Source: Acidobacteriaceae bacterium
Lineage (GTDB): Bacteria > Acidobacteriota > Terriglobia > Bryobacterales > Bryobacteraceae
NCBI GenBank assembly: GCA_019240405.1
Contig: JAFAYL010000062.1
Span: 1-64,000, forward strand
Reading direction: 5' to 3'
DNA length: 64,000 nucleotides
In this document: positions 1 through 64,000 of the stretch, one piece after another
How the letters are laid out: each line of letters opens with the position of its first letter
Position numbering within the stretch: position 1 is the first letter of the stretch
Position numbers and translations under genes: made by a program
The notes under the pieces: generated by a model
Databases searched by the model: none
Told to the model about the DNA's origin: nothing
The model's input: the letters and a program-made list of their open reading frames with translations, nothing else

Positions 1-112
1 GGGCCATTGCGTAACGCGCTTCGATTCGCCAACGGTCTTACCTGTGTGAGTATCGACCTCACGTTGCCAGAGACCGGATGCAGGCGAATCGAAGCGCGTT
101 ACGCAATGGCCC
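1..112. repeat. Perfect 30-bp inverted repeat with nested inner stems
   Basis: Positions 1-30 are the exact reverse complement of 83-112, separated by 52 bases. Inside the loop a second pair (33-38 with 71-76) and a third (46-50 with 58-62) can also pair, so the whole stretch can fold as one long multi-stem hairpin. The left arm starts at the first base of the window, so the repeat may extend further left. It may be a real transposon-like or cruciform element, a contig-end repeat, or a fold-back assembly artefact; the sequence alone cannot decide. Confidence 0.9.
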
Positions 113-1093
113 GAGTCGCGAGCTGAGCGCCTGAGTGCCAGCGTAGACGGAGAGCACTTAGCTGTCCTGAGGCAGACGAATCAGGAACAAATGGAGATTG
201 GACAACTGACTGCCGGAGGAACTCGCATGAGTGTTCCCCAGCCATTAACCAATGATGAAGCTGCCGGGTACCCTGCAGCCTGGACAGCGGACAGTAAGGC
301 TGTATTGCTTACCTACGATCACATTGGTCAAGTGGGTATTTTTCAGCAACCAGTCGCCGGCGGTGCAGCGGAGCCCATAACCGCGGGACCACTCAATGCG
401 ATTCTCCCACGCCTCAGCCCGGATGGCGCGTGGATAATTTACGCCGCCTTTCCGCGTGCTGCTCCTCAAACCCCAATGCGTTTAATGCGTATTCCGGTAA
501 ACGGCGGAATTCCTGAGTTTGTGCTCGAGACCCACAATTGGATTGGCCATTGGTGTGGCCGCGGGCCGGCAGGCTGTGTGGTGGTCGAAAGGACCTCGGA
601 TCGCAAATGGACAACCGTTACTGCATTTGATCCCTTAAAAGGAAGAGGCAAGGTGCTGAGGACGGTACGGGAAGATTCGCCCAACGAAAACCCGGCGGCG
701 GCGCTTTCTCCCGATGGATCCACGTATGCGGTTGCAAGGAGAGGCGGAGCGGACACTCGCATTCAGTTATTTTCGCTATCGAACGGCCCCGACCGCGAAA
801 TCGTGGTGAGGGGTTGGACAAATTTAAGGGGAATGGACTGGTCTCCTGACGGTAAAGGCCTGTATTGCGGGTCCGTATCGCCCAAAGCTCGGACTCTCCT
901 CAATGTGGATCTGAAGGGAAAGGCGCAGGTCCTCAGGCAATACAAAGGAGTGGGCAGCGGAACCGTGGACAATATGACGACAGTCGAGACAAGGTTGGAC
1001 GACATCTGGGGCGTACCTTCTCCCGACGGCCGCTACATCGCCATATATGGCGGAGCATTGAACAGCAACGTGTGGATGCTGGAAGGGTTTTGA
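113..1093 (+). CDS. C-terminal part of a PD40/TolB-like beta-propeller protein, 5'-truncated
   Basis: The product has repeated propeller blades with SPDG-type turns (LSPDGAW, LSPDGST, WSPDGKG, PSPDGRY) and ends in an NSNVWMLEGF tail of the kind seen at the end of acidobacterial protein kinases or winged-helix regulators that carry PD40 propellers. The first ATG is at 191, but the frame is open from base 50. Codons from about 119 still read as a propeller blade (SASVDGEHLAVL), so the protein homology begins just after the inverted repeat at 1-112 and no ATG, GTG or TTG lies in frame upstream of 191. The N-terminal domain is therefore missing. The piece is probably a truncated gene or pseudogene. 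A sensor or kinase role is only inferred from the tail. Confidence 0.7.
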   Translation, partial: ESRAERLSASVDGEHLAVLRQTNQEQMEIGQLTAGGTRMSVPQPLTNDEAAGYPAAWTADSKAVLLTYDHIGQVGIFQQPVAGGAAEPITAGPLNAILPRLSPDGAWIIYAAFPRAAPQTPMRLMRIPVNGGIPEFVLETHNWIGHWCGRGPAGCVVVERTSDRKWTTVTAFDPLKGRGKVLRTVREDSPNENPAAALSPDGSTYAVARRGGADTRIQLFSLSNGPDREIVVRGWTNLRGMDWSPDGKGLYCGSVSPKARTLLNVDLKGKAQVLRQYKGVGSGTVDNMTTVETRLDDIWGVPSPDGRYIAIYGGALNSNVWMLEGF

Positions 1094-1148
1094 CCATGGT
1101 CGGTCGAACGGTTTCTCACGGGTCACGTTAATCCGAGAGACGTCCTGA

Positions 1149-1411
1149 AGAATTGGAGGCGACTGGACGGTCCGCCAGGCAGCGCTCTTGTACGGTCTCA
1201 ACGCTGGCGGCGTTGCGGACGAGTGGGTCACCCAGCTGCTTCGGCAGGGTGATGCGAAGGTGTTCAAGAAGTACTCGCAATGCTTCAGATAAAGCCCGAA
1301 GCGCTGGCCAAACTCAACCGCCTTGCAAACGAAGCAGGGTCATGCTTTGGCACAGCACACGGCCAATCTGTGTCAGGTTTTGGCACAGTTTTGCGCAACA
1401 CCGAGGCGTAG
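1149..1411 (+). pseudogene. Decayed C-terminus of a tyrosine recombinase (phage integrase)
   Basis: The frame from 1149 reads GGVADEWVTQLLRQGD then VFKKYSQ, which resembles the C-terminal box of tyrosine recombinases, where the Tyr in KKYS would be the nucleophile. It then shifts frame near 1277 into LQIKPEALAKLNRLANEAG, a familiar continuation of acidobacterial site-specific integrases, and stops at 1409-1411. The N-terminal catalytic Arg/Lys/His region is absent and a stop lies just upstream at 1146-1148. It sits about 60 bp from the 3' end of tRNA-Pro, the usual place for an integrase gene beside its attachment site. I read it as the scar of a lost or rearranged genomic island. Confidence 0.6.
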
Positions 1412-1471
1412 GGATCACCGAAAAAAGGATGAAAGTCGGGTCGATAGGTTCTTTGAAGTCGGCAGGAGGTT

Positions 1472-1548
1472 TGGTCGGGGCGGCAAGATTTGAACTTGCG
1501 ACCCCCTGCGCCCAAGGCAGGTGCGCTACCAGGCTGCGCTACGCCCCG
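1472..1548 (-). tRNA. tRNA-Pro (anticodon TGG)
   Basis: On the minus strand a full cloverleaf can be drawn: acceptor stem CGGGGCG paired with CGCCCCG, D-arm, anticodon loop CTTGGGC with anticodon TGG, and T-arm with TTCAAAT. The discriminator A at 1475 is followed by an encoded CCA (1472-1474). The 3' end faces the integrase remnant at 1149-1411. Confidence 0.95.
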
Positions 1549-1613
1549 ACATGTGAAGCTCTCTTGATTTTAAGCGATTGAGAAAGTGCGCCGGCTCGGT
1601 CCGTGCGAGCGCG

Positions 1614-3188
1614 TCAAGGCATTCGAAGAAACTGAAATAATTTATCGCTCGCCTCGCCCATGGCGCGCGCCAAGCTGAGCTTCGCGACGTTGTGTGCAAA
1701 CACGCTATTGACGTAGTCAAGCTCTGCACTTGCCACCGATTCCTGCGCCTGCACCACGGCGACGTTGTCCGATACTCCTGCTTCAAATCGTTGCCGCGTC
1801 AGATCTAAAGTCTCTTTCGTGACCTTTAGATTTTCTGTAGCCACATTCACCTGATTGTTCGCGGCCTGCAGATCGAGATACGCGCTGCGAATGTCGCTCT
1901 CTATCTTGCTGCGGAGATCCTCTAGTTCGGCCATCCGCTGGGACACGGCTGCATCGGCCTCTTCAATGTCTCCTTCTGTCCGGCCGCCTCGCCAAATAGG
2001 AACCGTTAACGTCCCGGTCACGTTGAACGTTCCATGTGATTGATCCGGCCTTAGCCCATTGACTCCGTAATCGGCACTCAGAGAAAGCGAGGGAAGGCGC
2101 TCAGCTCTTGCGGCCGATCTGGTCAGTGTTGCCGCGCGGACCTGCGCCTCGGCAGCTTTCAAATCCGTCCTTTGAGAATACGCCTGACGAAGAGCGTCTT
2201 CCACACTCATCTCAGGCATCGGCGAAAGCGGGATCTCATCTGTGATTTCGAATTGATCATTGGCTGGCAAGCCTGTTAATCGCGCGAGATTGATCTTCTG
2301 TTTGGAGAGATCGTTCTGAAGTGTTGCCAGCCGCTCTTGCTGCGTAAGCAACTGGACACGGCTGCGGTTCACATCTGTTTGCGCCACCAAACCAACCGCG
2401 CGCTGCTGAGACGTCTGTTGAAATAATGCATTAGCCGTTTCGATCTGAGCTCGCTCCGATTCAACTCTGCCTTTCGCTGCGATCACCTCGAGATAAGCGC
2501 CGCCGACTGCGAGAACAACCATGTCCCGCGCATCCTTCATCGCTAATACATTCGCGCGCGTGATTTCCTCTGCGGAGCGATAGTTCTTCCAGGCAGCAAA
2601 GTCGGCAACCGTTTGCGTCAGCCGTGCGCGGAGATCGAAATAATTAAATGGGCCGACAATCGTCGGAATAGAGAATCCCGGAATCGGCGATTGAAAATGA
2701 ATTCCGGCGATTGCCAGATTATTTTGAAGCTCAGTCTCGCTGAGTGTTGCACTGAGATTGGGAAGCAACGCGCTGCGGACAACTCGCGCCTGACCTTGCG
2801 ATTGCCGGAGCGCAGTCGCCATGCCGACCGCGCCCAGGTTGTACACCACGCCGCGTTCAATGGCCTCTCGAAAGGAGAGCTTTCCGGAAAACGGCAGTTT
2901 CGCGAGGCTGATCACACTCCCGGCGAACGCGCCAGACGACTGCACCGAAGCATTCAGTGTGTTAACACTCGCCGTAGTTCCCGGCACGGGCGTCTGCGTG
3001 GCGTTTACCGATCCGCTTTGGGCAGTTCGGCCCGAGAGTGACAGTTGATTGGCAAGCGTCCCCTGCGAGGGAGCCGGTGGACCTCCCAGTTGCCCGAAGG
3101 CACAAGCAGGTGCAGAAAAGATGATTATCAAGAAGCGGGCTCGCCGGCGAACCGACACAAAAGTGGTAAATGGGTTCCGTTTTTTCAT
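1614..3188 (-). CDS. TolC-family outer-membrane efflux protein
   Basis: The 524-residue product has a basic N-terminus and signal-like stretch (RARFLIIIFSAPACAFG). Two repeated OEP-type halves rich in Ala/Gln/Leu coiled coil follow, with features such as LARLTGLPANDQFEITDEIPL and LDLTRQRFEAGVSDNVAVVQAQ. It would form a trimeric channel across the outer membrane and periplasm for the exporter encoded directly upstream. ATG at 3188 is preceded by AGGA about 8 bases away, and the gap to the preceding permease is only 10 bp. E. coli ybhGFSR lacks a linked channel gene, so this locus is more self-contained. Confidence 0.88.
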   Translation of the reverse strand: MKKRNPFTTFVSVRRRARFLIIIFSAPACAFGQLGGPPAPSQGTLANQLSLSGRTAQSGSVNATQTPVPGTTASVNTLNASVQSSGAFAGSVISLAKLPFSGKLSFREAIERGVVYNLGAVGMATALRQSQGQARVVRSALLPNLSATLSETELQNNLAIAGIHFQSPIPGFSIPTIVGPFNYFDLRARLTQTVADFAAWKNYRSAEEITRANVLAMKDARDMVVLAVGGAYLEVIAAKGRVESERAQIETANALFQQTSQQRAVGLVAQTDVNRSRVQLLTQQERLATLQNDLSKQKINLARLTGLPANDQFEITDEIPLSPMPEMSVEDALRQAYSQRTDLKAAEAQVRAATLTRSAARAERLPSLSLSADYGVNGLRPDQSHGTFNVTGTLTVPIWRGGRTEGDIEEADAAVSQRMAELEDLRSKIESDIRSAYLDLQAANNQVNVATENLKVTKETLDLTRQRFEAGVSDNVAVVQAQESVASAELDYVNSVFAHNVAKLSLARAMGEASDKLFQFLRMP

Positions 3189-3198
3189 GAAGTGGTTC

Positions 3199-4368
3199 CT
3201 ATCCGAGTTGTTTGCGGAAGCGCCAGACGCTCAGAGACACTAAAACAACGGTGAATGCAAGCAAAGCGAAAAAGTGCGGCCACAATGATGCCAAACCGCT
3301 CCCTTTGAGCATGCTGGCTCGGGCGATGACCCCAAAATGATAAATGGGATTGAATCGGGTCAAAGGTTGCATCCAGTGCGGCATGGCCTCCATCGGCGTG
3401 AGCGCCCCGGAAAGGCTAGCCATCGGCGGATTCACGAAGAAACTCGTAAGCTGCGCCTGCTCCGCCGATTTTGTGAATGTTGCGATAAAGGTTCCGATCC
3501 CAATTCCCGATAAAAGGCAAAGCGCCGCGCCGCTCGCGACCAGCAGAAAACTCCCATGAAAAGGAACATGGAACACCACTCGCATGAGGGTGATCGCGAA
3601 CAACGCCATCAGGCAAAGCAGAAAAAAAAGCGGCGCGATTTTCGCGATGATGATCTCCGACGTCCCCGCCGGCGACATGAGCAACTGCTCGATCGTGCCC
3701 GCCTCCCGTTCCCGCACCATCGTGGCCGAGGAGACCAGCGATCCATTCAGAATGCAAAGCAATCCCAAGATCCCCGTGACCGTAAACCACGACGTGACCA
3801 GTCCCGGGTTATATAAGAAGGACGGTTGCAGCTCTACCTGCCCCCGTTGGTCAACCTGAGAAGCCGCGATTTGCTGAAAATTTGCGTGTAAGCCCGAATT
3901 GCGCAGGCCGGCAGTGTACGTTGCAATCACGCCCTCTGCATAATTCCGTGCGATGGTAGCGGTATTTGCGTCCATCGCATTCAAAAGGAATTGAACCGCA
4001 GCCTGGCGTCCGCGCTGCAAGTTTCGCGCGTAATCATACGGAATCACAACACCCGCTTGTACTTTTCCATGCGTAATGGCTTCTGTGAGCGTCTCGTCGG
4101 AGAAATAGTAGCTGTAAAGACGAAAACTGCGGCTCTCGCTCAAAGCGGCGATCAGTTCCCGGCTCTCCGGCGTGCGGCTCTCATCCATAACGCCGAGTGA
4201 AAGATTTTGAACTTTTGAGTTGAGAACAAAACCGAAGAGTAGTAATTGCAAGACTGGCGGAATGACGAGCGAGAGTGCAACCCGGCGATCGCGTCGCACC
4301 TGGCTGAGCTCTTTCCCGATCAGCGCAGCAACACGATAATTGAATATTCGTTGAAGAAGTTTGTTCAC
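3199..4368 (-). CDS. ABC-2 type transporter permease (YbhR-like)
   Basis: This is an inner-membrane permease of the ABC-2 family. An N-terminal membrane segment (LVIPPVLQLLLFGFVL) is followed by a large periplasmic loop with the MDESRTPESRELIAALSES pattern and then five further hydrophobic segments. The motif SSATMVREREAGTIEQLLMSP lies in the cytoplasmic loop before the C-terminal membrane core. I place the start at GTG 4368, two bases after the previous gene's stop and behind a GAG-type ribosome site. This gives about 389 residues and an N-terminus (VNKLLQRIFNYRVAALIGKE) typical of the family. The upstream in-frame ATG would overlap the previous gene by about 100 bp. It is the second of two permeases that pair with the fused ATPase. 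Confidence 0.85.
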   Translation of the reverse strand: MNKLLQRIFNYRVAALIGKELSQVRRDRRVALSLVIPPVLQLLLFGFVLNSKVQNLSLGVMDESRTPESRELIAALSESRSFRLYSYYFSDETLTEAITHGKVQAGVVIPYDYARNLQRGRQAAVQFLLNAMDANTATIARNYAEGVIATYTAGLRNSGLHANFQQIAASQVDQRGQVELQPSFLYNPGLVTSWFTVTGILGLLCILNGSLVSSATMVREREAGTIEQLLMSPAGTSEIIIAKIAPLFFLLCLMALFAITLMRVVFHVPFHGSFLLVASGAALCLLSGIGIGTFIATFTKSAEQAQLTSFFVNPPMASLSGALTPMEAMPHWMQPLTRFNPIYHFGVIARASMLKGSGLASLWPHFFALLAFTVVLVSLSVWRFRKQLG

Positions 4369-4370
4369 GG

Positions 4371-5477
4371 TTACGTTCTCACTTGCATCCGCCGCATCGT
4401 TTTCCATGTCACGGAGTAGAAGACGAGCCCTATAAAACCGATAACGGCGACATCGAACCATGTCGATCGCCAACCTCCGCCCTGAAGAAACGCATCACGA
4501 ACAACATGAATGTAGTACTTGCCCCAGACGAAGTCTGAAACCCAACGGATCTGGGTGGGAATGTTTTCAATGGGAAAAATTAATCCCGAAAGCAAAAAGA
4601 CCAGGAGAAACCCGCCGAGTGCCACCGCTTGCATGGCAGCAACGCGGCTCGGAATTAGTGAGCCCACCATCGTGCCAAAGGAGGCGACGCAGAATGTATA
4701 CAGGACAGTCGCCGCAATAAATGCAGTGGGATCCCCGGCGAAACTCAGGCCGAAGTAGCTTGTGAGTAAGATCAGCAAAGGAACCGACTCCGCTAACCCG
4801 ACCAATGTGAACGCAATAATCTTGCCCAGCAGATATTCGTGTGCAGAGATGTTCGAGACATAAACCTGCAGGATCGTCTTTTTCTCTCCCTCCTTGGCCA
4901 TGGCGAGTGAAGCCAGCAGCGGAGGAAACATAGACATCGCAAGGACAAACACGCCCGGTCCCGAATATTTTTTGCTCGAAACACCCGGGTTGTACCACAG
5001 CCGGATCTCCGCGCGTACCGGTTGCAGCGTCGCGGCCCCCGATGTCGCCGCATTATAGGCGCGCACAATGCGATCCGCATCCCCGGCGACCAAAGCTGCC
5101 GTATTCGCATCCGACCCATCCACCAAAAACTGCACAGGCGCGCTTGCGCCACGCACAATATCGCGCTCGAAATGTTCGGGAATCACAAGCGCGGCTCTCG
5201 CTTTGTTTCCGCTGAACGACTCCTCCGGTTTCTTATTCGGCGGGCACGCGATGACGTAGAGAGAGTTAGACGCGCGAAACGCGTCGATCAGATCGTGGGA
5301 TGCGGACGAGTCGTCATAGTCCTGTACCACAATTGGAAGGTGGTTCACGGTTAACGAGATCGCGGATCCAAGCAAAATCAAAATCATCACAGGAAGGACG
5401 AGCACGAGCGCCAAAGCCAGTCGGTCTCGAAGAATCTGGGTTATTTCTTTACGCGTCTGCGCGAGAGTGCGTTTCAT
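4371..5477 (-). CDS. ABC-2 type transporter permease (YbhS-like)
   Basis: The 368-residue permease has a first membrane segment (LALVLVLPVMILILLGSAI), an extracytoplasmic domain (IVVQDYDDSSASHDLIDAF), and a C-terminal membrane core containing MAKEGEKKTILQVYVSNISAHEYLLGK, the ABC-2 coupling region. It lies 12 bp downstream of the ATPase gene and 2 bp upstream of the second permease, so the two are probably made together and form a heterodimer. The substrate cannot be read from sequence. The E. coli relatives have been linked to drug and cation efflux. Confidence 0.85.
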   Translation of the reverse strand: MKRTLAQTRKEITQILRDRLALALVLVLPVMILILLGSAISLTVNHLPIVVQDYDDSSASHDLIDAFRASNSLYVIACPPNKKPEESFSGNKARAALVIPEHFERDIVRGASAPVQFLVDGSDANTAALVAGDADRIVRAYNAATSGAATLQPVRAEIRLWYNPGVSSKKYSGPGVFVLAMSMFPPLLASLAMAKEGEKKTILQVYVSNISAHEYLLGKIIAFTLVGLAESVPLLILLTSYFGLSFAGDPTAFIAATVLYTFCVASFGTMVGSLIPSRVAAMQAVALGGFLLVFLLSGLIFPIENIPTQIRWVSDFVWGKYYIHVVRDAFLQGGGWRSTWFDVAVIGFIGLVFYSVTWKTMRRMQVRT

Positions 5478-5489
5478 CTTGGAGTTAGT

Positions 5490-7466
5490 TCAGTCTTCGG
5501 CTGCTACCTTGCCCTGTTGCCGCGCTTTTTCGACCACACTGATGAAAACATCTTCAAGTGAAAAGCGTTCTTCGCGCGCATTGAGAACCCGAATGCCTTC
5601 CTTTTCGAGCAGCTGCGTGGTCGAGCGCAAGCCCGTCTTGGCATCATCGTCGGTAATTACATGCAGCTTCTCGCCAAATAACGACACACGCCAGCGATCC
5701 GCGCTTCTTTTGAGGAAATCCGCAGCACGTTGGGGCTGATCAACCACGAATTCAAGCAGGTGACCCTGTTGCCGGCTCTTGATTTCACTCGGCGTGCCCT
5801 CGGTGACAAGATCTCCAGCGACCATCAATCCCAACCGGTTACACTGCTCCGCTTCCTCGAGATAATGAGTTGTCACAAGAATCGCAGCGCCCAAGTCGGC
5901 GAGCCGGTTGATGACCATCCAGAACGATCGTCGCGCCAATGGATCTACGCCCGAGGTGGGTTCATCCAGAAACAGAACGCTCGGTTCATGCATAATGGCC
6001 GCGCCAAACGCCACACGCTGTTTCCATCCGCCAGGCAGACTCCCGGTAATTTGTGCTTCCCTGCTCTCCAACCCCGAGAACGACAGCACCCATCGGCGCT
6101 TATCGCCTTTCTCACTTTCCGGAACGCCGTAAACTCCCGCAAAAAATTCGAGGTTCTCTTGTATCGACAGATCGTCGTATAGCGAGAATTTTTGAGACAT
6201 GTATCCAATCCGCTGCCGGACCTCAGGCGATCGCAGGCTTCCCCGTTCGCCCGCGAGCTGCATCTCGCCTTCTGTCGGCGCCAGCAGACCGCAAAGCATC
6301 TTGATCGTTGTTGTCTTTCCAGCACCGTTCGCTCCCAGCAGCCCGTATACTTCTCCGTAACGAATCTCCACGTTGACCTTATTGACGGCAGTAAATGATC
6401 CAAACTGTTTCGTAAGCCCTTCCGCCCCGATGGCAACTTGACCTTTGAGGTCTTTGTGATCGCGCCGGTTTGGGAATTCGTACGCTCGTATTTCTTGTCC
6501 CATACCGCGCAGCCGGGCCACGAAAATGTTTTCGAGTGTAGGCTCATCGACGCGAACGCTTGAAATCTCAATCTGAGCTGACGCTAATTCATGACGAAGA
6601 AAGCTTGCCGAGCTTTCCGGATCGCGCACTAAAAGATCGAGACGATCGCCAAAGCGCTGTACATCGGAAATTTCCTTGTCAGCCCCCGTTTCCTTCCGCA
6701 GGAGCTTCTCTGCCTCGGCGAGGCGAGGAGTTCGCAGCTCGAGCCGCTTCGCGCCAAGGCTCGAACGCAGCTCGGCGGGTGTTCCGGTTTGATGAATCTC
6801 GCCTTCGTGAATTAACGCAACGCGGTGGCATCTCTCAGCTTCATCCAAATAGGGCGTTGCAACAAGAATTGCCAGTCCATCGGCAGCAAGATGAGCCAGC
6901 GTATCCCAGAATTCACGGCGTGACACGGGATCAACGCCGGTTGTTGGCTCGTCGAGTAGCAGCACCTGAGGCTCGGGGACAAGCGCGCAGACCAAGGCCA
7001 GTTTCTGCTTCATTCCGCCGCTTAGGCGTCCCGCGAGCCGATCCTGAAAGCGGTCCATGTCGAACATTCTCAGATAGCGAAGACTTCGCTCCGAAATTTC
7101 CTTCGGGGGCACGCGGCGCAGATCACCTACGTAGCGGATGTTCTCCGAAACGCTCAAGTCTGGGTACAAACTGAAGACTTGCGTCAGATAACCGGTTTGC
7201 GCTCGCGCCTCGCGAGCAGGTTTTCCGAACACTTCGGCAGAGCCCGCCGACGCCTCCATGACGCCCGCCAAAATCTGAAAAGTCGAGGTCTTTCCTGCGC
7301 CATCGGGACCGATTAGGCCGAAGATCTCGCCCTTTGACACTTCGAAATTGATCCTGCGAACGGCTTCTGTGTTCCCGTAGCGTTTCCACAGTCCATCGAC
7401 GCGAATGGCGATCGTTAGGCGCGAGCTATCAACTGAGTTGACTGGACTCTCTAGAACCCCGGTCAT
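5490..7466 (-). CDS. Double-domain ABC transporter ATPase (YbhF-like)
   Basis: Two complete nucleotide-binding domains lie in one chain. The first has Walker A GPDGAGKTS, signature LSGGMKQK and Walker B VLLLDEPTTGVDP. The second has Walker A GANGAGKTT, a signature-like SLPGGWKQR and Walker B VLFLDEPTSGVDP. The last signature departs from LSGGQ (LPGGW). A start at ATG 7466 overlaps the HlyD stop as ATGA and has an AGAGAAG ribosome site, giving about 658 residues. An ATG at 7490 is also possible. It powers the two ABC-2 permeases encoded next. The organisation matches YbhF or RbbA-type exporters, and the neighbours favour YbhF. Confidence 0.88.
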   Translation of the reverse strand: MTGVLESPVNSVDSSRLTIAIRVDGLWKRYGNTEAVRRINFEVSKGEIFGLIGPDGAGKTSTFQILAGVMEASAGSAEVFGKPAREARAQTGYLTQVFSLYPDLSVSENIRYVGDLRRVPPKEISERSLRYLRMFDMDRFQDRLAGRLSGGMKQKLALVCALVPEPQVLLLDEPTTGVDPVSRREFWDTLAHLAADGLAILVATPYLDEAERCHRVALIHEGEIHQTGTPAELRSSLGAKRLELRTPRLAEAEKLLRKETGADKEISDVQRFGDRLDLLVRDPESSASFLRHELASAQIEISSVRVDEPTLENIFVARLRGMGQEIRAYEFPNRRDHKDLKGQVAIGAEGLTKQFGSFTAVNKVNVEIRYGEVYGLLGANGAGKTTTIKMLCGLLAPTEGEMQLAGERGSLRSPEVRQRIGYMSQKFSLYDDLSIQENLEFFAGVYGVPESEKGDKRRWVLSFSGLESREAQITGSLPGGWKQRVAFGAAIMHEPSVLFLDEPTSGVDPLARRSFWMVINRLADLGAAILVTTHYLEEAEQCNRLGLMVAGDLVTEGTPSEIKSRQQGHLLEFVVDQPQRAADFLKRSADRWRVSLFGEKLHVITDDDAKTGLRSTTQLLEKEGIRVLNAREERFSLEDVFISVVEKARQQGKVAAED

Positions 7467-8743
7467 CTGCTTCTCTTGTGTTCCGGCCATTGTGTGCCTT
7501 GAACGAGAATTTCCCCGTCCGCAGGCATTCCCGGCTTCGCGTAACCAATGCCGCTTTTCAGTTGCAGTTTGACGCCGACGACTTGCTTCACTCGATCATC
7601 TCGGAAGTACGTGTTTTCGGGCGTGAAGGTAGCCTGGGGATCGATTCGTGAAACATAGGCCTCCAGCGGCCGCGTCGGGTCGGAATCGAGATAAATGTGT
7701 GCGGGCTGCCGGAGCTTTACTTTTCCAATCTGGCCTTCCGGCACAAAGCCGCGCAAATAAACCTTGCTCAAGTCGAGCAGCGTGATAATGGCGGTTCCCG
7801 CTGTGATCACTTCACCGGGTTCGGCGGCGCGAGTGATCACAGTGCCGTTGAAAGGAGCCGCCACTGTAAGGTCTTGCCGGTTCGCTTCTGCTTCCGCAAG
7901 TTGAAAACGCGCCTGTTCTGAGCTTGCTGCAGAGTTTGCAATTTCGGCTTGCTGCTGCGCTATTTGCCTGCGTACTCCCGCAGTTTGGGCTTCCTTGATT
8001 CCCGGATTCGCGAGACTGGCTTGAGCAGCAGTGAGAGCGCCACGAGCCGATTCGACTCGCCGCTTCGCCGCCGCAACGGCGGCTCCCTGTTGTTCTGCTG
8101 TCGTGACTGACTGCTTTCCCTGGCGCTCTGAAACCGCTCCCGTCTGAGCAAGTCGTGTATAAGCTTCCTTATCGAACAAGGCAAGCTGGTACGCGGCTTC
8201 CTGCTGCCGGAGCTCGGCTTCCGCGGCATCAAGATCCGCTTGCGCTTGCCGGACATGCCCTTCGGCATCAAGCTTAGATTGGTCTGTTTGCAGTTGATCC
8301 TGGCGTAGTTGTTCATTCAAAATAGAAATTTGCGCACGCGCTGCCGCTGTTCGCGCATCCGCCGCGCTTAGGGCCGCGCGCGCCTGTTCTTCACGCGCGC
8401 GTACCTGCTCCTCATCCAGAAGCGCGATTACATCCCCGGCTTTCACCGAGTCGCCTTCGCGCACACGGATTTCAAGAATGCGGCCCGCCGTTTTCGGCGC
8501 AACCGCGGAATCGTCGCCTTCAATTCGTCCGCTTAGAGCGATGATGCTGTCGGGAATTTTAGGTACTGAAAAGAATAAACGCCATGTCAGAAACGCCGCC
8601 CCAGCAATCGCGAGCAGAACGATCAGCGGCGCCATCCTGCGGCGAGACTTCGGTTGCGCTTCCTGCCTGGTTCCTTGAAATTGCTTCGGCTCGTCTTGTT
8701 GCGAGCTTTTCGTTTTATCAGGAGCCGCTTTCTGTTGAATCAT
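7463..8743 (-). CDS. HlyD-family periplasmic adaptor (YbhG-like)
   Basis: The 426-residue product has a hydrophilic, Gln-rich N-terminus and one membrane anchor (MAPLIVLLAIAGAAFLTWRLFF). A biotinyl-lipoyl half (GRILEIRVREGDSVKAGDVIALLD), a long Ala/Gln/Arg coiled-coil hairpin (residues about 115-290) and the second lipoyl half (VAAPFNGTVITRAAEPGEVI) follow. It would bridge the inner-membrane ABC exporter and the TolC channel. Its ATG overlaps the TetR stop codon as ATGA (8740-8743), and its stop overlaps the ATPase start the same way, so translation of all three is likely coupled. Confidence 0.88.
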   Translation of the reverse strand: MIQQKAAPDKTKSSQQDEPKQFQGTRQEAQPKSRRRMAPLIVLLAIAGAAFLTWRLFFSVPKIPDSIIALSGRIEGDDSAVAPKTAGRILEIRVREGDSVKAGDVIALLDEEQVRAREEQARAALSAADARTAAARAQISILNEQLRQDQLQTDQSKLDAEGHVRQAQADLDAAEAELRQQEAAYQLALFDKEAYTRLAQTGAVSERQGKQSVTTAEQQGAAVAAAKRRVESARGALTAAQASLANPGIKEAQTAGVRRQIAQQQAEIANSAASSEQARFQLAEAEANRQDLTVAAPFNGTVITRAAEPGEVITAGTAIITLLDLSKVYLRGFVPEGQIGKVKLRQPAHIYLDSDPTRPLEAYVSRIDPQATFTPENTYFRDDRVKQVVGVKLQLKSGIGYAKPGMPADGEILVQGTQWPEHKRSR

Positions 8744-9414
8744 GATGCCTCCCGTTTTTTGCGAGGGAACGATCTCGGCTCCGCCGTTGCTGGTTTCATG
8801 CGGTGCGTCAGGAGATAAGCGAGCGAAAAATCTGCAATGTGATCTGCCACCCTCCGCCTCTGCTGAGTTGTTAGCTTCATCTCAGGCCAGAGAAACCCAA
8901 TCACAGGTCGCGCGAGAGCGTAGTGCAAGACTTGGCCCATGATGCTGTGAGTGCAGAGCTTCGTTTTCTCATGGTCTGCCGGAAGACTTAGAATCTGACC
9001 TATCAAAGAGCGCAAGCGGCCGTATAACGGCCTCAATGTTTCGTCGATGATTTGTGAAAGCGCAGGCGTCGGCTGGGTTGACTCTTTCATGATGAATTGA
9101 AGGTTGAAGCCGAACTGTTCGCGAGTTTCACTCAGCCGCTCGATGAAGCCGCGAATGAGCTGGCGCAGCGCGTCGCATGGATCAGCGTTTTCTTCAACCG
9201 CCCTATTGAGCAGTTTTGTTTTGGCTGCAGCATCGATGGCATAGCGAACTACTTCAAGGTACAGTTCGGCCTTGTCGCCGAAGTGATAATTGACTAGCGC
9301 GATGTTAACGTCGGCCTCCCGACAGATCTCGCGAATAGTCGCCTTTTCGTATCCCTTTTGTGAAAAGACCTTCATAGCGGCTTTCAAGAGCTTCGTCCGA
9401 GTGTCGTCAGGCAT
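8740..9414 (-). CDS. TetR-family repressor, CecR (YbiH)-like
   Basis: An N-terminal TetR helix-turn-helix (TRTKLLKAAMKVFSQKGYEKATIREICREADVNIALVNYHFGDKAELY) is followed by an all-helical ligand domain resembling the CecR C-terminal type. It is the first gene of the efflux operon, in the same order as E. coli cecR-ybhGFSR. An in-frame ATG at 9456 would lie at the predicted transcription start, so I prefer the ATG at 9414 (224 residues). Likely function: repress its own operon through the palindrome at 9456-9484 until a ligand binds. Ligand unknown. Confidence 0.85.
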   Translation of the reverse strand: MPDDTRTKLLKAAMKVFSQKGYEKATIREICREADVNIALVNYHFGDKAELYLEVVRYAIDAAAKTKLLNRAVEENADPCDALRQLIRGFIERLSETREQFGFNLQFIMKESTQPTPALSQIIDETLRPLYGRLRSLIGQILSLPADHEKTKLCTHSIMGQVLHYALARPVIGFLWPEMKLTTQQRRRVADHIADFSLAYLLTHRMKPATAEPRSFPRKKREAS

Positions 9415-9455
9415 GGTCACCGGTTTGCGTGTTTTCCGAGCCGGGCGAGCAAACA

Positions 9456-9494
9456 TTAAACACCAGTTTTAAACCCGTGTTTAAGTTTTGTCAA
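9456..9494 (-). promoter_or_regulatory. Promoter and palindromic operator of the TetR-led efflux operon
   Basis: On the minus strand a perfect -35 TTGACA (9489-9494) is followed after 17 bases by TAAAAC (9466-9471). Laid over both is the palindrome TTAAACAC-N13-GTGTTTAA (9456-9484), with 8-bp perfect arms, a size and shape usual for TetR operators. A repressor bound here would block polymerase, fitting autoregulation. Confidence 0.6.
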
Positions 9495-9508
9495 GAGGAT
9501 AAACGTTC

Positions 9509-9549
9509 TGCAACACTCGTTGCACGTGAGGCGGCTTCTCTGCTATTCT
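9509..9549 (+). promoter_or_regulatory. Probable rpiR promoter with 17-bp operator copy 1
   Basis: TGCAACACTCGTTGCAC (9509-9525) contains the perfect inverted pair TGCAAC-N4-GTTGCA. Its right half forms a weak -35 (TTGCAC, 9520-9525) placed 18 bases before a -10-like TATTCT (9544-9549). The same 17-bp pattern recurs at 10544-10560 in front of the TonB receptor gene, which supports a role as a regulator site. Confidence 0.5.
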
Positions 9550-9589
9550 CGCGGGATGGAACTCAGGATTCCGTGGTTCGGGGTCATAC

Positions 9590-10537
9590 ATGTCCGGTGA
9601 GACACACAGAATCATTCGGGACAGTACTCCAACAGAACTCGAGACGCGCTTTGCTGACGCTCAATCCAAACTGAACGGCAGCCGGCGAAACTTAATCCGG
9701 TCCATCCTGGAACATCCAGAAGATAATTATTTCCTCTCCTCCCGGGAGCTCGCCAAAAGATACAACGTCAACGCTGCGACAATTGTGCGGACCATACAGG
9801 CGCTGGGCTACAATCGCTTCGGCGACTTCGCGACCGATCTTCGAAATCATTTCGTCACGCGCATTACCCCTTATACGGTAATGCGCGCCACCACGCGTGA
9901 CCGGCGCCTCTTGACCGATCGAATCCGCCGCAATATCGAGCGTGACCTGGAGAACCTGACGGCTCTTCTGGCGGGACTCGATACACCCCGTGTATTGCTG
10001 GTTGCGAAACAGATCCAAAAGGCCCGCCGAATCATCGTCGTTGGCGTCGATTTTGCGGCCTTTCTCGCGGGAATCCTCGCCTATGCGCTCCGGGTGCAGG
10101 GATGTGATGCGGACGCTCCGGAAGGAAGCTCAGGCAACCTGCGTCACCACGTCGATCTGCTCGGCGAAAAGGATTTGTTAATCGCAATCAGCTTCGGGCG
10201 GTGCCTGCGAGACACCGTCGAGAGCGTCCGCCATGCCAGGTCGCGTGGCACTTTCACCTTCGGTATTACCGATAGCGATATAACGCCAATCGCGCGGTTT
10301 TGCGATCAGCACATCGTAGCATCCATCTCCAGCGTTGTATTCACCGGATCTTATGTTGCCCCTCTGGCTGCGGTCAACGCAATTATTTCCGCAGTAGCTC
10401 ATATCCATCCCAAGCGGACGCTCGAGCGGCTGCGAAGGAACGAACAGGAATACACTTCCGGAGCGCGCTGGTACCAGAACGAAGACGGGAGCCGTAACCG
10501 CTTTCTGGGTCGTAACCGGGGCTCAAAGGATACTTGA
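9590..10537 (+). CDS. MurR/RpiR-family transcriptional regulator with SIS domain
   Basis: This 315-residue regulator has an N-terminal RpiR-type helix-turn-helix (SSRELAKRYNVNAATIVRTIQALGY) and a C-terminal SIS phosphosugar-binding fold (KARRIIVVGVDFAAFLAGILAYAL, then LLIAISFGRCLRDTVESVRHARSRG). SIS regulators usually sense a sugar phosphate; MurR senses N-acetylmuramate 6-phosphate. That would suit control of the peptidoglycan-type hydrolase genes that follow. It lies about 100 bp upstream of the TonB receptor gene on the same strand, and both promoters carry the same 17-bp motif. No strong ribosome site is seen. The actual effector is not known. Confidence 0.85.
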   Translation: MSGETHRIIRDSTPTELETRFADAQSKLNGSRRNLIRSILEHPEDNYFLSSRELAKRYNVNAATIVRTIQALGYNRFGDFATDLRNHFVTRITPYTVMRATTRDRRLLTDRIRRNIERDLENLTALLAGLDTPRVLLVAKQIQKARRIIVVGVDFAAFLAGILAYALRVQGCDADAPEGSSGNLRHHVDLLGEKDLLIAISFGRCLRDTVESVRHARSRGTFTFGITDSDITPIARFCDQHIVASISSVVFTGSYVAPLAAVNAIISAVAHIHPKRTLERLRRNEQEYTSGARWYQNEDGSRNRFLGRNRGSKDT

Positions 10538-10560
10538 CAATGGTGCAACATCTGATGCAC
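10534..10560 (+). promoter_or_regulatory. Operator copy 2 and -35 element before the TonB receptor operon
   Basis: A perfect TTGACA at 10534-10539 overlaps the end of the regulator gene and is followed by TGCAACATCTGATGCAC (10544-10560). Aligned with 9509-9525 the two share TGCAACA-NNN-G(T/A)TGCAC, that is 13 of 17 fixed bases plus one T/A position. No convincing -10 is visible at 16-18 bases; GTTAAT at 10566 is too far. Confidence 0.45.
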
Positions 10561-10634
10561 ACTCTGTTAATCTGATGAGGCTCGCCCCGTCAATGCGGGC
10601 CGGGTGAGAAAGTTGTTCTGAAAAAAGGGGAGCT

Positions 10635-13600
10635 ATGCCAGGTTTTCGGGCTGTATTATTCGTTACGCTTTCGGCTGGGATTCTGCTCGTGAGTTCCAGT
10701 CCGGGTATAGGCCAGACCTCCGACACAGGAGCCCTCGCCGGGACAATCTTTGATCCCTCAGGCGCTTTAGTCCCCGGCGCTCAGGTCAAGGTCGTCAATG
10801 AATCAACCGGAGAGATACGCACCACGGTCTCGCAGGCAAATGGAAATTACGTGGTGCCATTGTTACCTCCCGGCTCGTATAGGGTAGAAACAACCAAAGC
10901 AGGTTTCAAGAGCACCATCCAGGAAGGCGTTCAAATCGTTGTCACCGAGACGGACGCTCTAGTTACGCACCTCCAGATCGGTCAACCGAACCAGGAAGTG
11001 ACCGTCCTGGCGTCGGCCGAACAGCTCCAAACCGAAACGAATGTACTGGGTCGCGTAACATCGGGCCTGGAAATCAACGCGATGCCTTTGGTCACGCGTA
11101 ACTTCACGCAAATCATCGGACTCAACCCCGGAATTTCGACCGATGTGGAGAACGCCGCTGCTTTGGGCCGTGGTACGGATGCCCAAATCGGGGGAGCCCC
11201 GGCCACAGTCGCGCATGGCGGCACGACTTCGGACAACAACTTCCAAATGGACGGTGTCGATGCGAACGATATTGAGGCGAGCGGCCATTTTAGCGGTGGC
11301 ATTGCAATTCCCAATCCCGACACAATTGAGGAGTTCAAAGTACAAACCGGACAATATGATGCTTCTCAGGGCCGCGATGCTGGCGCCAATGTGAACGTTG
11401 TCACTAAAAGCGGCACGAATCAATTTCACGGAGATGTATGGGAGTACTTCCGCAACGAGAAACTGAACGCAAACGATTTCTTTTTGAATGAGACCGGTCA
11501 ACACAAGGGAATCCTCCGCCAAAATCAGTTCGGCGGCACGTTCGGAGGTCCGATTAAGAAAGACAAGATTTTCTTTTTTGGCTCCTATCAGGGCACGCGG
11601 CAACTCAACGGCGTCGGTACCGAGTGCTCATCCGCGTTTTCAACCCCGCCGTTGACAAACGACCGCTCCGCAGCAGCGCTCGGGAGACTTTTCGCTGGGC
11701 AGACAGGCGCCTTCGGTGGGCCTCCCATTGCAGCCGACGGTTCCAATATCAATCCCGCTGCACTCGCCCTCTTGCAATTGAAGCTTCCCAACGGACAATA
11801 TTTGATTCCAACACCGCAGACCGTCGACCCAGCGAAGCCTTTTGCGATTCAAGGCTTCTCTGCCTTCAGCACCCCTTGCTCCTTTAATGAAGATCAGTAT
11901 CTTGCCAACGGCGACTATCTGCAAAGCGAGAAGAGCAAATTTTCAGTTAGATTCTTTCTGGCTAACGACAATCAGGACGTCACTCTACCCGTAACGAATC
12001 TTGGAGGCCCCACGGCGCCAGGATTCCCGGCGATCACAGACACGAAATTTCGTAATATCGCTTTTTCGCATAGCTACGCTTTCGGTCCCACTTTGTTTAA
12101 TGAAGTTGATTTCGGGTTTCACATTACACACGTGAACCTGGTGCAACAGGAAGCATTCAAGTTTTCCGACGTTGGCATCAGCACTCCCGCATTCGACAAT
12201 GCTATCCCGGCAATCGCGATCAACGGAGCTCTGACGCTCGGTGGAAATGGGCAGGGTCTACTACTCGATCAAGGAGCCTACGCTCTCAAGGATTCGCTCT
12301 CCTACACGCTGGGTCGCCATTCACTGCGGTTTGGCGGGGGCTTCACACGATACCAAAACGACTTCACTAACTTCCACTATCTTGCCGGTTTGTACTTCTT
12401 AAGTTTCCCGGATTTTCTACTGGGACAGAGCGGGATTCAGAACGGCACGGGTCTTAGCAATGTCTTCCTCTCGGTAGATCTTCCTGGTCTTTTCAATCGT
12501 CGCTGGCGCGTCCTTGATGCCGATGGCTACATTCAAGACGACTTCAAAGTAAGTCCGCGATTGACCCTCAATCTCGGCTTTCGTTATGAGCGGCTCGGCG
12601 ATCAGGGCGATAATCTAGGGCGTAACAGTGCATTTAATTTCGGTCTAGCCGATCCGAATCCTCCTGCGACGGGTACGCTCGCCGGATTCGTCGTTCCCTC
12701 AAATTACAAAGGCACTATACCGCCCGGCGTAACGCAGATCGGCAACAACTTGGGCATCAACGGCGATGGGCAGAATACCTGGAACCCGCGCATCGGTTTC
12801 GCCTACCGCCTTCCCCATACAGAACGCTTCGTTCTTCGCGGCGGCTACGGAATCTTCCATTCGCGCATAACCGGCCAGCCGTTCCTTCAATTAGTTACTG
12901 GCCAGCCGTTCGCCGTGTTGCGCGAGTTCGTCGGCCCGACCAACGCGGCCGCTTCTCTGCAGAATCCGTTCCCTCCGCCCCCAACTCTGCCTTCATTTAC
13001 TCCCTATTCCCCCACGACCGCGTTCTCCACAACCACTTTTTCAGCCAACTTTCAGCCTCCGATGCTCCAGACCTACAACATGAATCTGCAAACCCAGATT
13101 GCTAGGGATTTCGTGCTTGAGGTCGGCTACGTGGGACAGCGCGGTTTGCACCTTGTGAATGAGCGGTCCCTAAATCAAGCTGCTTTCGCCACTCCGCAAA
13201 ACCCCATCCGCGGGCAAACGGACAATACCGTTGCGAATATACCCTTGCGGGTTCCCATTGAAGGTTGGGCGCCATTTCCAGGTATTCAGCAGATCGAATC
13301 TGGAGGAGCGAACTGGTACAACGCGTTTGAAACAAGCCTGAACAAACGCTTCAGTTACGGGCTGCAATTTCTCGCCTCTTACACCTTTGCCCGTGATCTT
13401 GCTACGGATACTGGCAGCAGCGATTCGCCAAACGGAGGCCTTGCATTCGGAGACCAAAACCATCCGGGTGATCGTTATGGCCCGGATGAGTTCATCCGCG
13501 AGCAGCGCGTGGTGATCAGCTTCCTTTACGAGCTGCCCTGGCTGAAAAACTCAAAATCATGGCTCGGCCAAATAGGCGGCGGATGGTCCATCGCCGGAGT

Positions 13601-14072
13601 AACCACCATACAGTCGGGCCATCGCATGACCATCATTAACAGCGGGAATGCCTTAAACGTATTCGGGATTCCGTATGATCGCGTACAACTCGCGCCCGGA
13701 TGCACTTATGGTGAGCTTGTCACTTCCGGGTCCATAGGAAGCAAGTTGAACGACTATTTCAATACCAAGTGCCTGGCTCCGCCGCCCGTAATTGGAGCGG
13801 ATGGCATCGGCACGGGATTTGGAAATAGCGGCGTAGGTATCGTGCTCGGACCGCCGCAGGACAACTGGGACATCGCAGCCGTCAAGCATTTCCCTCTCGG
13901 TTGGCCTAATGAGAAGACCAATCTGGAATTTCGCGCCGAGTTCTTCAACGTATTCAATCACCCGCAGTTTTCGGACCCCGCCAACGACTACTCCGGCGCC
14001 AATGTCGGCCAAATCACGTCATTGGCGGTCAATCCGCGTATTATTCAGTTCGCTTTAAAGCTGAATTTCTAA
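10635..14072 (+). CDS. TonB-dependent outer-membrane receptor with carboxypeptidase-regulatory domain
   Basis: The 1145-residue protein begins with a signal peptide (cut near GIGQ). A CarboxypepD_reg beta-sandwich follows (GALAGTIFDPSGALVPGAQVKVVN), then a plug region (FQMDGVDANDIEASG, GANVNVVTKSGTNQFHG) and a long beta-barrel ending in an aromatic C-terminus (IIQFALKLNF). A GGGGAG ribosome site stands just before the ATG. It is the Oar-like receptor class that is expanded in Acidobacteria. As first gene of the hydrolase/permease operon it probably imports or binds the peptide or glycopeptide that the following enzymes process. A paralogue heads the opposing operon at 28729-32289. Confidence 0.9.
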   Translation: MPGFRAVLFVTLSAGILLVSSSPGIGQTSDTGALAGTIFDPSGALVPGAQVKVVNESTGEIRTTVSQANGNYVVPLLPPGSYRVETTKAGFKSTIQEGVQIVVTETDALVTHLQIGQPNQEVTVLASAEQLQTETNVLGRVTSGLEINAMPLVTRNFTQIIGLNPGISTDVENAAALGRGTDAQIGGAPATVAHGGTTSDNNFQMDGVDANDIEASGHFSGGIAIPNPDTIEEFKVQTGQYDASQGRDAGANVNVVTKSGTNQFHGDVWEYFRNEKLNANDFFLNETGQHKGILRQNQFGGTFGGPIKKDKIFFFGSYQGTRQLNGVGTECSSAFSTPPLTNDRSAAALGRLFAGQTGAFGGPPIAADGSNINPAALALLQLKLPNGQYLIPTPQTVDPAKPFAIQGFSAFSTPCSFNEDQYLANGDYLQSEKSKFSVRFFLANDNQDVTLPVTNLGGPTAPGFPAITDTKFRNIAFSHSYAFGPTLFNEVDFGFHITHVNLVQQEAFKFSDVGISTPAFDNAIPAIAINGALTLGGNGQGLLLDQGAYALKDSLSYTLGRHSLRFGGGFTRYQNDFTNFHYLAGLYFLSFPDFLLGQSGIQNGTGLSNVFLSVDLPGLFNRRWRVLDADGYIQDDFKVSPRLTLNLGFRYERLGDQGDNLGRNSAFNFGLADPNPPATGTLAGFVVPSNYKGTIPPGVTQIGNNLGINGDGQNTWNPRIGFAYRLPHTERFVLRGGYGIFHSRITGQPFLQLVTGQPFAVLREFVGPTNAAASLQNPFPPPPTLPSFTPYSPTTAFSTTTFSANFQPPMLQTYNMNLQTQIARDFVLEVGYVGQRGLHLVNERSLNQAAFATPQNPIRGQTDNTVANIPLRVPIEGWAPFPGIQQIESGGANWYNAFETSLNKRFSYGLQFLASYTFARDLATDTGSSDSPNGGLAFGDQNHPGDRYGPDEFIREQRVVISFLYELPWLKNSKSWLGQIGGGWSIAGVTTIQSGHRMTIINSGNALNVFGIPYDRVQLAPGCTYGELVTSGSIGSKLNDYFNTKCLAPPPVIGADGIGTGFGNSGVGIVLGPPQDNWDIAAVKHFPLGWPNEKTNLEFRAEFFNVFNHPQFSDPANDYSGANVGQITSLAVNPRIIQFALKLNF

Positions 14073-14093
14073 GATGATCGACCAGACTGCCAG

Positions 14094-15680
14094 ATGACCG
14101 CTCGCCGCGCCGCGTCCAGTTTTGCGATTCTATTAAATTTCTTCTGGCTTCAGCCTCTCCTTGCCGAACAGAGTGCGCCGCCCGCCGATCTGGATGTTTT
14201 CGTCGCGCGAGTTTTGAAGACCTTCGAAGTGCCCGGGCTCTCAATAGCCATCGTCAAAGACGGCCAGGTTGTGCTCACTAAAGGATACGGCATACGCAAA
14301 ATGGGAGATTCGGCTCCGGTTGACGAGCATACGCTCTTCGGAATCGGATCGAACACAAAAGCTTTCACGTCAGCACTGCTCGCGTCACTAGTGGATGAAG
14401 GAAAGATCTCTTGGGACGACAAAGTCTACGAGCGGCTTCCCGGTTTTCAGATGTATGACTCTTATGCGTCGCACGAGATGACAATTCGCGACCTGCTCAC
14501 GCATAAGAGTGGGATGGGGTTGGGTGAAGGCGATCTGCTCTTCTGGCCGCACACGACTTATTCGCGCAAGGACATTATTTACCGCCTGCGTTTCATGAAG
14601 CCCCAGTCTAGCTTCCGCAGCCATTACGCTTACGACAACCTGATGTACTTAGCTGCAGGGGAGATAATTGCGGCGGTTACAGGTAAGGCTTGGGAAGAAA
14701 ACGTTCGCGACCGGATTCTTACCCCTCTGGGCATGTCTGCGACCAACCTTACTAATGCGAGTTGGGCGTCTAATGACAATTACGCTTGGCCGCACTCGAA
14801 ATTGCCTGGTGAGTTGCAGCCGATTGATTTCGTGCCTCTCGATAACGCAGCGCCTGCCGGTTCGATCAATTCCAGCGCTTCGGAGATGGCTAGATGGATC
14901 CTTTTACAACTGAACCATGGCAAATTTCCGGACTCTGATAAGCGGCTGTTCAGCGAGGAACAGTCGAAACAAATGTGGTCTCCACAGACCATTTTGCCGG
15001 TCGGCGATCCCCCGGCGCCCCTCGCAGCTCTCAAAGCAAACTTTGCAGATTATGGATTGGGGTGGGGTCTGCGAGATTATCGCGGACACAAATTGATCGG
15101 CCACAGCGGTGGAGTTGCGGGGTTCGTCTCGCGAGTGCAGATGGTTCCGGACGAGCGTCTGGGAATTGTCGTGCTCACCAATGCCGAAGAGGGCGGAGCC
15201 ATGGACTCCATCGAGTACTATCTCCTCGACCATTACTTGAATCTTCCGCGCACTGATTGGGTCAAAGCATTTCGAGATGCGGAACTTGCGCAAGAGCAGC
15301 AAGCTTCGGAAGAAATGAAAAAACAAGCTAACTCACGAGCTGCCAAATCGAGTCCTTCCCTTTCGCTTGAGAAGTATGCCGGCGCATATAACGACGTATG
15401 GTACGGGCCATCTACCATTCGTATGGAAAATGGCAAGCTAGTGTTTACTCTTGACCACACGCCCAAGGCCATTGGCGATCTGGAGCACTGGCAGTACGAC
15501 ACGTTCAAAACGCATTGGCGGGATCGCACCATCGAGGATGCGTTCCTTACGTTCGCGCTGAAACCCGACGGCGACATTGACCACTTCACGATGGTGGCTG
15601 TCTCACCGCTTGCCGATTTCAGCTTCGATTATCAGGATCTTTACTTCACCCCAGTGGTCCACTCTACGAGGCGGCCTTGA
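14094..15680 (+). CDS. Serine beta-lactamase-fold hydrolase (DD-peptidase/D-aminopeptidase class)
   Basis: The 528-residue product has an N-terminal signal-like stretch and the class C/DD-peptidase motifs: SNTK with Ser86 and Lys89, the YxN motif Tyr180-Asp-Asn182, and the HSGG box (IGHSGGVAGF). A C-terminal lipocalin-like extension (LEKYAGAYNDVWYGPSTIRME) resembles DUF3471. Such enzymes cleave peptides next to D-residues or act as esterases. A periplasmic location is likely. It follows the receptor gene by 21 bp and is itself followed by a second member of the same superfamily, suggesting processing of a D-amino-acid-containing substrate. True beta-lactamase activity is less likely in this context. 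Confidence 0.82.
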   Translation: MTARRAASSFAILLNFFWLQPLLAEQSAPPADLDVFVARVLKTFEVPGLSIAIVKDGQVVLTKGYGIRKMGDSAPVDEHTLFGIGSNTKAFTSALLASLVDEGKISWDDKVYERLPGFQMYDSYASHEMTIRDLLTHKSGMGLGEGDLLFWPHTTYSRKDIIYRLRFMKPQSSFRSHYAYDNLMYLAAGEIIAAVTGKAWEENVRDRILTPLGMSATNLTNASWASNDNYAWPHSKLPGELQPIDFVPLDNAAPAGSINSSASEMARWILLQLNHGKFPDSDKRLFSEEQSKQMWSPQTILPVGDPPAPLAALKANFADYGLGWGLRDYRGHKLIGHSGGVAGFVSRVQMVPDERLGIVVLTNAEEGGAMDSIEYYLLDHYLNLPRTDWVKAFRDAELAQEQQASEEMKKQANSRAAKSSPSLSLEKYAGAYNDVWYGPSTIRMENGKLVFTLDHTPKAIGDLEHWQYDTFKTHWRDRTIEDAFLTFALKPDGDIDHFTMVAVSPLADFSFDYQDLYFTPVVHSTRRP

Positions 15681-15711
15681 CAAGGATATTGCGCCGGTAA
15701 AAGGAAAATTT

Positions 15712-17760
15712 ATGTTCTCTCATAAGCTACTGTCGAATTCTCACTTCCGTGTAGCGGTTGCATTACTCATTAGCGGGCTTAGCGGCGCCTCGCAAAGCGC
15801 CAAACAAGCGCCTCTTGTTCCTAAGCCGCAGCCCGAGCCGAAGAAGCAGGTGACAGCTCCAATTACGGCCCACCCATTCGAGGCCGCGGATATCCAAGCA
15901 TTTCTCGATGGACTTATGCCTCTATCCATTGAGCGCGACGACATCGCTGGCGCGGTCATCTCGATCGTGAAAGATGGGAAAGTTGTTTTCGCGAAGGGTT
16001 ACGGTTACGCCGATGTCAAATCGAAAAAACCCGTTTCACCTACCGACACGCTCTTTCGTCCCGGGTCCGTCTCGAAACTGTTCACCTGGACCGCAGTGAT
16101 GCAGCAAGTCGAGCAAGGCAAACTCGACCTCGATCGCGATGTGAACGACTACCTTGATTTCAAAGTTCCCGCTACCTTCGATAAACCCATTACGCTGCGC
16201 AATGCGATGACCCATACGGCGGGTTTCAGCGAGACTGCCAAAGATATGTGGGTAAGCGATCCCAAGAAACTTACAACGCTCCGCACCTATCTGATCAATC
16301 ACATGCCGGCGCGGATCTATCCGCCCGGTACTACACCCGCTTATTCGAATTACGCAACTACACTTGCAGGCTACATCGTCCAGCGAGTCTCCGGAACACC
16401 GTTCGAAAAATACATCACAGACCGCATCTTTAAGCCGCTCGACATGCCGCATTCGACCTTCGATCAGCCGCTTCCGCCAAATCTCAAACCTTTGATGTCA
16501 AAGGGCTACAAGACGGCCTCTGAAGACGCAAAGGAGTACGAGGTCGTGCAGCCCTGGCCTGCAGGAAGCAGCGCCGTTTCCGCCATGGACATGGCCCACT
16601 TCATGATTGCTCACCTCCAAGGCGGGGAATACAACGGCGCGCGCATTCTTCAACCTGCAACTGTTGAGCAGATGCACACCCGCCAGGCGCTACCCGCTGG
16701 AAACGCTTTGAATGCGATGTGCTTGGGCTTTTATGAAGAGACCCGGAACGGTCACCGCATATTCGGACACGCAGGGGACACGCTCTACTTCCATAGCGAT
16801 CTCCATCTAATGCCAGATGCCAATCTAGGCTTCTTTGTGTCGTATAACAGCGCCGGGAAAGGGACCCTCAGTAATCGGTCTGCCTTGTGGCAGTATTTCT
16901 TGGATCGCTATTTCCCGTATCACACTCCCACGCCGCCAGCGATTGCATCTGCCGACTCCGATGCGAAGCAAGTAACAGGCGACTATATGGTCAGCCGTCG
17001 ACTCCAAGGCAATTTCCTTTTTGTTGCCTCAATGCCCGGCGAAGCCAAGCTCGAGAAAAACTCCGATGCAACGATTAGTGTCGCCGAGCTCGATGGTTTC
17101 AATGGAAAACCAATGAAGTTTCGCGAGATCGCTCCCAAGGTCTACCAGAATGTCGACGGGCAGGAAAAGCTCGCATTTTATCAAGGCTACGACGGAAGGC
17201 AGACCTTCGGAATTGACTTCCCATTTATGGTGTTTCAGAAGGCAACTTTCTTTCAATCGAAACCGTTCAATTACTTTGTTCTGTTTGCAAGTCTCGCAAT
17301 CCTGGTTCTCGCTGTACTCTTTTGGCCTATCTCCACGCTCGTGCGCCGTCATTACCGGACGCGGCTCGAACTGAATCCCAACGAACGGCGCCTCCGTCTG
17401 CTCGCATATCTCGTCTGCTTGCTTGATCTGGCGGTGGTCGCCGGGTTCGCTATTGTGGTTTCGAAAAGCGATGACGTGACTGCCCTCAACGATTCTTTAG
17501 ATAAATGGATTCATCTTCTGCAATTGATCGGTGTAATCGCGGTGATTGGCACTTTGGTTACGATCTATTATGCCGTCGTTGTCTGGGGCGCCGCGCGCGC
17601 ACAGGCTCATGAACAGGAGGTTGGCGCTGCGCCATATGTAATTCCTCGAGGCCGGTTTCTGTGGAGTAGATTGTCGGCCACCGCAATCGTATTAGCCTGC
17701 GTTGGATTCTCCTGGATACTGCTGTACTGGGGGATTCTCAATTTCCGTCTGAACTATTGA
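15712..17760 (+). CDS. Serine beta-lactamase-fold hydrolase with C-terminal membrane domain
   Basis: I choose ATG 15712, which has AGGA 8 bases upstream and a signal peptide (FRVAVALLISGLSGASQS), giving 682 residues. A further-upstream frame overlaps the previous gene by about 100 bp and reads as noise. Motifs are Ser119-Val-Ser-Lys122 (SVSK), YSN in TPAYSNYATTLAGY and HAGD in IFGHAGDTLYF. After the catalytic domain and a small beta domain there are four hydrophobic segments (FVLFASLAILVLAVLFWPI, LLAYLVCLLDLAVVAGFAIVV, a third at LLQLIGVIAVIGTLV and a last near the C-terminus). The enzyme would therefore be anchored with its active site outside the cytoplasm. Confidence 0.82.
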   Translation: MFSHKLLSNSHFRVAVALLISGLSGASQSAKQAPLVPKPQPEPKKQVTAPITAHPFEAADIQAFLDGLMPLSIERDDIAGAVISIVKDGKVVFAKGYGYADVKSKKPVSPTDTLFRPGSVSKLFTWTAVMQQVEQGKLDLDRDVNDYLDFKVPATFDKPITLRNAMTHTAGFSETAKDMWVSDPKKLTTLRTYLINHMPARIYPPGTTPAYSNYATTLAGYIVQRVSGTPFEKYITDRIFKPLDMPHSTFDQPLPPNLKPLMSKGYKTASEDAKEYEVVQPWPAGSSAVSAMDMAHFMIAHLQGGEYNGARILQPATVEQMHTRQALPAGNALNAMCLGFYEETRNGHRIFGHAGDTLYFHSDLHLMPDANLGFFVSYNSAGKGTLSNRSALWQYFLDRYFPYHTPTPPAIASADSDAKQVTGDYMVSRRLQGNFLFVASMPGEAKLEKNSDATISVAELDGFNGKPMKFREIAPKVYQNVDGQEKLAFYQGYDGRQTFGIDFPFMVFQKATFFQSKPFNYFVLFASLAILVLAVLFWPISTLVRRHYRTRLELNPNERRLRLLAYLVCLLDLAVVAGFAIVVSKSDDVTALNDSLDKWIHLLQLIGVIAVIGTLVTIYYAVVVWGAARAQAHEQEVGAAPYVIPRGRFLWSRLSATAIVLACVGFSWILLYWGILNFRLNY

Positions 17761-17764
17761 ATCT

Positions 17765-19117
17765 GTGCTGCAGCAAGTTGTCAGCCGGTCGCAACCGCAG
17801 CTTCACCGCATTCTTGGAATGCGCGATCTGATCTTCCTCGTCGTCGGTACAGTAATCGGATCGGGCATCTTTCTTGTTCCGGGCACCGTGCTCCGGTCGG
17901 TTGGTAATTCGGTTTCACTTGCTACGTTGGTGTGGCTCGCCGGCGGTCTTCTTTCGCTTCTGGGCGCGCTGACATACGGCGAGCTGACCGCATTAAAACC
18001 ACAAGCCGGTGGACTCTACGTTTTCATTCGGGACTGCTTCGGCCCGCTCCCCGCGTTCCTCTTCGGCTGGACGCTATTTTTCGTTATCAGCACCGGCTCC
18101 ATCGCTACACTCGTAGTCGCGTTCGGAAACTACCTAACGGAATTTGTACCTCTCAACACCTTCGCAACGAAGCTCGTATCGGTTCTTGTGATCCTCATCA
18201 GTTGCACAGTGAATGTGCGCGGCACGCGCGGCAGCGCAGATCTCCAGAACATAGCCACGACGCTGAAAGTCGTTGCCATCGCGGTTATGGCGGCGGCCCT
18301 CTTATATTTTGGGAAACAGTTCAGCTTTGGTTCATCCGAGCCGTCCCAGATAGCTGGTTCATCTCTCGCCTCGGGCTTTGGTGTCGCGATGATCGCGGTT
18401 CTCTGGGCATACGAAGGTTGGCAATATGTCACGTACAGCGCAGGCGAAACCGTTGACCCACAGCGCACTTTTCCTCGCGCCTTTCTTATTGGATCTGCGA
18501 TTCTTATGGGGCTTTATGTCTCGAGCAGTCTCGGTTATATTGCGGCTCTGGGGCCTCGTAGTGTCGCCGCTTCGAACCGTGTGGCCGCTACCGCAGTTTC
18601 AGCGATTGTCGGACCCGTGGCCGCGAAAATCGTCGCCGCCGCTATCCTCATTTCGATGTTTAGTGCCGCTCACTCCATCGTGCTCACGGCTCCGCGCGTT
18701 TACTATGCAATGGCTAAAGACGGGCTGTTTTTCGAACGGCTCGCCCACGTGCATCCGCGCTTCGGTACTCCCGCTCTTGCGATCGTGGCGGGCAGCATCT
18801 GGTCTGCTGTTCTTGCTCTCACTGGAACATTCGAGCAGTTGCTGACCTACGTCGTGTTTATAGGTTGGATCTTTTACGCGCTCGCTGCCGCCAGCGTCTT
18901 TGCCTATCGGCGTCGTCAGCCCGATCTAATTCGACCCTACCGTGTTCCCGGTTATCCGGTCACACCGCTTCTGTTCATTCTCGCGGCAGCGGTTTTGGTC
19001 GCAAACACTATCATTACTCAGCCCGCGCGTTCCGCTCTCGGGCTCGGGATTGTTCTCGTAGGTCTCCCGGCTTACTTTCTATGGAGCCGAAATCGGAAGG
19101 AGCGGTATGAAGGTTGA
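17765..19117 (+). CDS. APC-superfamily amino acid permease
   Basis: The 450-residue protein has about twelve membrane segments and the APC hallmark near the N-terminus (GTVIGSGIFLVPGTVL). It also has GGLYVFIRDCFGPLPAFLFGW and AYEGWQYVTYSAGE, which match LAT/SteT-type exchangers and permeases. A GTG at 17765 lies only 4 bp after the previous stop. Its place between D-peptide hydrolases and an epimerase-type enzyme suggests it brings released amino acids across the inner membrane. Substrate stereochemistry cannot be read from sequence. Confidence 0.85.
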   Translation: MLQQVVSRSQPQLHRILGMRDLIFLVVGTVIGSGIFLVPGTVLRSVGNSVSLATLVWLAGGLLSLLGALTYGELTALKPQAGGLYVFIRDCFGPLPAFLFGWTLFFVISTGSIATLVVAFGNYLTEFVPLNTFATKLVSVLVILISCTVNVRGTRGSADLQNIATTLKVVAIAVMAAALLYFGKQFSFGSSEPSQIAGSSLASGFGVAMIAVLWAYEGWQYVTYSAGETVDPQRTFPRAFLIGSAILMGLYVSSSLGYIAALGPRSVAASNRVAATAVSAIVGPVAAKIVAAAILISMFSAAHSIVLTAPRVYYAMAKDGLFFERLAHVHPRFGTPALAIVAGSIWSAVLALTGTFEQLLTYVVFIGWIFYALAAASVFAYRRRQPDLIRPYRVPGYPVTPLLFILAAAVLVANTIITQPARSALGLGIVLVGLPAYFLWSRNRKERYEG

Positions 19118-20231
19118 ACTGATTGTCCTTCGCGAATTGCATATGCGCCTCAAGGCGCCTTTTGAAACCAGCTTCGGCGTTACGCAAGATCGCCGCATTC
19201 TACTCGTCGAAGTGGTCGCTGACGGTCTTGCGGGTTGGGGCGAAGTCACGGCGGGCGAGACGCCGTCGTATAACCCTGAGACTACCGGAACCGCTTGGCA
19301 CATCATTTCAGAATTCATCGCTCCGCGATTACTCGGAAAGACAGTTGCCTCGCCGGAGGAGTTCCCAGCAATGGTTGCCGCAATACGCGGGCACGAAATG
19401 GCGAAAGCGGCAGTTGAGAATGCGCTATGGGATATAGCCGCCCAACATCGCAATCTCCCACTCGCGCGGCTTCTAGGCGGCAAGCTCGACGAGATCGCAT
19501 GTGGCGTCTCGCTCGGCATTCGGGAAAACCCAAAAGCTCTCGTGCAAAAAGTCGAAGAAGAGCTCGCCGGCGGATATCGGCGCATCAAATTGAAGATCAA
19601 GCCGGGCAAAGATGTCGAATACGTCAGCGCCGTCCGAAGCGCCTTTCCTGACATTCTTCTTTCAGTCGATGGGAACTCGGCTTATACCCTGGATGACGCT
19701 TCTCATTTAAAGAAGTTCGATGATTTGCGGCTGCTCATGATTGAACAGCCACTGTATTGGGACGATATTTACGCTCATTCCAAATTGCAGAGCCAGCTTG
19801 AAACTGCCATTTGTCTCGATGAATCCATCACGAGCTACCGTGCCGCAAGCACCGCAATTGAACTGGGTGCCTGCCGGATCATCAACATTAAGCTTGGCCG
19901 GGTGGGCGGCCATACAGAGGCGCGCGCGCTCGAACAGCTTTGTCGATCTCACTCTCTGCCCGTCTGGTGCGGAGGCATGCTCGAATCCGGTATCGGGCGA
20001 GCTCACAATATTGCGATGTCCACGCTGCCGGGTTTCACGCTGCCCGGCGACGTTTCTGCGAGCCGTCGATATTGGGAGGACGACATCATCGAGCCTGATG
20101 TTAAAGTATCCTCTCGCGGGACTATCCGCGTACCGGAAGCTACTGGTCTTGGATTCTCGGTTCGGCGTGATCTCATCAATTCCCTTAGCGTTCGAAGTGA
20201 AGAGTGGAGCGCCTGCACTGTCGGAGTGTAA
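19107..20231 (+). CDS. o-Succinylbenzoate synthase / N-succinylamino-acid racemase family (enolase superfamily)
   Basis: The 374-residue product starts MKVELIVLRELHMRLKAPF, as in the type-2 MenC/NSAR family. It keeps the enolase-superfamily catalytic set: the Lys pair in RIKLKIKPG, metal ligands in SVDGNSAY, MIEQPL and CLDES, and the opposite Lys in NIKLGRVGG. Members make o-succinylbenzoate in menaquinone synthesis, racemise N-acylamino acids, or both. It overlaps the permease gene by 11 bp and is followed 6 bp later by a D-aminoacylase fusion, and no other menaquinone gene is present. I therefore favour racemisation of N-acyl or D-amino acids, though OSBS activity cannot be excluded. Confidence 0.8.
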   Translation: MKVELIVLRELHMRLKAPFETSFGVTQDRRILLVEVVADGLAGWGEVTAGETPSYNPETTGTAWHIISEFIAPRLLGKTVASPEEFPAMVAAIRGHEMAKAAVENALWDIAAQHRNLPLARLLGGKLDEIACGVSLGIRENPKALVQKVEEELAGGYRRIKLKIKPGKDVEYVSAVRSAFPDILLSVDGNSAYTLDDASHLKKFDDLRLLMIEQPLYWDDIYAHSKLQSQLETAICLDESITSYRAASTAIELGACRIINIKLGRVGGHTEARALEQLCRSHSLPVWCGGMLESGIGRAHNIAMSTLPGFTLPGDVSASRRYWEDDIIEPDVKVSSRGTIRVPEATGLGFSVRRDLINSLSVRSEEWSACTVGV

Positions 20232-20237
20232 GCAAAC

Positions 20238-23200
20238 ATGGCGAATCGGAATCCCAGAACAATTGCTTACTCACTAGCCGGCGCATTCTTTGCGTGTTTC
20301 GCGCTGGCCTTGGCGGCACAGAACCAGACTGCTCTCCATGTGGGTCCCCAACCGGCCCCGCCGCCCGCCGATTGGCTCGGCATCATCGGCGAATACGGCA
20401 CAGAGAAGGACAAAGTTTACGTTTTCGAGAAAGACGGCAGCTTCCACTTACTGCACTCAGGATCAGAAGTCCCTCTCAGGCAATCCTCGCGAAACCACTT
20501 TGAGAACGCTGACACGCATGTCGTTTTCACACGATCGGAAGACGGCCAAGCCATACGAGTAGAAATCGGCCATTCGTTCTACCCTCGTCTCGAAACGTCG
20601 GTTTCAGGTGGTGTGTTCCGCATCACGCCTCCGCGTTCGGTAGCCGAATTGACGAAAGAGGCGTTGGCTGCGCAACCTCCCACCGAGAAGGGAGATTTTC
20701 GCAAACCCGATTTGGTCTCGGTCACCTCGCTCGATCCCTCAATTAAGCTCGATATCCGGTATGCATCAAACAATAATTTCCTTGGCACGCCGGTCTACTC
20801 CGAAGCTCAGGCATTTCTCCAGAGGCCCGCAGCAGAAGCGGTTGTTCGCGCGAATGCGCTGCTAAAGCCATTCGGATACGGCTTGCTAATTCACGATGCC
20901 TACCGGCCGTGGTATGTCACGAAAGTTTTCTGGGACGCCACACCCGAAGACAAGAAGCGATTCGTTGCCGACCCGCAACAGGGATCGCGCCATAACCGTG
21001 GATGCGCGGTCGACCTCAGCATGTATGACCTCGCCACCGGCGAGGAAGTGGAGATGACAGGTGTTTACGACGAAATGTCTGAACGCTCTTATCCTAATTA
21101 CCCCGGAGGAACCTCAATCGAGCGTTGGCGGCGCGATCTGCTCCGGCAGGCCATGGAGAGCCAAGGATTTCAGGTGTTCGAATTCGAATGGTGGCACTTT
21201 GATTACAAAGACTGGCAGAAGTATCCGATCCTAAATATCGCCTTTGATGCGCTTCCTAAGACCGCTCTGTCTGCGCGCACACTCGATGAACAAATTAAGG
21301 CGATAATGGCGCGGCCTGAATTTGCGCACGCGCGATTTGGCATCGAGTTTTATTCACTCGATTCCGGCGCTCCTATTTACACATTAAACGAGCAGCAGCT
21401 TTTCGTGCCGGGTTCAACCACCAAGCTTTTGACCGAAGGAACCGCGCTCGAACTTTTCGGCGCTGATTATCGTTTCCATACACCTGTCTACCGCACTGGA
21501 CCCATCAACGGCGGCACGGTCGAGGGTGACCTCGTTCTTGTAGCCAGCGGAGATCCCAATCTTTCCAACCGCATTCAGCCCGATGGCACTCTCGCCTTTG
21601 AAGACGAAGATCACTCATATGGCGGCCCAGATTCCAAAGGATTGAAGGGCGATCCTTCCCAGGTCCTGAAGGAGCTCGCGCGTCAGATTGCATCCAAGGG
21701 GATCAAGAAAATCACGGGTCATATCCGCGTAGACGCTACTTTGTTTCCCGAAGGCGAGCACGAGCTCGGCACCGACGTGGTCATCTCGCCCATAATCGTC
21801 AATGACAATCTCATCGACGTCGTCGCATCGCCCGGTAAGACAGCGGGCGCCCCAGTGACGCTTGAGATCAGGCCTCAGACTTCGTACGTCAGCATCATTA
21901 ACAAAGCCACAAGCGGCAAAGCCGGATCGAAATCCGAAACAGCGTATCAGGACGAGATACTCCGTCCCGACGGCACGCGCTCCGTCACGTTCACGGGCAC
22001 TCTGCCTCTCGGTGCGCGTCCGCAGATGGTTGCGTACCGAGTTCCTGAGCCTTCCCGCTATTCCGCCGTTCTCCTTCAAGAAGCTCTCAAAGAATTCGGC
22101 GTTTCAGCGAGTCTCGCGCCGCCATCCGAAAAAACAGACTTCAAGTCCCTCAGCCTCAGTTACAAGCCCAGCAACCTTGTCGCAGAGCACGTCTCTCCTC
22201 CCCTCAGCGAAGAGGTTCGCGTGACTCTTAAAGTCAGCCAGAATCTACACGCCAGCTCGACGCCGTATCTGCTAGGATCTTTGATCGCAAAGAAGACCAG
22301 CGAAATCGACCAGGCCGGCTTCGATACCGAGCACGATTTCGTCGCCAAAGCGGGACTTGATCTCACTGCCGCTTCACAGTCTGACGGAGCCGGCGGCAAT
22401 GCATATTTCACCCCCGACTTCATCGCTCAGTATCTGCTTTATATGTCCAAGCAGAAGGATTTCGATGTCTTCAACCGCGCGCTTCCCGTACTTGGGAAAG
22501 ACGGCACGCTGGCGAGAATACAGGTGAATTCTTCCGCGGCTGGTCATGTTCGCGCCAAAACTGGGACATTTGCCGCTTACGACGCACTGAACAAGAATCT
22601 ACTCGTTACAGGCAAAGGTCTCGCGGGATACATGGAAACGGCGGATGGCAAGCGTCTAATTCTGGCTCTTTATGTGAACAACGTCTCGGTGCCCATGGGC
22701 GATATGGACGCAATGCAAAAAATTACCGGCGAAGCACTAGGTGAAATCGCCAGCGCGGCGTACGATACCCCTCTGCCTCAAGGCTCGGCTGCAAACGGCA
22801 GCCCGGATTTCGATGTCATCATCAAGAAAGGCAGAATCGTCGATGGTACCGGCAATTCATGGATTTCAGGCGACGTTGGATTGCGCGGTGATCGCATCAC
22901 CGCTGTAGGCGATCTGGAACACGCAACCGCTAAGCGAACCATCGATGCCACTGGACTCGTTATCTCGCCCGGATTTATCGACATGCTCGGACAATCCGAG
23001 TTGTCACTGCTGATCGACAACCGGTCGCTTAGCAAACTCTCTCAGGGCATCACGACCGAGATTACCGGGGAAGGCGAATCGATCGCGCCTCAGACTCTGG
23101 CGACGATTGCCGAAGCGCAGCCTCTGCTGGATCGCTTTAAGTTGAAGGTCGATTGGACGACGCTCGACCAATACCTCAAGCGCCTGGAAAAAACCGGTAC

Positions 23201-24425
23201 TCCTCTGAATATCGGAACCTATGTGGGTGCCGCGCAGATCCGCAAAGCCGTCCTGGGCAATGTGGACCGCGCGCCTACGCCGGCCGAGCTCGATCAGATG
23301 AGGGCACTAGTAGAACAAGCCATGCGCGATGGCGCGTTCGGCATTTCGACCGCCCTCATTTACCCGCCGGGCCACTACGCGAAAACCGATGAGCTGATCG
23401 AGTTGGCGAAAGTCGCCTCGGAATACGGTGGGATCTATGGCACACACATGAGAAGCGAAGGAACCTCCGAATTGCAAGCGCTCAATGAGGCGCTAAGAAT
23501 CGGGCGAGAGGCGCACATACCCGTCGAAATCTTCCATTTGAAAGTAAGTGGCGCTCCTCGCTGGGGCAGCATGCCCAAGATCGTCGGCATCATTCAGGCG
23601 GCCCGCGATGGAGGACAGGATGTAAGTGCCGATATGTATCCCTACGTCGCCGGCGGCACGGCACTTGCATCCAGTCTCCCGCCCTGGGTTGCCGAAGGGG
23701 GCGTATCGAAAATGCTCACGCGCCTCGAAGACGCGCAGATCCGTCGCCGTATTAAGAGTGAAATGGCCGCCGAGCATGCCGATTGGGAGAATCTCTATCT
23801 TCAAAGCGGAGGCGCGAAGGGAGTGCTGGTTTCAGGAATAGAGAACTCCGATCTGAAGAAGTACGACGGCATGACTCTTGCCAAGATCGCGGCTCTTCAG
23901 CAGAAGGACCCTGTTGATACCCTCATTGATGTTGTGATCGCCGATAAAGCCCAGACCGGAGCGCTCTATTTCATTGCGTCCGAGGCTGACCTCAAATACG
24001 GATTGAAACAATCTTGGACCAGCTTGTGCCTCGATGCTGGCGAGCTTTCATTGGATGGCCCACTCTATGAGCCTCACTCTCATCCGCGGGCTTTCGGAGC
24101 AATGCCGCGGTTCCTCGGACGTTATGTCCGGGACGAACATCTGCTGCCCCTCGAACAGGCTGTGCGAAAGATGACGTCTCTTCCAGCCGGCCGAGAACAC
24201 CTAATAAACCGCGGATTACTCAAGCCGGGTTACTTCGCAGATATCACGGTGTTCGATCCCTCAACGATCATCGATCATGCGACCTACGAGAAGCCCACCC
24301 AGCTTTCAGAAGGCGCGAAATATGTTTTCGTCAACGGCGAGCTTGAGTACGAGGACGGCAAATTGACAGGACTGCAAGCCGGAAAGCCATTACGTGGTCC
24401 TGGGTGGATCGGCCGAAATGAATAG
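20238..24425 (+). CDS. Triple fusion: VanX-type D-Ala-D-Ala dipeptidase, PBP4-type DD-carboxypeptidase, D-aminoacylase-like amidohydrolase
   Basis: The 1395-residue protein has a signal peptide (about residues 1-27) and a short beta-rich region. An M15D/VanX domain (about 155-340) has zinc ligands His252 and Asp259 in SRHNRGCAVD and Glu317/His320 in EWWH. A PBP4/DacB S13 domain (about 345-850) has Ser393-Thr-Thr-Lys396, Ser667-Gln-Asn669 and Lys774-Thr-Gly776. An amidohydrolase domain (about 857-1395) resembles N-acyl-D-amino-acid deacylase. In that last domain the HxH after PGFID is replaced (DMLGQSE) and the zinc-bridging Cys of the usual GNCG box is absent (TGEGESIAP). His1070 and His1100 remain. 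The first two activities fit sequential DD-peptide hydrolysis in the periplasm. The third may be altered or structural. Confidence 0.85.
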   Translation: MANRNPRTIAYSLAGAFFACFALALAAQNQTALHVGPQPAPPPADWLGIIGEYGTEKDKVYVFEKDGSFHLLHSGSEVPLRQSSRNHFENADTHVVFTRSEDGQAIRVEIGHSFYPRLETSVSGGVFRITPPRSVAELTKEALAAQPPTEKGDFRKPDLVSVTSLDPSIKLDIRYASNNNFLGTPVYSEAQAFLQRPAAEAVVRANALLKPFGYGLLIHDAYRPWYVTKVFWDATPEDKKRFVADPQQGSRHNRGCAVDLSMYDLATGEEVEMTGVYDEMSERSYPNYPGGTSIERWRRDLLRQAMESQGFQVFEFEWWHFDYKDWQKYPILNIAFDALPKTALSARTLDEQIKAIMARPEFAHARFGIEFYSLDSGAPIYTLNEQQLFVPGSTTKLLTEGTALELFGADYRFHTPVYRTGPINGGTVEGDLVLVASGDPNLSNRIQPDGTLAFEDEDHSYGGPDSKGLKGDPSQVLKELARQIASKGIKKITGHIRVDATLFPEGEHELGTDVVISPIIVNDNLIDVVASPGKTAGAPVTLEIRPQTSYVSIINKATSGKAGSKSETAYQDEILRPDGTRSVTFTGTLPLGARPQMVAYRVPEPSRYSAVLLQEALKEFGVSASLAPPSEKTDFKSLSLSYKPSNLVAEHVSPPLSEEVRVTLKVSQNLHASSTPYLLGSLIAKKTSEIDQAGFDTEHDFVAKAGLDLTAASQSDGAGGNAYFTPDFIAQYLLYMSKQKDFDVFNRALPVLGKDGTLARIQVNSSAAGHVRAKTGTFAAYDALNKNLLVTGKGLAGYMETADGKRLILALYVNNVSVPMGDMDAMQKITGEALGEIASAAYDTPLPQGSAANGSPDFDVIIKKGRIVDGTGNSWISGDVGLRGDRITAVGDLEHATAKRTIDATGLVISPGFIDMLGQSELSLLIDNRSLSKLSQGITTEITGEGESIAPQTLATIAEAQPLLDRFKLKVDWTTLDQYLKRLEKTGTPLNIGTYVGAAQIRKAVLGNVDRAPTPAELDQMRALVEQAMRDGAFGISTALIYPPGHYAKTDELIELAKVASEYGGIYGTHMRSEGTSELQALNEALRIGREAHIPVEIFHLKVSGAPRWGSMPKIVGIIQAARDGGQDVSADMYPYVAGGTALASSLPPWVAEGGVSKMLTRLEDAQIRRRIKSEMAAEHADWENLYLQSGGAKGVLVSGIENSDLKKYDGMTLAKIAALQQKDPVDTLIDVVIADKAQTGALYFIASEADLKYGLKQSWTSLCLDAGELSLDGPLYEPHSHPRAFGAMPRFLGRYVRDEHLLPLEQAVRKMTSLPAGREHLINRGLLKPGYFADITVFDPSTIIDHATYEKPTQLSEGAKYVFVNGELEYEDGKLTGLQAGKPLRGPGWIGRNE

Positions 24426-24433
24426 GTTCGACT

Positions 24434-25939
24434 TCACTGGGTGATTCGGGTAGCGCGGCCCAGGTTGCCTTTGATAAATTGCTTGACGTCGCGGGTGAAT
24501 TCGACGCGCGTCGGCGTATCCAGATACATTGCGTGGCCGCCGGCGTAGCAGTGGAACGTGAATGAGGCGCGCATATTCGAGGGTAGATCGCGTTCCATTT
24601 CGCTCCCGACCGCGCAGGGGAGAAACCCGTCATACATTCCGACCGCGACAAGCACCTTCAGACCGCGGTCGGTCCCAATAGCCTCCATGGTGGCCGGAAG
24701 CGGCGGCCCAAGGCGCGGCGGCCCTTCGCCGCGCGCGCTCGCATCGTCAATAGCCGCTTTCACTTGTTCCGGCGACAGCTTGGCGGTCGCATAATTCCAC
24801 TGTTCGTTGACGGATTCCGGATACTTTCCGTTCGGCGCGAAACCCTGTGTGACATCTTCCACACCTAAATAAGGAAGGCTGGTTCGGTAGCCCAGATCGT
24901 TGCGCAGGTAATCGAGGATGACTTCGCCGCCACGATCTTTCGGCGTGCCGGTTCGGCGCATGTCGAACACGTACAGCTCCTTTCCTTGCTGCTTCAACAG
25001 GCCGACTCGAAACTGGTGCGGCGTAATGACGAGTGTCTTGCGGTCGATTTGCTGTTCGGCCAAACCGGTGAACCGGGAAAGTTGCCTGACAATTGCAGCT
25101 CGTTCGGACTCGGATAGTTTTTCGGGGTGACTGAGCGCAGGCGCATACGCTTCGCGCGCCCACGACTCGGCGGCGCGCCGCACATTCCCGACCTCCGTCC
25201 CCAGATCGGCAGCGGTGCGTTGATAGTAAAGCGCCGTCGACGCCATGTCGACGACCTCGAGCGCGGAGCGCAGATCGGGAGAGATGAGTTGCCGGTTGAG
25301 GCCCCATCCGCCGGAGATCAGAACTAGGCCGTTGATTCGCACACCGCGCTTTTCGAGCGCATACGCGACGCTCGCCGCGCGGCCCGCGCCCCAACTCTCG
25401 CCAACCAGAAATAGGGGCGAGGTTTCGGCGTTGTGCAAGAGGCCCCATGCGCGTACGAATTCAGTGACCGAGGCGACATCGCCAAGGGTGCCGTAGAATT
25501 CCGAATCGTAGGCCGCCTTTACCGGGCGGCTGAAGCCGGTACCGATGGGATCGACAAACACGAGGTCGCTCGCGGCGAGCCATGTGTCGACATTATCGAT
25601 GAGTTGCGCGTCTTCGAGCAGCTTCGGGCCGCCTACCGAAAAATGCAGCAGCGTGGAAGGCGCGCCAGGGCCGCCGTTCCAAAGGAAGGTGACGGGTCGC
25701 GGGTCGCGGGGTGAAGGCACGCGGTACGCGGCGTAGAACATGTAGCCGTGCGGCTCTCCGGTTTCGATGTTGCGGATGGCGATGCGGCCCAGCTCCGCCG
25801 TATATTTGAGCGCGGTCCCGCGAATTTGCAGTGTGTGATTCGTAACCACGGCGGGCTCTTCGTCCATGCCGCCCTGCGAAGCTGCGCCGCTCAGAACAAG
25901 CGCGCACGTCACAGCCACAAACGCGGTACGGCGGGCCAT
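24434..25939 (-). CDS. S10-family serine carboxypeptidase-like protein
   Basis: I place the start at ATG 25939, one base after the stop of the upstream aminotransferase frame, with a signal peptide (MARRTAFVAVTCALVLSGAAS); about 501 residues. Motifs are the oxyanion loop WNGGPGAPS, nucleophile GESWG (Trp where Tyr is usual), Asp in VAVGMYDGFLPC and His in YAGGHAMYL. S10 enzymes remove C-terminal residues from peptides and are secreted. Here it is the last gene of the reverse TonB operon and ends 8 bp from the forward operon. A second S10 gene (27227-28729) lies two genes upstream. Confidence 0.83.
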   Translation of the reverse strand: MARRTAFVAVTCALVLSGAASQGGMDEEPAVVTNHTLQIRGTALKYTAELGRIAIRNIETGEPHGYMFYAAYRVPSPRDPRPVTFLWNGGPGAPSTLLHFSVGGPKLLEDAQLIDNVDTWLAASDLVFVDPIGTGFSRPVKAAYDSEFYGTLGDVASVTEFVRAWGLLHNAETSPLFLVGESWGAGRAASVAYALEKRGVRINGLVLISGGWGLNRQLISPDLRSALEVVDMASTALYYQRTAADLGTEVGNVRRAAESWAREAYAPALSHPEKLSESERAAIVRQLSRFTGLAEQQIDRKTLVITPHQFRVGLLKQQGKELYVFDMRRTGTPKDRGGEVILDYLRNDLGYRTSLPYLGVEDVTQGFAPNGKYPESVNEQWNYATAKLSPEQVKAAIDDASARGEGPPRLGPPLPATMEAIGTDRGLKVLVAVGMYDGFLPCAVGSEMERDLPSNMRASFTFHCYAGGHAMYLDTPTRVEFTRDVKQFIKGNLGRATRITQ

Positions 25940-25940
25940 A

Positions 25941-27160
25941 TCACGCGAGAGCCTCCAAGAGTTTCTCAATATCCGCCATGTCGTTGAAGGCCGACGGCGA
26001 AACGCGAATAAATCGCTGGAATACGCGCGCGTTGACGCCGCTTCTTTGCAGCCGCTCGGCAACCGTCTCGTAATCTTTCAATGCGAAAGTGATGAGCGCG
26101 GAGGTTGACTCCTCAGGTGTCAGGCACTCGAAACCGAGCCGCGGCATCTCTTCGCGCAAACGCTTCAGCATCGGCTGTCGATGCGCCAAGATGTTTTCAA
26201 CTCCAAGCGTCCGAATGTACGGCAGCGACGCGGCGAGCACGTGAGCTACGCCGATAGCGGGCGTTCCGACTTCAAAATGGCCCGTCGCATTCGGTTCTAG
26301 TTTCCAGGTGTACGGCGTGCGAGCCGGTGGATCGCCGGGCAGAAAGTGCGATTCGAGCACGCTCGCTTCGTAATAGCCCCATTCGGAGCGGTGCATCACA
26401 CGATCAAGTAGCGATTCTCTAATGAACAGAAATCCCAACCCGAAATCGCCCATCAGCCACTTGAAACTCGAGCACGCGCAAAAATCGACGCCACTTGCGC
26501 GAACATCGATCGGACTCGCGCCGGCAGCCTGTACGATATCGGCGTAGACGTAGGCATTGTGGGCGTGCGCGAGATCGCATACTGCCTTGAGGTCGTGCTC
26601 AAAGCCGTTGTCCATGGCGACGAGTGAGAGCTCGATCAGCTTCGTTCTGCGGTCCACCACAGCAGCCAGATCTTTCAACTCGATGCGCCAGTTTCGGGCA
26701 TCACCATGCGGAGATCCAGGCCGAATCTCTGCTGAAGGGCCTGCAGGTGCAGGATCGCGCCTTCAAAATGCAGCGCGTCGGTTACAACGTTGTCCGACTT
26801 GTAGTCGATGTCGAGCCCGTTGACAACCAGATTCTCGCCGGTGCTGGTGTTCGGGAGGTAGCAGATTTCCGATGGCTTGGCATTGATCAAAGCGGCGAAT
26901 TCGGCTTTGATGTCGATGAGCTCCTCGGGCTGGGACACCGCTTCGGGATGCGACCGGAACTCGGCCCATTCCCGCAACGACTCGCGCGCGGCGAGCGGCA
27001 TCGGATGCGTGTACGCGCTATTCAGATACGTGATGCCGGGCGGAATTGCAAAATCGCTCTTTGCAGGAAGCGCCGGAGCGCGGTCCGATGTAGCGAGCAA
27101 ATTCCGCGCCGCTGCCAGACCGCCGATACCCTGAAGAATTTCACGCCTGTTGAGCGCCAT
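25941..27160 (-). pseudogene. Class-V aminotransferase-fold PLP enzyme, frameshifted
   Basis: Two frames together make one about 405-residue enzyme. The first (27160 to 26675) starts with a Tat-like signal (NRREILQGIGGLAA), contains TYLNSAYTHPMPLAA and LPNTSTGENLVV, and stops at MPETGASS. The second resumes with IELKDLAAVVDRRTKL in the next frame near 26680 and carries the PLP-lysine region SSFKWLMGDFG and the C-terminal small domain. One missing or extra base in the GGCGCATCG stretch would restore the frame. It resembles isopenicillin-N-epimerase/cysteine-desulfurase-like class-V enzymes with exported N-termini. If real, the shift inactivates it; a sequencing or assembly error is equally possible. 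It sits between two S10 peptidase genes. Confidence 0.72.
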
Positions 27161-27226
27161 GGCCGTGATACAAACCTCCGAATATCATCCGTGAACTTGT
27201 TCGCGCCCTGATCCCGAGTCTTTTTA

Positions 27227-28729
27227 TCACTGCAATGCTTGCTTCATCAACGCCATGAAATCGTTCTTCAGGCGATTCCGCGTAGACGATTCGAGATACA
27301 CCATGTGGCCCGCGGGATAGCGCACGAATTGAGCCCGCGCCCGGGCTTGCGGATCCAAATTCATGTGTGCGACATTGTACTCCGCCGCAAAGAAAGGAGT
27401 CGAAAGATCATACGTGCCCGATACGATCAGCGCTTGCATCCGCGGGTTAGTTCGCAAAGCCCGAGCAAGAGCGGCATCACCGTCGACCGCCGCCGCGCTG
27501 CTCCAGTCCCAACGCGTCGACATCCAATCACCACGCGGGCCCGGAGGGGGCGGCCAGCCACCTCCGAAAGGCCCGGCATAGAAGGCGTCCGTGCGAATGT
27601 TTAGCTGATCGCGAAGATACGGAACAATCAGCTCACCGGTGCCGTGAGTATTCAGGCTTGGATCGAGTGTTGGATTATACTCCCCACCCGCCGACGTAGC
27701 CGCAGTTGTCGCGCGCACGTCGTAGTGTCCAACAACTTGCTTGCTGTCTTCCAGCAACTGGCTTGAAAACTCTTCCATTCCGACGCGAAGATTGTGCTGA
27801 ACGATAAATTGCTCGGGTAATCCTGAAAACCTGGATAAATCGCGCGCTATGCGCTCGCGATCCGAACCCGGCAAACGGTCGCCTTCAAGTAGAGCCACAG
27901 AATACTGTCCTATTGCCCACTGCTCCGATTTTTCAACAGCTGTGTTGACATCGGCCGCGAGATCGGGCGGAAGTTTCTTGTGCACGAACGCCGCAACCGT
28001 ATAGCTGGGCAGCAAATTTATATAGGTTAGGTCCGAATGTTCGCTTTCCGATCCTAACCTCTCGGGGCCTAACACGCTAGAGATCAACACAACGCCTACA
28101 ACGTTGAACTCCTTCGCCGTTAGCTCGCCTGCCACGCCCGCGACGCGAAGCGTGCCGTAACTTTCTCCGACCAGAAATATCGGCGCGTGGCGCTGATAAT
28201 CGTAGTGCGCCAAAAACAGGCGGATAAACTCCGTAACGGAAGCAACGTCTGCTTTGGGGCTCCAAAACTCACGGTCGAACTCGGGTTTAGTTGCATAGCT
28301 GTAACCCGTGCCGACCGGATCCACAAAGACTAGATCTGTTACGTCCAGCCATGTGCTTTCGTTTTCGGTCAACTGATAAGGCGGAGGCGATGACGGATAT
28401 TCGTTTAGATCTTTGACGCGAAAGGGACCTAATGCGGCGAGCTGTAACAGAGACGCATTCGACCCGGGACCGCCGTTCCAGGCGAAAGTGATTGGACGGA
28501 GGTCGTGCGAAATCAAGCGATAGAAGACGTAGAACACGCGGCCGTGCGTTTTGTTGAATTCGTCGCGAACCGAGAGAAAGCCGGCGAGGGCCTCGTATCT
28601 GAGTACATGTCCTCTACCCGTAACTTGATGTTCGGTTACAACGGGCTCGTCTGTGGCGGGCGGCCAATCGGCCGCAAGTGCGATCGCCCCACAGAAGAAT
28701 AGTGCGGCTGCAAGTGCTATGAGCCGCAT
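27227..28729 (-). CDS. S10-family serine carboxypeptidase-like protein
   Basis: The 500-residue product has a signal peptide (MRLIALAAALFFCGAIALAA). S10 motifs are WNGGPGSNAS, the nucleophile elbow VGESYGTLR, Asp in GTYDLSTPF and His in YPAGHMVYL. Its start codon overlaps the stop of the TonB receptor gene, so the two are co-translated. It is a secreted or periplasmic carboxypeptidase that probably trims peptides bound by that receptor. It is a diverged paralogue of the gene at 24434-25939. Confidence 0.87.
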   Translation of the reverse strand: MRLIALAAALFFCGAIALAADWPPATDEPVVTEHQVTGRGHVLRYEALAGFLSVRDEFNKTHGRVFYVFYRLISHDLRPITFAWNGGPGSNASLLQLAALGPFRVKDLNEYPSSPPPYQLTENESTWLDVTDLVFVDPVGTGYSYATKPEFDREFWSPKADVASVTEFIRLFLAHYDYQRHAPIFLVGESYGTLRVAGVAGELTAKEFNVVGVVLISSVLGPERLGSESEHSDLTYINLLPSYTVAAFVHKKLPPDLAADVNTAVEKSEQWAIGQYSVALLEGDRLPGSDRERIARDLSRFSGLPEQFIVQHNLRVGMEEFSSQLLEDSKQVVGHYDVRATTAATSAGGEYNPTLDPSLNTHGTGELIVPYLRDQLNIRTDAFYAGPFGGGWPPPPGPRGDWMSTRWDWSSAAAVDGDAALARALRTNPRMQALIVSGTYDLSTPFFAAEYNVAHMNLDPQARARAQFVRYPAGHMVYLESSTRNRLKNDFMALMKQALQ

Positions 28730-31700
28730 TAGAAATTGAGCTTTACGGCGAACTGGATAATTCGCGGATTGACGGAGGTCGAGAGGATCTGACCAAAGGT
28801 CGAGTCCGCCGTGCTCACATCCGGATTCGAGAACTGCGGATGGTTGAACGCGTTGAAGAACTCTGCCCGGAACAGCGGATTCATCGACTCGCGAATGGAC
28901 GTAAGTTTTTGGATAGTCATGTCGTAATTGGCCTGACCGGGTCCGGTAACGATGCCGATACCGCTATCGCCGAACCCTGTTCCAATTCCGTCCGCGCCAA
29001 TGATGGGCCAAACCGGAAGGTTAGTACCGTTGACAACATCCAGAGGCAAACTCAGGTTTTGTCGATCGATGCAATTACCGTTGAAATAGTTGGTCAATTT
29101 ACTTTTCACGGAGCGCGGTGTTACCAACTGCGAGTAAGCGCACCCGGGAGCGATTTCGATGCGATCCTCAGTGATGCCAAAAACATTATTCGCGTTAGTG
29201 CCCGTAAGAGTGAGATACTGGCCGGATTGAATCGTAGTCACGCCTGCTACGGACCAGCCGCCCAACATGCGGTTCTTCCAGCCCGCGCCGGCAGGATTCG
29301 GGAATTGATATAGGTAACTGGCAACAAATCGCTGGCTTCGATTGAAATTACCCCGGCCATATCGAGTTGCCGGATTCGGCGACTGGTTACCGAGCGAACT
29401 GGTTCCTCCCGCACTGCCCCACTCGGGGTCGGCAGCATCCGTATCGAGTTCCTTCGACCACGTATACGACGCCAAGAACTGCAATCCATTGCTGAAGCGT
29501 TTCGTAAGGCTCGCCTCGAGCGCGTTGTACCACGAGAAACCCGCGGCTTGAATTTCGTTCAGGGAGCTTGCATCGGAAGCGAAACCGATATACGGCAGAC
29601 GCAGCGGGATGTTCGCAATGGTGTTGTCCGTCTGGCCTCGGACGGGATTTTGAGGTGAAGCCGAGAGCGCCTGGTTAAGGCCTAGCTGCCGGATGAGGTC
29701 CGTTCCGTGGGAACCGACATATCCCACTTCGAGAAGGTAATTCTTCGCCAGGCTTGTTTGCACTCCGAAGCTGTACTGCTGGATTCTGGGCGGCCGGAAG
29801 CCTTGCCCCAATTCGAGTACCGTTTCGTTTGTCGAAGGCGAGTAAGGCTGGAAGAGTGGAAAGCTGGAAAGAGGAGGCGCGGGCGGAAACGGGTTCTGAG
29901 CGGTGGCGGCAAGAGCACAGGCTTCCTGGCAAACGCGAAGATCGCCGAACGGCGGCGAGCTGATCGTCTCCAAAATGGCTGCCCCGACCGGCCGCGTGTA
30001 ATAGATTCCGTAACCGGACCGGATCACAACGCGATCTGAATTGGGCAATGGCTGCCACGCGAAGCCGACTCGCGGCTCCCAGGCGTTTTGTCCCAAACCG
30101 GGGATTCCCAAGTTGTTGTCCGTCTTTGTTACGCCCGCGGGAACCGCTCCTACAACATTCGATGGCACCGTGAATCCGGCGAGGGTGCCCGATGCCGGAG
30201 GATTCGGATTCGCGAGCGCCGGATCGAAGTTGCCGTTACGCCCGCGCGTATCGCCCAACTCCCCGATCCGTTCGTACCGCAGCCCCACGTTCAATGTGAA
30301 GCGGCGCGTTAACTTGATGTCGTCTTGAAAATAGCCGTAGCCGTCCCAAGCGCGCTCGTCGCGGTCGGAAAGGCCGATGAAATCTATTGTTACGAGGACA
30401 TTCCCGAAAGGCGGTCCGGGCGTAAAAATCGTGCCCGTTTGAAACGCATTCAGTCCCAACAGAAAGTCCGGCCAGGTGGGATAAATTACAATTCCATTCG
30501 AGCGGAAGTCGCGTTCATTTAGATAACTGCGAGTTACGCCACCGCCCACACGAATGTTGTGCTTACCGAGCGTCCAGGCAAGCATGTCATTTGCGTCGTA
30601 GCTTCCCTGAATGCTTGTCAATGGCGCGCCCCCTCCGATCTGGCAACAGCCGCTTATATAGATCGAAGGCAGATCGTTATAGAAGGGGGACACGGTCGCA
30701 CCGATGCTTGAAAAACTGAATGGATTTACCTGCTCCGCGGCATCGACCGTGCGATGAAACCCAACGCGTACTTCATTCACTAACTGGGGCGTCAAAGTGT
30801 AAGTATTCCCGATTGCAAGAGCCTGGAAGCGCTCGGGTTGCAGGCTGGGAGATCCCGGCGTTGCGCCGAAGCCGTTGTTGTAACTCGCATTGGGAAAGCT
30901 AACTGTCTGATTACTGTCGGCGATAAAGTACCGCGCGAAAAACGTGCTGCGCTCGCTGTGAATCCAATCCACATCCCCGAGATATTGATCCTCATTGAAA
31001 CTGCACGGGCTGCGTAGCACGGTAAGCCCACTGGGCGACGCGGCGCTCGGAATGAGGAAACTTCCGTTCGGGAGCTTCATCTGGAGCAGAGCGAGCGCGA
31101 CGGGATTGATGTTATACGGATTAGGCGTGCCGTTCCCAGTCGGAGCGGAGGCGTCAATTGCCGGACCAACCCCTCCGTCAATGTTCTGAAACAGGCCGCG
31201 CTGCCCGTTAAACAATTGCGCAATTGCCAAAGCCGAGCGGTCATTGCCCAGAGTGCCTTCAGCTCCGTTCAGCGGGGTGGGAAGAACCTGGGTCGATGAG
31301 CAACCCAAAGCGATTCCGTTTCTCTGCCGCGTTCCCTGGTAGGAGCCAAAGAAGAACAGTTTATCCTTAAGAATCGGTCCGCCCAGGGTGCCTCCAAACT
31401 GGTTCTGGTCGAGAACGCCGCGCGGAGCTCCCGCCTCATTTGCGAAGAAATCATTTGCGTTCAGAACCGTGTTGCGGAAAAACTCGAACGCATTGCCGTG
31501 GAAGCTGTTCGTGCCCGATTTCGTGATCAGGTCTACATTCGCGCCCGCATTTCTTCCATAGCTCGCGTCGTATTGACCCGTTTGCACCTTGAACTCTTGA
31601 ATAGTGTCGGGGTTCGGTATGGGAACGCCACCGCTGCCCGCAGCGCTGCCCGAAATGTCATTCACCTGCAGACCGTTCATCTGAAAATTGTTGTCGATGG

Positions 31701-32289
31701 ATCGATTCCCGTTCGAGTGGATGCTGGCATCGTTGCCGAAGCTGCCCACAATGCCGGACAATCCGCCGTTTCCCCGGCCGAGATCCGTCGCGTTATTCAC
31801 AGGCGCGATCACTCCCGGCGAGAGCGAAAGTACCTGCGTATAGTTGCGAGTGACCAGCGGAAGATTTGTTACCGTCTGCTCGTCAACAACTCGCCCCACT
31901 GCGCTCGATTCGGTTTGCACCAACTCTTCGTTGGCACTTACAGCAACTGTTTGTTGCACCGCGCCCGGCTGCAACTCCATGTCGACGACGTTCGTTTCCG
32001 TTACAACGACCTGAACCTTTGAATCTATTGCCGTTTTGAACCCCGTCTTTCGGACGTTTACCGTGTAGGCACCGGGATCGAGCAGCGGAACGCGAAAGGT
32101 GCCATCACTCCCTGAAACAATAGTTCGCGCCTCGCCGGTTTCGTTGCGAGTGACCGTGACGGTCGCGCCTGGAACGACGGCGCCTGTCGAGTCTGTAATT
32201 GTGCCCGTGACCGCGCCCGTCGCGGCGGTTTGGGCGTGAGCCTGTAGGCCCATCAAAGAAATCACAACAATCCAGGCAATTCGGTTCAT
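28729..32289 (-). CDS. TonB-dependent receptor with carboxypeptidase-regulatory domain
   Basis: From ATG 32289 (GGAAG ribosome site) the product has 1186 residues: signal peptide (IAWIVVISLMGLQAHAQ), CarboxypepD_reg domain (GAVTGTITDSTGAVVPGATVTV), plug (FQMNGLQVNDISGSA, GANVDLITKSGTNSFHG) and barrel ending IIQFAVKLNF. It is closely similar to the receptor at 10635-14072, for example in PNPDTIQEFKVQTGQYDAS and LFFFGSYQGTRQ. It leads the reverse operon of two S10 peptidases and an aminotransferase. Its start is only 26 bp from the 21-bp tRNA-Ser repeat at 32315-32335, so insertion of the island has displaced its original upstream region. Confidence 0.9.
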   Translation of the reverse strand: MNRIAWIVVISLMGLQAHAQTAATGAVTGTITDSTGAVVPGATVTVTRNETGEARTIVSGSDGTFRVPLLDPGAYTVNVRKTGFKTAIDSKVQVVVTETNVVDMELQPGAVQQTVAVSANEELVQTESSAVGRVVDEQTVTNLPLVTRNYTQVLSLSPGVIAPVNNATDLGRGNGGLSGIVGSFGNDASIHSNGNRSIDNNFQMNGLQVNDISGSAAGSGGVPIPNPDTIQEFKVQTGQYDASYGRNAGANVDLITKSGTNSFHGNAFEFFRNTVLNANDFFANEAGAPRGVLDQNQFGGTLGGPILKDKLFFFGSYQGTRQRNGIALGCSSTQVLPTPLNGAEGTLGNDRSALAIAQLFNGQRGLFQNIDGGVGPAIDASAPTGNGTPNPYNINPVALALLQMKLPNGSFLIPSAASPSGLTVLRSPCSFNEDQYLGDVDWIHSERSTFFARYFIADSNQTVSFPNASYNNGFGATPGSPSLQPERFQALAIGNTYTLTPQLVNEVRVGFHRTVDAAEQVNPFSFSSIGATVSPFYNDLPSIYISGCCQIGGGAPLTSIQGSYDANDMLAWTLGKHNIRVGGGVTRSYLNERDFRSNGIVIYPTWPDFLLGLNAFQTGTIFTPGPPFGNVLVTIDFIGLSDRDERAWDGYGYFQDDIKLTRRFTLNVGLRYERIGELGDTRGRNGNFDPALANPNPPASGTLAGFTVPSNVVGAVPAGVTKTDNNLGIPGLGQNAWEPRVGFAWQPLPNSDRVVIRSGYGIYYTRPVGAAILETISSPPFGDLRVCQEACALAATAQNPFPPAPPLSSFPLFQPYSPSTNETVLELGQGFRPPRIQQYSFGVQTSLAKNYLLEVGYVGSHGTDLIRQLGLNQALSASPQNPVRGQTDNTIANIPLRLPYIGFASDASSLNEIQAAGFSWYNALEASLTKRFSNGLQFLASYTWSKELDTDAADPEWGSAGGTSSLGNQSPNPATRYGRGNFNRSQRFVASYLYQFPNPAGAGWKNRMLGGWSVAGVTTIQSGQYLTLTGTNANNVFGITEDRIEIAPGCAYSQLVTPRSVKSKLTNYFNGNCIDRQNLSLPLDVVNGTNLPVWPIIGADGIGTGFGDSGIGIVTGPGQANYDMTIQKLTSIRESMNPLFRAEFFNAFNHPQFSNPDVSTADSTFGQILSTSVNPRIIQFAVKLNF

Positions 32290-32314
32290 AAGCTCTTCCG
32301 GGGTGCTGCTCTGG

Positions 32315-32335
32315 CGGTGAGGGTGGGATTCGAAC
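32315..32335. repeat. 21-bp direct repeat of tRNA-Ser 3' end (att-like site)
   Basis: These 21 bases are identical to 35930-35950, the 3' acceptor stem and part of the T-arm of tRNA-Ser(CGA). Identity stops sharply on both sides. The intact tRNA is at the other end, so this is the pattern left when an element integrates into a tRNA 3' end and restores the gene. Confidence 0.85.
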
Positions 32336-32661
32336 TCTAGAGTGGTGTTTAGAATCTGTAAGTTGCTGATTCGTGGTTGCCGCGACTGCCGTATTTGCCA
32401 GTGCTGCCGTCGCGCATTGCCCAAAATTGCTCAAAAGAGAGGGCTGGTCGGCTGAAGGCCACATGCCTGTATCGCAAGTTAGCTGCAATTGCAAATACGC
32501 CGCGCGAAGGTTTTATGACTGTGGTTGTCATGCGCTCACCCGTCGCAGTTCGGAACCGACCGATAGCTCGAATGCTTAAAAGCAGGACAAGGCGGACAGC
32601 GCGGTGCCCAATTTCGGGTCAAGCAACTGTTCAGAGTTCCCGAAATACGCCAAGTCTAAGC

Positions 32662-32708
32662 ACTCCGCACTTTACTCGGAAGTACTTCGCGGCTGAGCGC
32701 TTCCGAGT
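32662..32708. repeat. Hairpin module copy C
   Basis: ACTCCGCACTTTACTCGGAAG starts a module whose 9-bp arms, 32674-32682 and 32700-32708, are perfect inverse copies around a 17-base loop containing GGCTGAG. It lies 73 bp downstream of the AlbA_2 gene's stop. The same unit occurs at 34144 and 35641. Confidence 0.75.
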
Positions 32709-32780
32709 TCCAGCCGCCGTATTCATCGAAAAGATTTCTTTACGACTAGCCCAGTCGAACGGCAAAGATGTTGGCGGTTC

Positions 32781-34142
32781 TCAGTCACGGCTCTGGGCTA
32801 GCGCATAGCGGCGTCGTGGATCATGCGGACCCGTACCAATTTCGACAATGACCCCATGTTCTGAGAGTGATCGTAATCGGGTAAGAGTTGCACGATGTGA
32901 AAGGTCTATGAGTTCAGCGATTTCAGCGGTCGACAGAGATTCAGTCTTCCCTAATTGCTTCAGAATCAGGTCGTCCTTTGAATCGCTTTTTGTCTTTTCT
33001 GTCCGCGCCGTGCTAATTGCAACTCGAAAATGGGTTCCCAACTCTTCCAACGCCGGTGCCGGCAGCCCCGCGTCCACACAAGCGGTCGCCATTCGCTGAA
33101 TTCCGCTTCCCCACTGTTCAATGAGATGGAGCTCGTGGAAAACTCTTCCGATGACTCGATTCCGAAGTTTTGAAACACCTCGTTGAATATCTTCTACTGT
33201 CAGTCCGAATGGAAGTAATCCTGGGTTATCCAGTTCGATGCGATTGTCGAAGACGGCAATTCGGATAGGAGAGCCAAGCTGAGCATAATCAGCGTGAACA
33301 ATCGCATTGATAACAGCTTCCCTTATAGCGACAGGCGGTACAGTCCAGCGATATTGGCGTCTGACAGTGCCAATCAGAGTTTCTCTCTGCAAGTGTTTTT
33401 GCACGAACGATATTGCTTCTTCGGCTGCGTGCGGCAAATACGATCTGATTTCGACAGAATCAATCAACCGCGATCGGTCTACACCCGCAAACCGGCCGGC
33501 TTGTACCCAGGCATCCGGAAACCGTTCCAGACGAGTCCTCCCGAACAACAGTAGCCCGCCAATTGTGGGCACTGTGCGGCCATGATGCTCGGTAGTAACG
33601 CGAAGTGTTCGAAATCCCTCCGCAGTAATATTTCGATACCTGGAGAACAACTCCGAAGCTGCGGAGAAATCTAGAGCTTCCGAGCTGAGGTCTTCAACTG
33701 GTTGTTCGTCGAAAGAGTCCATACGGTTCAATCGACGCAATTCTTCGATTTGGACTGGGTCAGCACGTCTGTTGGTCGACCCAACTCGGATAAACACACC
33801 ATTCTCAGGACCGAGACGGACTAGGTGATGTGGACGTGTATTGCTTGGATATGCTTGGACCGCGAGCACGTTTAGCTTTCGCCACGGAACGACCTCGATA
33901 TCGGGTATCAGTTGAGGTCGGATATTGTCGGCGATCAGATTAGCAACGCGCTCTTCTGCTGAGAGCACATCCGGTACCCCGCGCACGCGTTTAGTTCCAT
34001 TTTCGATGCCGATGACAACAGTTCCGCCGGCCGTGTTAGCAAATGCAATGATCGTTTTCAGAAATGTCTCTGTGGAAGAGAGATCTCTCTTGTATTCGAG
34101 CGTTTTGCCTTCGGCGCGGCGTAGCAACGAGGCCAAGTCCAC
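32781..34142 (-). CDS. AlbA_2 (Schlafen-type) ATP-binding protein, RecG-like C-terminal half
   Basis: The 453-residue product has an N-terminal AlbA_2/Schlafen DNA- or RNA-binding domain (GKTLEYKRDLSS, FANTAGGTVVIGIENGTK, VFIRVGSTNRRADPVQI). A GHKL/HATPase_c_4-type ATP-binding part follows (AIREAVINAIVHADYAQLGSPIRIAVFDNRIELDNPG, WGSGIQRM), and a C-terminal winged helix (LSTAEIAELIDLSHRATLTRLRSL). Such proteins are common on mobile islands and are annotated as helicase-like or transcriptional regulators; some Schlafen-type proteins act in phage defence. The start is GTG 34142, touching hairpin copy B. It is one of two cargo genes of the tRNA-Ser island. Confidence 0.85.
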   Translation of the reverse strand: MDLASLLRRAEGKTLEYKRDLSSTETFLKTIIAFANTAGGTVVIGIENGTKRVRGVPDVLSAEERVANLIADNIRPQLIPDIEVVPWRKLNVLAVQAYPSNTRPHHLVRLGPENGVFIRVGSTNRRADPVQIEELRRLNRMDSFDEQPVEDLSSEALDFSAASELFSRYRNITAEGFRTLRVTTEHHGRTVPTIGGLLLFGRTRLERFPDAWVQAGRFAGVDRSRLIDSVEIRSYLPHAAEEAISFVQKHLQRETLIGTVRRQYRWTVPPVAIREAVINAIVHADYAQLGSPIRIAVFDNRIELDNPGLLPFGLTVEDIQRGVSKLRNRVIGRVFHELHLIEQWGSGIQRMATACVDAGLPAPALEELGTHFRVAISTARTEKTKSDSKDDLILKQLGKTESLSTAEIAELIDLSHRATLTRLRSLSEHGVIVEIGTGPHDPRRRYALAQSRD

Positions 34143-34143
34143 T

Positions 34144-34193
34144 ACTCAGCATTTTACTCGGAAGCGGGAGCGACTCTCTTGGCCCTCCGAGGT
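34144..34193. repeat. Hairpin module copy B
   Basis: The first 21 bases (34144-34164) differ from copy A in one position and from copy C in two. The left arm CTCGGA (34157-34162) pairs with TCCGAG (34186-34191), with a longer loop than in the other copies. The module abuts the GTG start of the AlbA_2 gene and lies about 100 bp downstream of the 441-aa gene's stop. Confidence 0.7.
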
Positions 34194-34296
34194 CAAACAT
34201 CCCCAAATCCCGAAAACTACCGGTGGAAAACAGTGGCTTTGCTTTTCGAGCATCCGAAAGCCAAGAACTGGCGTAGCTAGATTGACATGCGCGTGC

Positions 34297-35622
34297 TCAG
34301 TTCGGTTTTTTCTTTGAAGTGTCGATGATGAGGGACTTCGCGTAGTCCTCCATCGCTTTCCTCATCTTCTCTTGCTTCTGCTCTTCGAGGAACTGCTCCC
34401 ATGGCGTTAGTCGCCAGTACTGCTCCCACGGGCCAAAAATGGATGTCCAACGATGCGTCGTCCTGTGAAGTTGACTCGAAGGATATGTCTTATCCGCCAA
34501 TCGATTCGACGGGCTAAGTAGCAGAATGCAGCCACGGTGGCGGTCATTTTCAAGGCAATCAAGAAACTTGCCGTGAGCCTCTAGATACGTTCCTTTCGAA
34601 AACAACCGGTAGTGTTCTTTGGGTTCAACGAACTTGCCGTTCTTATAATGACCATCATCTTGTACATACACCTTCCAAGCAGACTCGATGCTGGGCTGGA
34701 ACCCGAGAAGTTCACGATACGTGTTTTCGGAATGCAAACCTTCTTTGGCTTGTATGAGCCGCATGATCGAATGGTTGAAACAGTCGAGTTCTCGCATGCA
34801 ACGAACGGAAAGATATTCGCTGTGCAGGAATAACCACTTGAGAGTTAATTCTAACGGGAGAAAATGCTCCAAATCATAGCGGCTTACACCTCCTCGATAA
34901 TAGGAGGCGGTCCAGAGGTCACGCTGGCCATTCTGTCCTCGGTAGGAATATACATCGGTGTAGGTTCCTTGCTCCCACGTTGGAGTCTCTTCCCGTTGCC
35001 AAGTTCGCTGAATATCCTGTGGGAAGGTGATTTGGTAGCGTAGTGCAGAGCCGCCGTATCGAGAGCAATCCTCTTTAAACTGGAACGTGAACGGAATGTC
35101 ATCGAGGAGAACGGGCGGTTGATAATGCCTTGCCGCAACGGCTTTTCGTTCTGCTTTTTGGATCGGCTGGCGAACGACCCTGTCGAACAATTCCCAAATC
35201 GCTTCTGTGACGGGTCCCCGCTTTCCGTTGATCGTTCCGTCGGCTGACCGGTAAGCCCAATGGTCATTCGTGTACCCGGAGACTACCCGCTCGACTCTGC
35301 CGAGGTGCTGATGTTCATAGAAGACTTCATATTGCGTGTACTGCAGCTTCTTGCGTGAAGACAGTTTCGGATCCCGAAATTCGGGTGAGCTTTGGAGCGT
35401 GAACGTTTGACTGAAAGTCGCAATAGTGAGTCTCTCGCGACGTGGTTTCTCCGAACGAACTGAATTGAAATTGTCGTTGTGCTCCACTGAAGTACAAGGC
35501 GGTGTGGAAGATGGTACCGGCTGGGTCGACGAGATACTTTCCAGGTTGCGCTTTCGACTACCCCTCGAGGCAAGACGGTCGCGCATCTCCCGTTGTCGTC
35601 GTTCTAGTTCGTGTCTGTCCAT
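34297..35622 (-). CDS. Unrecognised hydrophilic 441-aa protein of the tRNA-Ser island
   Basis: I do not recognise this protein. From ATG 35622 (AGAGG ribosome site) it has 441 residues and no signal peptide or membrane segment. The N-terminus is highly charged (MDRHELERRQREMRDRLASRG), followed by a Ser/Pro/Thr-rich linker. An aromatic-rich central region (YEVFYEHQHLGRVERVVSGY, DIPFTFQFKEDCSRYGG, YSYRGQNGQRDLWTASYYRGG) and a Lys/Glu C-terminal helix follow. A longer open frame to 35973 would run through the hairpin and the tRNA and is not credible. It shares the island with the AlbA_2 gene, same strand, each gene followed by a hairpin module. A defence or island-maintenance role is only a guess. 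Confidence 0.65.
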   Translation of the reverse strand: MDRHELERRQREMRDRLASRGSRKRNLESISSTQPVPSSTPPCTSVEHNDNFNSVRSEKPRRERLTIATFSQTFTLQSSPEFRDPKLSSRKKLQYTQYEVFYEHQHLGRVERVVSGYTNDHWAYRSADGTINGKRGPVTEAIWELFDRVVRQPIQKAERKAVAARHYQPPVLLDDIPFTFQFKEDCSRYGGSALRYQITFPQDIQRTWQREETPTWEQGTYTDVYSYRGQNGQRDLWTASYYRGGVSRYDLEHFLPLELTLKWLFLHSEYLSVRCMRELDCFNHSIMRLIQAKEGLHSENTYRELLGFQPSIESAWKVYVQDDGHYKNGKFVEPKEHYRLFSKGTYLEAHGKFLDCLENDRHRGCILLLSPSNRLADKTYPSSQLHRTTHRWTSIFGPWEQYWRLTPWEQFLEEQKQEKMRKAMEDYAKSLIIDTSKKKPN

Positions 35623-35640
35623 AATAGTTGCCTCTAGCCT

Positions 35641-35687
35641 ACTCCGCATTTTACTCGGAAGTGCTTGGCTGAGGATAGCTTCCGAGT
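35641..35687. repeat. Hairpin module copy A
   Basis: It has the same 21-base lead as the other copies, with perfect 9-bp arms ACTCGGAAG (35653-35661) and CTTCCGAGT (35679-35687) and a 17-base loop containing GGCTGAG. It ends 18 bp before the 441-aa gene's start codon (minus strand), taking 35641 as its gene-proximal edge. Spacing to copy B is 1497 bp, and from B to C 1482 bp. Confidence 0.75.
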
Positions 35688-35929
35688 TAAAGAGACGCGC
35701 CTTCCTGAAACTTGAGGAAAGAGGACGGCCAAGACTCGAATGATCTACGAGGAATTCGTCGTCGGTATGGTTTCCTCCGCGAGTCTTTGCCCAAACGAGA
35801 AGATAGCGCGGTGGAAAGTCGTTGAAAACAACTGGGGAGGCAACGAACGGGGGTTCTGAGTGCACCCTCACCACTGAATTCAGAGCGGACTTTACTGCTA
35901 AGTTGTTATGTTTACAATGCTTAGTAGAA

Positions 35930-36016
35930 CGGTGAGGGTGGGATTCGAACCCACGGACGAGTTGCCCCGTCAACGGTTTTCGAGACCGCCCGATTCAACC
36001 ACTCTCGCACCTCACC
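35930..36016 (-). tRNA. tRNA-Ser (anticodon CGA)
   Basis: On the minus strand the acceptor stem GGTGAGG pairs with CCTCACC, with discriminator G at 35930. The anticodon loop CTCGAAA gives anticodon CGA, the long variable arm is typical of serine tRNAs, and the T-arm contains GGTTCGAATCC. No CCA is encoded. Its last 21 bases are duplicated at 32315-32335, so it is an integration target. Confidence 0.95.
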
Positions 36017-36051
36017 ACATCGGGAACTGTTTCAAAGATAACAGGCGACCT

Positions 36052-37029
36052 TTACCAGCCGAGCACACAAGCGAAAATTAGCGGCGCGACGATCGAAGCG
36101 TCGGACTCGATCACAAATTTTGGGGTGTCGATGCCCAGCTTTTCCCAGGTGATCTTCTCGTTCGGGATCGCGCCGGAGTACGAGCCGTAGCTGGTTGTCG
36201 AATCGCTAATCTGACAAAAGTAGCCCCAGAGCGGCGTGTCTTTTCGCTGTAAGTCCTGGCGCAACATCGGAACGACACAGATCGGGAAATCGCCTGCTAT
36301 GCCGCCGCCGATTTGGAAAAAACCGATCGGCGTTTTTGGAGCCGTTTCGGTGTACCAGTGAGCGAGCGAAATCATGTATTCGATTCCCGTGCGAACCGTG
36401 TGAACGTTTTTCACGTCGCCGGCGATGCAATGTCCGGCATACATGTTCCCGAGGGTCGAATCTTCCCAACCCGGAACGAAGAGCGGCAGATTTCGCTCCA
36501 TTGCTGCGTAAAGCCAGCTATCTTTCACATCAATCTGAAAACTTTTCTCCATATCAGGCGATTGCAAAACTCGAAAGAAGAATTCATGCGGAAAACAGCG
36601 TTCGCCCTGCTTGTCCGCCGTCGTCCATTCTTTAAGAATCGCGCTCTCGATACGCCGCATTGCCTCTTCTTCTGGGATGCACGTATCGGTCACGCGATTC
36701 ATGTGCTTGTCGAGAAGGCCCTGTTCATCTTGGGGACTCAAATCGCGCCAGTGTGGCACGCGCTCGTAAAAGTCGTGCGCGACCAAATTGAAGACATCTT
36801 CCTCGAGATTCGCTCCGGTGCAACAAATGCCGTGGACTCTTTCCTGGCGGATCATCTCGGCAAGTGAGACTCCGATTTCAGCGGTGCTCATGGCGCCGGC
36901 GATCGTCAGAAACATTTTTCCGCCGTTGTCGAGATGCCGGATGTACCCTTCAGCGGCTTCCACCAACGACGCGGCATTGAAGTGCCGGTAATGGTGCTTG
37001 ATAAACCTCGAGATCTGCCCGCCATTCAT
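36052..37029 (-). CDS. Deoxyhypusine synthase-family protein
   Basis: The 325-residue product from ATG 37029 carries the family's NAD-binding pattern: MFLTIAGAMSTAEIGVSLAEMI, ICCTGANLEEDVFNLVAHD, FFQIGGGIAGDFPICVVPML and a C-terminal FVIESDASIVAPLIFACVL. In eukaryotes and archaea the enzyme modifies eIF5A. Bacteria lack that substrate, and bacterial homologues are thought to act on polyamines, for example as homospermidine synthase-like enzymes, or are uncharacterised. It is divergently arranged with murJ, with 12 bp between start codons. An upstream TTG (37041) is less likely. Confidence 0.85.
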   Translation of the reverse strand: MNGGQISRFIKHHYRHFNAASLVEAAEGYIRHLDNGGKMFLTIAGAMSTAEIGVSLAEMIRQERVHGICCTGANLEEDVFNLVAHDFYERVPHWRDLSPQDEQGLLDKHMNRVTDTCIPEEEAMRRIESAILKEWTTADKQGERCFPHEFFFRVLQSPDMEKSFQIDVKDSWLYAAMERNLPLFVPGWEDSTLGNMYAGHCIAGDVKNVHTVRTGIEYMISLAHWYTETAPKTPIGFFQIGGGIAGDFPICVVPMLRQDLQRKDTPLWGYFCQISDSTTSYGSYSGAIPNEKITWEKLGIDTPKFVIESDASIVAPLIFACVLGW

Positions 37030-37041
37030 ATGTGAATTCAA

Positions 37042-38661
37042 TTGTTACGCTCAAACAGTAAAAGCTTATTCTTGCAACTTCGGATTCGAACTTCTCGCCC
37101 GCAGATATCAGTTGGACTCGGCGCATCGTCGCGTGTCGCCTTGGGGATTTTAGCCAGCCGCGTAACCGGGCTGGCACGTGAGACGGTTATCGCCCATTTT
37201 TTGGGAAATGCGCCGGTCGCGGGCATTTTCCGCGCTGCAATCCGGATTCCCAATTTACTTAGCAATCTCTTCGGGGAAGGCGTGCTGTCGGCTGCTTTTA
37301 TCACCGTCTATTCGAAGCTCCGCGCGAGAGAAGAGGATCAGGCCGCCGAGCATGTGGCGGCTGCGATTTTTGGCGTTCTCGCATTTACGTGTTCAGTTGT
37401 CGTACTCGCCGGAATCTTGCTTGCGCCTTGGCTAATCGACTTTATCGTTCCCGGATTTAGAGGCAAAGACCGGGAACTGACGGTCCATTTGGTGCGTATT
37501 CTGTTTCCCGGAGCAGGCGTGCTTGTCATGAGCGCCTGGTGTCTAGGAATCCTCAACAGCCATCGCAAATTTCTTCTGTCATACACGGCTCCGGTTGCGA
37601 TGAACGTAACGATGATCGCAGCCGCCGTGCTGCTCGGTCCGCGCACACCACAACAGGGGCTGGTAAACGATCTCGCTTGGGCCTCAGTCTTGGGAAGCAT
37701 TCTCCAATTTGGAGTGCAGTTGCCGCGGGTATTGGCGCTGCTGCCTGGATTTCGCCCTGTGCTCGAGATTACTTCTGAACACGTCAGAATTGTAATCCGG
37801 AATTTTGGCCCGGTATCGCTCAGCCGCGGAGTGGTTCAGATCAGCGCCTACATCGACCAGATCATTGCGAGCTTTCTTGGCCCGGTAGCCGTCTCGACGT
37901 TAGGTTACGGACAAGTCATTTCGATACTCCCGATCAGTTTGTTCAGCATGTCTGTTTCGGCCGCCGAGCTTCCCGAGCTTTCCAGCGCGATCGGCACTCA
38001 AGCTGAGATCGCTGCCGTTCTGCAGCAACGTTTGACAAAGGGCCTACGCCGCATCGCATTTTTTGTGATTCCCTCGGCCGTGGCCTTCCTGGTGCTCGGA
38101 GATATTCTCGCCGGAGCGCTCTATCAGACCGGGCGATTTCATCACGCGGACGCAGTTTACGTTTGGTCCGCGCTGGCCGGTTCTGCGATCGGATTGCTCG
38201 CGACTTCGCTTGGGCGCCTTTATTCGTCGGCTTTTTACGCGCTCCTTGATACGCGAACACCGCTGCGATTTGCTGTCATTCGCGTCTTGCTGACGGCGAG
38301 TCTTGGATATCTTTTTGCTCTCAAAGTTCCGCAGTGGATTGGGATTGATTCGAAATGGGGCGTTGCTGGTTTGACGGGTTCCGCTGGAATTGCGGGATGG
38401 GTAGAATTCGCGCTGCTGCGGCGCGCTCTTAATCAACGGATTGGCAATGTGCCCCTTTCAAGAGAGTTCATTGTGAAGCTTTGGTCAATCGCATTCTTAG
38501 GGGCGGGTCTTGCTTACCTGATCAAACTGCTGCTCTCGGGTGTTCATCCTCTTTTTCTGCTTCTGACTGTGATTCCTGTTTATGGGGTTGTTTATTTCGG
38601 CGGCTCTTTGCTGCTCGGCATTGAGGAATCGAAGAACGTTCTTCGCCGTTTCAGGCGATGA
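37042..38661 (+). CDS. murJ: Lipid II flippase MurJ
   Basis: The 539-residue membrane protein of the MOP/MviN family has about 14 membrane segments and the family signatures LASRVTGLARETVIAHFLG near the N-terminus, FRAAIRIPNLLSNLFGEGVLSAAFITVYS and LGRLYSSAFYALLDTRTPLRFAV. It moves the undecaprenyl-linked peptidoglycan precursor across the inner membrane. No ATG exists before the conserved region; TTG at 37042 or 37072 are candidate starts, so the exact N-terminus is uncertain. Its 3' end overlaps the convergent acetate kinase gene by 11 bp. Confidence 0.9.
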   Translation: MLRSNSKSLFLQLRIRTSRPQISVGLGASSRVALGILASRVTGLARETVIAHFLGNAPVAGIFRAAIRIPNLLSNLFGEGVLSAAFITVYSKLRAREEDQAAEHVAAAIFGVLAFTCSVVVLAGILLAPWLIDFIVPGFRGKDRELTVHLVRILFPGAGVLVMSAWCLGILNSHRKFLLSYTAPVAMNVTMIAAAVLLGPRTPQQGLVNDLAWASVLGSILQFGVQLPRVLALLPGFRPVLEITSEHVRIVIRNFGPVSLSRGVVQISAYIDQIIASFLGPVAVSTLGYGQVISILPISLFSMSVSAAELPELSSAIGTQAEIAAVLQQRLTKGLRRIAFFVIPSAVAFLVLGDILAGALYQTGRFHHADAVYVWSALAGSAIGLLATSLGRLYSSAFYALLDTRTPLRFAVIRVLLTASLGYLFALKVPQWIGIDSKWGVAGLTGSAGIAGWVEFALLRRALNQRIGNVPLSREFIVKLWSIAFLGAGLAYLIKLLLSGVHPLFLLLTVIPVYGVVYFGGSLLLGIEESKNVLRRFRR

Positions 38662-39721
38662 GCTTCGCCGTGATTTTCGCAATCTGTAGATCTTCCTGTG
38701 ACGGGAGGGTCATGATGCGAATGTCGCCCAGAAACTCGAGACCAGTCGAGATCTCCTTGCGCAGCTCGTCTGCATGTTCTCCGATTCCTCCCGTGAACAC
38801 CACGGCATCTACACCGCTAAGTGCGCCGGCCATTGAGGCAATCGCTTTGCGGACCTGATAACAGAACATCTTCAATGCAAGATCAGCTTGCTTGTCAGTT
38901 GTTCGTTTATTCAGCAGTTGCCGAACATCGCTCGTTATTCCGGACACTCCCAGCAAACCTGAATGGCGGTCGAAGAGGGTTTCGAGTACGTCGGGGTTCG
39001 CATATCCATGGCGCATGAGGTAAACCATCAGCCCGGGATCGAGATCACCGCAGCGCGTTCCCATCATCACGCCGCCCGTGGGTGTCAGACCCATGGTCGT
39101 ATCAATGGAACGGCCGTTCCGGATGGCCGTCACGCTAGCGCCGTTGCCAAGGTGTGCGACGACAAGGCGGTCGGGTAATGGATGAAGCTGCGCGACGATC
39201 GATTCGAGCGAAAGCCCGTGAAAACCATATCGCTCGACGCCGAGTTCTCGAACGGAGCCGGGGAGCGCGTACGTCTTGCTGACATCGGGCATGGTTCTAT
39301 GGAACGCGGTGTCGAAACACACAACCTGGGGCTTGGCCGGGGCGTTCTTTTGCATCGTTTCAAGAACGGCTAATGCGGTCGGCATGTGAAGCGGCGCGTA
39401 GTCGACCACGGCACGCAGGCGAAAAAGGACCTCGGGAGTTACTTGCTGATGTTCTCTGAAATGTGAACCACCATGCACGAAACGGTGGCCGATGGCGTCG
39501 AACTCGGGTGCGCCTTTCTGATTGAGGCTTTCAAGAGCGCGCGCGAGAGCGGCTGAATAGTCGGTGTCGCTGCCGATTTCTTCGGCTTCACCCTCGCAGA
39601 AAGCTCGAGCAGTTTCGCCATCTGAAAAATAAATACCAAATTTGAGCGAAGAAGAGCCGCAATTGAGCGCTAAGACCGTATATTCTTGCGCGCGCGTACC
39701 GCTCAGAGATTCCATTTCCAA
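38651..39721 (-). CDS. ackA: Acetate kinase
   Basis: The 356-residue product starts with the phosphate-binding motif ([17 protein letters not shown]) and keeps [40 protein letters not shown] and [13 protein letters not shown]. It is shorter than the usual about 400 residues. It converts acetyl phosphate and ADP to acetate and ATP. Its 5' end overlaps the phosphoketolase gene by 19 bp. Phosphoketolase makes acetyl phosphate, so the pair yields ATP directly. ATG at 39715 is an alternative start. Confidence 0.93.
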
Positions 39722-42060
39722 TTACGAACTTCTGGAAGATCTTCGCCGCATTCCATGACGTACTTTTTGTGCCGCTGAATGTTGTTCGTGAACCAGTCGC
39801 TTGCTCTTTGCACAACCGGCCGTAGGCGCGGAATCCGCCGAATTGCATCGAACGCTAATTGGAACCGGTCCAAGTTGTTCAGAACGGTCATATCGAAAGG
39901 CGTAGTGGTGGTTCCTTCTTCCTTGTACCCGCGCACATGAACGTTATCGTGATTCGTGCGGCGATATGTCAGGCGGTGGATTAAGGTTGGATAGCCGTGG
40001 AACGCAAAGATCACTGGGCGGTCACGCGTAAATAGCGCATCGAATTCTTCGTCGGAGAGCCCGTGAGGATGCTCGCTCGGAGGCTCGAGCGACATTAAAT
40101 CTACAACATTCACGACGCGAATCCGAATGTCCGGCACAAACTCGCGCAGCAGCGTGACGGCGGCGAGCGTCTCAAGTGTCGGAACATCGCCGGCGCAGGC
40201 CATCACTACGTCGGGATTACCTTCGTCATTGCTCGCCCAATCGAAAACGCCCAGGCCGCGCGTGCAGTGCCTGACAGCCGACTCGATATCGAGCCACACA
40301 TAGGACGGCTGCTTGCCTGCGACGATCACATTCGCATAGTGACGGCTGCGCAAGCAATGATCCGCGACTGATAGAAGCGTATTCGCGTCAGGCGGCAGAT
40401 ACACGCGAACAATATCGGCTTTCTTGTTGACCACGTGATCGATAAATCCAGGGTCTTGATGGGAGAATCCGTTGTGATCCTGCCGCCAGACGTGTGATGA
40501 CAAGAGGTAATTCAGCGAGGCGATGGGCGCGCGCCAAGGCAGATGCCGGGTCACCTTGAGCCATTTCGCGTGCTGATTAAACATCGAGTCGATGATGTGG
40601 ATGAAGCCTTCGTAACAGGAGAAAAGCCCGTGACGGCCAGTCAGCAAATAGCCTTCGAGGAGGCCTTGACACATGTGCTCGCTGAGAACTTCGATAACCC
40701 GGCCGTCGCGCGTGAGGTTTTCGTCGACAGACTCGATTTTGGCCATCCATTCCTTGCCGGTCGCTTGGTAGACGGCTTCGAGACGGTTGGAGGCGGTTTC
40801 ATCGGGACCGAACAGACGGAAATTGCCCGCGCTTTGGTTATGTTTGAAGACGTCCCGGAGGTAATTTCCAAGGACGCGAGTCGCTTCTGCTTCCAGGATC
40901 CCTGGTTTTTCGATGCGGACAGCGTAGTCTCTGAAATCGGGGAGCACCAGCGGCGTGAGAAGCGTACCGCCGTTCGCATGCGAATTCATGCCCATGCGCC
41001 GTCGGCCTTGGGGCGCCGATTCGGCCAACTCCGAGCGCAAGCGCCCTTCATTATCGAAAAGCTTCTCCGGCTCATAGCTGCGCATCCACTTTTCGAGAAT
41101 CTTCAAATGTTCGGGATTGCTGCGGACTTCAGTAAGCGGTACTTGATGGGCGCGCCACGTGCCTTCAACGGGCTTGCCATCAACTTTCTTGGGTCCGGTC
41201 CAGCCCTTGGGAGTTTTGAGGATGAGCAACGGCCAGCGCGGCGGGCCGGCATTGTCACCGTTGCGCGCCCGATCTTGGATGGCTCGGATCTCCTGAAGCA
41301 TTTCCGCGAGAGCCGCAGCCATCCCTTGATGCATTTTCGCGGGGTCGTTGCCTTCGAGGAAGCGGGGCGCATACCCGTAGCCTGTGAATAGGGACCGGAG
41401 CTCTGTTTTCGGAATGCGTGCCAGCACGGTTGGATTTGCGATTTTGTAGCCATTCAGGTGGAGAATAGGCAGGACGGCGCCATCTTTCGCCGGATTGAGA
41501 AATTTGTTTGCGTGCCAGCTCGTCGCGAGGGCTCCGGTTTCGGCTTCGCCATCACCCACAATGCACGCGACGATCAGGTCCGGGTTGTCGAACGCGGCGC
41601 CATATGCGTGGAGGATCGAATAACCGAGCTCTCCGCCTTCGTGAATAGAGCCGGGCGTTTCGGGCGCGACATGACTCGGTATACCGTAAGGCCAGGAAAA
41701 CTGGCGGAACAGGCGCTTGATGCCATCGCGGCTCTGCTCGACATACGGGTAGATCTCTGTGTACGAGCCTTCGAGATACGTATGCGCAACGATGCCGGGG
41801 CCGCCATGTCCAGGGCCGATGATGTACATCATGTTCAGGTCGTGCACCCGGATGAGGCGGTTGAGATGCGTATAGATGAAGTTCAGGCCAGCCGTTGTGC
41901 CCCAGTGGCCGAGCAGCCGAGGTTTGATGTCGTCCGCTGTCAAGGGGCGCTCGAGGAGAGGATTGTCCTTGAGATAGATCTGTCCGACGGTGAGGTAATT
42001 TGCCGCGCGCCAGTACGCGTTGAGCTTCTCAATTTCTTCCTGACTGAGCAGTTCAGGCAT
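39703..42060 (-). CDS. xfp: Xylulose-5-phosphate/fructose-6-phosphate phosphoketolase
   Basis: The 785-residue thiamine-diphosphate enzyme has the phosphoketolase signatures [47 protein letters not shown] and [20 protein letters not shown], and further down [25 protein letters not shown]. It splits xylulose 5-phosphate or fructose 6-phosphate to acetyl phosphate plus a sugar phosphate. AAGGA lies 7 bases before the ATG. It is co-transcribed with ackA. Confidence 0.95.
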
Positions 42061-42083
42061 GGTCTCGTCCTTGGCGTTCTAAG

Positions 42084-42147
42084 TGGTCAACTGACCATGT
42101 TCTTTGGTTATTCTTGCATTAGATAAGAAAACAACTAGTGAGCGCAA
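42084..42147 (-). promoter_or_regulatory. Probable xfp-ackA promoter and 14-bp palindromic operator
   Basis: On the minus strand a weak -35 TTGCGC (42142-42147) stands 18 bases before TCTAAT (42118-42123). Downstream, between the predicted start point and the ribosome site, TGGTCAACTGACCA (42084-42097) is a palindrome with perfect 6-bp arms, about 24 bp before the xfp start. The shape resembles GntR-type operators. The rest of the gap to the toxin-antitoxin genes (42148-42389) shows nothing I can assign. Confidence 0.4.
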
Positions 42148-42389
42148 CGCAGTTCAAAACCCGGTGGCGCGTGCATCACCTTACTCTAGTGACCTCAGAT
42201 GAGCGCATCATCGAATCAAATCTTGTTGACCGTGTCTGATACTTTTCGATTTTTTCGGTCTCTAGATCTAACTGATTCCTTCGTTCCGGGCCGAATGTGG
42301 ATTATGCGGCTTTTTGCGGGCGTGAACGGTCCGGTATGGATCCCTACGAATTTGTTCTGACCGCCAAGCGGGACGAAGTCTGGTGGCAG

Positions 42390-42587
42390 TTACCGGTTTT
42401 GGCGTTTGGCAATGAGTGCCCGGATTTCGGGAACTAGTTCGCGCGGGATGTTCATTACAGTGGTGGAAGCTTCCACTCCTGCTTCGTCGTCGGCGAGTGC
42501 CTCCTCTTCTGTTTGTGTTTCGTAATCGGATATCACTCGCTGTACTCTGGCTTCGTCCCAGCCTGCTGGGAACCTGTTTCGATTCAT
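42390..42587 (-). CDS. Small putative antitoxin
   Basis: This 65-residue acidic protein (MNRNRFPAGWDEARVQRVI, then EEEALADDEAGVEAS) is followed by a short helical end (IPRELVPEIRALIAKRQNR) that could be a ribbon-helix-helix-like or toxin-binding part. Its ATG overlaps the stop of the basic 94-aa upstream gene. The toxin-first arrangement with coupled translation is typical of BrnTA-like pairs. The function is inferred from context. Confidence 0.62.
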   Translation of the reverse strand: MNRNRFPAGWDEARVQRVISDYETQTEEEALADDEAGVEASTTVMNIPRELVPEIRALIAKRQNR

Positions 42588-42868
42588 AGATGTTTCTTTC
42601 TGCGGCGCCTGCGGAAAGCGGCTAATGGTTTACCTGTCAATTCGTACGCTGTGATCACGAAGATGCTACCGGGTTCCGGATCGGGTACATAGATCAGGCG
42701 GAGATATCTCCCTCTACTCGTCTGGCCTAATGCCACCCTTGATCCTTCGCGACCGGGGCGATCCTCATCCGGTTTCTCCAAAATCTCGATCACCTCATCT
42801 TCATCAACGTCGTGATTGTAAATATGCGGCCGACCTGTACCGGGATCAATGTAGAATCGGACGTCCAA
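42584..42868 (-). CDS. BrnT/DUF4258-like putative toxin
   Basis: The 94-residue product has a compact alpha/beta pattern (YNHDVDEDEVIEILEKP, GRYLRLIYVPDPEPGSIFVITAYEL) and a very basic tail (RRRRRKKHL), resembling RelE-fold BrnT/DUF4258 ribonuclease toxins. It starts with TTG at 42868. It overlaps the 65-aa partner gene by 4 bp, and a 13-bp palindrome sits on its start, as expected for an autoregulated toxin-antitoxin unit. Confidence 0.68.
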   Translation of the reverse strand: MDVRFYIDPGTGRPHIYNHDVDEDEVIEILEKPDEDRPGREGSRVALGQTSRGRYLRLIYVPDPEPGSIFVITAYELTGKPLAAFRRRRRKKHL

Positions 42869-42889
42869 TCGAGAATCGATCTCATTCTA
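42868..42889 (-). promoter_or_regulatory. Toxin-antitoxin operator and -10 element
   Basis: The palindrome ATCGA-GAA-TCGAT (42868-42880) overlaps the TTG start. A -10-like TAGAAT on the minus strand (42884-42889) is directly upstream. No good -35 is visible. Confidence 0.35.
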
Positions 42890-42989
42890 CAGTTTTAAGT
42901 CTAGTAGACCATCAGACCGGTAGTGTTTTGGACTTTTCATGGAATGCGGGATTCAACCCTAGGTTAGGGAGGCAACCAATTCCGACATA

Positions 42990-44678
42990 TCACTTCACAA
43001 CCCTCGCTCGTCCGGCGGCCAAGAGTTGCTCGGCGTGTTTGAGGGCTTCGGGAGTGATGTGATCGCCCGAGAGCATGCGGCCGATTTCGCGAGCGCGTTG
43101 CGCGGTATCGAGTTCCTCAATGACGGCAGTAGCGCGGCCTTTCTTCTCCTTCTTTGAAACTGCGTACTGGTGATCGGCGAAGCCGGCGATTTGCGCGAGG
43201 TGCGTCACGCAGATCACCTGGTTGCGCCGCGATAACGCTTTGAGGCGTCTCCCCACCGCAGCCGCTGCCGCGCCGCCGACTCCTGCGTCCACTTCATCGA
43301 ACACGAGAGTTGGCGTGCCGGGGTGACGGTCCGCATCGCCGATTGCAGTCTTTAATGCAAGCGCGATTCGGGAAAGCTCGCCGCCGGATGCGATTTTTTC
43401 TAAAAGCCGAAGCTCTTCGCCGCGATTCGGTGAGACCAGAAACGCGACTTCGTCCATTCCGGTAGCCGTCCACGCGCCGTGCTTCACCGCGACCTCGAAG
43501 CGAGTTCCTCCCATCGCCAGGCTCTTCAGTTCGCTTTCGACTTGCTTGCTTAATCGCTCGGCCGCTGCAGTGCGCGCCCGGCTCAATTCACCTGCGAGCG
43601 ATTCATATCGCGCAGCCAATTCTGCCTGTTGCTTTTCGAGTGTGGATTTGTGTTCGCTGGCTTTTTCGACTTCATCGGCGCGCCGCGTCACGTCTTGCAA
43701 AAACGCAAGCACGTCATCAATTGAGCCGCCGTATTTCCGTTTCACGCGGTCGAGAGCTGAGAGCCGCGCTTCTATGTCATCCAGACGTTTGGGATCGCCT
43801 TCGAGCTTTCCGAGGTAATCGCGCAGCGCATATCCGGCTTCATCCGCCATCACGGCGGCCTGGCGAAGTGATGCGCTCGTTTCCTGGAGGCTCGGATCTA
43901 TGCGCGTTAATTCGTCGATGCGTTTTAGCGCCTGCCGTAATTGCGTGGTTGCGCTTTCGGGCGATTCGTATAACAGCTCGAACGCGGCTGAGGCGTGTTC
44001 TTGTAAGCGAGTTACGTTCTGCAGAACCCGCCTCTCGGCTTCGAGCTCGGCGTCTTCGCCTGGCTTGGGCTGCGCGAATTCGATTTCTTTGCGCTGAAAG
44101 GTCCACAGATCGAGAAGCCGCAGCTTTTCCTGTTCGTTTTGGCTAAGTTGCGCAAGTTTTTCGCCTACGGCGCGCCAGTCGGCATATGCAGAAGCCGCTC
44201 GATTCCGCAGCTCCTCTGCTGCTGCGTATTCATCGAGCAACTCACGCTGGGCCGCTGGCCGGAACAAATCCTGCTGTTCGTTCTGGCCGTGGATGTCGCC
44301 TAATACGGGCGCGAGCTGGCGGAGAAAAGCGGTCGTGACGGGGCGGTTAGCGACAAATGCGCGCGACTTGCCGGTTGATGTGATCTCGCGTTCGACGATC
44401 AGCTCTTCGTCGCCATTGTGCTCGATGCCGGCTTCTTCGAAAAGCGTGTTGCTTTGGCCAGTCTGTTCGAGCGCGAAGATTCCGGAGACACGCGCTCGCG
44501 CTTCTCCGGTCCGGATCATTTCCATTGAAGCGCGCGCGCCGAGTAGCAAGCTGAATGAATCCACAACGAGAGATTTTCCGCTGCCTGTCTCCCCCGTGAG
44601 CACGTTGAGACCTTCTTGAAAACGAATGCGGGCCTGTTCGACGACCGCGTAGTTTTCAACGATTAACTCGAGCAACAT
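42990..44678 (-). CDS. recN: DNA repair protein RecN
   Basis: The 562-residue SMC-like protein has Walker A near the N-terminus (LNVLTGETGSGKSLVVDSFSLLLGARAS), a coiled-coil middle and the C-terminal signature/Walker B region (IASGGELSRIALALKTAI, TLVFDEVDAGVGGAAAAAVGRRL, CVTHLAQIAGFADHQY). It acts in double-strand-break repair by holding DNA ends. Length is normal for the family. It is divergent from tolQ with a 61-bp gap. Confidence 0.95.
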   Translation of the reverse strand: MLLELIVENYAVVEQARIRFQEGLNVLTGETGSGKSLVVDSFSLLLGARASMEMIRTGEARARVSGIFALEQTGQSNTLFEEAGIEHNGDEELIVEREITSTGKSRAFVANRPVTTAFLRQLAPVLGDIHGQNEQQDLFRPAAQRELLDEYAAAEELRNRAASAYADWRAVGEKLAQLSQNEQEKLRLLDLWTFQRKEIEFAQPKPGEDAELEAERRVLQNVTRLQEHASAAFELLYESPESATTQLRQALKRIDELTRIDPSLQETSASLRQAAVMADEAGYALRDYLGKLEGDPKRLDDIEARLSALDRVKRKYGGSIDDVLAFLQDVTRRADEVEKASEHKSTLEKQQAELAARYESLAGELSRARTAAAERLSKQVESELKSLAMGGTRFEVAVKHGAWTATGMDEVAFLVSPNRGEELRLLEKIASGGELSRIALALKTAIGDADRHPGTPTLVFDEVDAGVGGAAAAAVGRRLKALSRRNQVICVTHLAQIAGFADHQYAVSKKEKKGRATAVIEELDTAQRAREIGRMLSGDHITPEALKHAEQLLAAGRARVVK

Positions 44679-44703
44679 AAGACTGATTAAAACGAGCGCT
44701 CCC

Positions 44704-44727
44704 TATAATAAAGGTGAAATAAGGAGA
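44704..44727 (+). promoter_or_regulatory. tol-pal operon -10 box and ribosome site
   Basis: A perfect TATAAT at 44704-44709 lies in the recN-tolQ gap, and AAGGAGAGG follows at 44720-44728. The -35 region (about 44680) is poor. The ribosome site lies about 11 bases before the TTG start at 44740. Confidence 0.45.
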
Positions 44728-44739
44728 GGACACGTACTA

Positions 44740-45423
44740 TTGCCCTTTGTGCTGGTTCCCACATGGCTCGATCTTACGATGTGGGACATCATTCAGAACC
44801 TCCGGCCGGTTCCATTAGCTGTCATCGTCTTACTGATTCTTTTCTCTTTATTTTCCTGGACGATTGTTTTCTCGAAAAGCAGTGTATTTAGCCGGGCGCG
44901 CAAGGATAACCGTAATTTTCTGCGCGCCTTTCGCAAGGCGGACAACTTACAAGCGGTTGCCATCGCGAGCGAGCAATTTACTTCCGCGCCGCTGGTTGCG
45001 GTATTCGATTTTGGTTATAGCGAAGTAGAGCGGCAAGTGCGGCAGCGTGGCGCGTTAGTGAATAAGCCGGCGATTGAACGGAGCCTGCAACTCGGAATCA
45101 GCGAAGAAGTAACCAAGCTCGAGATGAACATGAGCTGGCTAGCGACAGTAGCGTCGGTATCTCCATTTATCGGTTTGTTCGGCACAGTGTGGGGAATCAT
45201 TGATGCGTTTCAAGGTCTGGGAAACGCGGGAGCGGCAAGTCTGCGAGCCGTCGCGCCGGGCATTTCGGAGGCGCTGATCACTACAGCAATCGGCCTGGCC
45301 GCTGCAATTCCAGCGGCTATCTTCTATAACGTTTTTGGCACGCGGATCAAAGAGATTGGCGCGCGCATGGAAGACTTTGCGATTGAATTTCAAAATCTCG
45401 CGGAAAGAGATTTCGGCGGCTGA
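44740..45423 (+). CDS. tolQ: TolQ/ExbB/MotA proton-channel family protein
   Basis: The 227-residue product has three membrane segments: VPLAVIVLLILFSLFSWTIVF, MSWLATVASVSPFIGLFGTVWGIIDAF and ISEALITTAIGLAAAIPAAIFYNVF. The last two carry the conserved TolQ/ExbB core. With TolR it uses the proton motive force to energise the Tol-Pal envelope complex at division. It starts with TTG at 44740 behind a strong ribosome site and is the first gene of the operon. Confidence 0.92.
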   Translation: MPFVLVPTWLDLTMWDIIQNLRPVPLAVIVLLILFSLFSWTIVFSKSSVFSRARKDNRNFLRAFRKADNLQAVAIASEQFTSAPLVAVFDFGYSEVERQVRQRGALVNKPAIERSLQLGISEEVTKLEMNMSWLATVASVSPFIGLFGTVWGIIDAFQGLGNAGAASLRAVAPGISEALITTAIGLAAAIPAAIFYNVFGTRIKEIGARMEDFAIEFQNLAERDFGG

Positions 45424-45452
45424 GTCTGATGGCGGACCGCTTGGGGAAGTAA

Positions 45453-45896
45453 ATGGCATTTTCATTTGGCGAAGGCGGGAGACGAGGACGGCGATTTGGA
45501 AGCGCAGACCCGCTTGCTGATATCAATGTCGTGCCGCTGGTTGACGTGGTCTTGGTGCTCTTGATCATTTTTATGATTACGGCCAATGTTATGGAGTTCG
45601 GGTTGGACATTCAGGTTCCGAAAGTGAAAACGGTCCGTCAGACGGCCCAGGATCTTCCGGTTGTCAGTATCACCAAGAACGGCGAGTCGTTTTTGAACGA
45701 CAAGGCGATCAACATCAATTTGCTCGCGCAAGGCATCCGCGAGCGGTTTCGCAATGCGTCGGCGGTTTACGTCAGAGCGGACAAAGAAACGCCCTGGGAT
45801 CCGATCGCGCAGATCGTGGCTGAATTGGGCGATGCAAAATTCGAAGTCAAAATGGTGACCGCTCCGACAGAGATAGCTGCCAGGCAGCGCCGATGA
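45453..45896 (+). CDS. tolR: TolR/ExbD-family protein
   Basis: This 147-residue protein has a single N-terminal membrane segment preceded by the family motif (ADINVVPLVDVVLVLLIIFMITA, including the functional Asp) and a periplasmic domain (VYVRADKETPWDPIAQIVAEL). It partners TolQ. Its stop overlaps the next start as ATGA. Confidence 0.92.
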   Translation: MAFSFGEGGRRGRRFGSADPLADINVVPLVDVVLVLLIIFMITANVMEFGLDIQVPKVKTVRQTAQDLPVVSITKNGESFLNDKAININLLAQGIRERFRNASAVYVRADKETPWDPIAQIVAELGDAKFEVKMVTAPTEIAARQRR

Positions 45897-46675
45897 AACA
45901 GATCGCAGAGACAATCGATGTTCTCGATGAGCGCGATCCGCTTGGCTTTCCATTTATCGGTTCGTTGCTGATTCACGCCGCGGTCGCGGGCCTCTTTTTC
46001 ATTGGTTGGTACTGGATGAACCGAGCTCGCGAAGCATTCGGAGACATTCATCCGGCCGGAGGTCCCGCTTATACGGTTTCACCGGTTCACAATATTCCAA
46101 TTCCGCAGCGCGAGACGCCGCCGAACCCGGTAGCGAACGATACGCAATCGGCCGTGCCTACAGCACCGGCGAAGCAGAATGTCGAGAAGAAAACCGAACC
46201 CGATAAAAACGCTGTCGAAATTCCGGACAAGATGAAACAGCAGGCGGAGCGTCCAAAACAGCAGCAACACTACACGCCCCCTGCGCCGCAGAATCAGGTC
46301 TACAGCAGCGCAAGGCAGGCGGTATCCAGTCCAATGTACAGCGCGCAGAGCGGCGCTGGTCAGGTCGGGATCGGCCCGAATTCTCCCTTAGGAACTCGCT
46401 TGGGCGGATATGCCGAGCTAGTTCGGGAACGCATTGCGCAGAATTGGCGAACGGCGGGTCTGGATGCGCGGACGCAATCCGCGCCTGCGATGGTCGGGTT
46501 CACTATTATGCGTGATGGATCGGTGCGCAATGTCCAGTTGCTGCAATCGAGCGGGAACCCGACCATTGACGATACGGCGCTGCGGGCGGTGTACAATTCG
46601 AATCCGCTTCCGCCGCTTCCGCCTCAAGTGGCCGAAAGCTCAATTTCGGCGCAGTTCACCTTCAATTTACGCTGA
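45893..46675 (+). CDS. TolA/TonB-like energy transducer
   Basis: The 260-residue protein has one N-terminal membrane anchor (FIGSLLIHAAVAGLFFIGWYW) and a Pro/Lys/Gln-rich periplasmic linker (AKQNVEKKTEPDKN, PDKMKQQAERPKQQQHY). A C-terminal TonB-like domain follows (LGGYAELVRERIAQNWRTAG, FTIMRDGSVRNVQLLQSSGN, ALRAVYNSNPLPPLP). By position it fills the TolA role between TolR and TolB, linking the inner-membrane motor to TolB/Pal. It is much shorter than E. coli TolA and lacks the long helical domain. Confidence 0.85.
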   Translation: MKQIAETIDVLDERDPLGFPFIGSLLIHAAVAGLFFIGWYWMNRAREAFGDIHPAGGPAYTVSPVHNIPIPQRETPPNPVANDTQSAVPTAPAKQNVEKKTEPDKNAVEIPDKMKQQAERPKQQQHYTPPAPQNQVYSSARQAVSSPMYSAQSGAGQVGIGPNSPLGTRLGGYAELVRERIAQNWRTAGLDARTQSAPAMVGFTIMRDGSVRNVQLLQSSGNPTIDDTALRAVYNSNPLPPLPPQVAESSISAQFTFNLR

Positions 46676-48048
46676 TGCGAATATTTTTTTCTTCTCTGTT
46701 CATTCTGGCCGGTATCACCTGGTTGGCCGCTAAGCAGCAGGTTACCGGAGTCATCACAAAGAATCCGGGCAAGCCGTTTGTGGCGGCGCCCGATTTTCGC
46801 GCTTCAGGCGCTGCGGCCTCGTTCATAGGCGCGTTCAACGATACAGTCTCGAGCGATCTGCAGGGTTCGCCGCTTGTGAACTTTGTTCCGAAAACGCTCT
46901 ACCCGCTTCAGATTCCACAACAGCCGACGGACCTTATTGGCGGCATCGCACCGCCTAGCGCGCGCGCTGTAAATCCGCAGGGCAACCGGCTAACCGATTG
47001 GAGTTTGCCGCCGGTTTCGACGAATTATCTCGGGATCGGCTATGGAGCGGAAAGCCAGGGGCAATTTGTCGTGTTCGGGTGGCTTTACAGCACATCGCCC
47101 AGCATCGCGACTCTGCAGCAAGCACAGGTGTTCGGGAAAGTTTATACGGCCTCGCTCGATGAAGCGGGGGCAATTGACGCGGGCCACCGGTATGCGGCGG
47201 ATATTCTGGCGCAGTTTGGCGGAAAAAGCTTGGTGGGAACCCGGATTGTCTTTGTGTCGGACCGATCGGGAGCGAAGGAGATCTGGGTAATGAACTGGGA
47301 CGGCAGCGATCAGCGGCAACTGACCCGTTACGGTTCTATTTCAACGTTCCCCTCCGCATCTCCCGATGGACGCCGAGTCGCATTTACGAGCTATGTGAGC
47401 GGATATCCTGCCATTTACATGTTTTCGCTTGACACCGGACGAAAGCTGCCGTTTTATAATCAACGCGCTTCTATGAACGCGTTTGTGACGTTCACGCCGG
47501 ATTCCAAACAGGTTGTGTTTTCGTCGACCGCAGGCGGCGGAGCTCCGCAGCTCTACATGGCGAATGCGGATGGCAGCAATTTCCGGCGGGTGACTTCATC
47601 GGGCGCGATTGAAGTGGAAGCAAAAATTAATCCGAAAACCGGCTCCGACCTGGTGGACGTGTCGGGCCGTTCTGGATTGCCGCAGATTTACGAGATGAAT
47701 CTGGAGGGTGCGGACGTCCGGCGGTTGAGCGCCGGAACGGGCGAGGCGACGAACCCTGCGTGGAGTCCTGACGGAGCGCACATTGCGTTCGCGTGGACGA
47801 AAGGGTTCGAGCCGGGCAACTACAACATATTTGTAATGGATGTGGAATCGCAACAGACCACTCAGCTAACCGCGAACGAAGGACGTAATGAGAATCCGAC
47901 CTGGGCGCCCGATGGAGCGCACATCGTGTATGCTTCGAAACGCGGGCGGCAATCGCAAATTTGGGTGATGAACGCCGATGGTACTGGCAAGCATGCTTTG
48001 ACCCAATCGGGAAACAATGAAAAACCGGTATGGGTAAACGCCGAGTAA
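46675..48048 (+). CDS. tolB: Tol-Pal system translocation protein TolB
   Basis: The 457-residue periplasmic protein has an N-terminal TolB domain (FIGAFNDTVSSDLQGSPLVNFVPK) followed by a six-bladed PD40 propeller with repeated SPDG turns (RIVFVSDRSGAKEIWVMNWDG, ASPDGRRVAF, NPAWSPDGAHIAF, NPTWAPDGAHIVYASKRG). Its ATG overlaps the previous stop (TGATG-type junction at 46675). It binds Pal and outer-membrane partners. Confidence 0.92.
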   Translation: MRIFFSSLFILAGITWLAAKQQVTGVITKNPGKPFVAAPDFRASGAAASFIGAFNDTVSSDLQGSPLVNFVPKTLYPLQIPQQPTDLIGGIAPPSARAVNPQGNRLTDWSLPPVSTNYLGIGYGAESQGQFVVFGWLYSTSPSIATLQQAQVFGKVYTASLDEAGAIDAGHRYAADILAQFGGKSLVGTRIVFVSDRSGAKEIWVMNWDGSDQRQLTRYGSISTFPSASPDGRRVAFTSYVSGYPAIYMFSLDTGRKLPFYNQRASMNAFVTFTPDSKQVVFSSTAGGGAPQLYMANADGSNFRRVTSSGAIEVEAKINPKTGSDLVDVSGRSGLPQIYEMNLEGADVRRLSAGTGEATNPAWSPDGAHIAFAWTKGFEPGNYNIFVMDVESQQTTQLTANEGRNENPTWAPDGAHIVYASKRGRQSQIWVMNADGTGKHALTQSGNNEKPVWVNAE

Positions 48049-48094
48049 AAAAGAAACCCGCAACAGTGACTATTCAGGAGGGATCGCAAGGAAA

Positions 48095-48859
48095 ATGAGG
48101 AAAACGAGAGGATCGCTAACACTCGCCGCCGCGCTGGTGTTGGTTTTTGCCGCGGGGTGCCATAAGAAGGCGCCCCCACCACCACCGCCGCCGGCTCCAG
48201 CTCCGGCTCCTGCAGCAAACAAGCCCGTAATCAATTTCTTCACGGCGGAGCCGAGCACGGTTAACAGCGGTCAATCTTCATCTTTGAGATGGTCGGTGAC
48301 GGGGGCGACCAATATCCAGATCGACAACGGCATCGGGCAGGTAAGTCCGGATGGCCGTCGCGCGGTGTATCCGACCGCGACGACGACGTATCACATGACA
48401 GCAACTGGTCCGGGCGGGGATACGACCGCGGAAGCGACGGTGACCGTCAGCACGCCGCCGCCTCCCGAACCCATTACCCAGCGCTCGACGGAGACGCCCG
48501 CTGAGATGCTGGCGCGGCAGGTGCAGGATATTCATTTCGACTACGACAAGAGCGACATCCGTCCTCAAGATCAATCGATTTTGCAAGCGGACGCGACTGC
48601 GCTCAAGAGCATCTTTGCTCTGGATCCGAACTTTACGGTTACGGTTGAGGGGCATTGCGACGAGCGCGGCTCGGCTGAATACAACCTGGGCTTGGGGGAC
48701 CGGCGTGCGACCGCCACTAAGGATGCATTGGTCGGCATGGGTGTTCCCGGCGACAAATTGAAGACCATCAGTTACGGCAAGGAGCGCCCGCTGTGCACGG
48801 ATGCAAACGAGGACTGTTATCAGCGGAACCGGCGCGCGCACTTCTCGGCCACGCAATAA
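48095..48859 (+). CDS. pal: Peptidoglycan-associated lipoprotein Pal
   Basis: The 254-residue lipoprotein has signal peptide and lipobox ending FAAGC (Cys22), a Pro/Ala-rich linker, and an Ig-like insert (INFFTAEPSTVNSGQSSSLRWSVTG) not found in short Pal proteins. A C-terminal OmpA domain follows (IHFDYDKSDIRPQDQ, VEGHCDERGSAEYNLGLGDRRA). It anchors the outer membrane to peptidoglycan and TolB. GGAGGG precedes the ATG. Confidence 0.92.
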   Translation: MRKTRGSLTLAAALVLVFAAGCHKKAPPPPPPPAPAPAPAANKPVINFFTAEPSTVNSGQSSSLRWSVTGATNIQIDNGIGQVSPDGRRAVYPTATTTYHMTATGPGGDTTAEATVTVSTPPPPEPITQRSTETPAEMLARQVQDIHFDYDKSDIRPQDQSILQADATALKSIFALDPNFTVTVEGHCDERGSAEYNLGLGDRRATATKDALVGMGVPGDKLKTISYGKERPLCTDANEDCYQRNRRAHFSATQ

Positions 48860-48918
48860 TGTTTGCGCGCAAATTTCGGCGGTTTTAAACCACTTACACT
48901 GAAGACAAGTCCTGAAAC

Positions 48919-48946
48919 GGGGACGGAGCAGATCCGTCCCCAATTT
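48919..48946 (+). terminator. Strong hairpin with T-run between pal and ybgF
   Basis: GGGGACGGA (48919-48927) pairs perfectly with TCCGTCCCC (48933-48941) around a 5-base loop and is followed by AATTTT. It looks like an intrinsic terminator or attenuator that would lower ybgF expression relative to pal; it could also protect the pal mRNA 3' end. Confidence 0.6.
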
Positions 48947-48959
48947 TGAGGAGATTTAC

Positions 48960-49862
48960 ATGAAGTTTCTGCGTCTCGGCGTCTTGGCGCTTATCTGCTC
49001 GGCAGTCTCGTTTGGGGCGAGCAAAGAAATCATCGAATTGCAGCGCGACGTGGCTCTGCTGCAAGACAAGATGGATGCGATGCAGCGCGATCTCGATACG
49101 AAATTGGGCGCGCTCACGGCTATGCTGCAGCAGGTGCAGGACAACTCTGCGAAGGCGAACGCAACTCTTGAAGACACGCTCAACAACGGTGTCGGGAAGC
49201 AGCTTGCGCCGGTGGCGGGCCTCAGCACGAAGGTCGATTCGATGGGCGACGATGTACGGGCGCTGCGCGACGCGCTAAACGATTTAAACGCGCGGCTCGA
49301 GCGGATGGACGCGAAAATGACGGATCTGAAGAATCAGATACAGATCCTCCAGAATCCCCCACCTGCTCCAGGGGCTACGGTGCCGGGCACAACGCCGGGG
49401 CAGACGGGCCAGCCGGGACAGGCCGGGAATACAGGAACGCCGCCCGCGGGCATGACGGCCGAAAAAACGTATACCGATGCGCGGCGCGATATGCAAACGG
49501 GAAATACAGACTTGGCGTTGCAGGAATTCCAACAGTATTTGACGTACTTCCCGAATACGGAGCTGGCTGCGAACGCTCAATACTACATCGGCGAGATTTA
49601 CTACAACCGGAACGATTACAACAACGCGATACCCGCTTTCGATGCGGTTCTCGAGCGTTATCCGGAGAACCCGAAGACGGCCGATGCCCATTTTATGAAA
49701 GGAATGGCGCTGGTGAAAGCGGGGCAGCGTAACCGGGCAGTTCAGGAGTTTCGAACCTTGGTGGCGAACTATCCACGCACGGACGATGCGCGAAAAGCGC
49801 AGCAGCAGCTCCGGCAACTAGGCGCTTCAGCATCGGGGCCGGCCACGGCACGGCGGAGATAG
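48960..49862 (+). CDS. ybgF: Tol-Pal accessory protein YbgF/CpoB
   Basis: The 300-residue protein has a signal peptide, an N-terminal coiled coil (LQRDVALLQDKMDAMQRDLDTK), a Gly/Pro/Gln-rich linker and three C-terminal TPR units (YTDARRDMQTGNTDLALQEFQQYL, AQYYIGEIYYNRNDYNNAIPAFDAVL, HFMKGMALVKAGQRNRAVQEF). CpoB coordinates outer-membrane constriction with peptidoglycan synthesis. GAGGAG precedes the ATG. Confidence 0.9.
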   Translation: MKFLRLGVLALICSAVSFGASKEIIELQRDVALLQDKMDAMQRDLDTKLGALTAMLQQVQDNSAKANATLEDTLNNGVGKQLAPVAGLSTKVDSMGDDVRALRDALNDLNARLERMDAKMTDLKNQIQILQNPPPAPGATVPGTTPGQTGQPGQAGNTGTPPAGMTAEKTYTDARRDMQTGNTDLALQEFQQYLTYFPNTELAANAQYYIGEIYYNRNDYNNAIPAFDAVLERYPENPKTADAHFMKGMALVKAGQRNRAVQEFRTLVANYPRTDDARKAQQQLRQLGASASGPATARRR

Positions 49863-49885
49863 CGGCGGGTTTAGACTTGTTCGAA

Positions 49886-50389
49886 CTACCCCGGTTTCCG
49901 GCGCTTTGAAGGCAGACGCGTAACTGCCGCTCGGGACTCGAACCCGTCTTGTTTGGATTTCAACCGCGATGCGCGCCGCGGTTTCGGCACTTTGCCGATT
50001 CGAGTGTCCCTCGCAAGGATAAGCTTACAAGCGCGTAGCGCGGCCTCTTCGAAATCCGGCGCATCTGCGGGGAGGAGCTGCCATCCGGTCACTTCTTTGC
50101 CCAGCAGCCGGATCGATCGCATGTTTGGGAATTCGCGGCGCAGGCTTTCATGGTGCTCTTGAGTCGTGGCGAGCCAAAGGCCATTGTCGTCCGAGTGCGC
50201 AGGCTTATCGCGCAGTACGAAAACAATTTTGTCGCCTAGGTATATGGCGACACAGCCGAACATCGGGCGCGTTCGGGGCGATAGCGGCGAGATTGCGTCC
50301 AGAATGAATTCGAACGGGACGGGTTTGTGCTTGATGATGAAAGGCGCTTCGTCCTCCTGGAGGAGCGCCTTGCCAGATCGCTTTGACAT
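49886..50389 (-). CDS. TfoX/Sxy-like small protein
   Basis: From ATG 50389 the product has 167 residues with a TfoX-N-like core (MFGCVAIYLGDKIVFVLRDKPAHSDDNGLWLAT, FPNMRSIRLLGKEVTGWQLL) and a basic tail. Comparable proteins are widespread and of unknown function; TfoX in gammaproteobacteria regulates competence, but that is not implied here. It starts just after the stop of the upstream membrane-protein gene. Confidence 0.68.
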   Translation of the reverse strand: MSKRSGKALLQEDEAPFIIKHKPVPFEFILDAISPLSPRTRPMFGCVAIYLGDKIVFVLRDKPAHSDDNGLWLATTQEHHESLRREFPNMRSIRLLGKEVTGWQLLPADAPDFEEAALRACKLILARDTRIGKVPKPRRASRLKSKQDGFESRAAVTRLPSKRRKPG

Positions 50390-50391
50390 GT

Positions 50392-50745
50392 TCACCCGGG
50401 CGCGGGCCGGAGTGCGGAGCGCAGGCTGAAGAACGTGAGAACCAGGGTAAGAATGAGATTGATGAGCGGCCGAAAATCGAAAATGTTTCCGATGAGCGCC
50501 CCGAACCACAGCACAAAACCGATCCAGACCGCGCAGCCCGCGAAACTGATCCAGGCGAGCGTACGATCGCCTGCACGTTCGGTGCGCAGCAGATTTATTG
50601 CAGCCAATAGGAATACGGCAAACGAGGCCGACAGCGCCCAGATGAGCGCCATCGGCTGATTGCCGTATGCCTTATATGAGCCCAACCCGTGCCCGATGCC
50701 GCCGAGAGCAAGCAGCCAGCCGAACACGCGGTCCAGAGCCTTCAT
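50392..50745 (-). CDS. Small four-helix membrane protein
   Basis: This 117-residue protein has four hydrophobic segments (WLLALGGIGHGLGSY, ALIWALSASFAVFLLAAINLL, ISFAGCAVWIGFVLWFGALIGNI and LINLILTLVLTFFSL). I recognise no family motif. It overlaps or abuts the TfoX-like gene, suggesting co-expression. Confidence 0.65.
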   Translation of the reverse strand: MKALDRVFGWLLALGGIGHGLGSYKAYGNQPMALIWALSASFAVFLLAAINLLRTERAGDRTLAWISFAGCAVWIGFVLWFGALIGNIFDFRPLINLILTLVLTFFSLRSALRPAPG

Positions 50746-50767
50746 TCGAGCCCACTCGTGAGACTAC

Positions 50768-51328
50768 TTACATCGATTGCTGCTGGCTTGAGGGCGGCAC
50801 CAATCCTTTCATCCGCAGATATGTGACGAGATTGCCGTAGTGCTCCATGTTGTGGCCGATATTAAAAGTTAGAATGCTGAGCTTTGGCGCATCGTGCCCG
50901 AAAAATTTTATGGTTTCGGCAGCACGCGCGTCAGTCATGTTGGCGTAGGCCTGATCGCAATAGGCGAAGCCGTCCTTCAGAGCTTGGATCAGATCGGCCT
51001 TGCTGGTTTTGCTTTTCTCAATTCCGGGCGGCTGCTTGCCGTCGCCGATAACAGCCGAACAAAATTCATACTGCGCGTCAGCGACATGCCCGATGATCTG
51101 GCCAAAGCTCCGCACGGTCGCTGCAGGCTTGAATGAATAATTTTCTTCCGGCATTTCTTCGGCCGACTTCAATAGATCGTTCTTCGTGTGCTCCCACATG
51201 TACTTCGTGGCGCCGGTGAGCGGATTTGCATTCGGCGTGGAAGCCGCCGCGCTCGATTGGGAAGACGCGCTCGATTGAGCAAACATCTGTAAACCAGCCA
51301 AGCTAAATACAGCCAATAACTTCTTCAT
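50768..51328 (-). CDS. DinB-like metalloprotein with signal peptide
   Basis: The 186-residue product begins with a signal peptide (KKLLAVFSLAGLQMFAQ). A DinB four-helix core follows, with putative metal histidines in FGQIIGHVADAQYEF and in NIGHNMEHYGNLVTYLRMKGLVPP. DinB-type proteins are often metal-dependent thiol transferases or of unknown role. An AGGAGAAA ribosome site lies before the ATG. Confidence 0.82.
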   Translation of the reverse strand: MKKLLAVFSLAGLQMFAQSSASSQSSAAASTPNANPLTGATKYMWEHTKNDLLKSAEEMPEENYSFKPAATVRSFGQIIGHVADAQYEFCSAVIGDGKQPPGIEKSKTSKADLIQALKDGFAYCDQAYANMTDARAAETIKFFGHDAPKLSILTFNIGHNMEHYGNLVTYLRMKGLVPPSSQQQSM

Positions 51329-51427
51329 GCATTTCTCCTATGTAAGATCCTCAAACAACAAAGAAGCAGGTTATTTTGCCTGCTCTGTCAAGGTTAACTC
51401 CTGGCGCTTTGCCTGGTGGCGGACACC

Positions 51428-51727
51428 TTAGGAAATCCGTTTGCGTGTCCAGGGGGTCAAGACCGTGTAGACCGGCACAGCAGTGAGCCGCCGCTTTCGC
51501 TGTCGGATGAGATGGCGTTCGACTAAATGCGCGACGGCGATTTGAACAGAGCGTTTCGAAAGGCCGATTAGATCTGCGAGAGCCGCGTGGCTCAGGGCGA
51601 TTGACTCACGGCCAACCCCATGAGTGAGACGGTAGAGCTGGAGATATACGAGAAAGGCGGCTGGCGAGTGGCTGTGTGCGACGAGGTCGCGCATTAGAGT
51701 GTCTATGAGATAAGGATCGATTCTCAT
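51428..51727 (-). CDS. Winged-helix DNA-binding protein
   Basis: This 99-residue protein consists mostly of one winged helix (SHAALADLIGLSKRSVQIAVAHLVERHLIRQ) preceded by a helical N-terminus (LIDTLMRDLVAHSHSPAAFLVYLQLY). It resembles helix-turn-helix proteins found in replication initiators and small regulators. No target site is apparent. Confidence 0.7.
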   Translation of the reverse strand: MRIDPYLIDTLMRDLVAHSHSPAAFLVYLQLYRLTHGVGRESIALSHAALADLIGLSKRSVQIAVAHLVERHLIRQRKRRLTAVPVYTVLTPWTRKRIS

Positions 51728-51818
51728 TTAGTCTATAGTCGAAACTACTATAGCAGAATGTGCAGAGATTCAGCGGCCCGCGATTGATTTCGCCAAGCGA
51801 GAATGGCACTCTGGTTCG

Positions 51819-52184
51819 ATGATTAAACGAATCAAATTCATTGGCATTCCGGTCCGGGACCAGGATCGCGCGCTGAGCTTCTATACGGAAAAGCTCGGAT
51901 TCCGGGTGCTTACGGACCAGGAGTTCTCAGAAAAGCAGCGCTGGATTGAACTTTCGATCCCAGGAGCCGAAACAGGCATTGCCCTATTCACGCCCGATGG
52001 CCACGAAGACCGGATTGGAACATTTGTTAATACCTCCTGGGACGTCGACGATCTGGAGAAGACCTATGCCGAGCTGCGTGCTAAAGGCGTCGAGTTTGCC
52101 GGTCCGCCCCAGAAACAGTCTTGGGGAAAATCCGCTATTCTCAAGGATTCCGAAGGGAATCAGATCGTGCTGTCGTCGCGGTGA
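51819..52184 (+). CDS. VOC (glyoxalase-fold) family protein
   Basis: The 121-residue single-domain vicinal-oxygen-chelate protein has IKFIGIPVRDQDRALSFYTEKLGFRVLTD as the first beta-alpha-beta module and VDDLEKTYAELRAKGVEF...SAILKDSEGNQIVL as the second. It probably works as a dimer. The substrate cannot be predicted; such proteins include dioxygenases and antibiotic-resistance proteins. Confidence 0.85.
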   Translation: MIKRIKFIGIPVRDQDRALSFYTEKLGFRVLTDQEFSEKQRWIELSIPGAETGIALFTPDGHEDRIGTFVNTSWDVDDLEKTYAELRAKGVEFAGPPQKQSWGKSAILKDSEGNQIVLSSR

Positions 52185-52803
52185 GTGGCGGGCGCTAACC
52201 GTCACTACCCCCGGCCTTAACGCTGTCGCGCAAACATCAACACGAGCGAGCGCTGGGCGAAGGGCATGTAGACCAAAGCGGCGCTCATGGCCAACGCGAG
52301 ACCGAACATTCGTGTCAATGAGATCGGCAAGGCGTGTATCCTGTCTTGTCCAGCCTCTGTCGCGAATCGCCTTCCAACGTTTCGATGCGCGCCGGCGATA
52401 ACGTTCAGTGCCCTGATCGAACAATCGGACCTGCAGTATTACATCACCCCTCAGCAACCCGAGCAACTTGGAGCCGGCGTTTGGTCAGGTGGAGGCTGCG
52501 TCACTGCTTGGCTCGATGGCGATTCATTAGCGGCGAGAGCAGTGCTCACTTTCATCTTCTCGATCTGCGAGTAATGCTTTTGCCCTGGTGCATTATGCGA
52601 ATCGTTTCTCCTGCTGGTATCCACTCGGTTTCACCGCCTGGCTGGATTTTATAAGCTTCAGCGATCCTCCTCAGGTAGAGCGACCTGATATTTCTACGTG
52701 ATCTCAGTCATACGCAGACATCTTGGCGTAGCGAGGATCAATTCCTGTGGCTTAACTGAACTCTATCATGCGGCTGGTGTGCTGACATACGGGGCCGACC
52801 AGA
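52185..52803. other. Intergenic stretch without a convincing gene
   Basis: No frame here has a good start, ribosome site and recognisable product. On the minus strand an open stretch ending at 52217 reads as a membrane-like tail (MFGLALAMSAALVYMPFAQR) without a start in a plausible place, so it could be the remnant of a lost gene. Confidence 0.4.
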
Positions 52804-53474
52804 TTGTGCGAGCCTGTCATCAAAATTGGTTTCAGGAATTTTGATGTTTATCGTTCTTTTGATCAGAAAGCCTTGTGGTCGAATTTACAAAAGCTCGTCA
52901 GACGCTTCGAAGGCCGTAACCTCGCGGCGGTTGCCTATATTGGCAAAGGAGCTTCTCGGCTTGTCCTTTTGGGGCGCGGCGATGTTCTCGTGTGCGCACT
53001 GAGTGAACGAAATGCTAAAGCAGGACTAGTTTGCCCTGAGGAAATTGAGAAATTTCAAAAGCGCGGCGTCCGTGCTTATTTAAGCAACGACCTACACGCT
53101 AAGGTATACATTGTCGGCGACGGGTGCTTGTTGGGTCGGCAAATGCCTCCCAGTCTTCCCAGGGCGCACTCGACGAGGCGGCTCTCCTGACGAACGACGA
53201 CAAGACGGTCAAGCTGGTCAAGAGGTGGTTCGCGGATCGGATGCTGGAGCCAGTGACACCTGAGTGGCTCAATTATTGTAAGCACATTTACCGGCCGCCG
53301 AGAGGGGCGTTTCGTAAAGAAGCTCAGCGTGAACCAGGGCGCAGACCGCATGCGCGTCGGCTCTGGGTTTTGGGTATCCGGGAAACAACTTTCCCAGAAA
53401 CCGAGCGCTCAATTTACGAGACGGCACAACGTGAAGCCAACGTCGCATTCGAGATTGCGGAGCTTTTGAGGTGA
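52804..53474 (+). pseudogene. Phospholipase-D-like domain protein, frameshifted at the HKD motif
   Basis: Two frames form one about 223-residue protein. The first runs from TTG 52804 to LHAKVYIVGDG. The second, from about 53121, gives VLVGSANASQSSQGALDEAALLTNDD. Adding one G to the GGG at about 53119-53121 joins them into a single H-K-(D)-GSAN motif typical of PLD-type nucleases and phosphodiesterases. Only one HKD motif is present, so the protein would act as a dimer. Its stop overlaps the start of a 110-aa gene as GTGA, suggesting a two-gene unit. The lesion may be real decay or a homopolymer sequencing error. Confidence 0.7.
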
Positions 53475-53803
53475 TTTCGCTGCGGTGGCTAGGTTCTGCT
53501 CCGTTCCTTGGGAAAGTGAAACGGGGAGACCTCATCGTCCAGGTTTGGGAAGCTTCCGAGGTCGGGCCCAACACACGCTTGCTTAGCATGCGGCGCGGGA
53601 GAACCAAGAACGGTGCCCCCGTTACATGTATGGCTTTAGAGCGTCCGAAGGAATATAGTCTGAGTTCTTGGTCGAGATTCAAAAAAGAGTGTGCAGCCGT
53701 CGGGCTGAAATTCGGGAAACGAGTTTCGGCTCGAGAAATTCGAGATCTCGCTCATCAGAACCGAGTACTCTCGCTTACATCGCCAGAAAAGCTCGGCGGG
53801 TGA
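53471..53803 (+). CDS. Small partner protein of the PLD-like gene, unrecognised
   Basis: The 110-residue product begins MISLRWLGSAPFLGKVKRGDLIVQVWEASEVG and contains a basic segment (SWSRFKKECAAVGLKFGKRVSAREIRDL). I recognise no family. The GTG start overlaps the PLD-like stop codon. Translational coupling suggests an accessory or antidote to the PLD-like enzyme, but this is inference only. Confidence 0.5.
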   Translation: MISLRWLGSAPFLGKVKRGDLIVQVWEASEVGPNTRLLSMRRGRTKNGAPVTCMALERPKEYSLSSWSRFKKECAAVGLKFGKRVSAREIRDLAHQNRVLSLTSPEKLGG

Positions 53804-53918
53804 ATCCTGGTCCCCCGTTCGCCCCGAAGATGCTTCGGAGAATTCGAGCGGCGGAGCCGGATCCGCTTCGGTGCTGCCGCGGCCTCCAGTTAGACTGATT
53901 AGCTTGGAACGAACAGTC

Positions 53919-55268
53919 ATGCTGAGAATCTTCCTGCCTGTGGCCGCAGCCTGCAGCCTGCTCGCCGACGCTCCGCCGAGTTCGCTAAATCCCCAAGTCG
54001 AGGCAATCGTGTCGCAAGTCTCGGCGGATCGGATTGCCGAGATTCAGAAAAAGCTCGAGAGCTTCGGCACTCGAAATATTTACTCGGCTACGGACAATCC
54101 GGCGCATGGAATCGGAGCGGCGAGAGAGTGGATTGCTGCGCAATTTCGAAGCTACAGTCCTAAACTGCAGGTCTCCTTCGATAAGCACAGACTGGCCAAG
54201 CAGGGCCGAGCGTTTCGGAATGTCGAAATTTGGAATATCGTTGCAGTTCTTCCTGGCACAGGTGAACCGGAGCGGCAAGTGATCATGAGCGGCCACTATG
54301 ATTCGATTCATTTGGTCTATCGCGCCGGGGCGGATGGCCAGAGGGAGCTAGATCCTGAAGCGACTGTAGCCGCGCCCGCGCCGGGTGTAACCGACGACGG
54401 CAGTGGGACGGCGGCGGTGATGGAATTAGCGCGTGTGATGAGCCAGTACCAGTTCAGAAAGAGCATTGTGTTCATCGCGTTCGCTGCGGAAGAATACGGA
54501 TTGTTCGGCAGCGGCCTTTATGCCGAGGCCGCGGCGGCCCGGCACGATTTGATAGAGGGCGTCTTCAATAACGACATCATCGGGAGTGACGTGACCGGAA
54601 ACGGCGAGACATCGAACCGGCATGTAAACGTCTATTCCGAAGAGCCGAACGATTCGAGCTCCCGGCAGCTTGCGCGCTATATGAAGCAAATTGCAGAGCG
54701 GTATCAGCCTGGCTTCGAAGTGAATCTTGTTTTCCGTCACGACCGCTTCGGCCGAGGTGGCGATCACAGTCCCTTCAATGCAGCCGGTTACGCGGCGATC
54801 CGGATCACAACACCAATGGAAAATTTCTCGAATCAGCACACGGCAACCGACACGTTCGCGAACACAGCGCCTGCATACACTGCACTCGTCGCGAAGGCGA
54901 ACGCTGCTGCGATTGCCGCGCTGGCCCTCGCACCCAAGGCGCCCGAGCTTGAATTGCCGCCGCCCACTCAAGGACGTGCGTTCGCGTCGCCATTGGGACG
55001 TGGATCGGGTTACGACGCAGTTATGACGTGGACGAACAAAAATCCGGAGCCTGATCTATGGGGGTATGCGGTTGTGTTGCGGAAGACGACCTCTCCATTT
55101 TGGGAACGGGAGATTTTCGCCGGCAATGTGACGCAGTTTACGCTATCGAATGTGAACATTGATGAGGTAGTGCTCGGCGTGAAGGCAATCGATAAGAACG
55201 GGAACGAGAGCCTCGTCTCAGTCTTCGTTAATCCCCCGTACCAGCAGCATAAGATCGAAACGTATTAG
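53919..55268 (+). CDS. M28-family zinc aminopeptidase
   Basis: From ATG 53919 the product has 449 residues with a signal peptide (LRIFLPVAAACSLLA). M28 metal ligands are visible: GHYDSIH, DDGSGTAAVMELAR, FAAEEYGLFGSG (catalytic Glu-Glu), DIIGSDVTGNG and a final His in FSNQHTATDTF. The C-terminal about 90 residues form a fibronectin-like beta domain (DAVMTWTNKNPEPDLWGYAVVLRK). It is a secreted or periplasmic peptidase that removes N-terminal residues. Confidence 0.87.
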   Translation: MLRIFLPVAAACSLLADAPPSSLNPQVEAIVSQVSADRIAEIQKKLESFGTRNIYSATDNPAHGIGAAREWIAAQFRSYSPKLQVSFDKHRLAKQGRAFRNVEIWNIVAVLPGTGEPERQVIMSGHYDSIHLVYRAGADGQRELDPEATVAAPAPGVTDDGSGTAAVMELARVMSQYQFRKSIVFIAFAAEEYGLFGSGLYAEAAAARHDLIEGVFNNDIIGSDVTGNGETSNRHVNVYSEEPNDSSSRQLARYMKQIAERYQPGFEVNLVFRHDRFGRGGDHSPFNAAGYAAIRITTPMENFSNQHTATDTFANTAPAYTALVAKANAAAIAALALAPKAPELELPPPTQGRAFASPLGRGSGYDAVMTWTNKNPEPDLWGYAVVLRKTTSPFWEREIFAGNVTQFTLSNVNIDEVVLGVKAIDKNGNESLVSVFVNPPYQQHKIETY

Positions 55269-55290
55269 ACGAAACGCCAGCCTATCCATC

Positions 55291-55650
55291 ATGGGCACGC
55301 CGCTGAACATCAGCTCACATGTCGAGGACGGCCTCGCGGTTTTGGACATTACAGGAGACTTGACCTTGGGGCCTTCTCTCACGACGCTTCGCGAGGCGGC
55401 CAAAAAAGCTCTGGATCCACAAAAGATCAAAGGCTTGGTCTTGCGCGTCGAGGGAGTTACGACTACCGATAGCGCGGGTCTTGGAGAGCTGACAGTGGTC
55501 TACACATTTGCAAGTAAACGCGATTGCCCGATCGCGATTGTAGGCGTGACTCCCGCTTTGCGGAAAATGCTGGAGATGACCCATCTCGATGCGCTGCTGC
55601 CTTCGGCGAGCGATGTGGCTTCCGCGAAAAAGCAGTTCCAGGATCGATAG
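55291..55650 (+). CDS. STAS-domain protein (anti-sigma factor antagonist-like)
   Basis: The 119-residue single STAS domain (GLAVLDITGDLTLGPSLTTLREAAKKAL, GLVLRVEGVTTTDSAGLGELTVVYTFA) has the phosphorylatable Ser in TDSAGLG. Such proteins bind an anti-sigma kinase in partner-switching. No kinase or sigma-factor gene is adjacent. It ends 4 bp before the dehydrogenase start. Confidence 0.87.
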   Translation: MGTPLNISSHVEDGLAVLDITGDLTLGPSLTTLREAAKKALDPQKIKGLVLRVEGVTTTDSAGLGELTVVYTFASKRDCPIAIVGVTPALRKMLEMTHLDALLPSASDVASAKKQFQDR

Positions 55651-55654
55651 ACGA

Positions 55655-57244
55655 TTGGATATTCAAGGCAAGCACATCATCGGAGAGGCAACCTCCTCAC
55701 TCGGGGACACCACGTTTTTCGCTTATGATCCGCGGGCAGAGCGCGCATTGAAGCCCGCCTTCTTTGAGGCGACACCTGAAGAGGTGGATCGCGCGCTCGA
55801 TTTGGCGGAAGTTGCCGCGCAACGACTCGGCGGGTTGCGGGCGGATCGCCTTCAAGAATTCCTGACCGTTGTTCGAAAGGAAATCAGTGCGGTTGGGGAT
55901 GAGCTTATTGAGCGGGCAGCGCAGGAAACCGGACTCGATGCAGAACGGCTCAAGAGTGAGCGCGAGCGCACGCTGAACCAAATCGGCCTGTTTGCGGAAA
56001 TTGTGAAAGAAGGCTCCTGGGTAGATGCACGGATTGATACGGCTCAACCCGAGCGCAAGCCGCTTCCAAAACCCGACGTGCGGCGAATGCTTCAGCCGGT
56101 CGGGCCCGTGGTCGTTTTCGGAGCGAGCAACTTTCCACTGGCATTTTCGGTTGCGGGCGGCGACACGATCTCGGCTTTTGCGGCGCGGAATCCAGTTGTT
56201 GTGAAAGCGCACCCCGCGCATCCCGGCACGTCGGAGCTGGTCGGGAATGCGATTGCCCGCGCTGTGAAGGCGGCCTCGATGCCCGAAGGAACGTTCTCAA
56301 TGCTGCAGAGCACGAAACCGGATATCAGCCTTGCGCTGGTTCGTCATTCGAAAACAAAAGCTGTCGGATTTACCGGCTCGCTGCGGGCGGGACGCGCGTT
56401 ATTCGATGCGGCGGCTCAGCGGCCTGATCCCGTTCCGGTCTATGCGGAGATGGGAAGCGTAAATCCCGTTTTTGTTCTTCCTGGGGCGCTCGAGAGCAAT
56501 GCGCGCGGCATTGCCGAGGGTTTGTCTCGATCGGTTCTGTTGGGGGTAGGGCAGTTTTGCACATCGCCGGGTTTGGTTTTCGGAGTAAACAACCAGGCGC
56601 TCGAAGCGTTTTCCGATCGATTGACGGAAGTGTTCCATCAAGCCGCGCCTGGCACGATGCTGAACCCGAACATTTCGAAATCGTACGCGGCAGATCTCAA
56701 ACGCTTCGAAGCCATCCACGGTGTTCGCGCCTGCCCTTCGTCCCGGGCGAGCGATCCTCAACGCACCGAAGCTCAACCCGCATTGCTGACCACCGATGCG
56801 GGCACGTGGATAAAGAACGGTGAACTTCACAAAGAGATTTTCGGTCCTGCGACAGTGCTGATTACTTGCGCGCGGCGAGAAGAGCTGATCGCGGCTGCCG
56901 AGGCGCTTGAAGGAAGCTTGACGGCAACGATTCATGGCACGCCGGAAGAGCTCGCCCAAAACGCAGATCTCATCGCGATATTAACCCGCAAAGCCGGACG
57001 TCTGATCTTTAATGGTTTTCCGACGGGCGTCGAAGTTGGGTACGCAATGCATCACGGTGGACCTTATCCAGCCACCACCGATGAAAAGTTTACGTCTGTT
57101 GGCGCAACGGCCATTTATCGCTTTGCACGCCCCATCTGTTATCAAAATTTCCCGGAACATCTGCTGCCGCCCGAGTTACAGGACGCGAATCCACGAAAAA
57201 TCTGGCGCTTCTTGAACGGGCAGCTTACGCGAGATCCTGTTTGA
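55655..57244 (+). CDS. Aldehyde dehydrogenase, ketoglutarate-semialdehyde (2,5-dioxovalerate) type
   Basis: I place the start at TTG 55655, giving 529 residues beginning with LDIQGKHIIGEATSS. An upstream ATG at 55589 would overlap the STAS gene and adds no conserved residues. ALDH motifs are VFGASNFPLAFSVAGGDTISAFAARNPVVVKAHPAHPGTS, GFTGSLRAGRALFDAA and GQFCTSPGLVFG with the catalytic Cys. This pattern matches the NADP-dependent 2,5-dioxovalerate dehydrogenases of pentose and hexuronate breakdown. Confidence 0.87.
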   Translation: MDIQGKHIIGEATSSLGDTTFFAYDPRAERALKPAFFEATPEEVDRALDLAEVAAQRLGGLRADRLQEFLTVVRKEISAVGDELIERAAQETGLDAERLKSERERTLNQIGLFAEIVKEGSWVDARIDTAQPERKPLPKPDVRRMLQPVGPVVVFGASNFPLAFSVAGGDTISAFAARNPVVVKAHPAHPGTSELVGNAIARAVKAASMPEGTFSMLQSTKPDISLALVRHSKTKAVGFTGSLRAGRALFDAAAQRPDPVPVYAEMGSVNPVFVLPGALESNARGIAEGLSRSVLLGVGQFCTSPGLVFGVNNQALEAFSDRLTEVFHQAAPGTMLNPNISKSYAADLKRFEAIHGVRACPSSRASDPQRTEAQPALLTTDAGTWIKNGELHKEIFGPATVLITCARREELIAAAEALEGSLTATIHGTPEELAQNADLIAILTRKAGRLIFNGFPTGVEVGYAMHHGGPYPATTDEKFTSVGATAIYRFARPICYQNFPEHLLPPELQDANPRKIWRFLNGQLTRDPV

Positions 57245-57245
57245 T

Positions 57246-58169
57246 ATGGATGTCGAGATTCCTGCGAACGTCGATTCATCCGACGTGAAATGCGGGACGA
57301 AGAAGGTCTCGCTCACGAATCTCCAGAAGATCTTCTGGCCGGAGCTTAAAAAAACGAAACGCGATCTTCTCGCGTATTACGCCGGTATCGCATCGACCAT
57401 TCTTCCTCACTTGAAGAACCGGGCCATGGTCATGAAACGATACCCGAACGGAATTGAGGGTGAGTTCTTTTTTATGAAGCGAACACCCGCGCACAGGCCC
57501 GCATGGATTGAGACCTGTTCGATTGCTCACAAGTCGGGCAATGTGATCGATTTTCCGATTGCGCAAGATCTCGCTTCCTTGCTTTGGATTGTAAATCTGG
57601 GTTGCATTGATTTAAACCCCTGGTATGCGCGATGCGATGACGTGGACCGCCCGGATTTCCTGCATTTCGATCTCGATCCAGTGCCGCCAGCGGAATTTGC
57701 GCAAGTTCGCGAGGCGGCGCTGTTGGTCAGAGCTTATTTGGAGGAACGGAACGTCCACAGCATAGCCAAGACGACGGGATCGCGCGGTATCCATATATAC
57801 GTTGCGATTCGCCGCGCGCCTCTGCAAAAAGACGTTTGGCGCGTTGCGAAACGCGCGGCACTGGAGCTGGCGAAACAACATCCGGATCTGCTCACGGCTG
57901 AATATCGCGTTGCGAAACGCCCTGCCGGGCACGTGTTGGTCGATTACAATCAGAACGCCTGGGGAAGGACGTTGGCTTCGGTCTACTCAGTGCGGCCGCG
58001 GCCCGAGGCGACTGTTTCCGCGCCGGTTACCTGGGAGGAAATTGAGGCGGGCATTTCGGCTTCGGCTTTGACGATGGATACGGTGCCTGCACGGGTCAGG
58101 AAACTGGGCGATCTTTTCAAGGCGCTTCTTCAGACGCGCTCGCGCTGCCCACTGGAGGTCCTGGGATGA
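57246..58169 (+). CDS. LigD-type polymerase/primase of non-homologous end joining
   Basis: The 307-residue stand-alone archaeo-eukaryotic primase domain has VSLTNLQKIFWPELKKTKRDLLAYY at the N-terminus, the metal Asp pair in FLHFDLDPVPP and the nucleotide-binding SIAKTTGSRGIHIYVAI. It fills gaps at broken DNA ends. It overlaps the ligase gene as ATGA and follows the dehydrogenase by 1 bp. In many bacteria it is one domain of a larger LigD. No Ku gene is in the window. Confidence 0.9.
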   Translation: MDVEIPANVDSSDVKCGTKKVSLTNLQKIFWPELKKTKRDLLAYYAGIASTILPHLKNRAMVMKRYPNGIEGEFFFMKRTPAHRPAWIETCSIAHKSGNVIDFPIAQDLASLLWIVNLGCIDLNPWYARCDDVDRPDFLHFDLDPVPPAEFAQVREAALLVRAYLEERNVHSIAKTTGSRGIHIYVAIRRAPLQKDVWRVAKRAALELAKQHPDLLTAEYRVAKRPAGHVLVDYNQNAWGRTLASVYSVRPRPEATVSAPVTWEEIEAGISASALTMDTVPARVRKLGDLFKALLQTRSRCPLEVLG

Positions 58170-59197
58170 GTCTTCCTCTGCCGGTCGATTATGCGCCGAT
58201 GGAGGCGGATACCGCGAGAGAGATTCCGAGCGGTCCGGAGTGGGAGTATGAGCCCAAATGGGATGGATTTCGGTGCCTTGCCTTTCGCGATGGGACCAAG
58301 CTCGACATCATGTCGAAATCGGGCCAGCCGCTGGCGCGTTATTTCCCTGAAATCAAGGCAGCGCTGCTGTCGCTGGATGCAGAGAAGTTCGTGATCGATG
58401 GCGAGCTCATCGTCACGCGCGACCGTACGTTGAGCTTCGATGATCTACTCCAGCGCATTCATCCTGCAGAAAGCCGGATCAAGAACCTATCCCAAGAGAC
58501 TCCGGCAACGCTGATGGTGTTCGACTTGCTCGTGAACGATCGAGGCGCAGACCTCTCGAATCGAGTATTGGACGAACGGCGAACGGCTCTCGAACAGTTT
58601 GCGGCGAAATATCTCGAAAGCCAAAACCGTATCCGGCTGTCTCCGCGCACGCGCGATTTCGATGTCGCGAAGGCGTGGTTCAAGAGAATGGCAGGCCCGC
58701 TGGATGGAATCATCGCGAAACGTGTCGACCGGCCATACGCATCGGGCGAACGCATCTCCATGCTGAAGATTAAGAATCTTCGAACGGCGGATTGCGTGGT
58801 CGGCGGATTCCGCTATGGCACGAAACAGAAGCTCGTCGGATCACTGCTTCTCGGGCTGTACGATGATGCTGGTCTGCTGAATCATGTCGGCTTCACGTCC
58901 GGCTTAGCCGCTGCGGAGAAACCTGCGCTGACAAAGCGCTTGGAGGCGCTTAAAAGGGAGCCTGGATTCACCGGTTCCGCGCCCGGTGGACCAAGCCGGT
59001 GGAGCACGGAGCGCAGCGGCGAATGGGAACCGCTAGCCCCGGAGCTGGTCGTTGAAGTGCAATATGATCATTTCTCAGGCGACCGCTTCCGCCATGGGAC
59101 GAAACTGCTGCGATGGCGCCCCGAGAAAGCTCCGGAAGACTGCACGCTGAAGCAGGTTCGGCGCGAGAGCGAATCGCCGTTAACTTTGCTGAGCTGA
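58166..59197 (+). CDS. ATP-dependent DNA ligase (LigD ligase domain type)
   Basis: The 343-residue ligase has adenylation motif I (YEPKWDGFR, Lys31), motif III-like FVIDGELIV, LDGIIAKRVDRPYASG and motif V MLKIKNLRTADCVVGGF, followed by the OB-fold (VVEVQYDHFSGDRFRHGTKLLRWRPEK). It joins DNA ends made ready by the polymerase encoded immediately upstream. Confidence 0.92.
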   Translation: MSLPLPVDYAPMEADTAREIPSGPEWEYEPKWDGFRCLAFRDGTKLDIMSKSGQPLARYFPEIKAALLSLDAEKFVIDGELIVTRDRTLSFDDLLQRIHPAESRIKNLSQETPATLMVFDLLVNDRGADLSNRVLDERRTALEQFAAKYLESQNRIRLSPRTRDFDVAKAWFKRMAGPLDGIIAKRVDRPYASGERISMLKIKNLRTADCVVGGFRYGTKQKLVGSLLLGLYDDAGLLNHVGFTSGLAAAEKPALTKRLEALKREPGFTGSAPGGPSRWSTERSGEWEPLAPELVVEVQYDHFSGDRFRHGTKLLRWRPEKAPEDCTLKQVRRESESPLTLLS

Positions 59198-59206
59198 AAG
59201 TCGATA

Positions 59207-59929
59207 TTACTCCAGCAGCTTCGCTGCGGTTTCTTTCAGAGCCACTCCGGTCAATTGTCTCCGTTGAGCTTCGTTCATCAGAAAGACGAGCTTATTCGCG
59301 GCAGCTTCGTAGGACAGTCCACTGGATTGAATGTTCGAAATGCAGTTCCGCTCTGCATCCGTGCGGCCAGGCTTTGGGTTCCAGGTTAGATAGACGCCCA
59401 GGCTGTCGGGTGCGCTCAAGCCGGGACGCTCGCCGATGATGACAATAGCCAGTTCCGCGCCAACTGCAGCACCGATGTGATCGCCGATTGCGACGCGCCC
59501 CTGATGGACGATGAAGACCGGGTTTGCTTCGTCCGTCTTGAAATCTAGGCGCTCGAAAACTTCTTCGAGAAACGACGCGCTATGGCGATGCACGGCAAGC
59601 GACGAGAGACCGTCGGCAACAACGAAAGCATACCGGCGCGGTCTGTGCAAGTTTGACAATTCCGCGAGGGAATCGCCGTTCAAGGTCCTGCCTTTGTCCG
59701 GGTTTCGCAGATATTGCTCGCGATTTTTTGCCGTGCTGCGCAGAATACGCGATCCCCAGCCTCGGGCGGCAAACTCTTGCGCGAGAGAAAAACTATCGAG
59801 TGGAAAGTGAACAGCTTCTCTTGCGCGCGCATGGGCCAAACGAAACGCGAGCAGTGGTTTTGTCGGAAGGCTATCGCCCGCCAAGCCGAGGCTTACGCGC
59901 GCCGGTGTGTAGTTTGTGAGGGCTTTCAC
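59207..59929 (-). CDS. eutC: Ethanolamine ammonia-lyase small subunit EutC
   Basis: I choose the GTG at 59929, which overlaps the eutB stop as GTGA and gives 240 residues (VKALTNYTPARVSLGLAG). Features include FRLAHARAREAVHFPLD near the N-terminus, VVADGLSSLAVHRHSASFLEEVF and LAIVIIGERPGLSAPDSLGVYLTW, all typical of EutC. With EutB it binds adenosylcobalamin and splits ethanolamine to acetaldehyde and ammonia. Confidence 0.92.
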   Translation of the reverse strand: MKALTNYTPARVSLGLAGDSLPTKPLLAFRLAHARAREAVHFPLDSFSLAQEFAARGWGSRILRSTAKNREQYLRNPDKGRTLNGDSLAELSNLHRPRRYAFVVADGLSSLAVHRHSASFLEEVFERLDFKTDEANPVFIVHQGRVAIGDHIGAAVGAELAIVIIGERPGLSAPDSLGVYLTWNPKPGRTDAERNCISNIQSSGLSYEAAANKLVFLMNEAQRRQLTGVALKETAAKLLE

Positions 59930-61275
59930 GCTTCGAGTAGCGCTGTCATTTCGTGCAATGCGGCGCGCCGTTGTTGAAACCATGCCTCGAACTCCGGAGC
60001 GGGCCGCAGGCCGAAGACAGATCGCAAATACAGCGCGTCATGAAACGAGCTGCTTTGATAACTCAACATAATGTCGTCCGCGCCTGGCACGCCCATAATA
60101 TAGTTCACCCCCGCTGCGGCCAGCATGGTCAGGATCGCGTCCATGTCGTCGTCGTCAGCCTCGGCGTGATTCGTGTAGCAGACATCGCAACCCATCGGCA
60201 AACCGAGCAGTTTTCCGCAAAAATGATCTTCGAGCGCGGCGCGGAGAATCTGCTTGCCATCGTATAGATACTCAGGGCCGATAAATCCGACGACGCTGTT
60301 GACCAGCATCGGCTGGAAGTGGCGCGCTAAGCCGTATGCGCGTGCTTCACATGTCTGTTGGTCGATGCCGTGATGAGCGTTGGCCGAGAGTGCGCTGCCT
60401 TGTCCGGTTTCAAAATACATCACGTTTTCGCCAACCGTTCCGCGCTTCTGCTCACGCGCCGCTTGATGAGCTTCTTTCAGAATTCCGAGATTAATTCCAA
60501 ACGATGTGTTCGTGGCTTCCGTTCCCCCGATGGATTGGAACACTAGATCTACCGGCGCGCCCGCCGTGAGCGCGTCCATCTGGGTGGTCACGTGAGCCAG
60601 GACGCAGCTTTGAGTCGGAATTTCATAGCGCTCTCGGATCGCGTTTACGAGTCGAAGCAGAGTCTGAATGATTTCAGGATTATCGGAAACAGGATTAATG
60701 CCGATCACGGCGTCTCCGCTTCCGAGCATCAGGCCGTCAATAATGCTCGCCGTGATTGCCTGCGGGTCATCTGCGGAGTGGTTGGGCTGCAATCGTGTGG
60801 ATAGACAGCCCGGCGTCCCGACAGTCGTGCGAAAGCGAGAGACAACGTGAACTTTTCGCGCTACTTTGACCAGATCCTGCGCGCGCATCAGTTTCGAAAC
60901 CGCCGCAACTTGTTCGGGTAGCAGACCCGGCGCGAGGCGCGCGAGCGTTTCGCCGGTGACATTGTTATCGAGAAGCCAATCGCGGAATTCGCCGGTAGTC
61001 AGGCTCGAAATCGGAGAGAAGGCTTCCGCATCAAGTGTGTCGAATATAAGCCGTGTGATCTCATCGGTTTCGTACGGGATCAGCGCCTCTGCGAAAAATT
61101 CTTTTAGCGGCAGGTCAGCCAGGACCATTTGCGCTGCAACTCGCTCTTCCGAAGTTTGCGCTGCAATTCCCGCAAGCTGATCGCCGGATCGCAGAGGAGT
61201 CGCTTTCGCGAGTAAGCTTTTGAGATCGGCAAAATCGTACACGCGGGAGCCGAGCGTTGTGCGATAACGGCTCAT
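59926..61275 (-). CDS. eutB: Ethanolamine ammonia-lyase large subunit EutB
   Basis: The 449-residue product has family signatures SRFRTTVGTPGCLSTRLQPNHSADDP, DAVIGINPVSDNPEIIQTLLRLV, FQSIGGTEATNTSFGINLGIL, YFETGQGSALSANAHHGIDQQTCEARAYGLARHF and MGCDVCYTNHAEADDDDMD. It forms the catalytic barrel. It overlaps the permease stop by 4 bp upstream and eutC by 4 bp downstream. No carboxysome-like shell genes are present nearby. Confidence 0.95.
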   Translation of the reverse strand: MSRYRTTLGSRVYDFADLKSLLAKATPLRSGDQLAGIAAQTSEERVAAQMVLADLPLKEFFAEALIPYETDEITRLIFDTLDAEAFSPISSLTTGEFRDWLLDNNVTGETLARLAPGLLPEQVAAVSKLMRAQDLVKVARKVHVVSRFRTTVGTPGCLSTRLQPNHSADDPQAITASIIDGLMLGSGDAVIGINPVSDNPEIIQTLLRLVNAIRERYEIPTQSCVLAHVTTQMDALTAGAPVDLVFQSIGGTEATNTSFGINLGILKEAHQAAREQKRGTVGENVMYFETGQGSALSANAHHGIDQQTCEARAYGLARHFQPMLVNSVVGFIGPEYLYDGKQILRAALEDHFCGKLLGLPMGCDVCYTNHAEADDDDMDAILTMLAAAGVNYIMGVPGADDIMLSYQSSSFHDALYLRSVFGLRPAPEFEAWFQQRRAALHEMTALLEA

Positions 61276-62750
61276 CTACTCTCCCGTGCTAGTATCGCGG
61301 CTTTCTCAATGCGGCTTTCACGAACAGCAAACTCTTCTTCGGGCGAAAGGATGAGACGCTTTCGCGCGTAGACGGCGAAATAGAGCAGCCCGCAGAGGAA
61401 CCACAGTAAGGCGCCCCAAGCTCCTGGGCGATATTCCCGCCTTGAGAAGAGCGCCGCGAATGTTAGCGCCGAGATCGCCATCGCGCCCAGCGCTCCAGCG
61501 ATGCCAAGCGGACTTCGGAATGGCCGATCAATGCCGGAGTGCCGTAAGCGGAGCACAACGAACGACAACATTTGAAAAAGATATGCCAGGACCGCGCCGA
61601 ATACCGCCATGTTCAGCAGAACTCCTGCGACCGGGCTATGCTGCGGTAGGTATTGGATCACCAGAGCCGCTCCAAATCCAAGAAGCGAACCTGCGATCAG
61701 CGCGCGGTATGGCGTTTTACGCTTGTGGTGAGTCACCGAAAGCCAACAGGGAAAGTAGCCCGCGCGAGCGAGCGAATAAATCTGCCGGCCGTACGCATAG
61801 ATGATCGCATGAAAACTGGCAATCAGCCCGGTACAGGCGATGAGCGCGAGTATTTTCGATTGCAGTCCCTCCCCGAAGAGCGTTCGAAATCCGAGAAATA
61901 ACGGCTCGTTCGATCTGCCCACCGCCGCCGCGCCGGGCGCTATTCCGGAGTTCAAAGTCAAGACCGCGAACGCAAACACGATCAGCGTGACAAGCGCCCA
62001 CAAAATCCCTTTCGGCATGCTCCGGTGAGGCTCGTGCGTTTCTTCCGCCGCTAGCGGCAACTGCTCGATTCCGAGATATACCCAGAGCGCGAAGGGGAGG
62101 CAACTGAAGATGCCCGCCGTTCCTTTGGGAAGCCAGTCCGTGCCTTCGAGCGCCCAGCGATGCAAATCGAAGTGAGGAATGGCGGCGATGGAAAAGATCG
62201 ACAAAACAGCCAGCGCGCTCAGAGTGACGAGGGCGGAAACAGCGAACGAAATTTCAACGCCCAGAATGTTCAACCCCACGAACACGCCATAACAAAATAG
62301 CCACCAAAATGGCGCCCACGAACCCGGCGTGTGGAAGATTGCGCCGAGATAACCGCCCAATCCAACGACGATGACGGCCGGCGTGAAGATGTATTCGATG
62401 TTTTCGGCCAAGCCGGTGATGTATCCGCACCAGGGGCCGAGAGCGGTTCGGGCAAACGAATACGCGCCGCCGGCGTGCGGGAGCGCCGGAGACATTTCCG
62501 CGAGACTGAAGCACAGACATACATACAGCACCGTCATGATTCCCAGCGCGGCAAGCAGTCCTCCGAAACCGCCGGATAAAAGGCCGAAATTCCAGCCGAA
62601 GAAATCTCCGGAAATGACCGCGCCCACTCCCAAGGCCCAGAGATGGAATGCGCTCGCATGCCGCTTCAGCCCGCATCGCCCCACAAGCTCGCGCGGTGTC
62701 TCGCGATAATGCGGCGAATCCGTGATGGTTTTGAGCAGTCTCGAACTCAA
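61272..62750 (-). CDS. Ethanolamine/amino acid permease (APC superfamily)
   Basis: About 492 residues from TTG 62750, which overlaps the upstream stop as TTGA with GAGG before it. A longer frame to 62852 would overlap the CRTAC1 gene by about 100 bp. It has about twelve membrane segments. The N-terminal APC motif is GVGAVISGDFFGWNFGLLSGG, which matches ethanolamine (Eat) permeases, and LPHAGGAYSFARTALGPWCGYITGLAENIEY is also of that type. It is co-transcribed with eutBC, so ethanolamine import is the likely role. Confidence 0.88.
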   Translation of the reverse strand: MSSRLLKTITDSPHYRETPRELVGRCGLKRHASAFHLWALGVGAVISGDFFGWNFGLLSGGFGGLLAALGIMTVLYVCLCFSLAEMSPALPHAGGAYSFARTALGPWCGYITGLAENIEYIFTPAVIVVGLGGYLGAIFHTPGSWAPFWWLFCYGVFVGLNILGVEISFAVSALVTLSALAVLSIFSIAAIPHFDLHRWALEGTDWLPKGTAGIFSCLPFALWVYLGIEQLPLAAEETHEPHRSMPKGILWALVTLIVFAFAVLTLNSGIAPGAAAVGRSNEPLFLGFRTLFGEGLQSKILALIACTGLIASFHAIIYAYGRQIYSLARAGYFPCWLSVTHHKRKTPYRALIAGSLLGFGAALVIQYLPQHSPVAGVLLNMAVFGAVLAYLFQMLSFVVLRLRHSGIDRPFRSPLGIAGALGAMAISALTFAALFSRREYRPGAWGALLWFLCGLLYFAVYARKRLILSPEEEFAVRESRIEKAAILARESR

Positions 62751-64000
62751 CGGGGTTCCTCGATTTCGATATACCGATTCACCGGCACGTTCTTGAGCAC
62801 TTGGACGCCTCCGAGAGGCCAAGTGATCGTCACCCGATCGGTTTTTGCGCATGACCCGAGGCCGAAATGGACGCGCGAATCGTTATGCGAAAGATAACTG
62901 TCGCCGTTCCGCACCGTGTCGAATTGTGTCGTGCCGCAGGCTTCAATTCTCACGCTCGCGCCGATTGCGTCGCGATTGCTACGCGTGCCCCGGAGGCGTA
63001 TGCCAGTCCAGGAGTTTGCCTCCGTTGTTTGGTTCTCGAGCAGCAACGGCTGGCCTGAGATCGGCAGCACTACGACATCTAGCTTGCCATTATTGTTGAA
63101 ATCGGCCGTTGCGCCGCCTCGGTAGGAATTATTCGGAGTGGCAGGAAAGCTGTAATCCAGCGCAAACTTGCCGCCGCGATTTCGAAACACAGTAAATGGT
63201 TCGAAGTAGGCGGGAGATCGCGGATAAACATGACCGTTTGCAATCCAGAGCTCACGCTGTCCATCGTTATCGAAGTCCGCAAAACCGCATGCCCAACCGA
63301 AATACGGCATGGTAACTGTCGCAAGCCCCACTGAAGAAGAGATGTCTTCGAACGCGCCTGATTTGTCCTGCTTAAACAGCGGAAAGTAATCCTGATGAAA
63401 AGTTGTGGTGAGCACATCCAGCCTTCCGGAATTGTCATAATCTCCGACAGCCACGCCCATATTCGATTGCGCCCTGCCGTCTACGTTGAATGCAACGCCG
63501 CGGTCCAGAGCTGATTCTTTGAACGTGCCGTTTCCCTGATTCAAAAACAAAAAGTTCGGGTCGGAATCGTTCGCAACGAAGATGTCGATCTTGCTGTCCT
63601 GATTGAAATCGTCAAAGACAGCGCTGAATCCATGCGCCGGCTTCACATCGCCGAGTCCGGCTTGCTTGGTGACGTTTGTAAATGTGCCGTCGCCGTTGTT
63701 GTGGTAAAGCACGCCTTTTTCGCCTTTGAGGCCGATGGGGCCACAGAAAACCTGCATGCCGAGATACTGGCAAACCGGCGCAGGCTCATTGAAAGAGAAA
63801 GAGTGAATGTCGACGTAACCGGTGATAAAGAGGTCCAGGTAACCGTCGTTATCGAAATCGCCGAATGCGCTCCCGGTGTGCCAGGCAATGTTTTGACTCA
63901 AGCCCGCAGCTTTGCCGATTTCGGTGAATGTGCCGTTGCCATTGTTCTTGAAGAGCAGATCGCGGCCAATGGTCGTGATCAGAATATCGGTGTAGCCGTC
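62747..64000 (-). CDS. CRTAC1-type FG-GAP/VCBS repeat protein with ASPIC/UnbV domain, 5'-partial
   Basis: The frame is open to the last base, so the N-terminus lies outside the window; 417 codons are visible. Repeated FG-GAP units with DxDxDG calcium loops run through it (GDFDNDGYLDLFITGY, DDFNQDSKIDIFVANDSD, GDYDNSGRLDVLTT, ADFDNDGQRELWIANG, ADFNNNGKLDVVVL). An ASPIC/UnbV domain closes it (WTGIRLRGTRSNRDAIGASVRIEA, YLSHNDSRVHFGLG). Such extracellular proteins are abundant in Acidobacteria; function is unclear. Its stop overlaps the permease start. Confidence 0.9.
   Translation of the reverse strand, partial: DGYTDILITTIGRDLLFKNNGNGTFTEIGKAAGLSQNIAWHTGSAFGDFDNDGYLDLFITGYVDIHSFSFNEPAPVCQYLGMQVFCGPIGLKGEKGVLYHNNGDGTFTNVTKQAGLGDVKPAHGFSAVFDDFNQDSKIDIFVANDSDPNFLFLNQGNGTFKESALDRGVAFNVDGRAQSNMGVAVGDYDNSGRLDVLTTTFHQDYFPLFKQDKSGAFEDISSSVGLATVTMPYFGWACGFADFDNDGQRELWIANGHVYPRSPAYFEPFTVFRNRGGKFALDYSFPATPNNSYRGGATADFNNNGKLDVVVLPISGQPLLLENQTTEANSWTGIRLRGTRSNRDAIGASVRIEACGTTQFDTVRNGDSYLSHNDSRVHFGLGSCAKTDRVTITWPLGGVQVLKNVPVNRYIEIEEPR

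Follow-up and report, generated by a model that had tools for sequence, protein, structure and literature searches.

Boundaries and gene content of the tRNA-Ser locus

We analyzed a 64-kb window (64,000 nucleotides) from a soil-type acidobacterium whose assembly spans 4.45 Mb in 63 contigs and is 95.8% complete. The 21-bp sequence CGGTGAGGGTGGGATTCGAAC occurs exactly at positions 32315–32335 and 35930–35950, and the second copy forms the 3' end of a tRNA-Ser(CGA) gene. With 3615 bp between the copies, these data confirm the earlier note, which had described an exact copy of a tRNA-Ser 3' end lying 3.6 kb from the intact tRNA. The note had also placed the repeat 26 bp upstream of a TonB gene; the two are indeed close, but the measured distance to the ATG at 32289 is 25 bp. 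Between the core copies lie two genes, hereafter A and B, both on the minus strand. The main features are as follows:

32315–32335, minus strand: far-end att core (attR side), 21 bp, exact repeat, followed by CCA
32336–32432, minus strand: conserved att arm, 97 bp, with a GAGCAAT/GGGCAAT pair, GGCA repeats and the dyad GAATCAGCAACTTACAGATTC, from alignment with 23 other ends
32352–32372, strand unassigned: dyad-symmetry element inside the att arm, columns GAATCTG.AAcTT.CAGAt of 24 ends
32781–34142, minus strand: gene A, with SLFN_AlbA_2, HATPase_c_4 (RecG C-terminal-like) and winged HTH domains (Pfam)
34297–35622, minus strand: gene B, encoding a 441-aa protein with no relatives detected in homology searches
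35929–36017, minus strand: tRNA-Ser, anticodon CGA, the insertion target, lacking an encoded CCA (ARAGORN)
35930–35950, minus strand: att core in the tRNA (attL side), 21 bp, exact repeat

The claim that no integrase accompanies the two genes was borne out: Pfam identified none in either protein, and seven integrase queries (E ≤ 0.01) matched neither the island nor any other part of the window. We also rejected a phage satellite of the PICI type, as neither gene encodes an integrase, a packaging protein or a helper-interference protein.

Within the window, CGGTGAGGGTGGGATTCGAAC is the sole exact direct 21-mer repeat. When up to three mismatches were allowed, the pattern was found at four places in the whole genome, compared with one for the reversed control; the two places beyond the island, with two mismatches each, are the ends of the tRNA-Ser GCT and GGA genes. 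Moreover, CCA is encoded by tRNA-Ser(CGA) in the four genus relatives in which the whole gene was found (L023, L025, L026 and L027), whereas here it is present on the distal copy alone; the tRNA copy of the island reads CACCGTTC, compared with CACCGCCA in these relatives. Because the exact repeat is unique in the window, the CCA is so placed and the arm is common to other tRNA islands (see below), the results support the reading of the 3.6-kb stretch as a real insertion, non-autonomous and bounded by tRNA sequence, as the note had proposed. Identical gene order and repeats in all relatives, which the note had named as the contrary pattern, were not seen in the relatives examined. The empty site joining tRNA-Ser to the TonB gene that it had anticipated was not found in the 17 genus genomes; a TonB-like protein (E ≤ 1e-100) is encoded in three of them including the host, and the other two proteins show 41% and 40% identity.

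An att arm shared with other tRNA-adjacent islands

The distal arm of the island aligns with 23 other ends adjoining tRNA 3' ends, with a mean identity to them of 0.68, and the resulting 24 ends occur in 21 of 237 genomes of the family. For 60 bp beside the core that were absent from every search pattern, the mean identity to the island was 0.62, compared with a mean of 0.25 and a 99.9th percentile of 0.42 for random pieces. The arm-pair pattern GGGCAATNNNGGGCAATG was found at 33 exact places in 25 of the 237 genomes, compared with 2 for the reversed pattern, and a hand count located 25 of the 33 at tRNA ends (20 attR-type, 5 attL-type). An arm search that allowed mismatches gave 62 places, compared with 15 in the reversed control. 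Nineteen of these had zero to two mismatches; four were already part of the set, G027 was added, and G036:C162, G194 and the places with three mismatches were left out. A tRNA end was present at 9 of the 12 newly inspected places with zero to two mismatches (not at L187, L191 or L198). Among 19 regions inspected for the arm, 11 were attR-type ends, 2 were attL-type arms beside an intact tRNA-Ser and 6 were neither. Two places in viral contigs contained the arm word, and no tRNA end followed it at either.

The TonB gene that flanks the island lacks conservation within the genus, as could be the case if the distal repeat were a tRNA fragment left by chance or duplication in ordinary variable DNA. 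We nevertheless regard this explanation as hardly credible, given the uniqueness of the repeat, the placement of CCA, the arm found at 23 further ends adjoining the 3' ends of tRNAs and the association of exact arm pairs with tRNA ends.

The island combines a tRNA 3'-end direct repeat with a GGGCAAT/GGCA/dyad arm beside the distal copy, the features by which we define a tRNA-Ser att-arm island family. On its attL side a recognisable GGGCAAT pair after the tRNA is absent, as is also the case in L190, and the attachment site may therefore be incomplete. An attL-side pair is present in L080, L081 (twice) and, as a variant, L196, and is not a defining trait; the attL side of the island shares the word AACAACTTAGCA with L263. 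Six islands with both ends identified (1.7–3.6 kb) gave no match to the seven integrase queries. One locus, L081, contains two islands in tandem with different cargo and near-identical ends. Our search of the literature on Acidobacteria islands, CIMEs, tycheposons and integrase-less satellites found no description of a tRNA-Ser att-arm family.

The cargo of sister islands includes AbiEi/AbiEii (L081), PDC-S31 (L196) and a HicB-like gene. In the island itself, PADLOC detected no complete named anti-phage system; gene A matched models of Aga, pAgo, Csa3 and CARF in part, at best with E 6.2e-11, and gene B matched none. The suggestion of defence cargo in the earlier note is accordingly supported for the sister islands and not for the tRNA-Ser(CGA) island, which may have a defence role of its own.

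A candidate helper integrase

We found a tyrosine integrase of the L244 type in 39 of the 237 family genomes (E ≤ 1e-20). A whole tRNA-Ser was present in 19 of 30 fetched loci of this integrase (ARAGORN, linear setting), and 8 of 12 arm-like pairs in the fetched loci lay between tRNA-Ser and the integrase. The 39 integrase genomes overlapped with 22 arm genomes in 10 cases, compared with 3.6 expected (P = 0.0007, uncorrected for relatedness); at E ≤ 1e-70 the overlap was 8, compared with 2.2 expected (P = 0.0004, likewise uncorrected). The arm genomes were those with arms at tRNA ends, chosen by eye, and G125, whose arm has no tRNA end after it, was left out.

The host genome yielded no integrase of this type at E ≤ 1e-20 in its 95.8% complete assembly. 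Its three integrases show about 20–30% identity to the tRNA-Ser integrases where they match at all, and they lie on other contigs with no tRNA-Ser within the 16–18 kb fetched around them. A candidate for the integrase elsewhere that uses tRNA-Ser, for which the earlier note had suggested looking, was found in relatives and not in the host genome. Phages and plasmids contained no L244-type integrase; one viral contig encodes an integrase with 39% identity, which makes a phage helper possible. These findings suggest that the L244-type integrase is the likely helper, and that the island probably depends on related elements for the enzyme that moves it. Mobilisation in trans, a further suggestion of the note, is inferred from the matching integrase family, which was not found in the host genome; the L244-type integrase would use the arm, and the island may be mobile at present.

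Alternatively, the island could be a CIME-like fossil, that is, a once autonomous member that lost its integrase by deletion and became stranded. An autonomous member does exist, namely L244 itself, of about 7.4 kb with core copies at 7361 and 14734; in an unsystematic look we noticed no internal gene common to the integrase-bearing relative and the island. The missing arm pair at attL and the failure to find a helper in the host also agree with decay. However, small islands without an integrase in other genera (L080, L081 twice, L190 and L196) retain well-conserved distal ends, and the tandem islands of L081 are better explained by re-use in trans than by independent decay. We consider a decayed remnant possible, though doubtful; because it allows past movement in trans, its probability overlaps with that of the preferred reading, a non-autonomous island mobilisable in trans.

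Palindromes associated with genes A and B

All three domains of gene A exceed the curated cut-offs (PF04326, 82.9 bits against 25.3; PF13749, 90 against 26; PF13412, 24.1 against 21.9), and by sequence a profile built from 13 homologues matches PDB chains of the Schlafen and Lrp/AsnC-type HTH kinds. A structure prediction from the 13-row alignment was too poor (pLDDT 49.9), and no gene A was confirmed in viral contigs. We mapped palindromes and a core motif in the island:

32673–32708, minus strand: further palindrome, downstream of gene A, no mismatches
33649–33685, minus strand: second palindrome of gene A, inside the coding sequence and 506 bp downstream of the promoter one, three mismatches here
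34142–34164, minus strand: core motif CTTCCGAGTAAAATGCTGAGTAG with a -10-like TAAAAT, its end overlapped by the GTG start codon of gene A
34155–34192, minus strand: palindrome before gene A, 19-nt spacer, two mismatches
35652–35687, minus strand: palindrome ACTCGGAAG-N17-CTTCCGAGTA before gene B, no mismatches, overlapping the core motif at 35639–35661

The gene A family has a promoter palindrome followed by an intragenic one about 506 bp downstream. Over 366 kb of loci picked by the motif, the palindrome gave 122 strand-hits, compared with 3 in the reversed sequence; the two palindromes of gene A itself show the greatest degeneracy among the four in the island. Among 33 homologues, codons 152–165, which contain the intragenic palindrome, show the strongest synonymous constraint (0.36 compared with 0.13 in the next separate window; 0 of 5000 shuffles), and the palindrome is absent from L075 and L108. 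The core motif includes a -10-like TANAAT, and no TTGC -35-like box was visible at any copy in the window. The possibility that the motif is an RNA hairpin was rejected, as none of its three copies had a folding clearly superior to that of shuffled sequences (z = -1.54, 0.83 and -0.82); Rfam matched the tRNA and gave two matches below the gathering score.

The three motif copies, spaced 1482 and 1497 bp, exceed the number of genes by one, and in L082 a palindrome stands on either side of the gene A homologue, an arrangement reminiscent of recombination sites bounding integron-like cassettes, of which genes A and B would be two. This is quite improbable, since 30 of 33 motif places outside the window were judged by eye to lie at, or in tandem before, a gene-A-like start or remnant (three were unrelated), the motif contains the -10-like sequence, the second palindrome lies in coding sequence under synonymous constraint and no cassette array was seen. 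Identity with an integron cassette or attC was thus rejected, as the motif marks the starts of gene A homologues.

From the sequence patterns, the product of gene A probably controls its own gene via the promoter and intragenic palindromes, to which it would bind; the pair possibly acts by looping. Our literature search showed no paper describing an operator of this kind in the family. For gene B, no relatives were detected in 237 family genomes, 399 class genomes and GTDB contigs, or in plasmids, phages, viral contigs and PDB sequences; two PHROG matches were weak (E 0.033 and 0.27) and its predicted structure was too poor (pLDDT 41.0). Since it has no detected homologue, only its position and palindrome bear on its role, and these point to putative co-control with gene A.

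Proposed mechanism and comparison with known systems

We propose that a tyrosine integrase recognising tRNA-Ser recombined the att site of the island with the 3' end of tRNA-Ser(CGA), with strand exchange inside the 21-bp core. The island would have supplied the present tRNA 3' end, which lacks CCA, and the original CCA-bearing end would have moved to the far side. It would retain the arm sequences that an L244-type helper from related tRNA-Ser elements should bind, so that excision and insertion in trans would be possible in principle. The Schlafen/AlbA_2 winged-HTH product of gene A would act on its own two palindromes, and the promoter region of gene B would present it with the same palindrome. 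We regard it as likely that the locus is an integrated island that is not autonomous, can probably be mobilised in trans and carries a Schlafen-like gene under its own control.

A wider hypothesis, to which we give not quite an even chance, is that tRNA-Ser-specific tyrosine integrases of larger elements, and perhaps of temperate phages, serve integrase-less modules across the family that share the arm and each bear a single interchangeable unit of the toxin-antitoxin or defence type; the island would then be a two-gene unit in which the same operator governs both a self-looped Schlafen-like regulator and an orphan effector. If this is true, defence genes can spread in very small units for which arms and a common helper integrase suffice, tRNA-Ser genes would be a hot spot of defence in the family, and the arm offers a signature by which to search for modules and cargo not yet seen. 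For prokaryotic Schlafen/AlbA_2 proteins, too, the role becomes directly testable, because putative DNA sites are now named.

Gene A has the same domains as the Schlafen AlbA_2/RecG-C-like/HTH regulators (PF04326, PF13749), an architecture that we take to be COG2865-type; its family adds the conserved promoter and intragenic palindromes. In bacteria, lac O1 and O2 form an operator pair with one intragenic site. The likeness is a second site placed inside the coding sequence, with a fixed spacing that would fit looping; however, the gene A protein is unrelated, and its binding and looping are predicted.

CIMEs retain attL and attR, lack integration and transfer genes, and are described as ICEs or IMEs that decayed and later became joined to an incoming element by accretion (PMC5704250). 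The island similarly has attL and attR and no integration or transfer genes, but no adjacent integrase was seen in the window, and its conserved ends are common to several small islands. The Dehalococcoides ssrA islands, 16 with an integration module and 15 without, the latter proposed to be possibly cis-mobilizable (PMC3146451), resemble the present family in their tandem arrangement, direct repeats of an RNA-gene 3' end and a conserved motif adjoining the repeat. They use ssrA and a serine recombinase and carry reductive dehalogenases, whereas the present family, in another phylum, involves tRNA-Ser, a tyrosine recombinase and a longer, repeat-rich arm, and consists of small islands whose cargo is of the toxin-antitoxin or defence type.

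Insertion at tRNA-Ser(CGA)

The 21-bp direct repeat that the earlier note had placed at either end of the island was found to be exact and at those positions, and no other 21-mer in the window occurs as a direct repeat. The target, tRNA-Ser(CGA), is encoded on the minus strand, as are the two genes between the core copies:

32315-32335, distal core copy (attR side), adjoined by a TonB gene
32336-32432, arm, a conserved 97-bp stretch beside the distal core copy
32781-34142, minus strand, gene A, Schlafen-like
34297-35622, minus strand, gene B, orphan 441-aa protein
35930-35950, core copy within the tRNA (attL side)
35929-36017, minus strand, tRNA-Ser(CGA)

The G+C content is 0.514 for the island and 0.556 for the window. 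A deoxyhypusine-synthase-like gene is present in 13 of the 17 genomes of the genus, and in the four relatives with a whole tRNA-Ser(CGA) beside it (L023, L025, L026 and L027) the tRNA 3' end is CACCGCCA. In the window, the tRNA copy is CACCGTTC and the distal copy is CACCGCCA, as in these relatives. Judged from these sequences, the 3.6-kb stretch is an insertion. Because the CCA-type ending that matches the relatives is found at the distal copy, this copy is most simply read as the 3' end that the chromosome had originally, the present end of the tRNA having been brought by the island, as a crossover within the repeat would produce.

The earlier note had proposed looking for an empty site joining tRNA-Ser to this TonB gene, and none was found among the 17 genus genomes. 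The TonB gene was matched at E <= 1e-100 in three of them including its own, the other two matches having 41% and 40% identity. The sequence after the tRNA in the four relatives is unlike that of the window; in L023 the next gene is rpe (assigned by eye). In three further genomes of the genus (L028, L029 and L031), the tRNA-Ser(CGA) beside the deoxyhypusine-synthase-like gene breaks off near the anticodon, in the anticodon loop, which in L031 is at the contig end; these may be other insertion junctions or assembly breaks. Elsewhere in the window, a further TonB-type receptor gene (10704-14069) has 52% identity to the island-adjoining one, and reverse-complement 21-mers form an inverted repeat at the very start of the stretch (window 1-92).

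A family of related island ends

Homologues of gene A were found inside islands at tRNA-Ser(GGA) in two loci of another genus, with the tRNA end duplicated at the far side, and the distal ends of these islands can be aligned with that of the window:

L080, one island, 2.57 kb, tRNA-Ser(GGA)
L081, two islands in tandem, 2.44 and 2.59 kb, tRNA-Ser(GGA)

A scan of 237 family genomes for the shared core yielded 62 places in 53 genomes; the reversed control gave 15, so that at three mismatches much of this output is noise. The arm pair GGGCAATNNNGGGCAATG occurred exactly at 33 places in 25 genomes (control, 2), and 25 of these places were at tRNA ends, 20 of attR type and five of attL type by manual count. 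We aligned 24 attR-type ends from 21 genomes, of which 20 were classed by eye as serine, three as leucine-like (L230, L234 and L238) and one (L189) as neither. The identity of the window arm to the other ends was 0.58-0.75 (mean 0.68), to be read against a best arm match of 0.69 and a mean of 0.40 in 300 random 1-kb stretches of the fetched loci, which themselves contain true arms. For the 60 bp of the arm outside every search pattern, the mean identity was 0.62, compared with 0.25 for random pieces.

Cargo of the islands

Gene A encodes SLFN_AlbA_2, HATPase_c_4 and HTH_24 domains (Pfam), and a profile of 13 homologues matched Schlafen chains and Lrp/AsnC-type HTH chains in the PDB. Homologues (E <= 1e-40) were present in 34 of the 237 family genomes and, within the genus, in the island's own genome only (1/17). 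When 27 homologue loci were checked for flanking repeats, tRNA-end repeats were found at L080 and L081, and island ends were absent from most.

Other islands carry different genes: AbiEi and AbiEii in the first island of L081, a DUF2971 protein (PADLOC PDC-S31) in L196, and a HicB-like antitoxin, under the Pfam cut-off and with no PADLOC match, in L190. In L192 (7500-14001), from the genus of the window genome, an arm that ends in a tRNA-Ser-type sequence has AbiEi, MzaE and MzaD-like genes on its inner side, and in L193 genes for Multi_ubiq, ThiF and a CapP-like M78 peptidase are found inward of the arm. The opposite island ends were not seen on these two fetched stretches, and their cargo may be part of larger elements.

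Gene B had no relatives in the collections searched. Because its start region contains a perfect palindrome, joint control with gene A would be the simplest reading.

Palindromes at the start of gene A and within it

A 23-bp motif occurs three times in the island's own genome, every time within the island, and at 36 places in 30 of the 237 family genomes (reversed control, 1). Among the 33 places outside the window, three were unrelated and 30 lay, by eye, at a gene-A-like start or remnant or, as a tandem copy, just 5' of it; in L075 (5738-6273), four gene-A-type palindromes are arrayed in tandem with a 166-bp period that reaches the start of the homologue. The motif comprises an inverted repeat, ACTCGGAAG-N17-CTTCCGAGTA, and a -10-like TANAAT; the start codon follows this element by ~8 bp, which suggests that the gene-A-type mRNA is leaderless. 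TTGC was counted by eye near -35 at 15 of 26 sites and is absent from the window copies. A scan of GTDB contigs returned 21 stretches, of which 18 bear the title Acidobacteria or that of a subgroup and come partly from genomes already in the family set; a gene-A-like gene follows the motif in L108, titled Actinobacteria, and is lacking in L101 and L116.

Most gene A homologues contain a second palindrome ~506 bp downstream, within the gene. Across 33 homologues, the excess of identical synonymous codons peaked at codons 152-165 (0.36; next separate codon window, 0.13), a value equalled in none of 5000 shuffles. The intragenic palindrome is absent from L075 and L108, and L066 has no sequence at that place. 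The promoter and intragenic sites have a base change in common in L071, and not in L131. The window's intragenic palindrome has three mismatches, and gene A's own palindromes are the weakest of the island's four.

A candidate integrase acting in trans

Six islands with both ends (the window island, L080, the two of L081, L190 of 1.7 kb and L196 of 2.1 kb) gave no match at E <= 0.01 with seven integrase protein queries. A member that does encode an integrase was found at tRNA-Ser(GGA) in L244:

7361 and 14734, tRNA-end copies
10193-11119, second recombinase
13357-14709, tyrosine integrase

Integrases resembling the last were present in 39 of the 237 genomes (E <= 1e-20), and none was found in the island's own genome at this threshold; one locus of the same genus (L258, genome G011) lies at tRNA-Ser(CGA). 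A whole tRNA-Ser was present in 19 of 30 fetched integrase loci, the others having tRNA-Leu, tRNA-His or tRNA-Lys (one each) or no tRNA (eight, some ended by a contig edge). When the pattern was relaxed, the 112 kb of these loci gave 12 arm-like pairs, and eight of the pairs were located between tRNA-Ser and the integrase.

Genomes with tRNA-end arms (22) and with the integrase (39) overlapped in 10 cases against 3.6 expected (P = 0.0007), in eight against 2.2 with a stricter integrase cut-off (P = 0.0004), and in seven after removal of the query's own genome, G208 (P = 0.0016), all uncorrected for genome kinship. The best-supported account is that a tRNA-Ser integrase acting in trans inserted the island. 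The main rival, that an autonomous element decayed and left the island behind, is compatible with insertion in trans.

Searches of phage and plasmid records yielded no L244-type integrase. The helper could be a phage, possibly a temperate one, because a 56.6-kb viral contig (L280) encodes a tRNA-Ser-family integrase with 39% identity.

Arms at leucine-like tRNA 3' ends (L230, L234 and L238, by eye) and same-family integrases adjoining tRNA-Leu and tRNA-His (L261 and L271) were also observed, and are possible target switches.

Comparison with known systems

Among the literature matches listed, most subscription journals being outside their coverage, there was no description of an arm family at tRNA-Ser like this one, of such minimal modules with defence-type cargo or of the candidate operator pair of the Schlafen-like gene. 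CIMEs (PMC5704250) and the ssrA islands of Dehalococcoides (PMC3146451) are known parallels, and the logic is common to all three.
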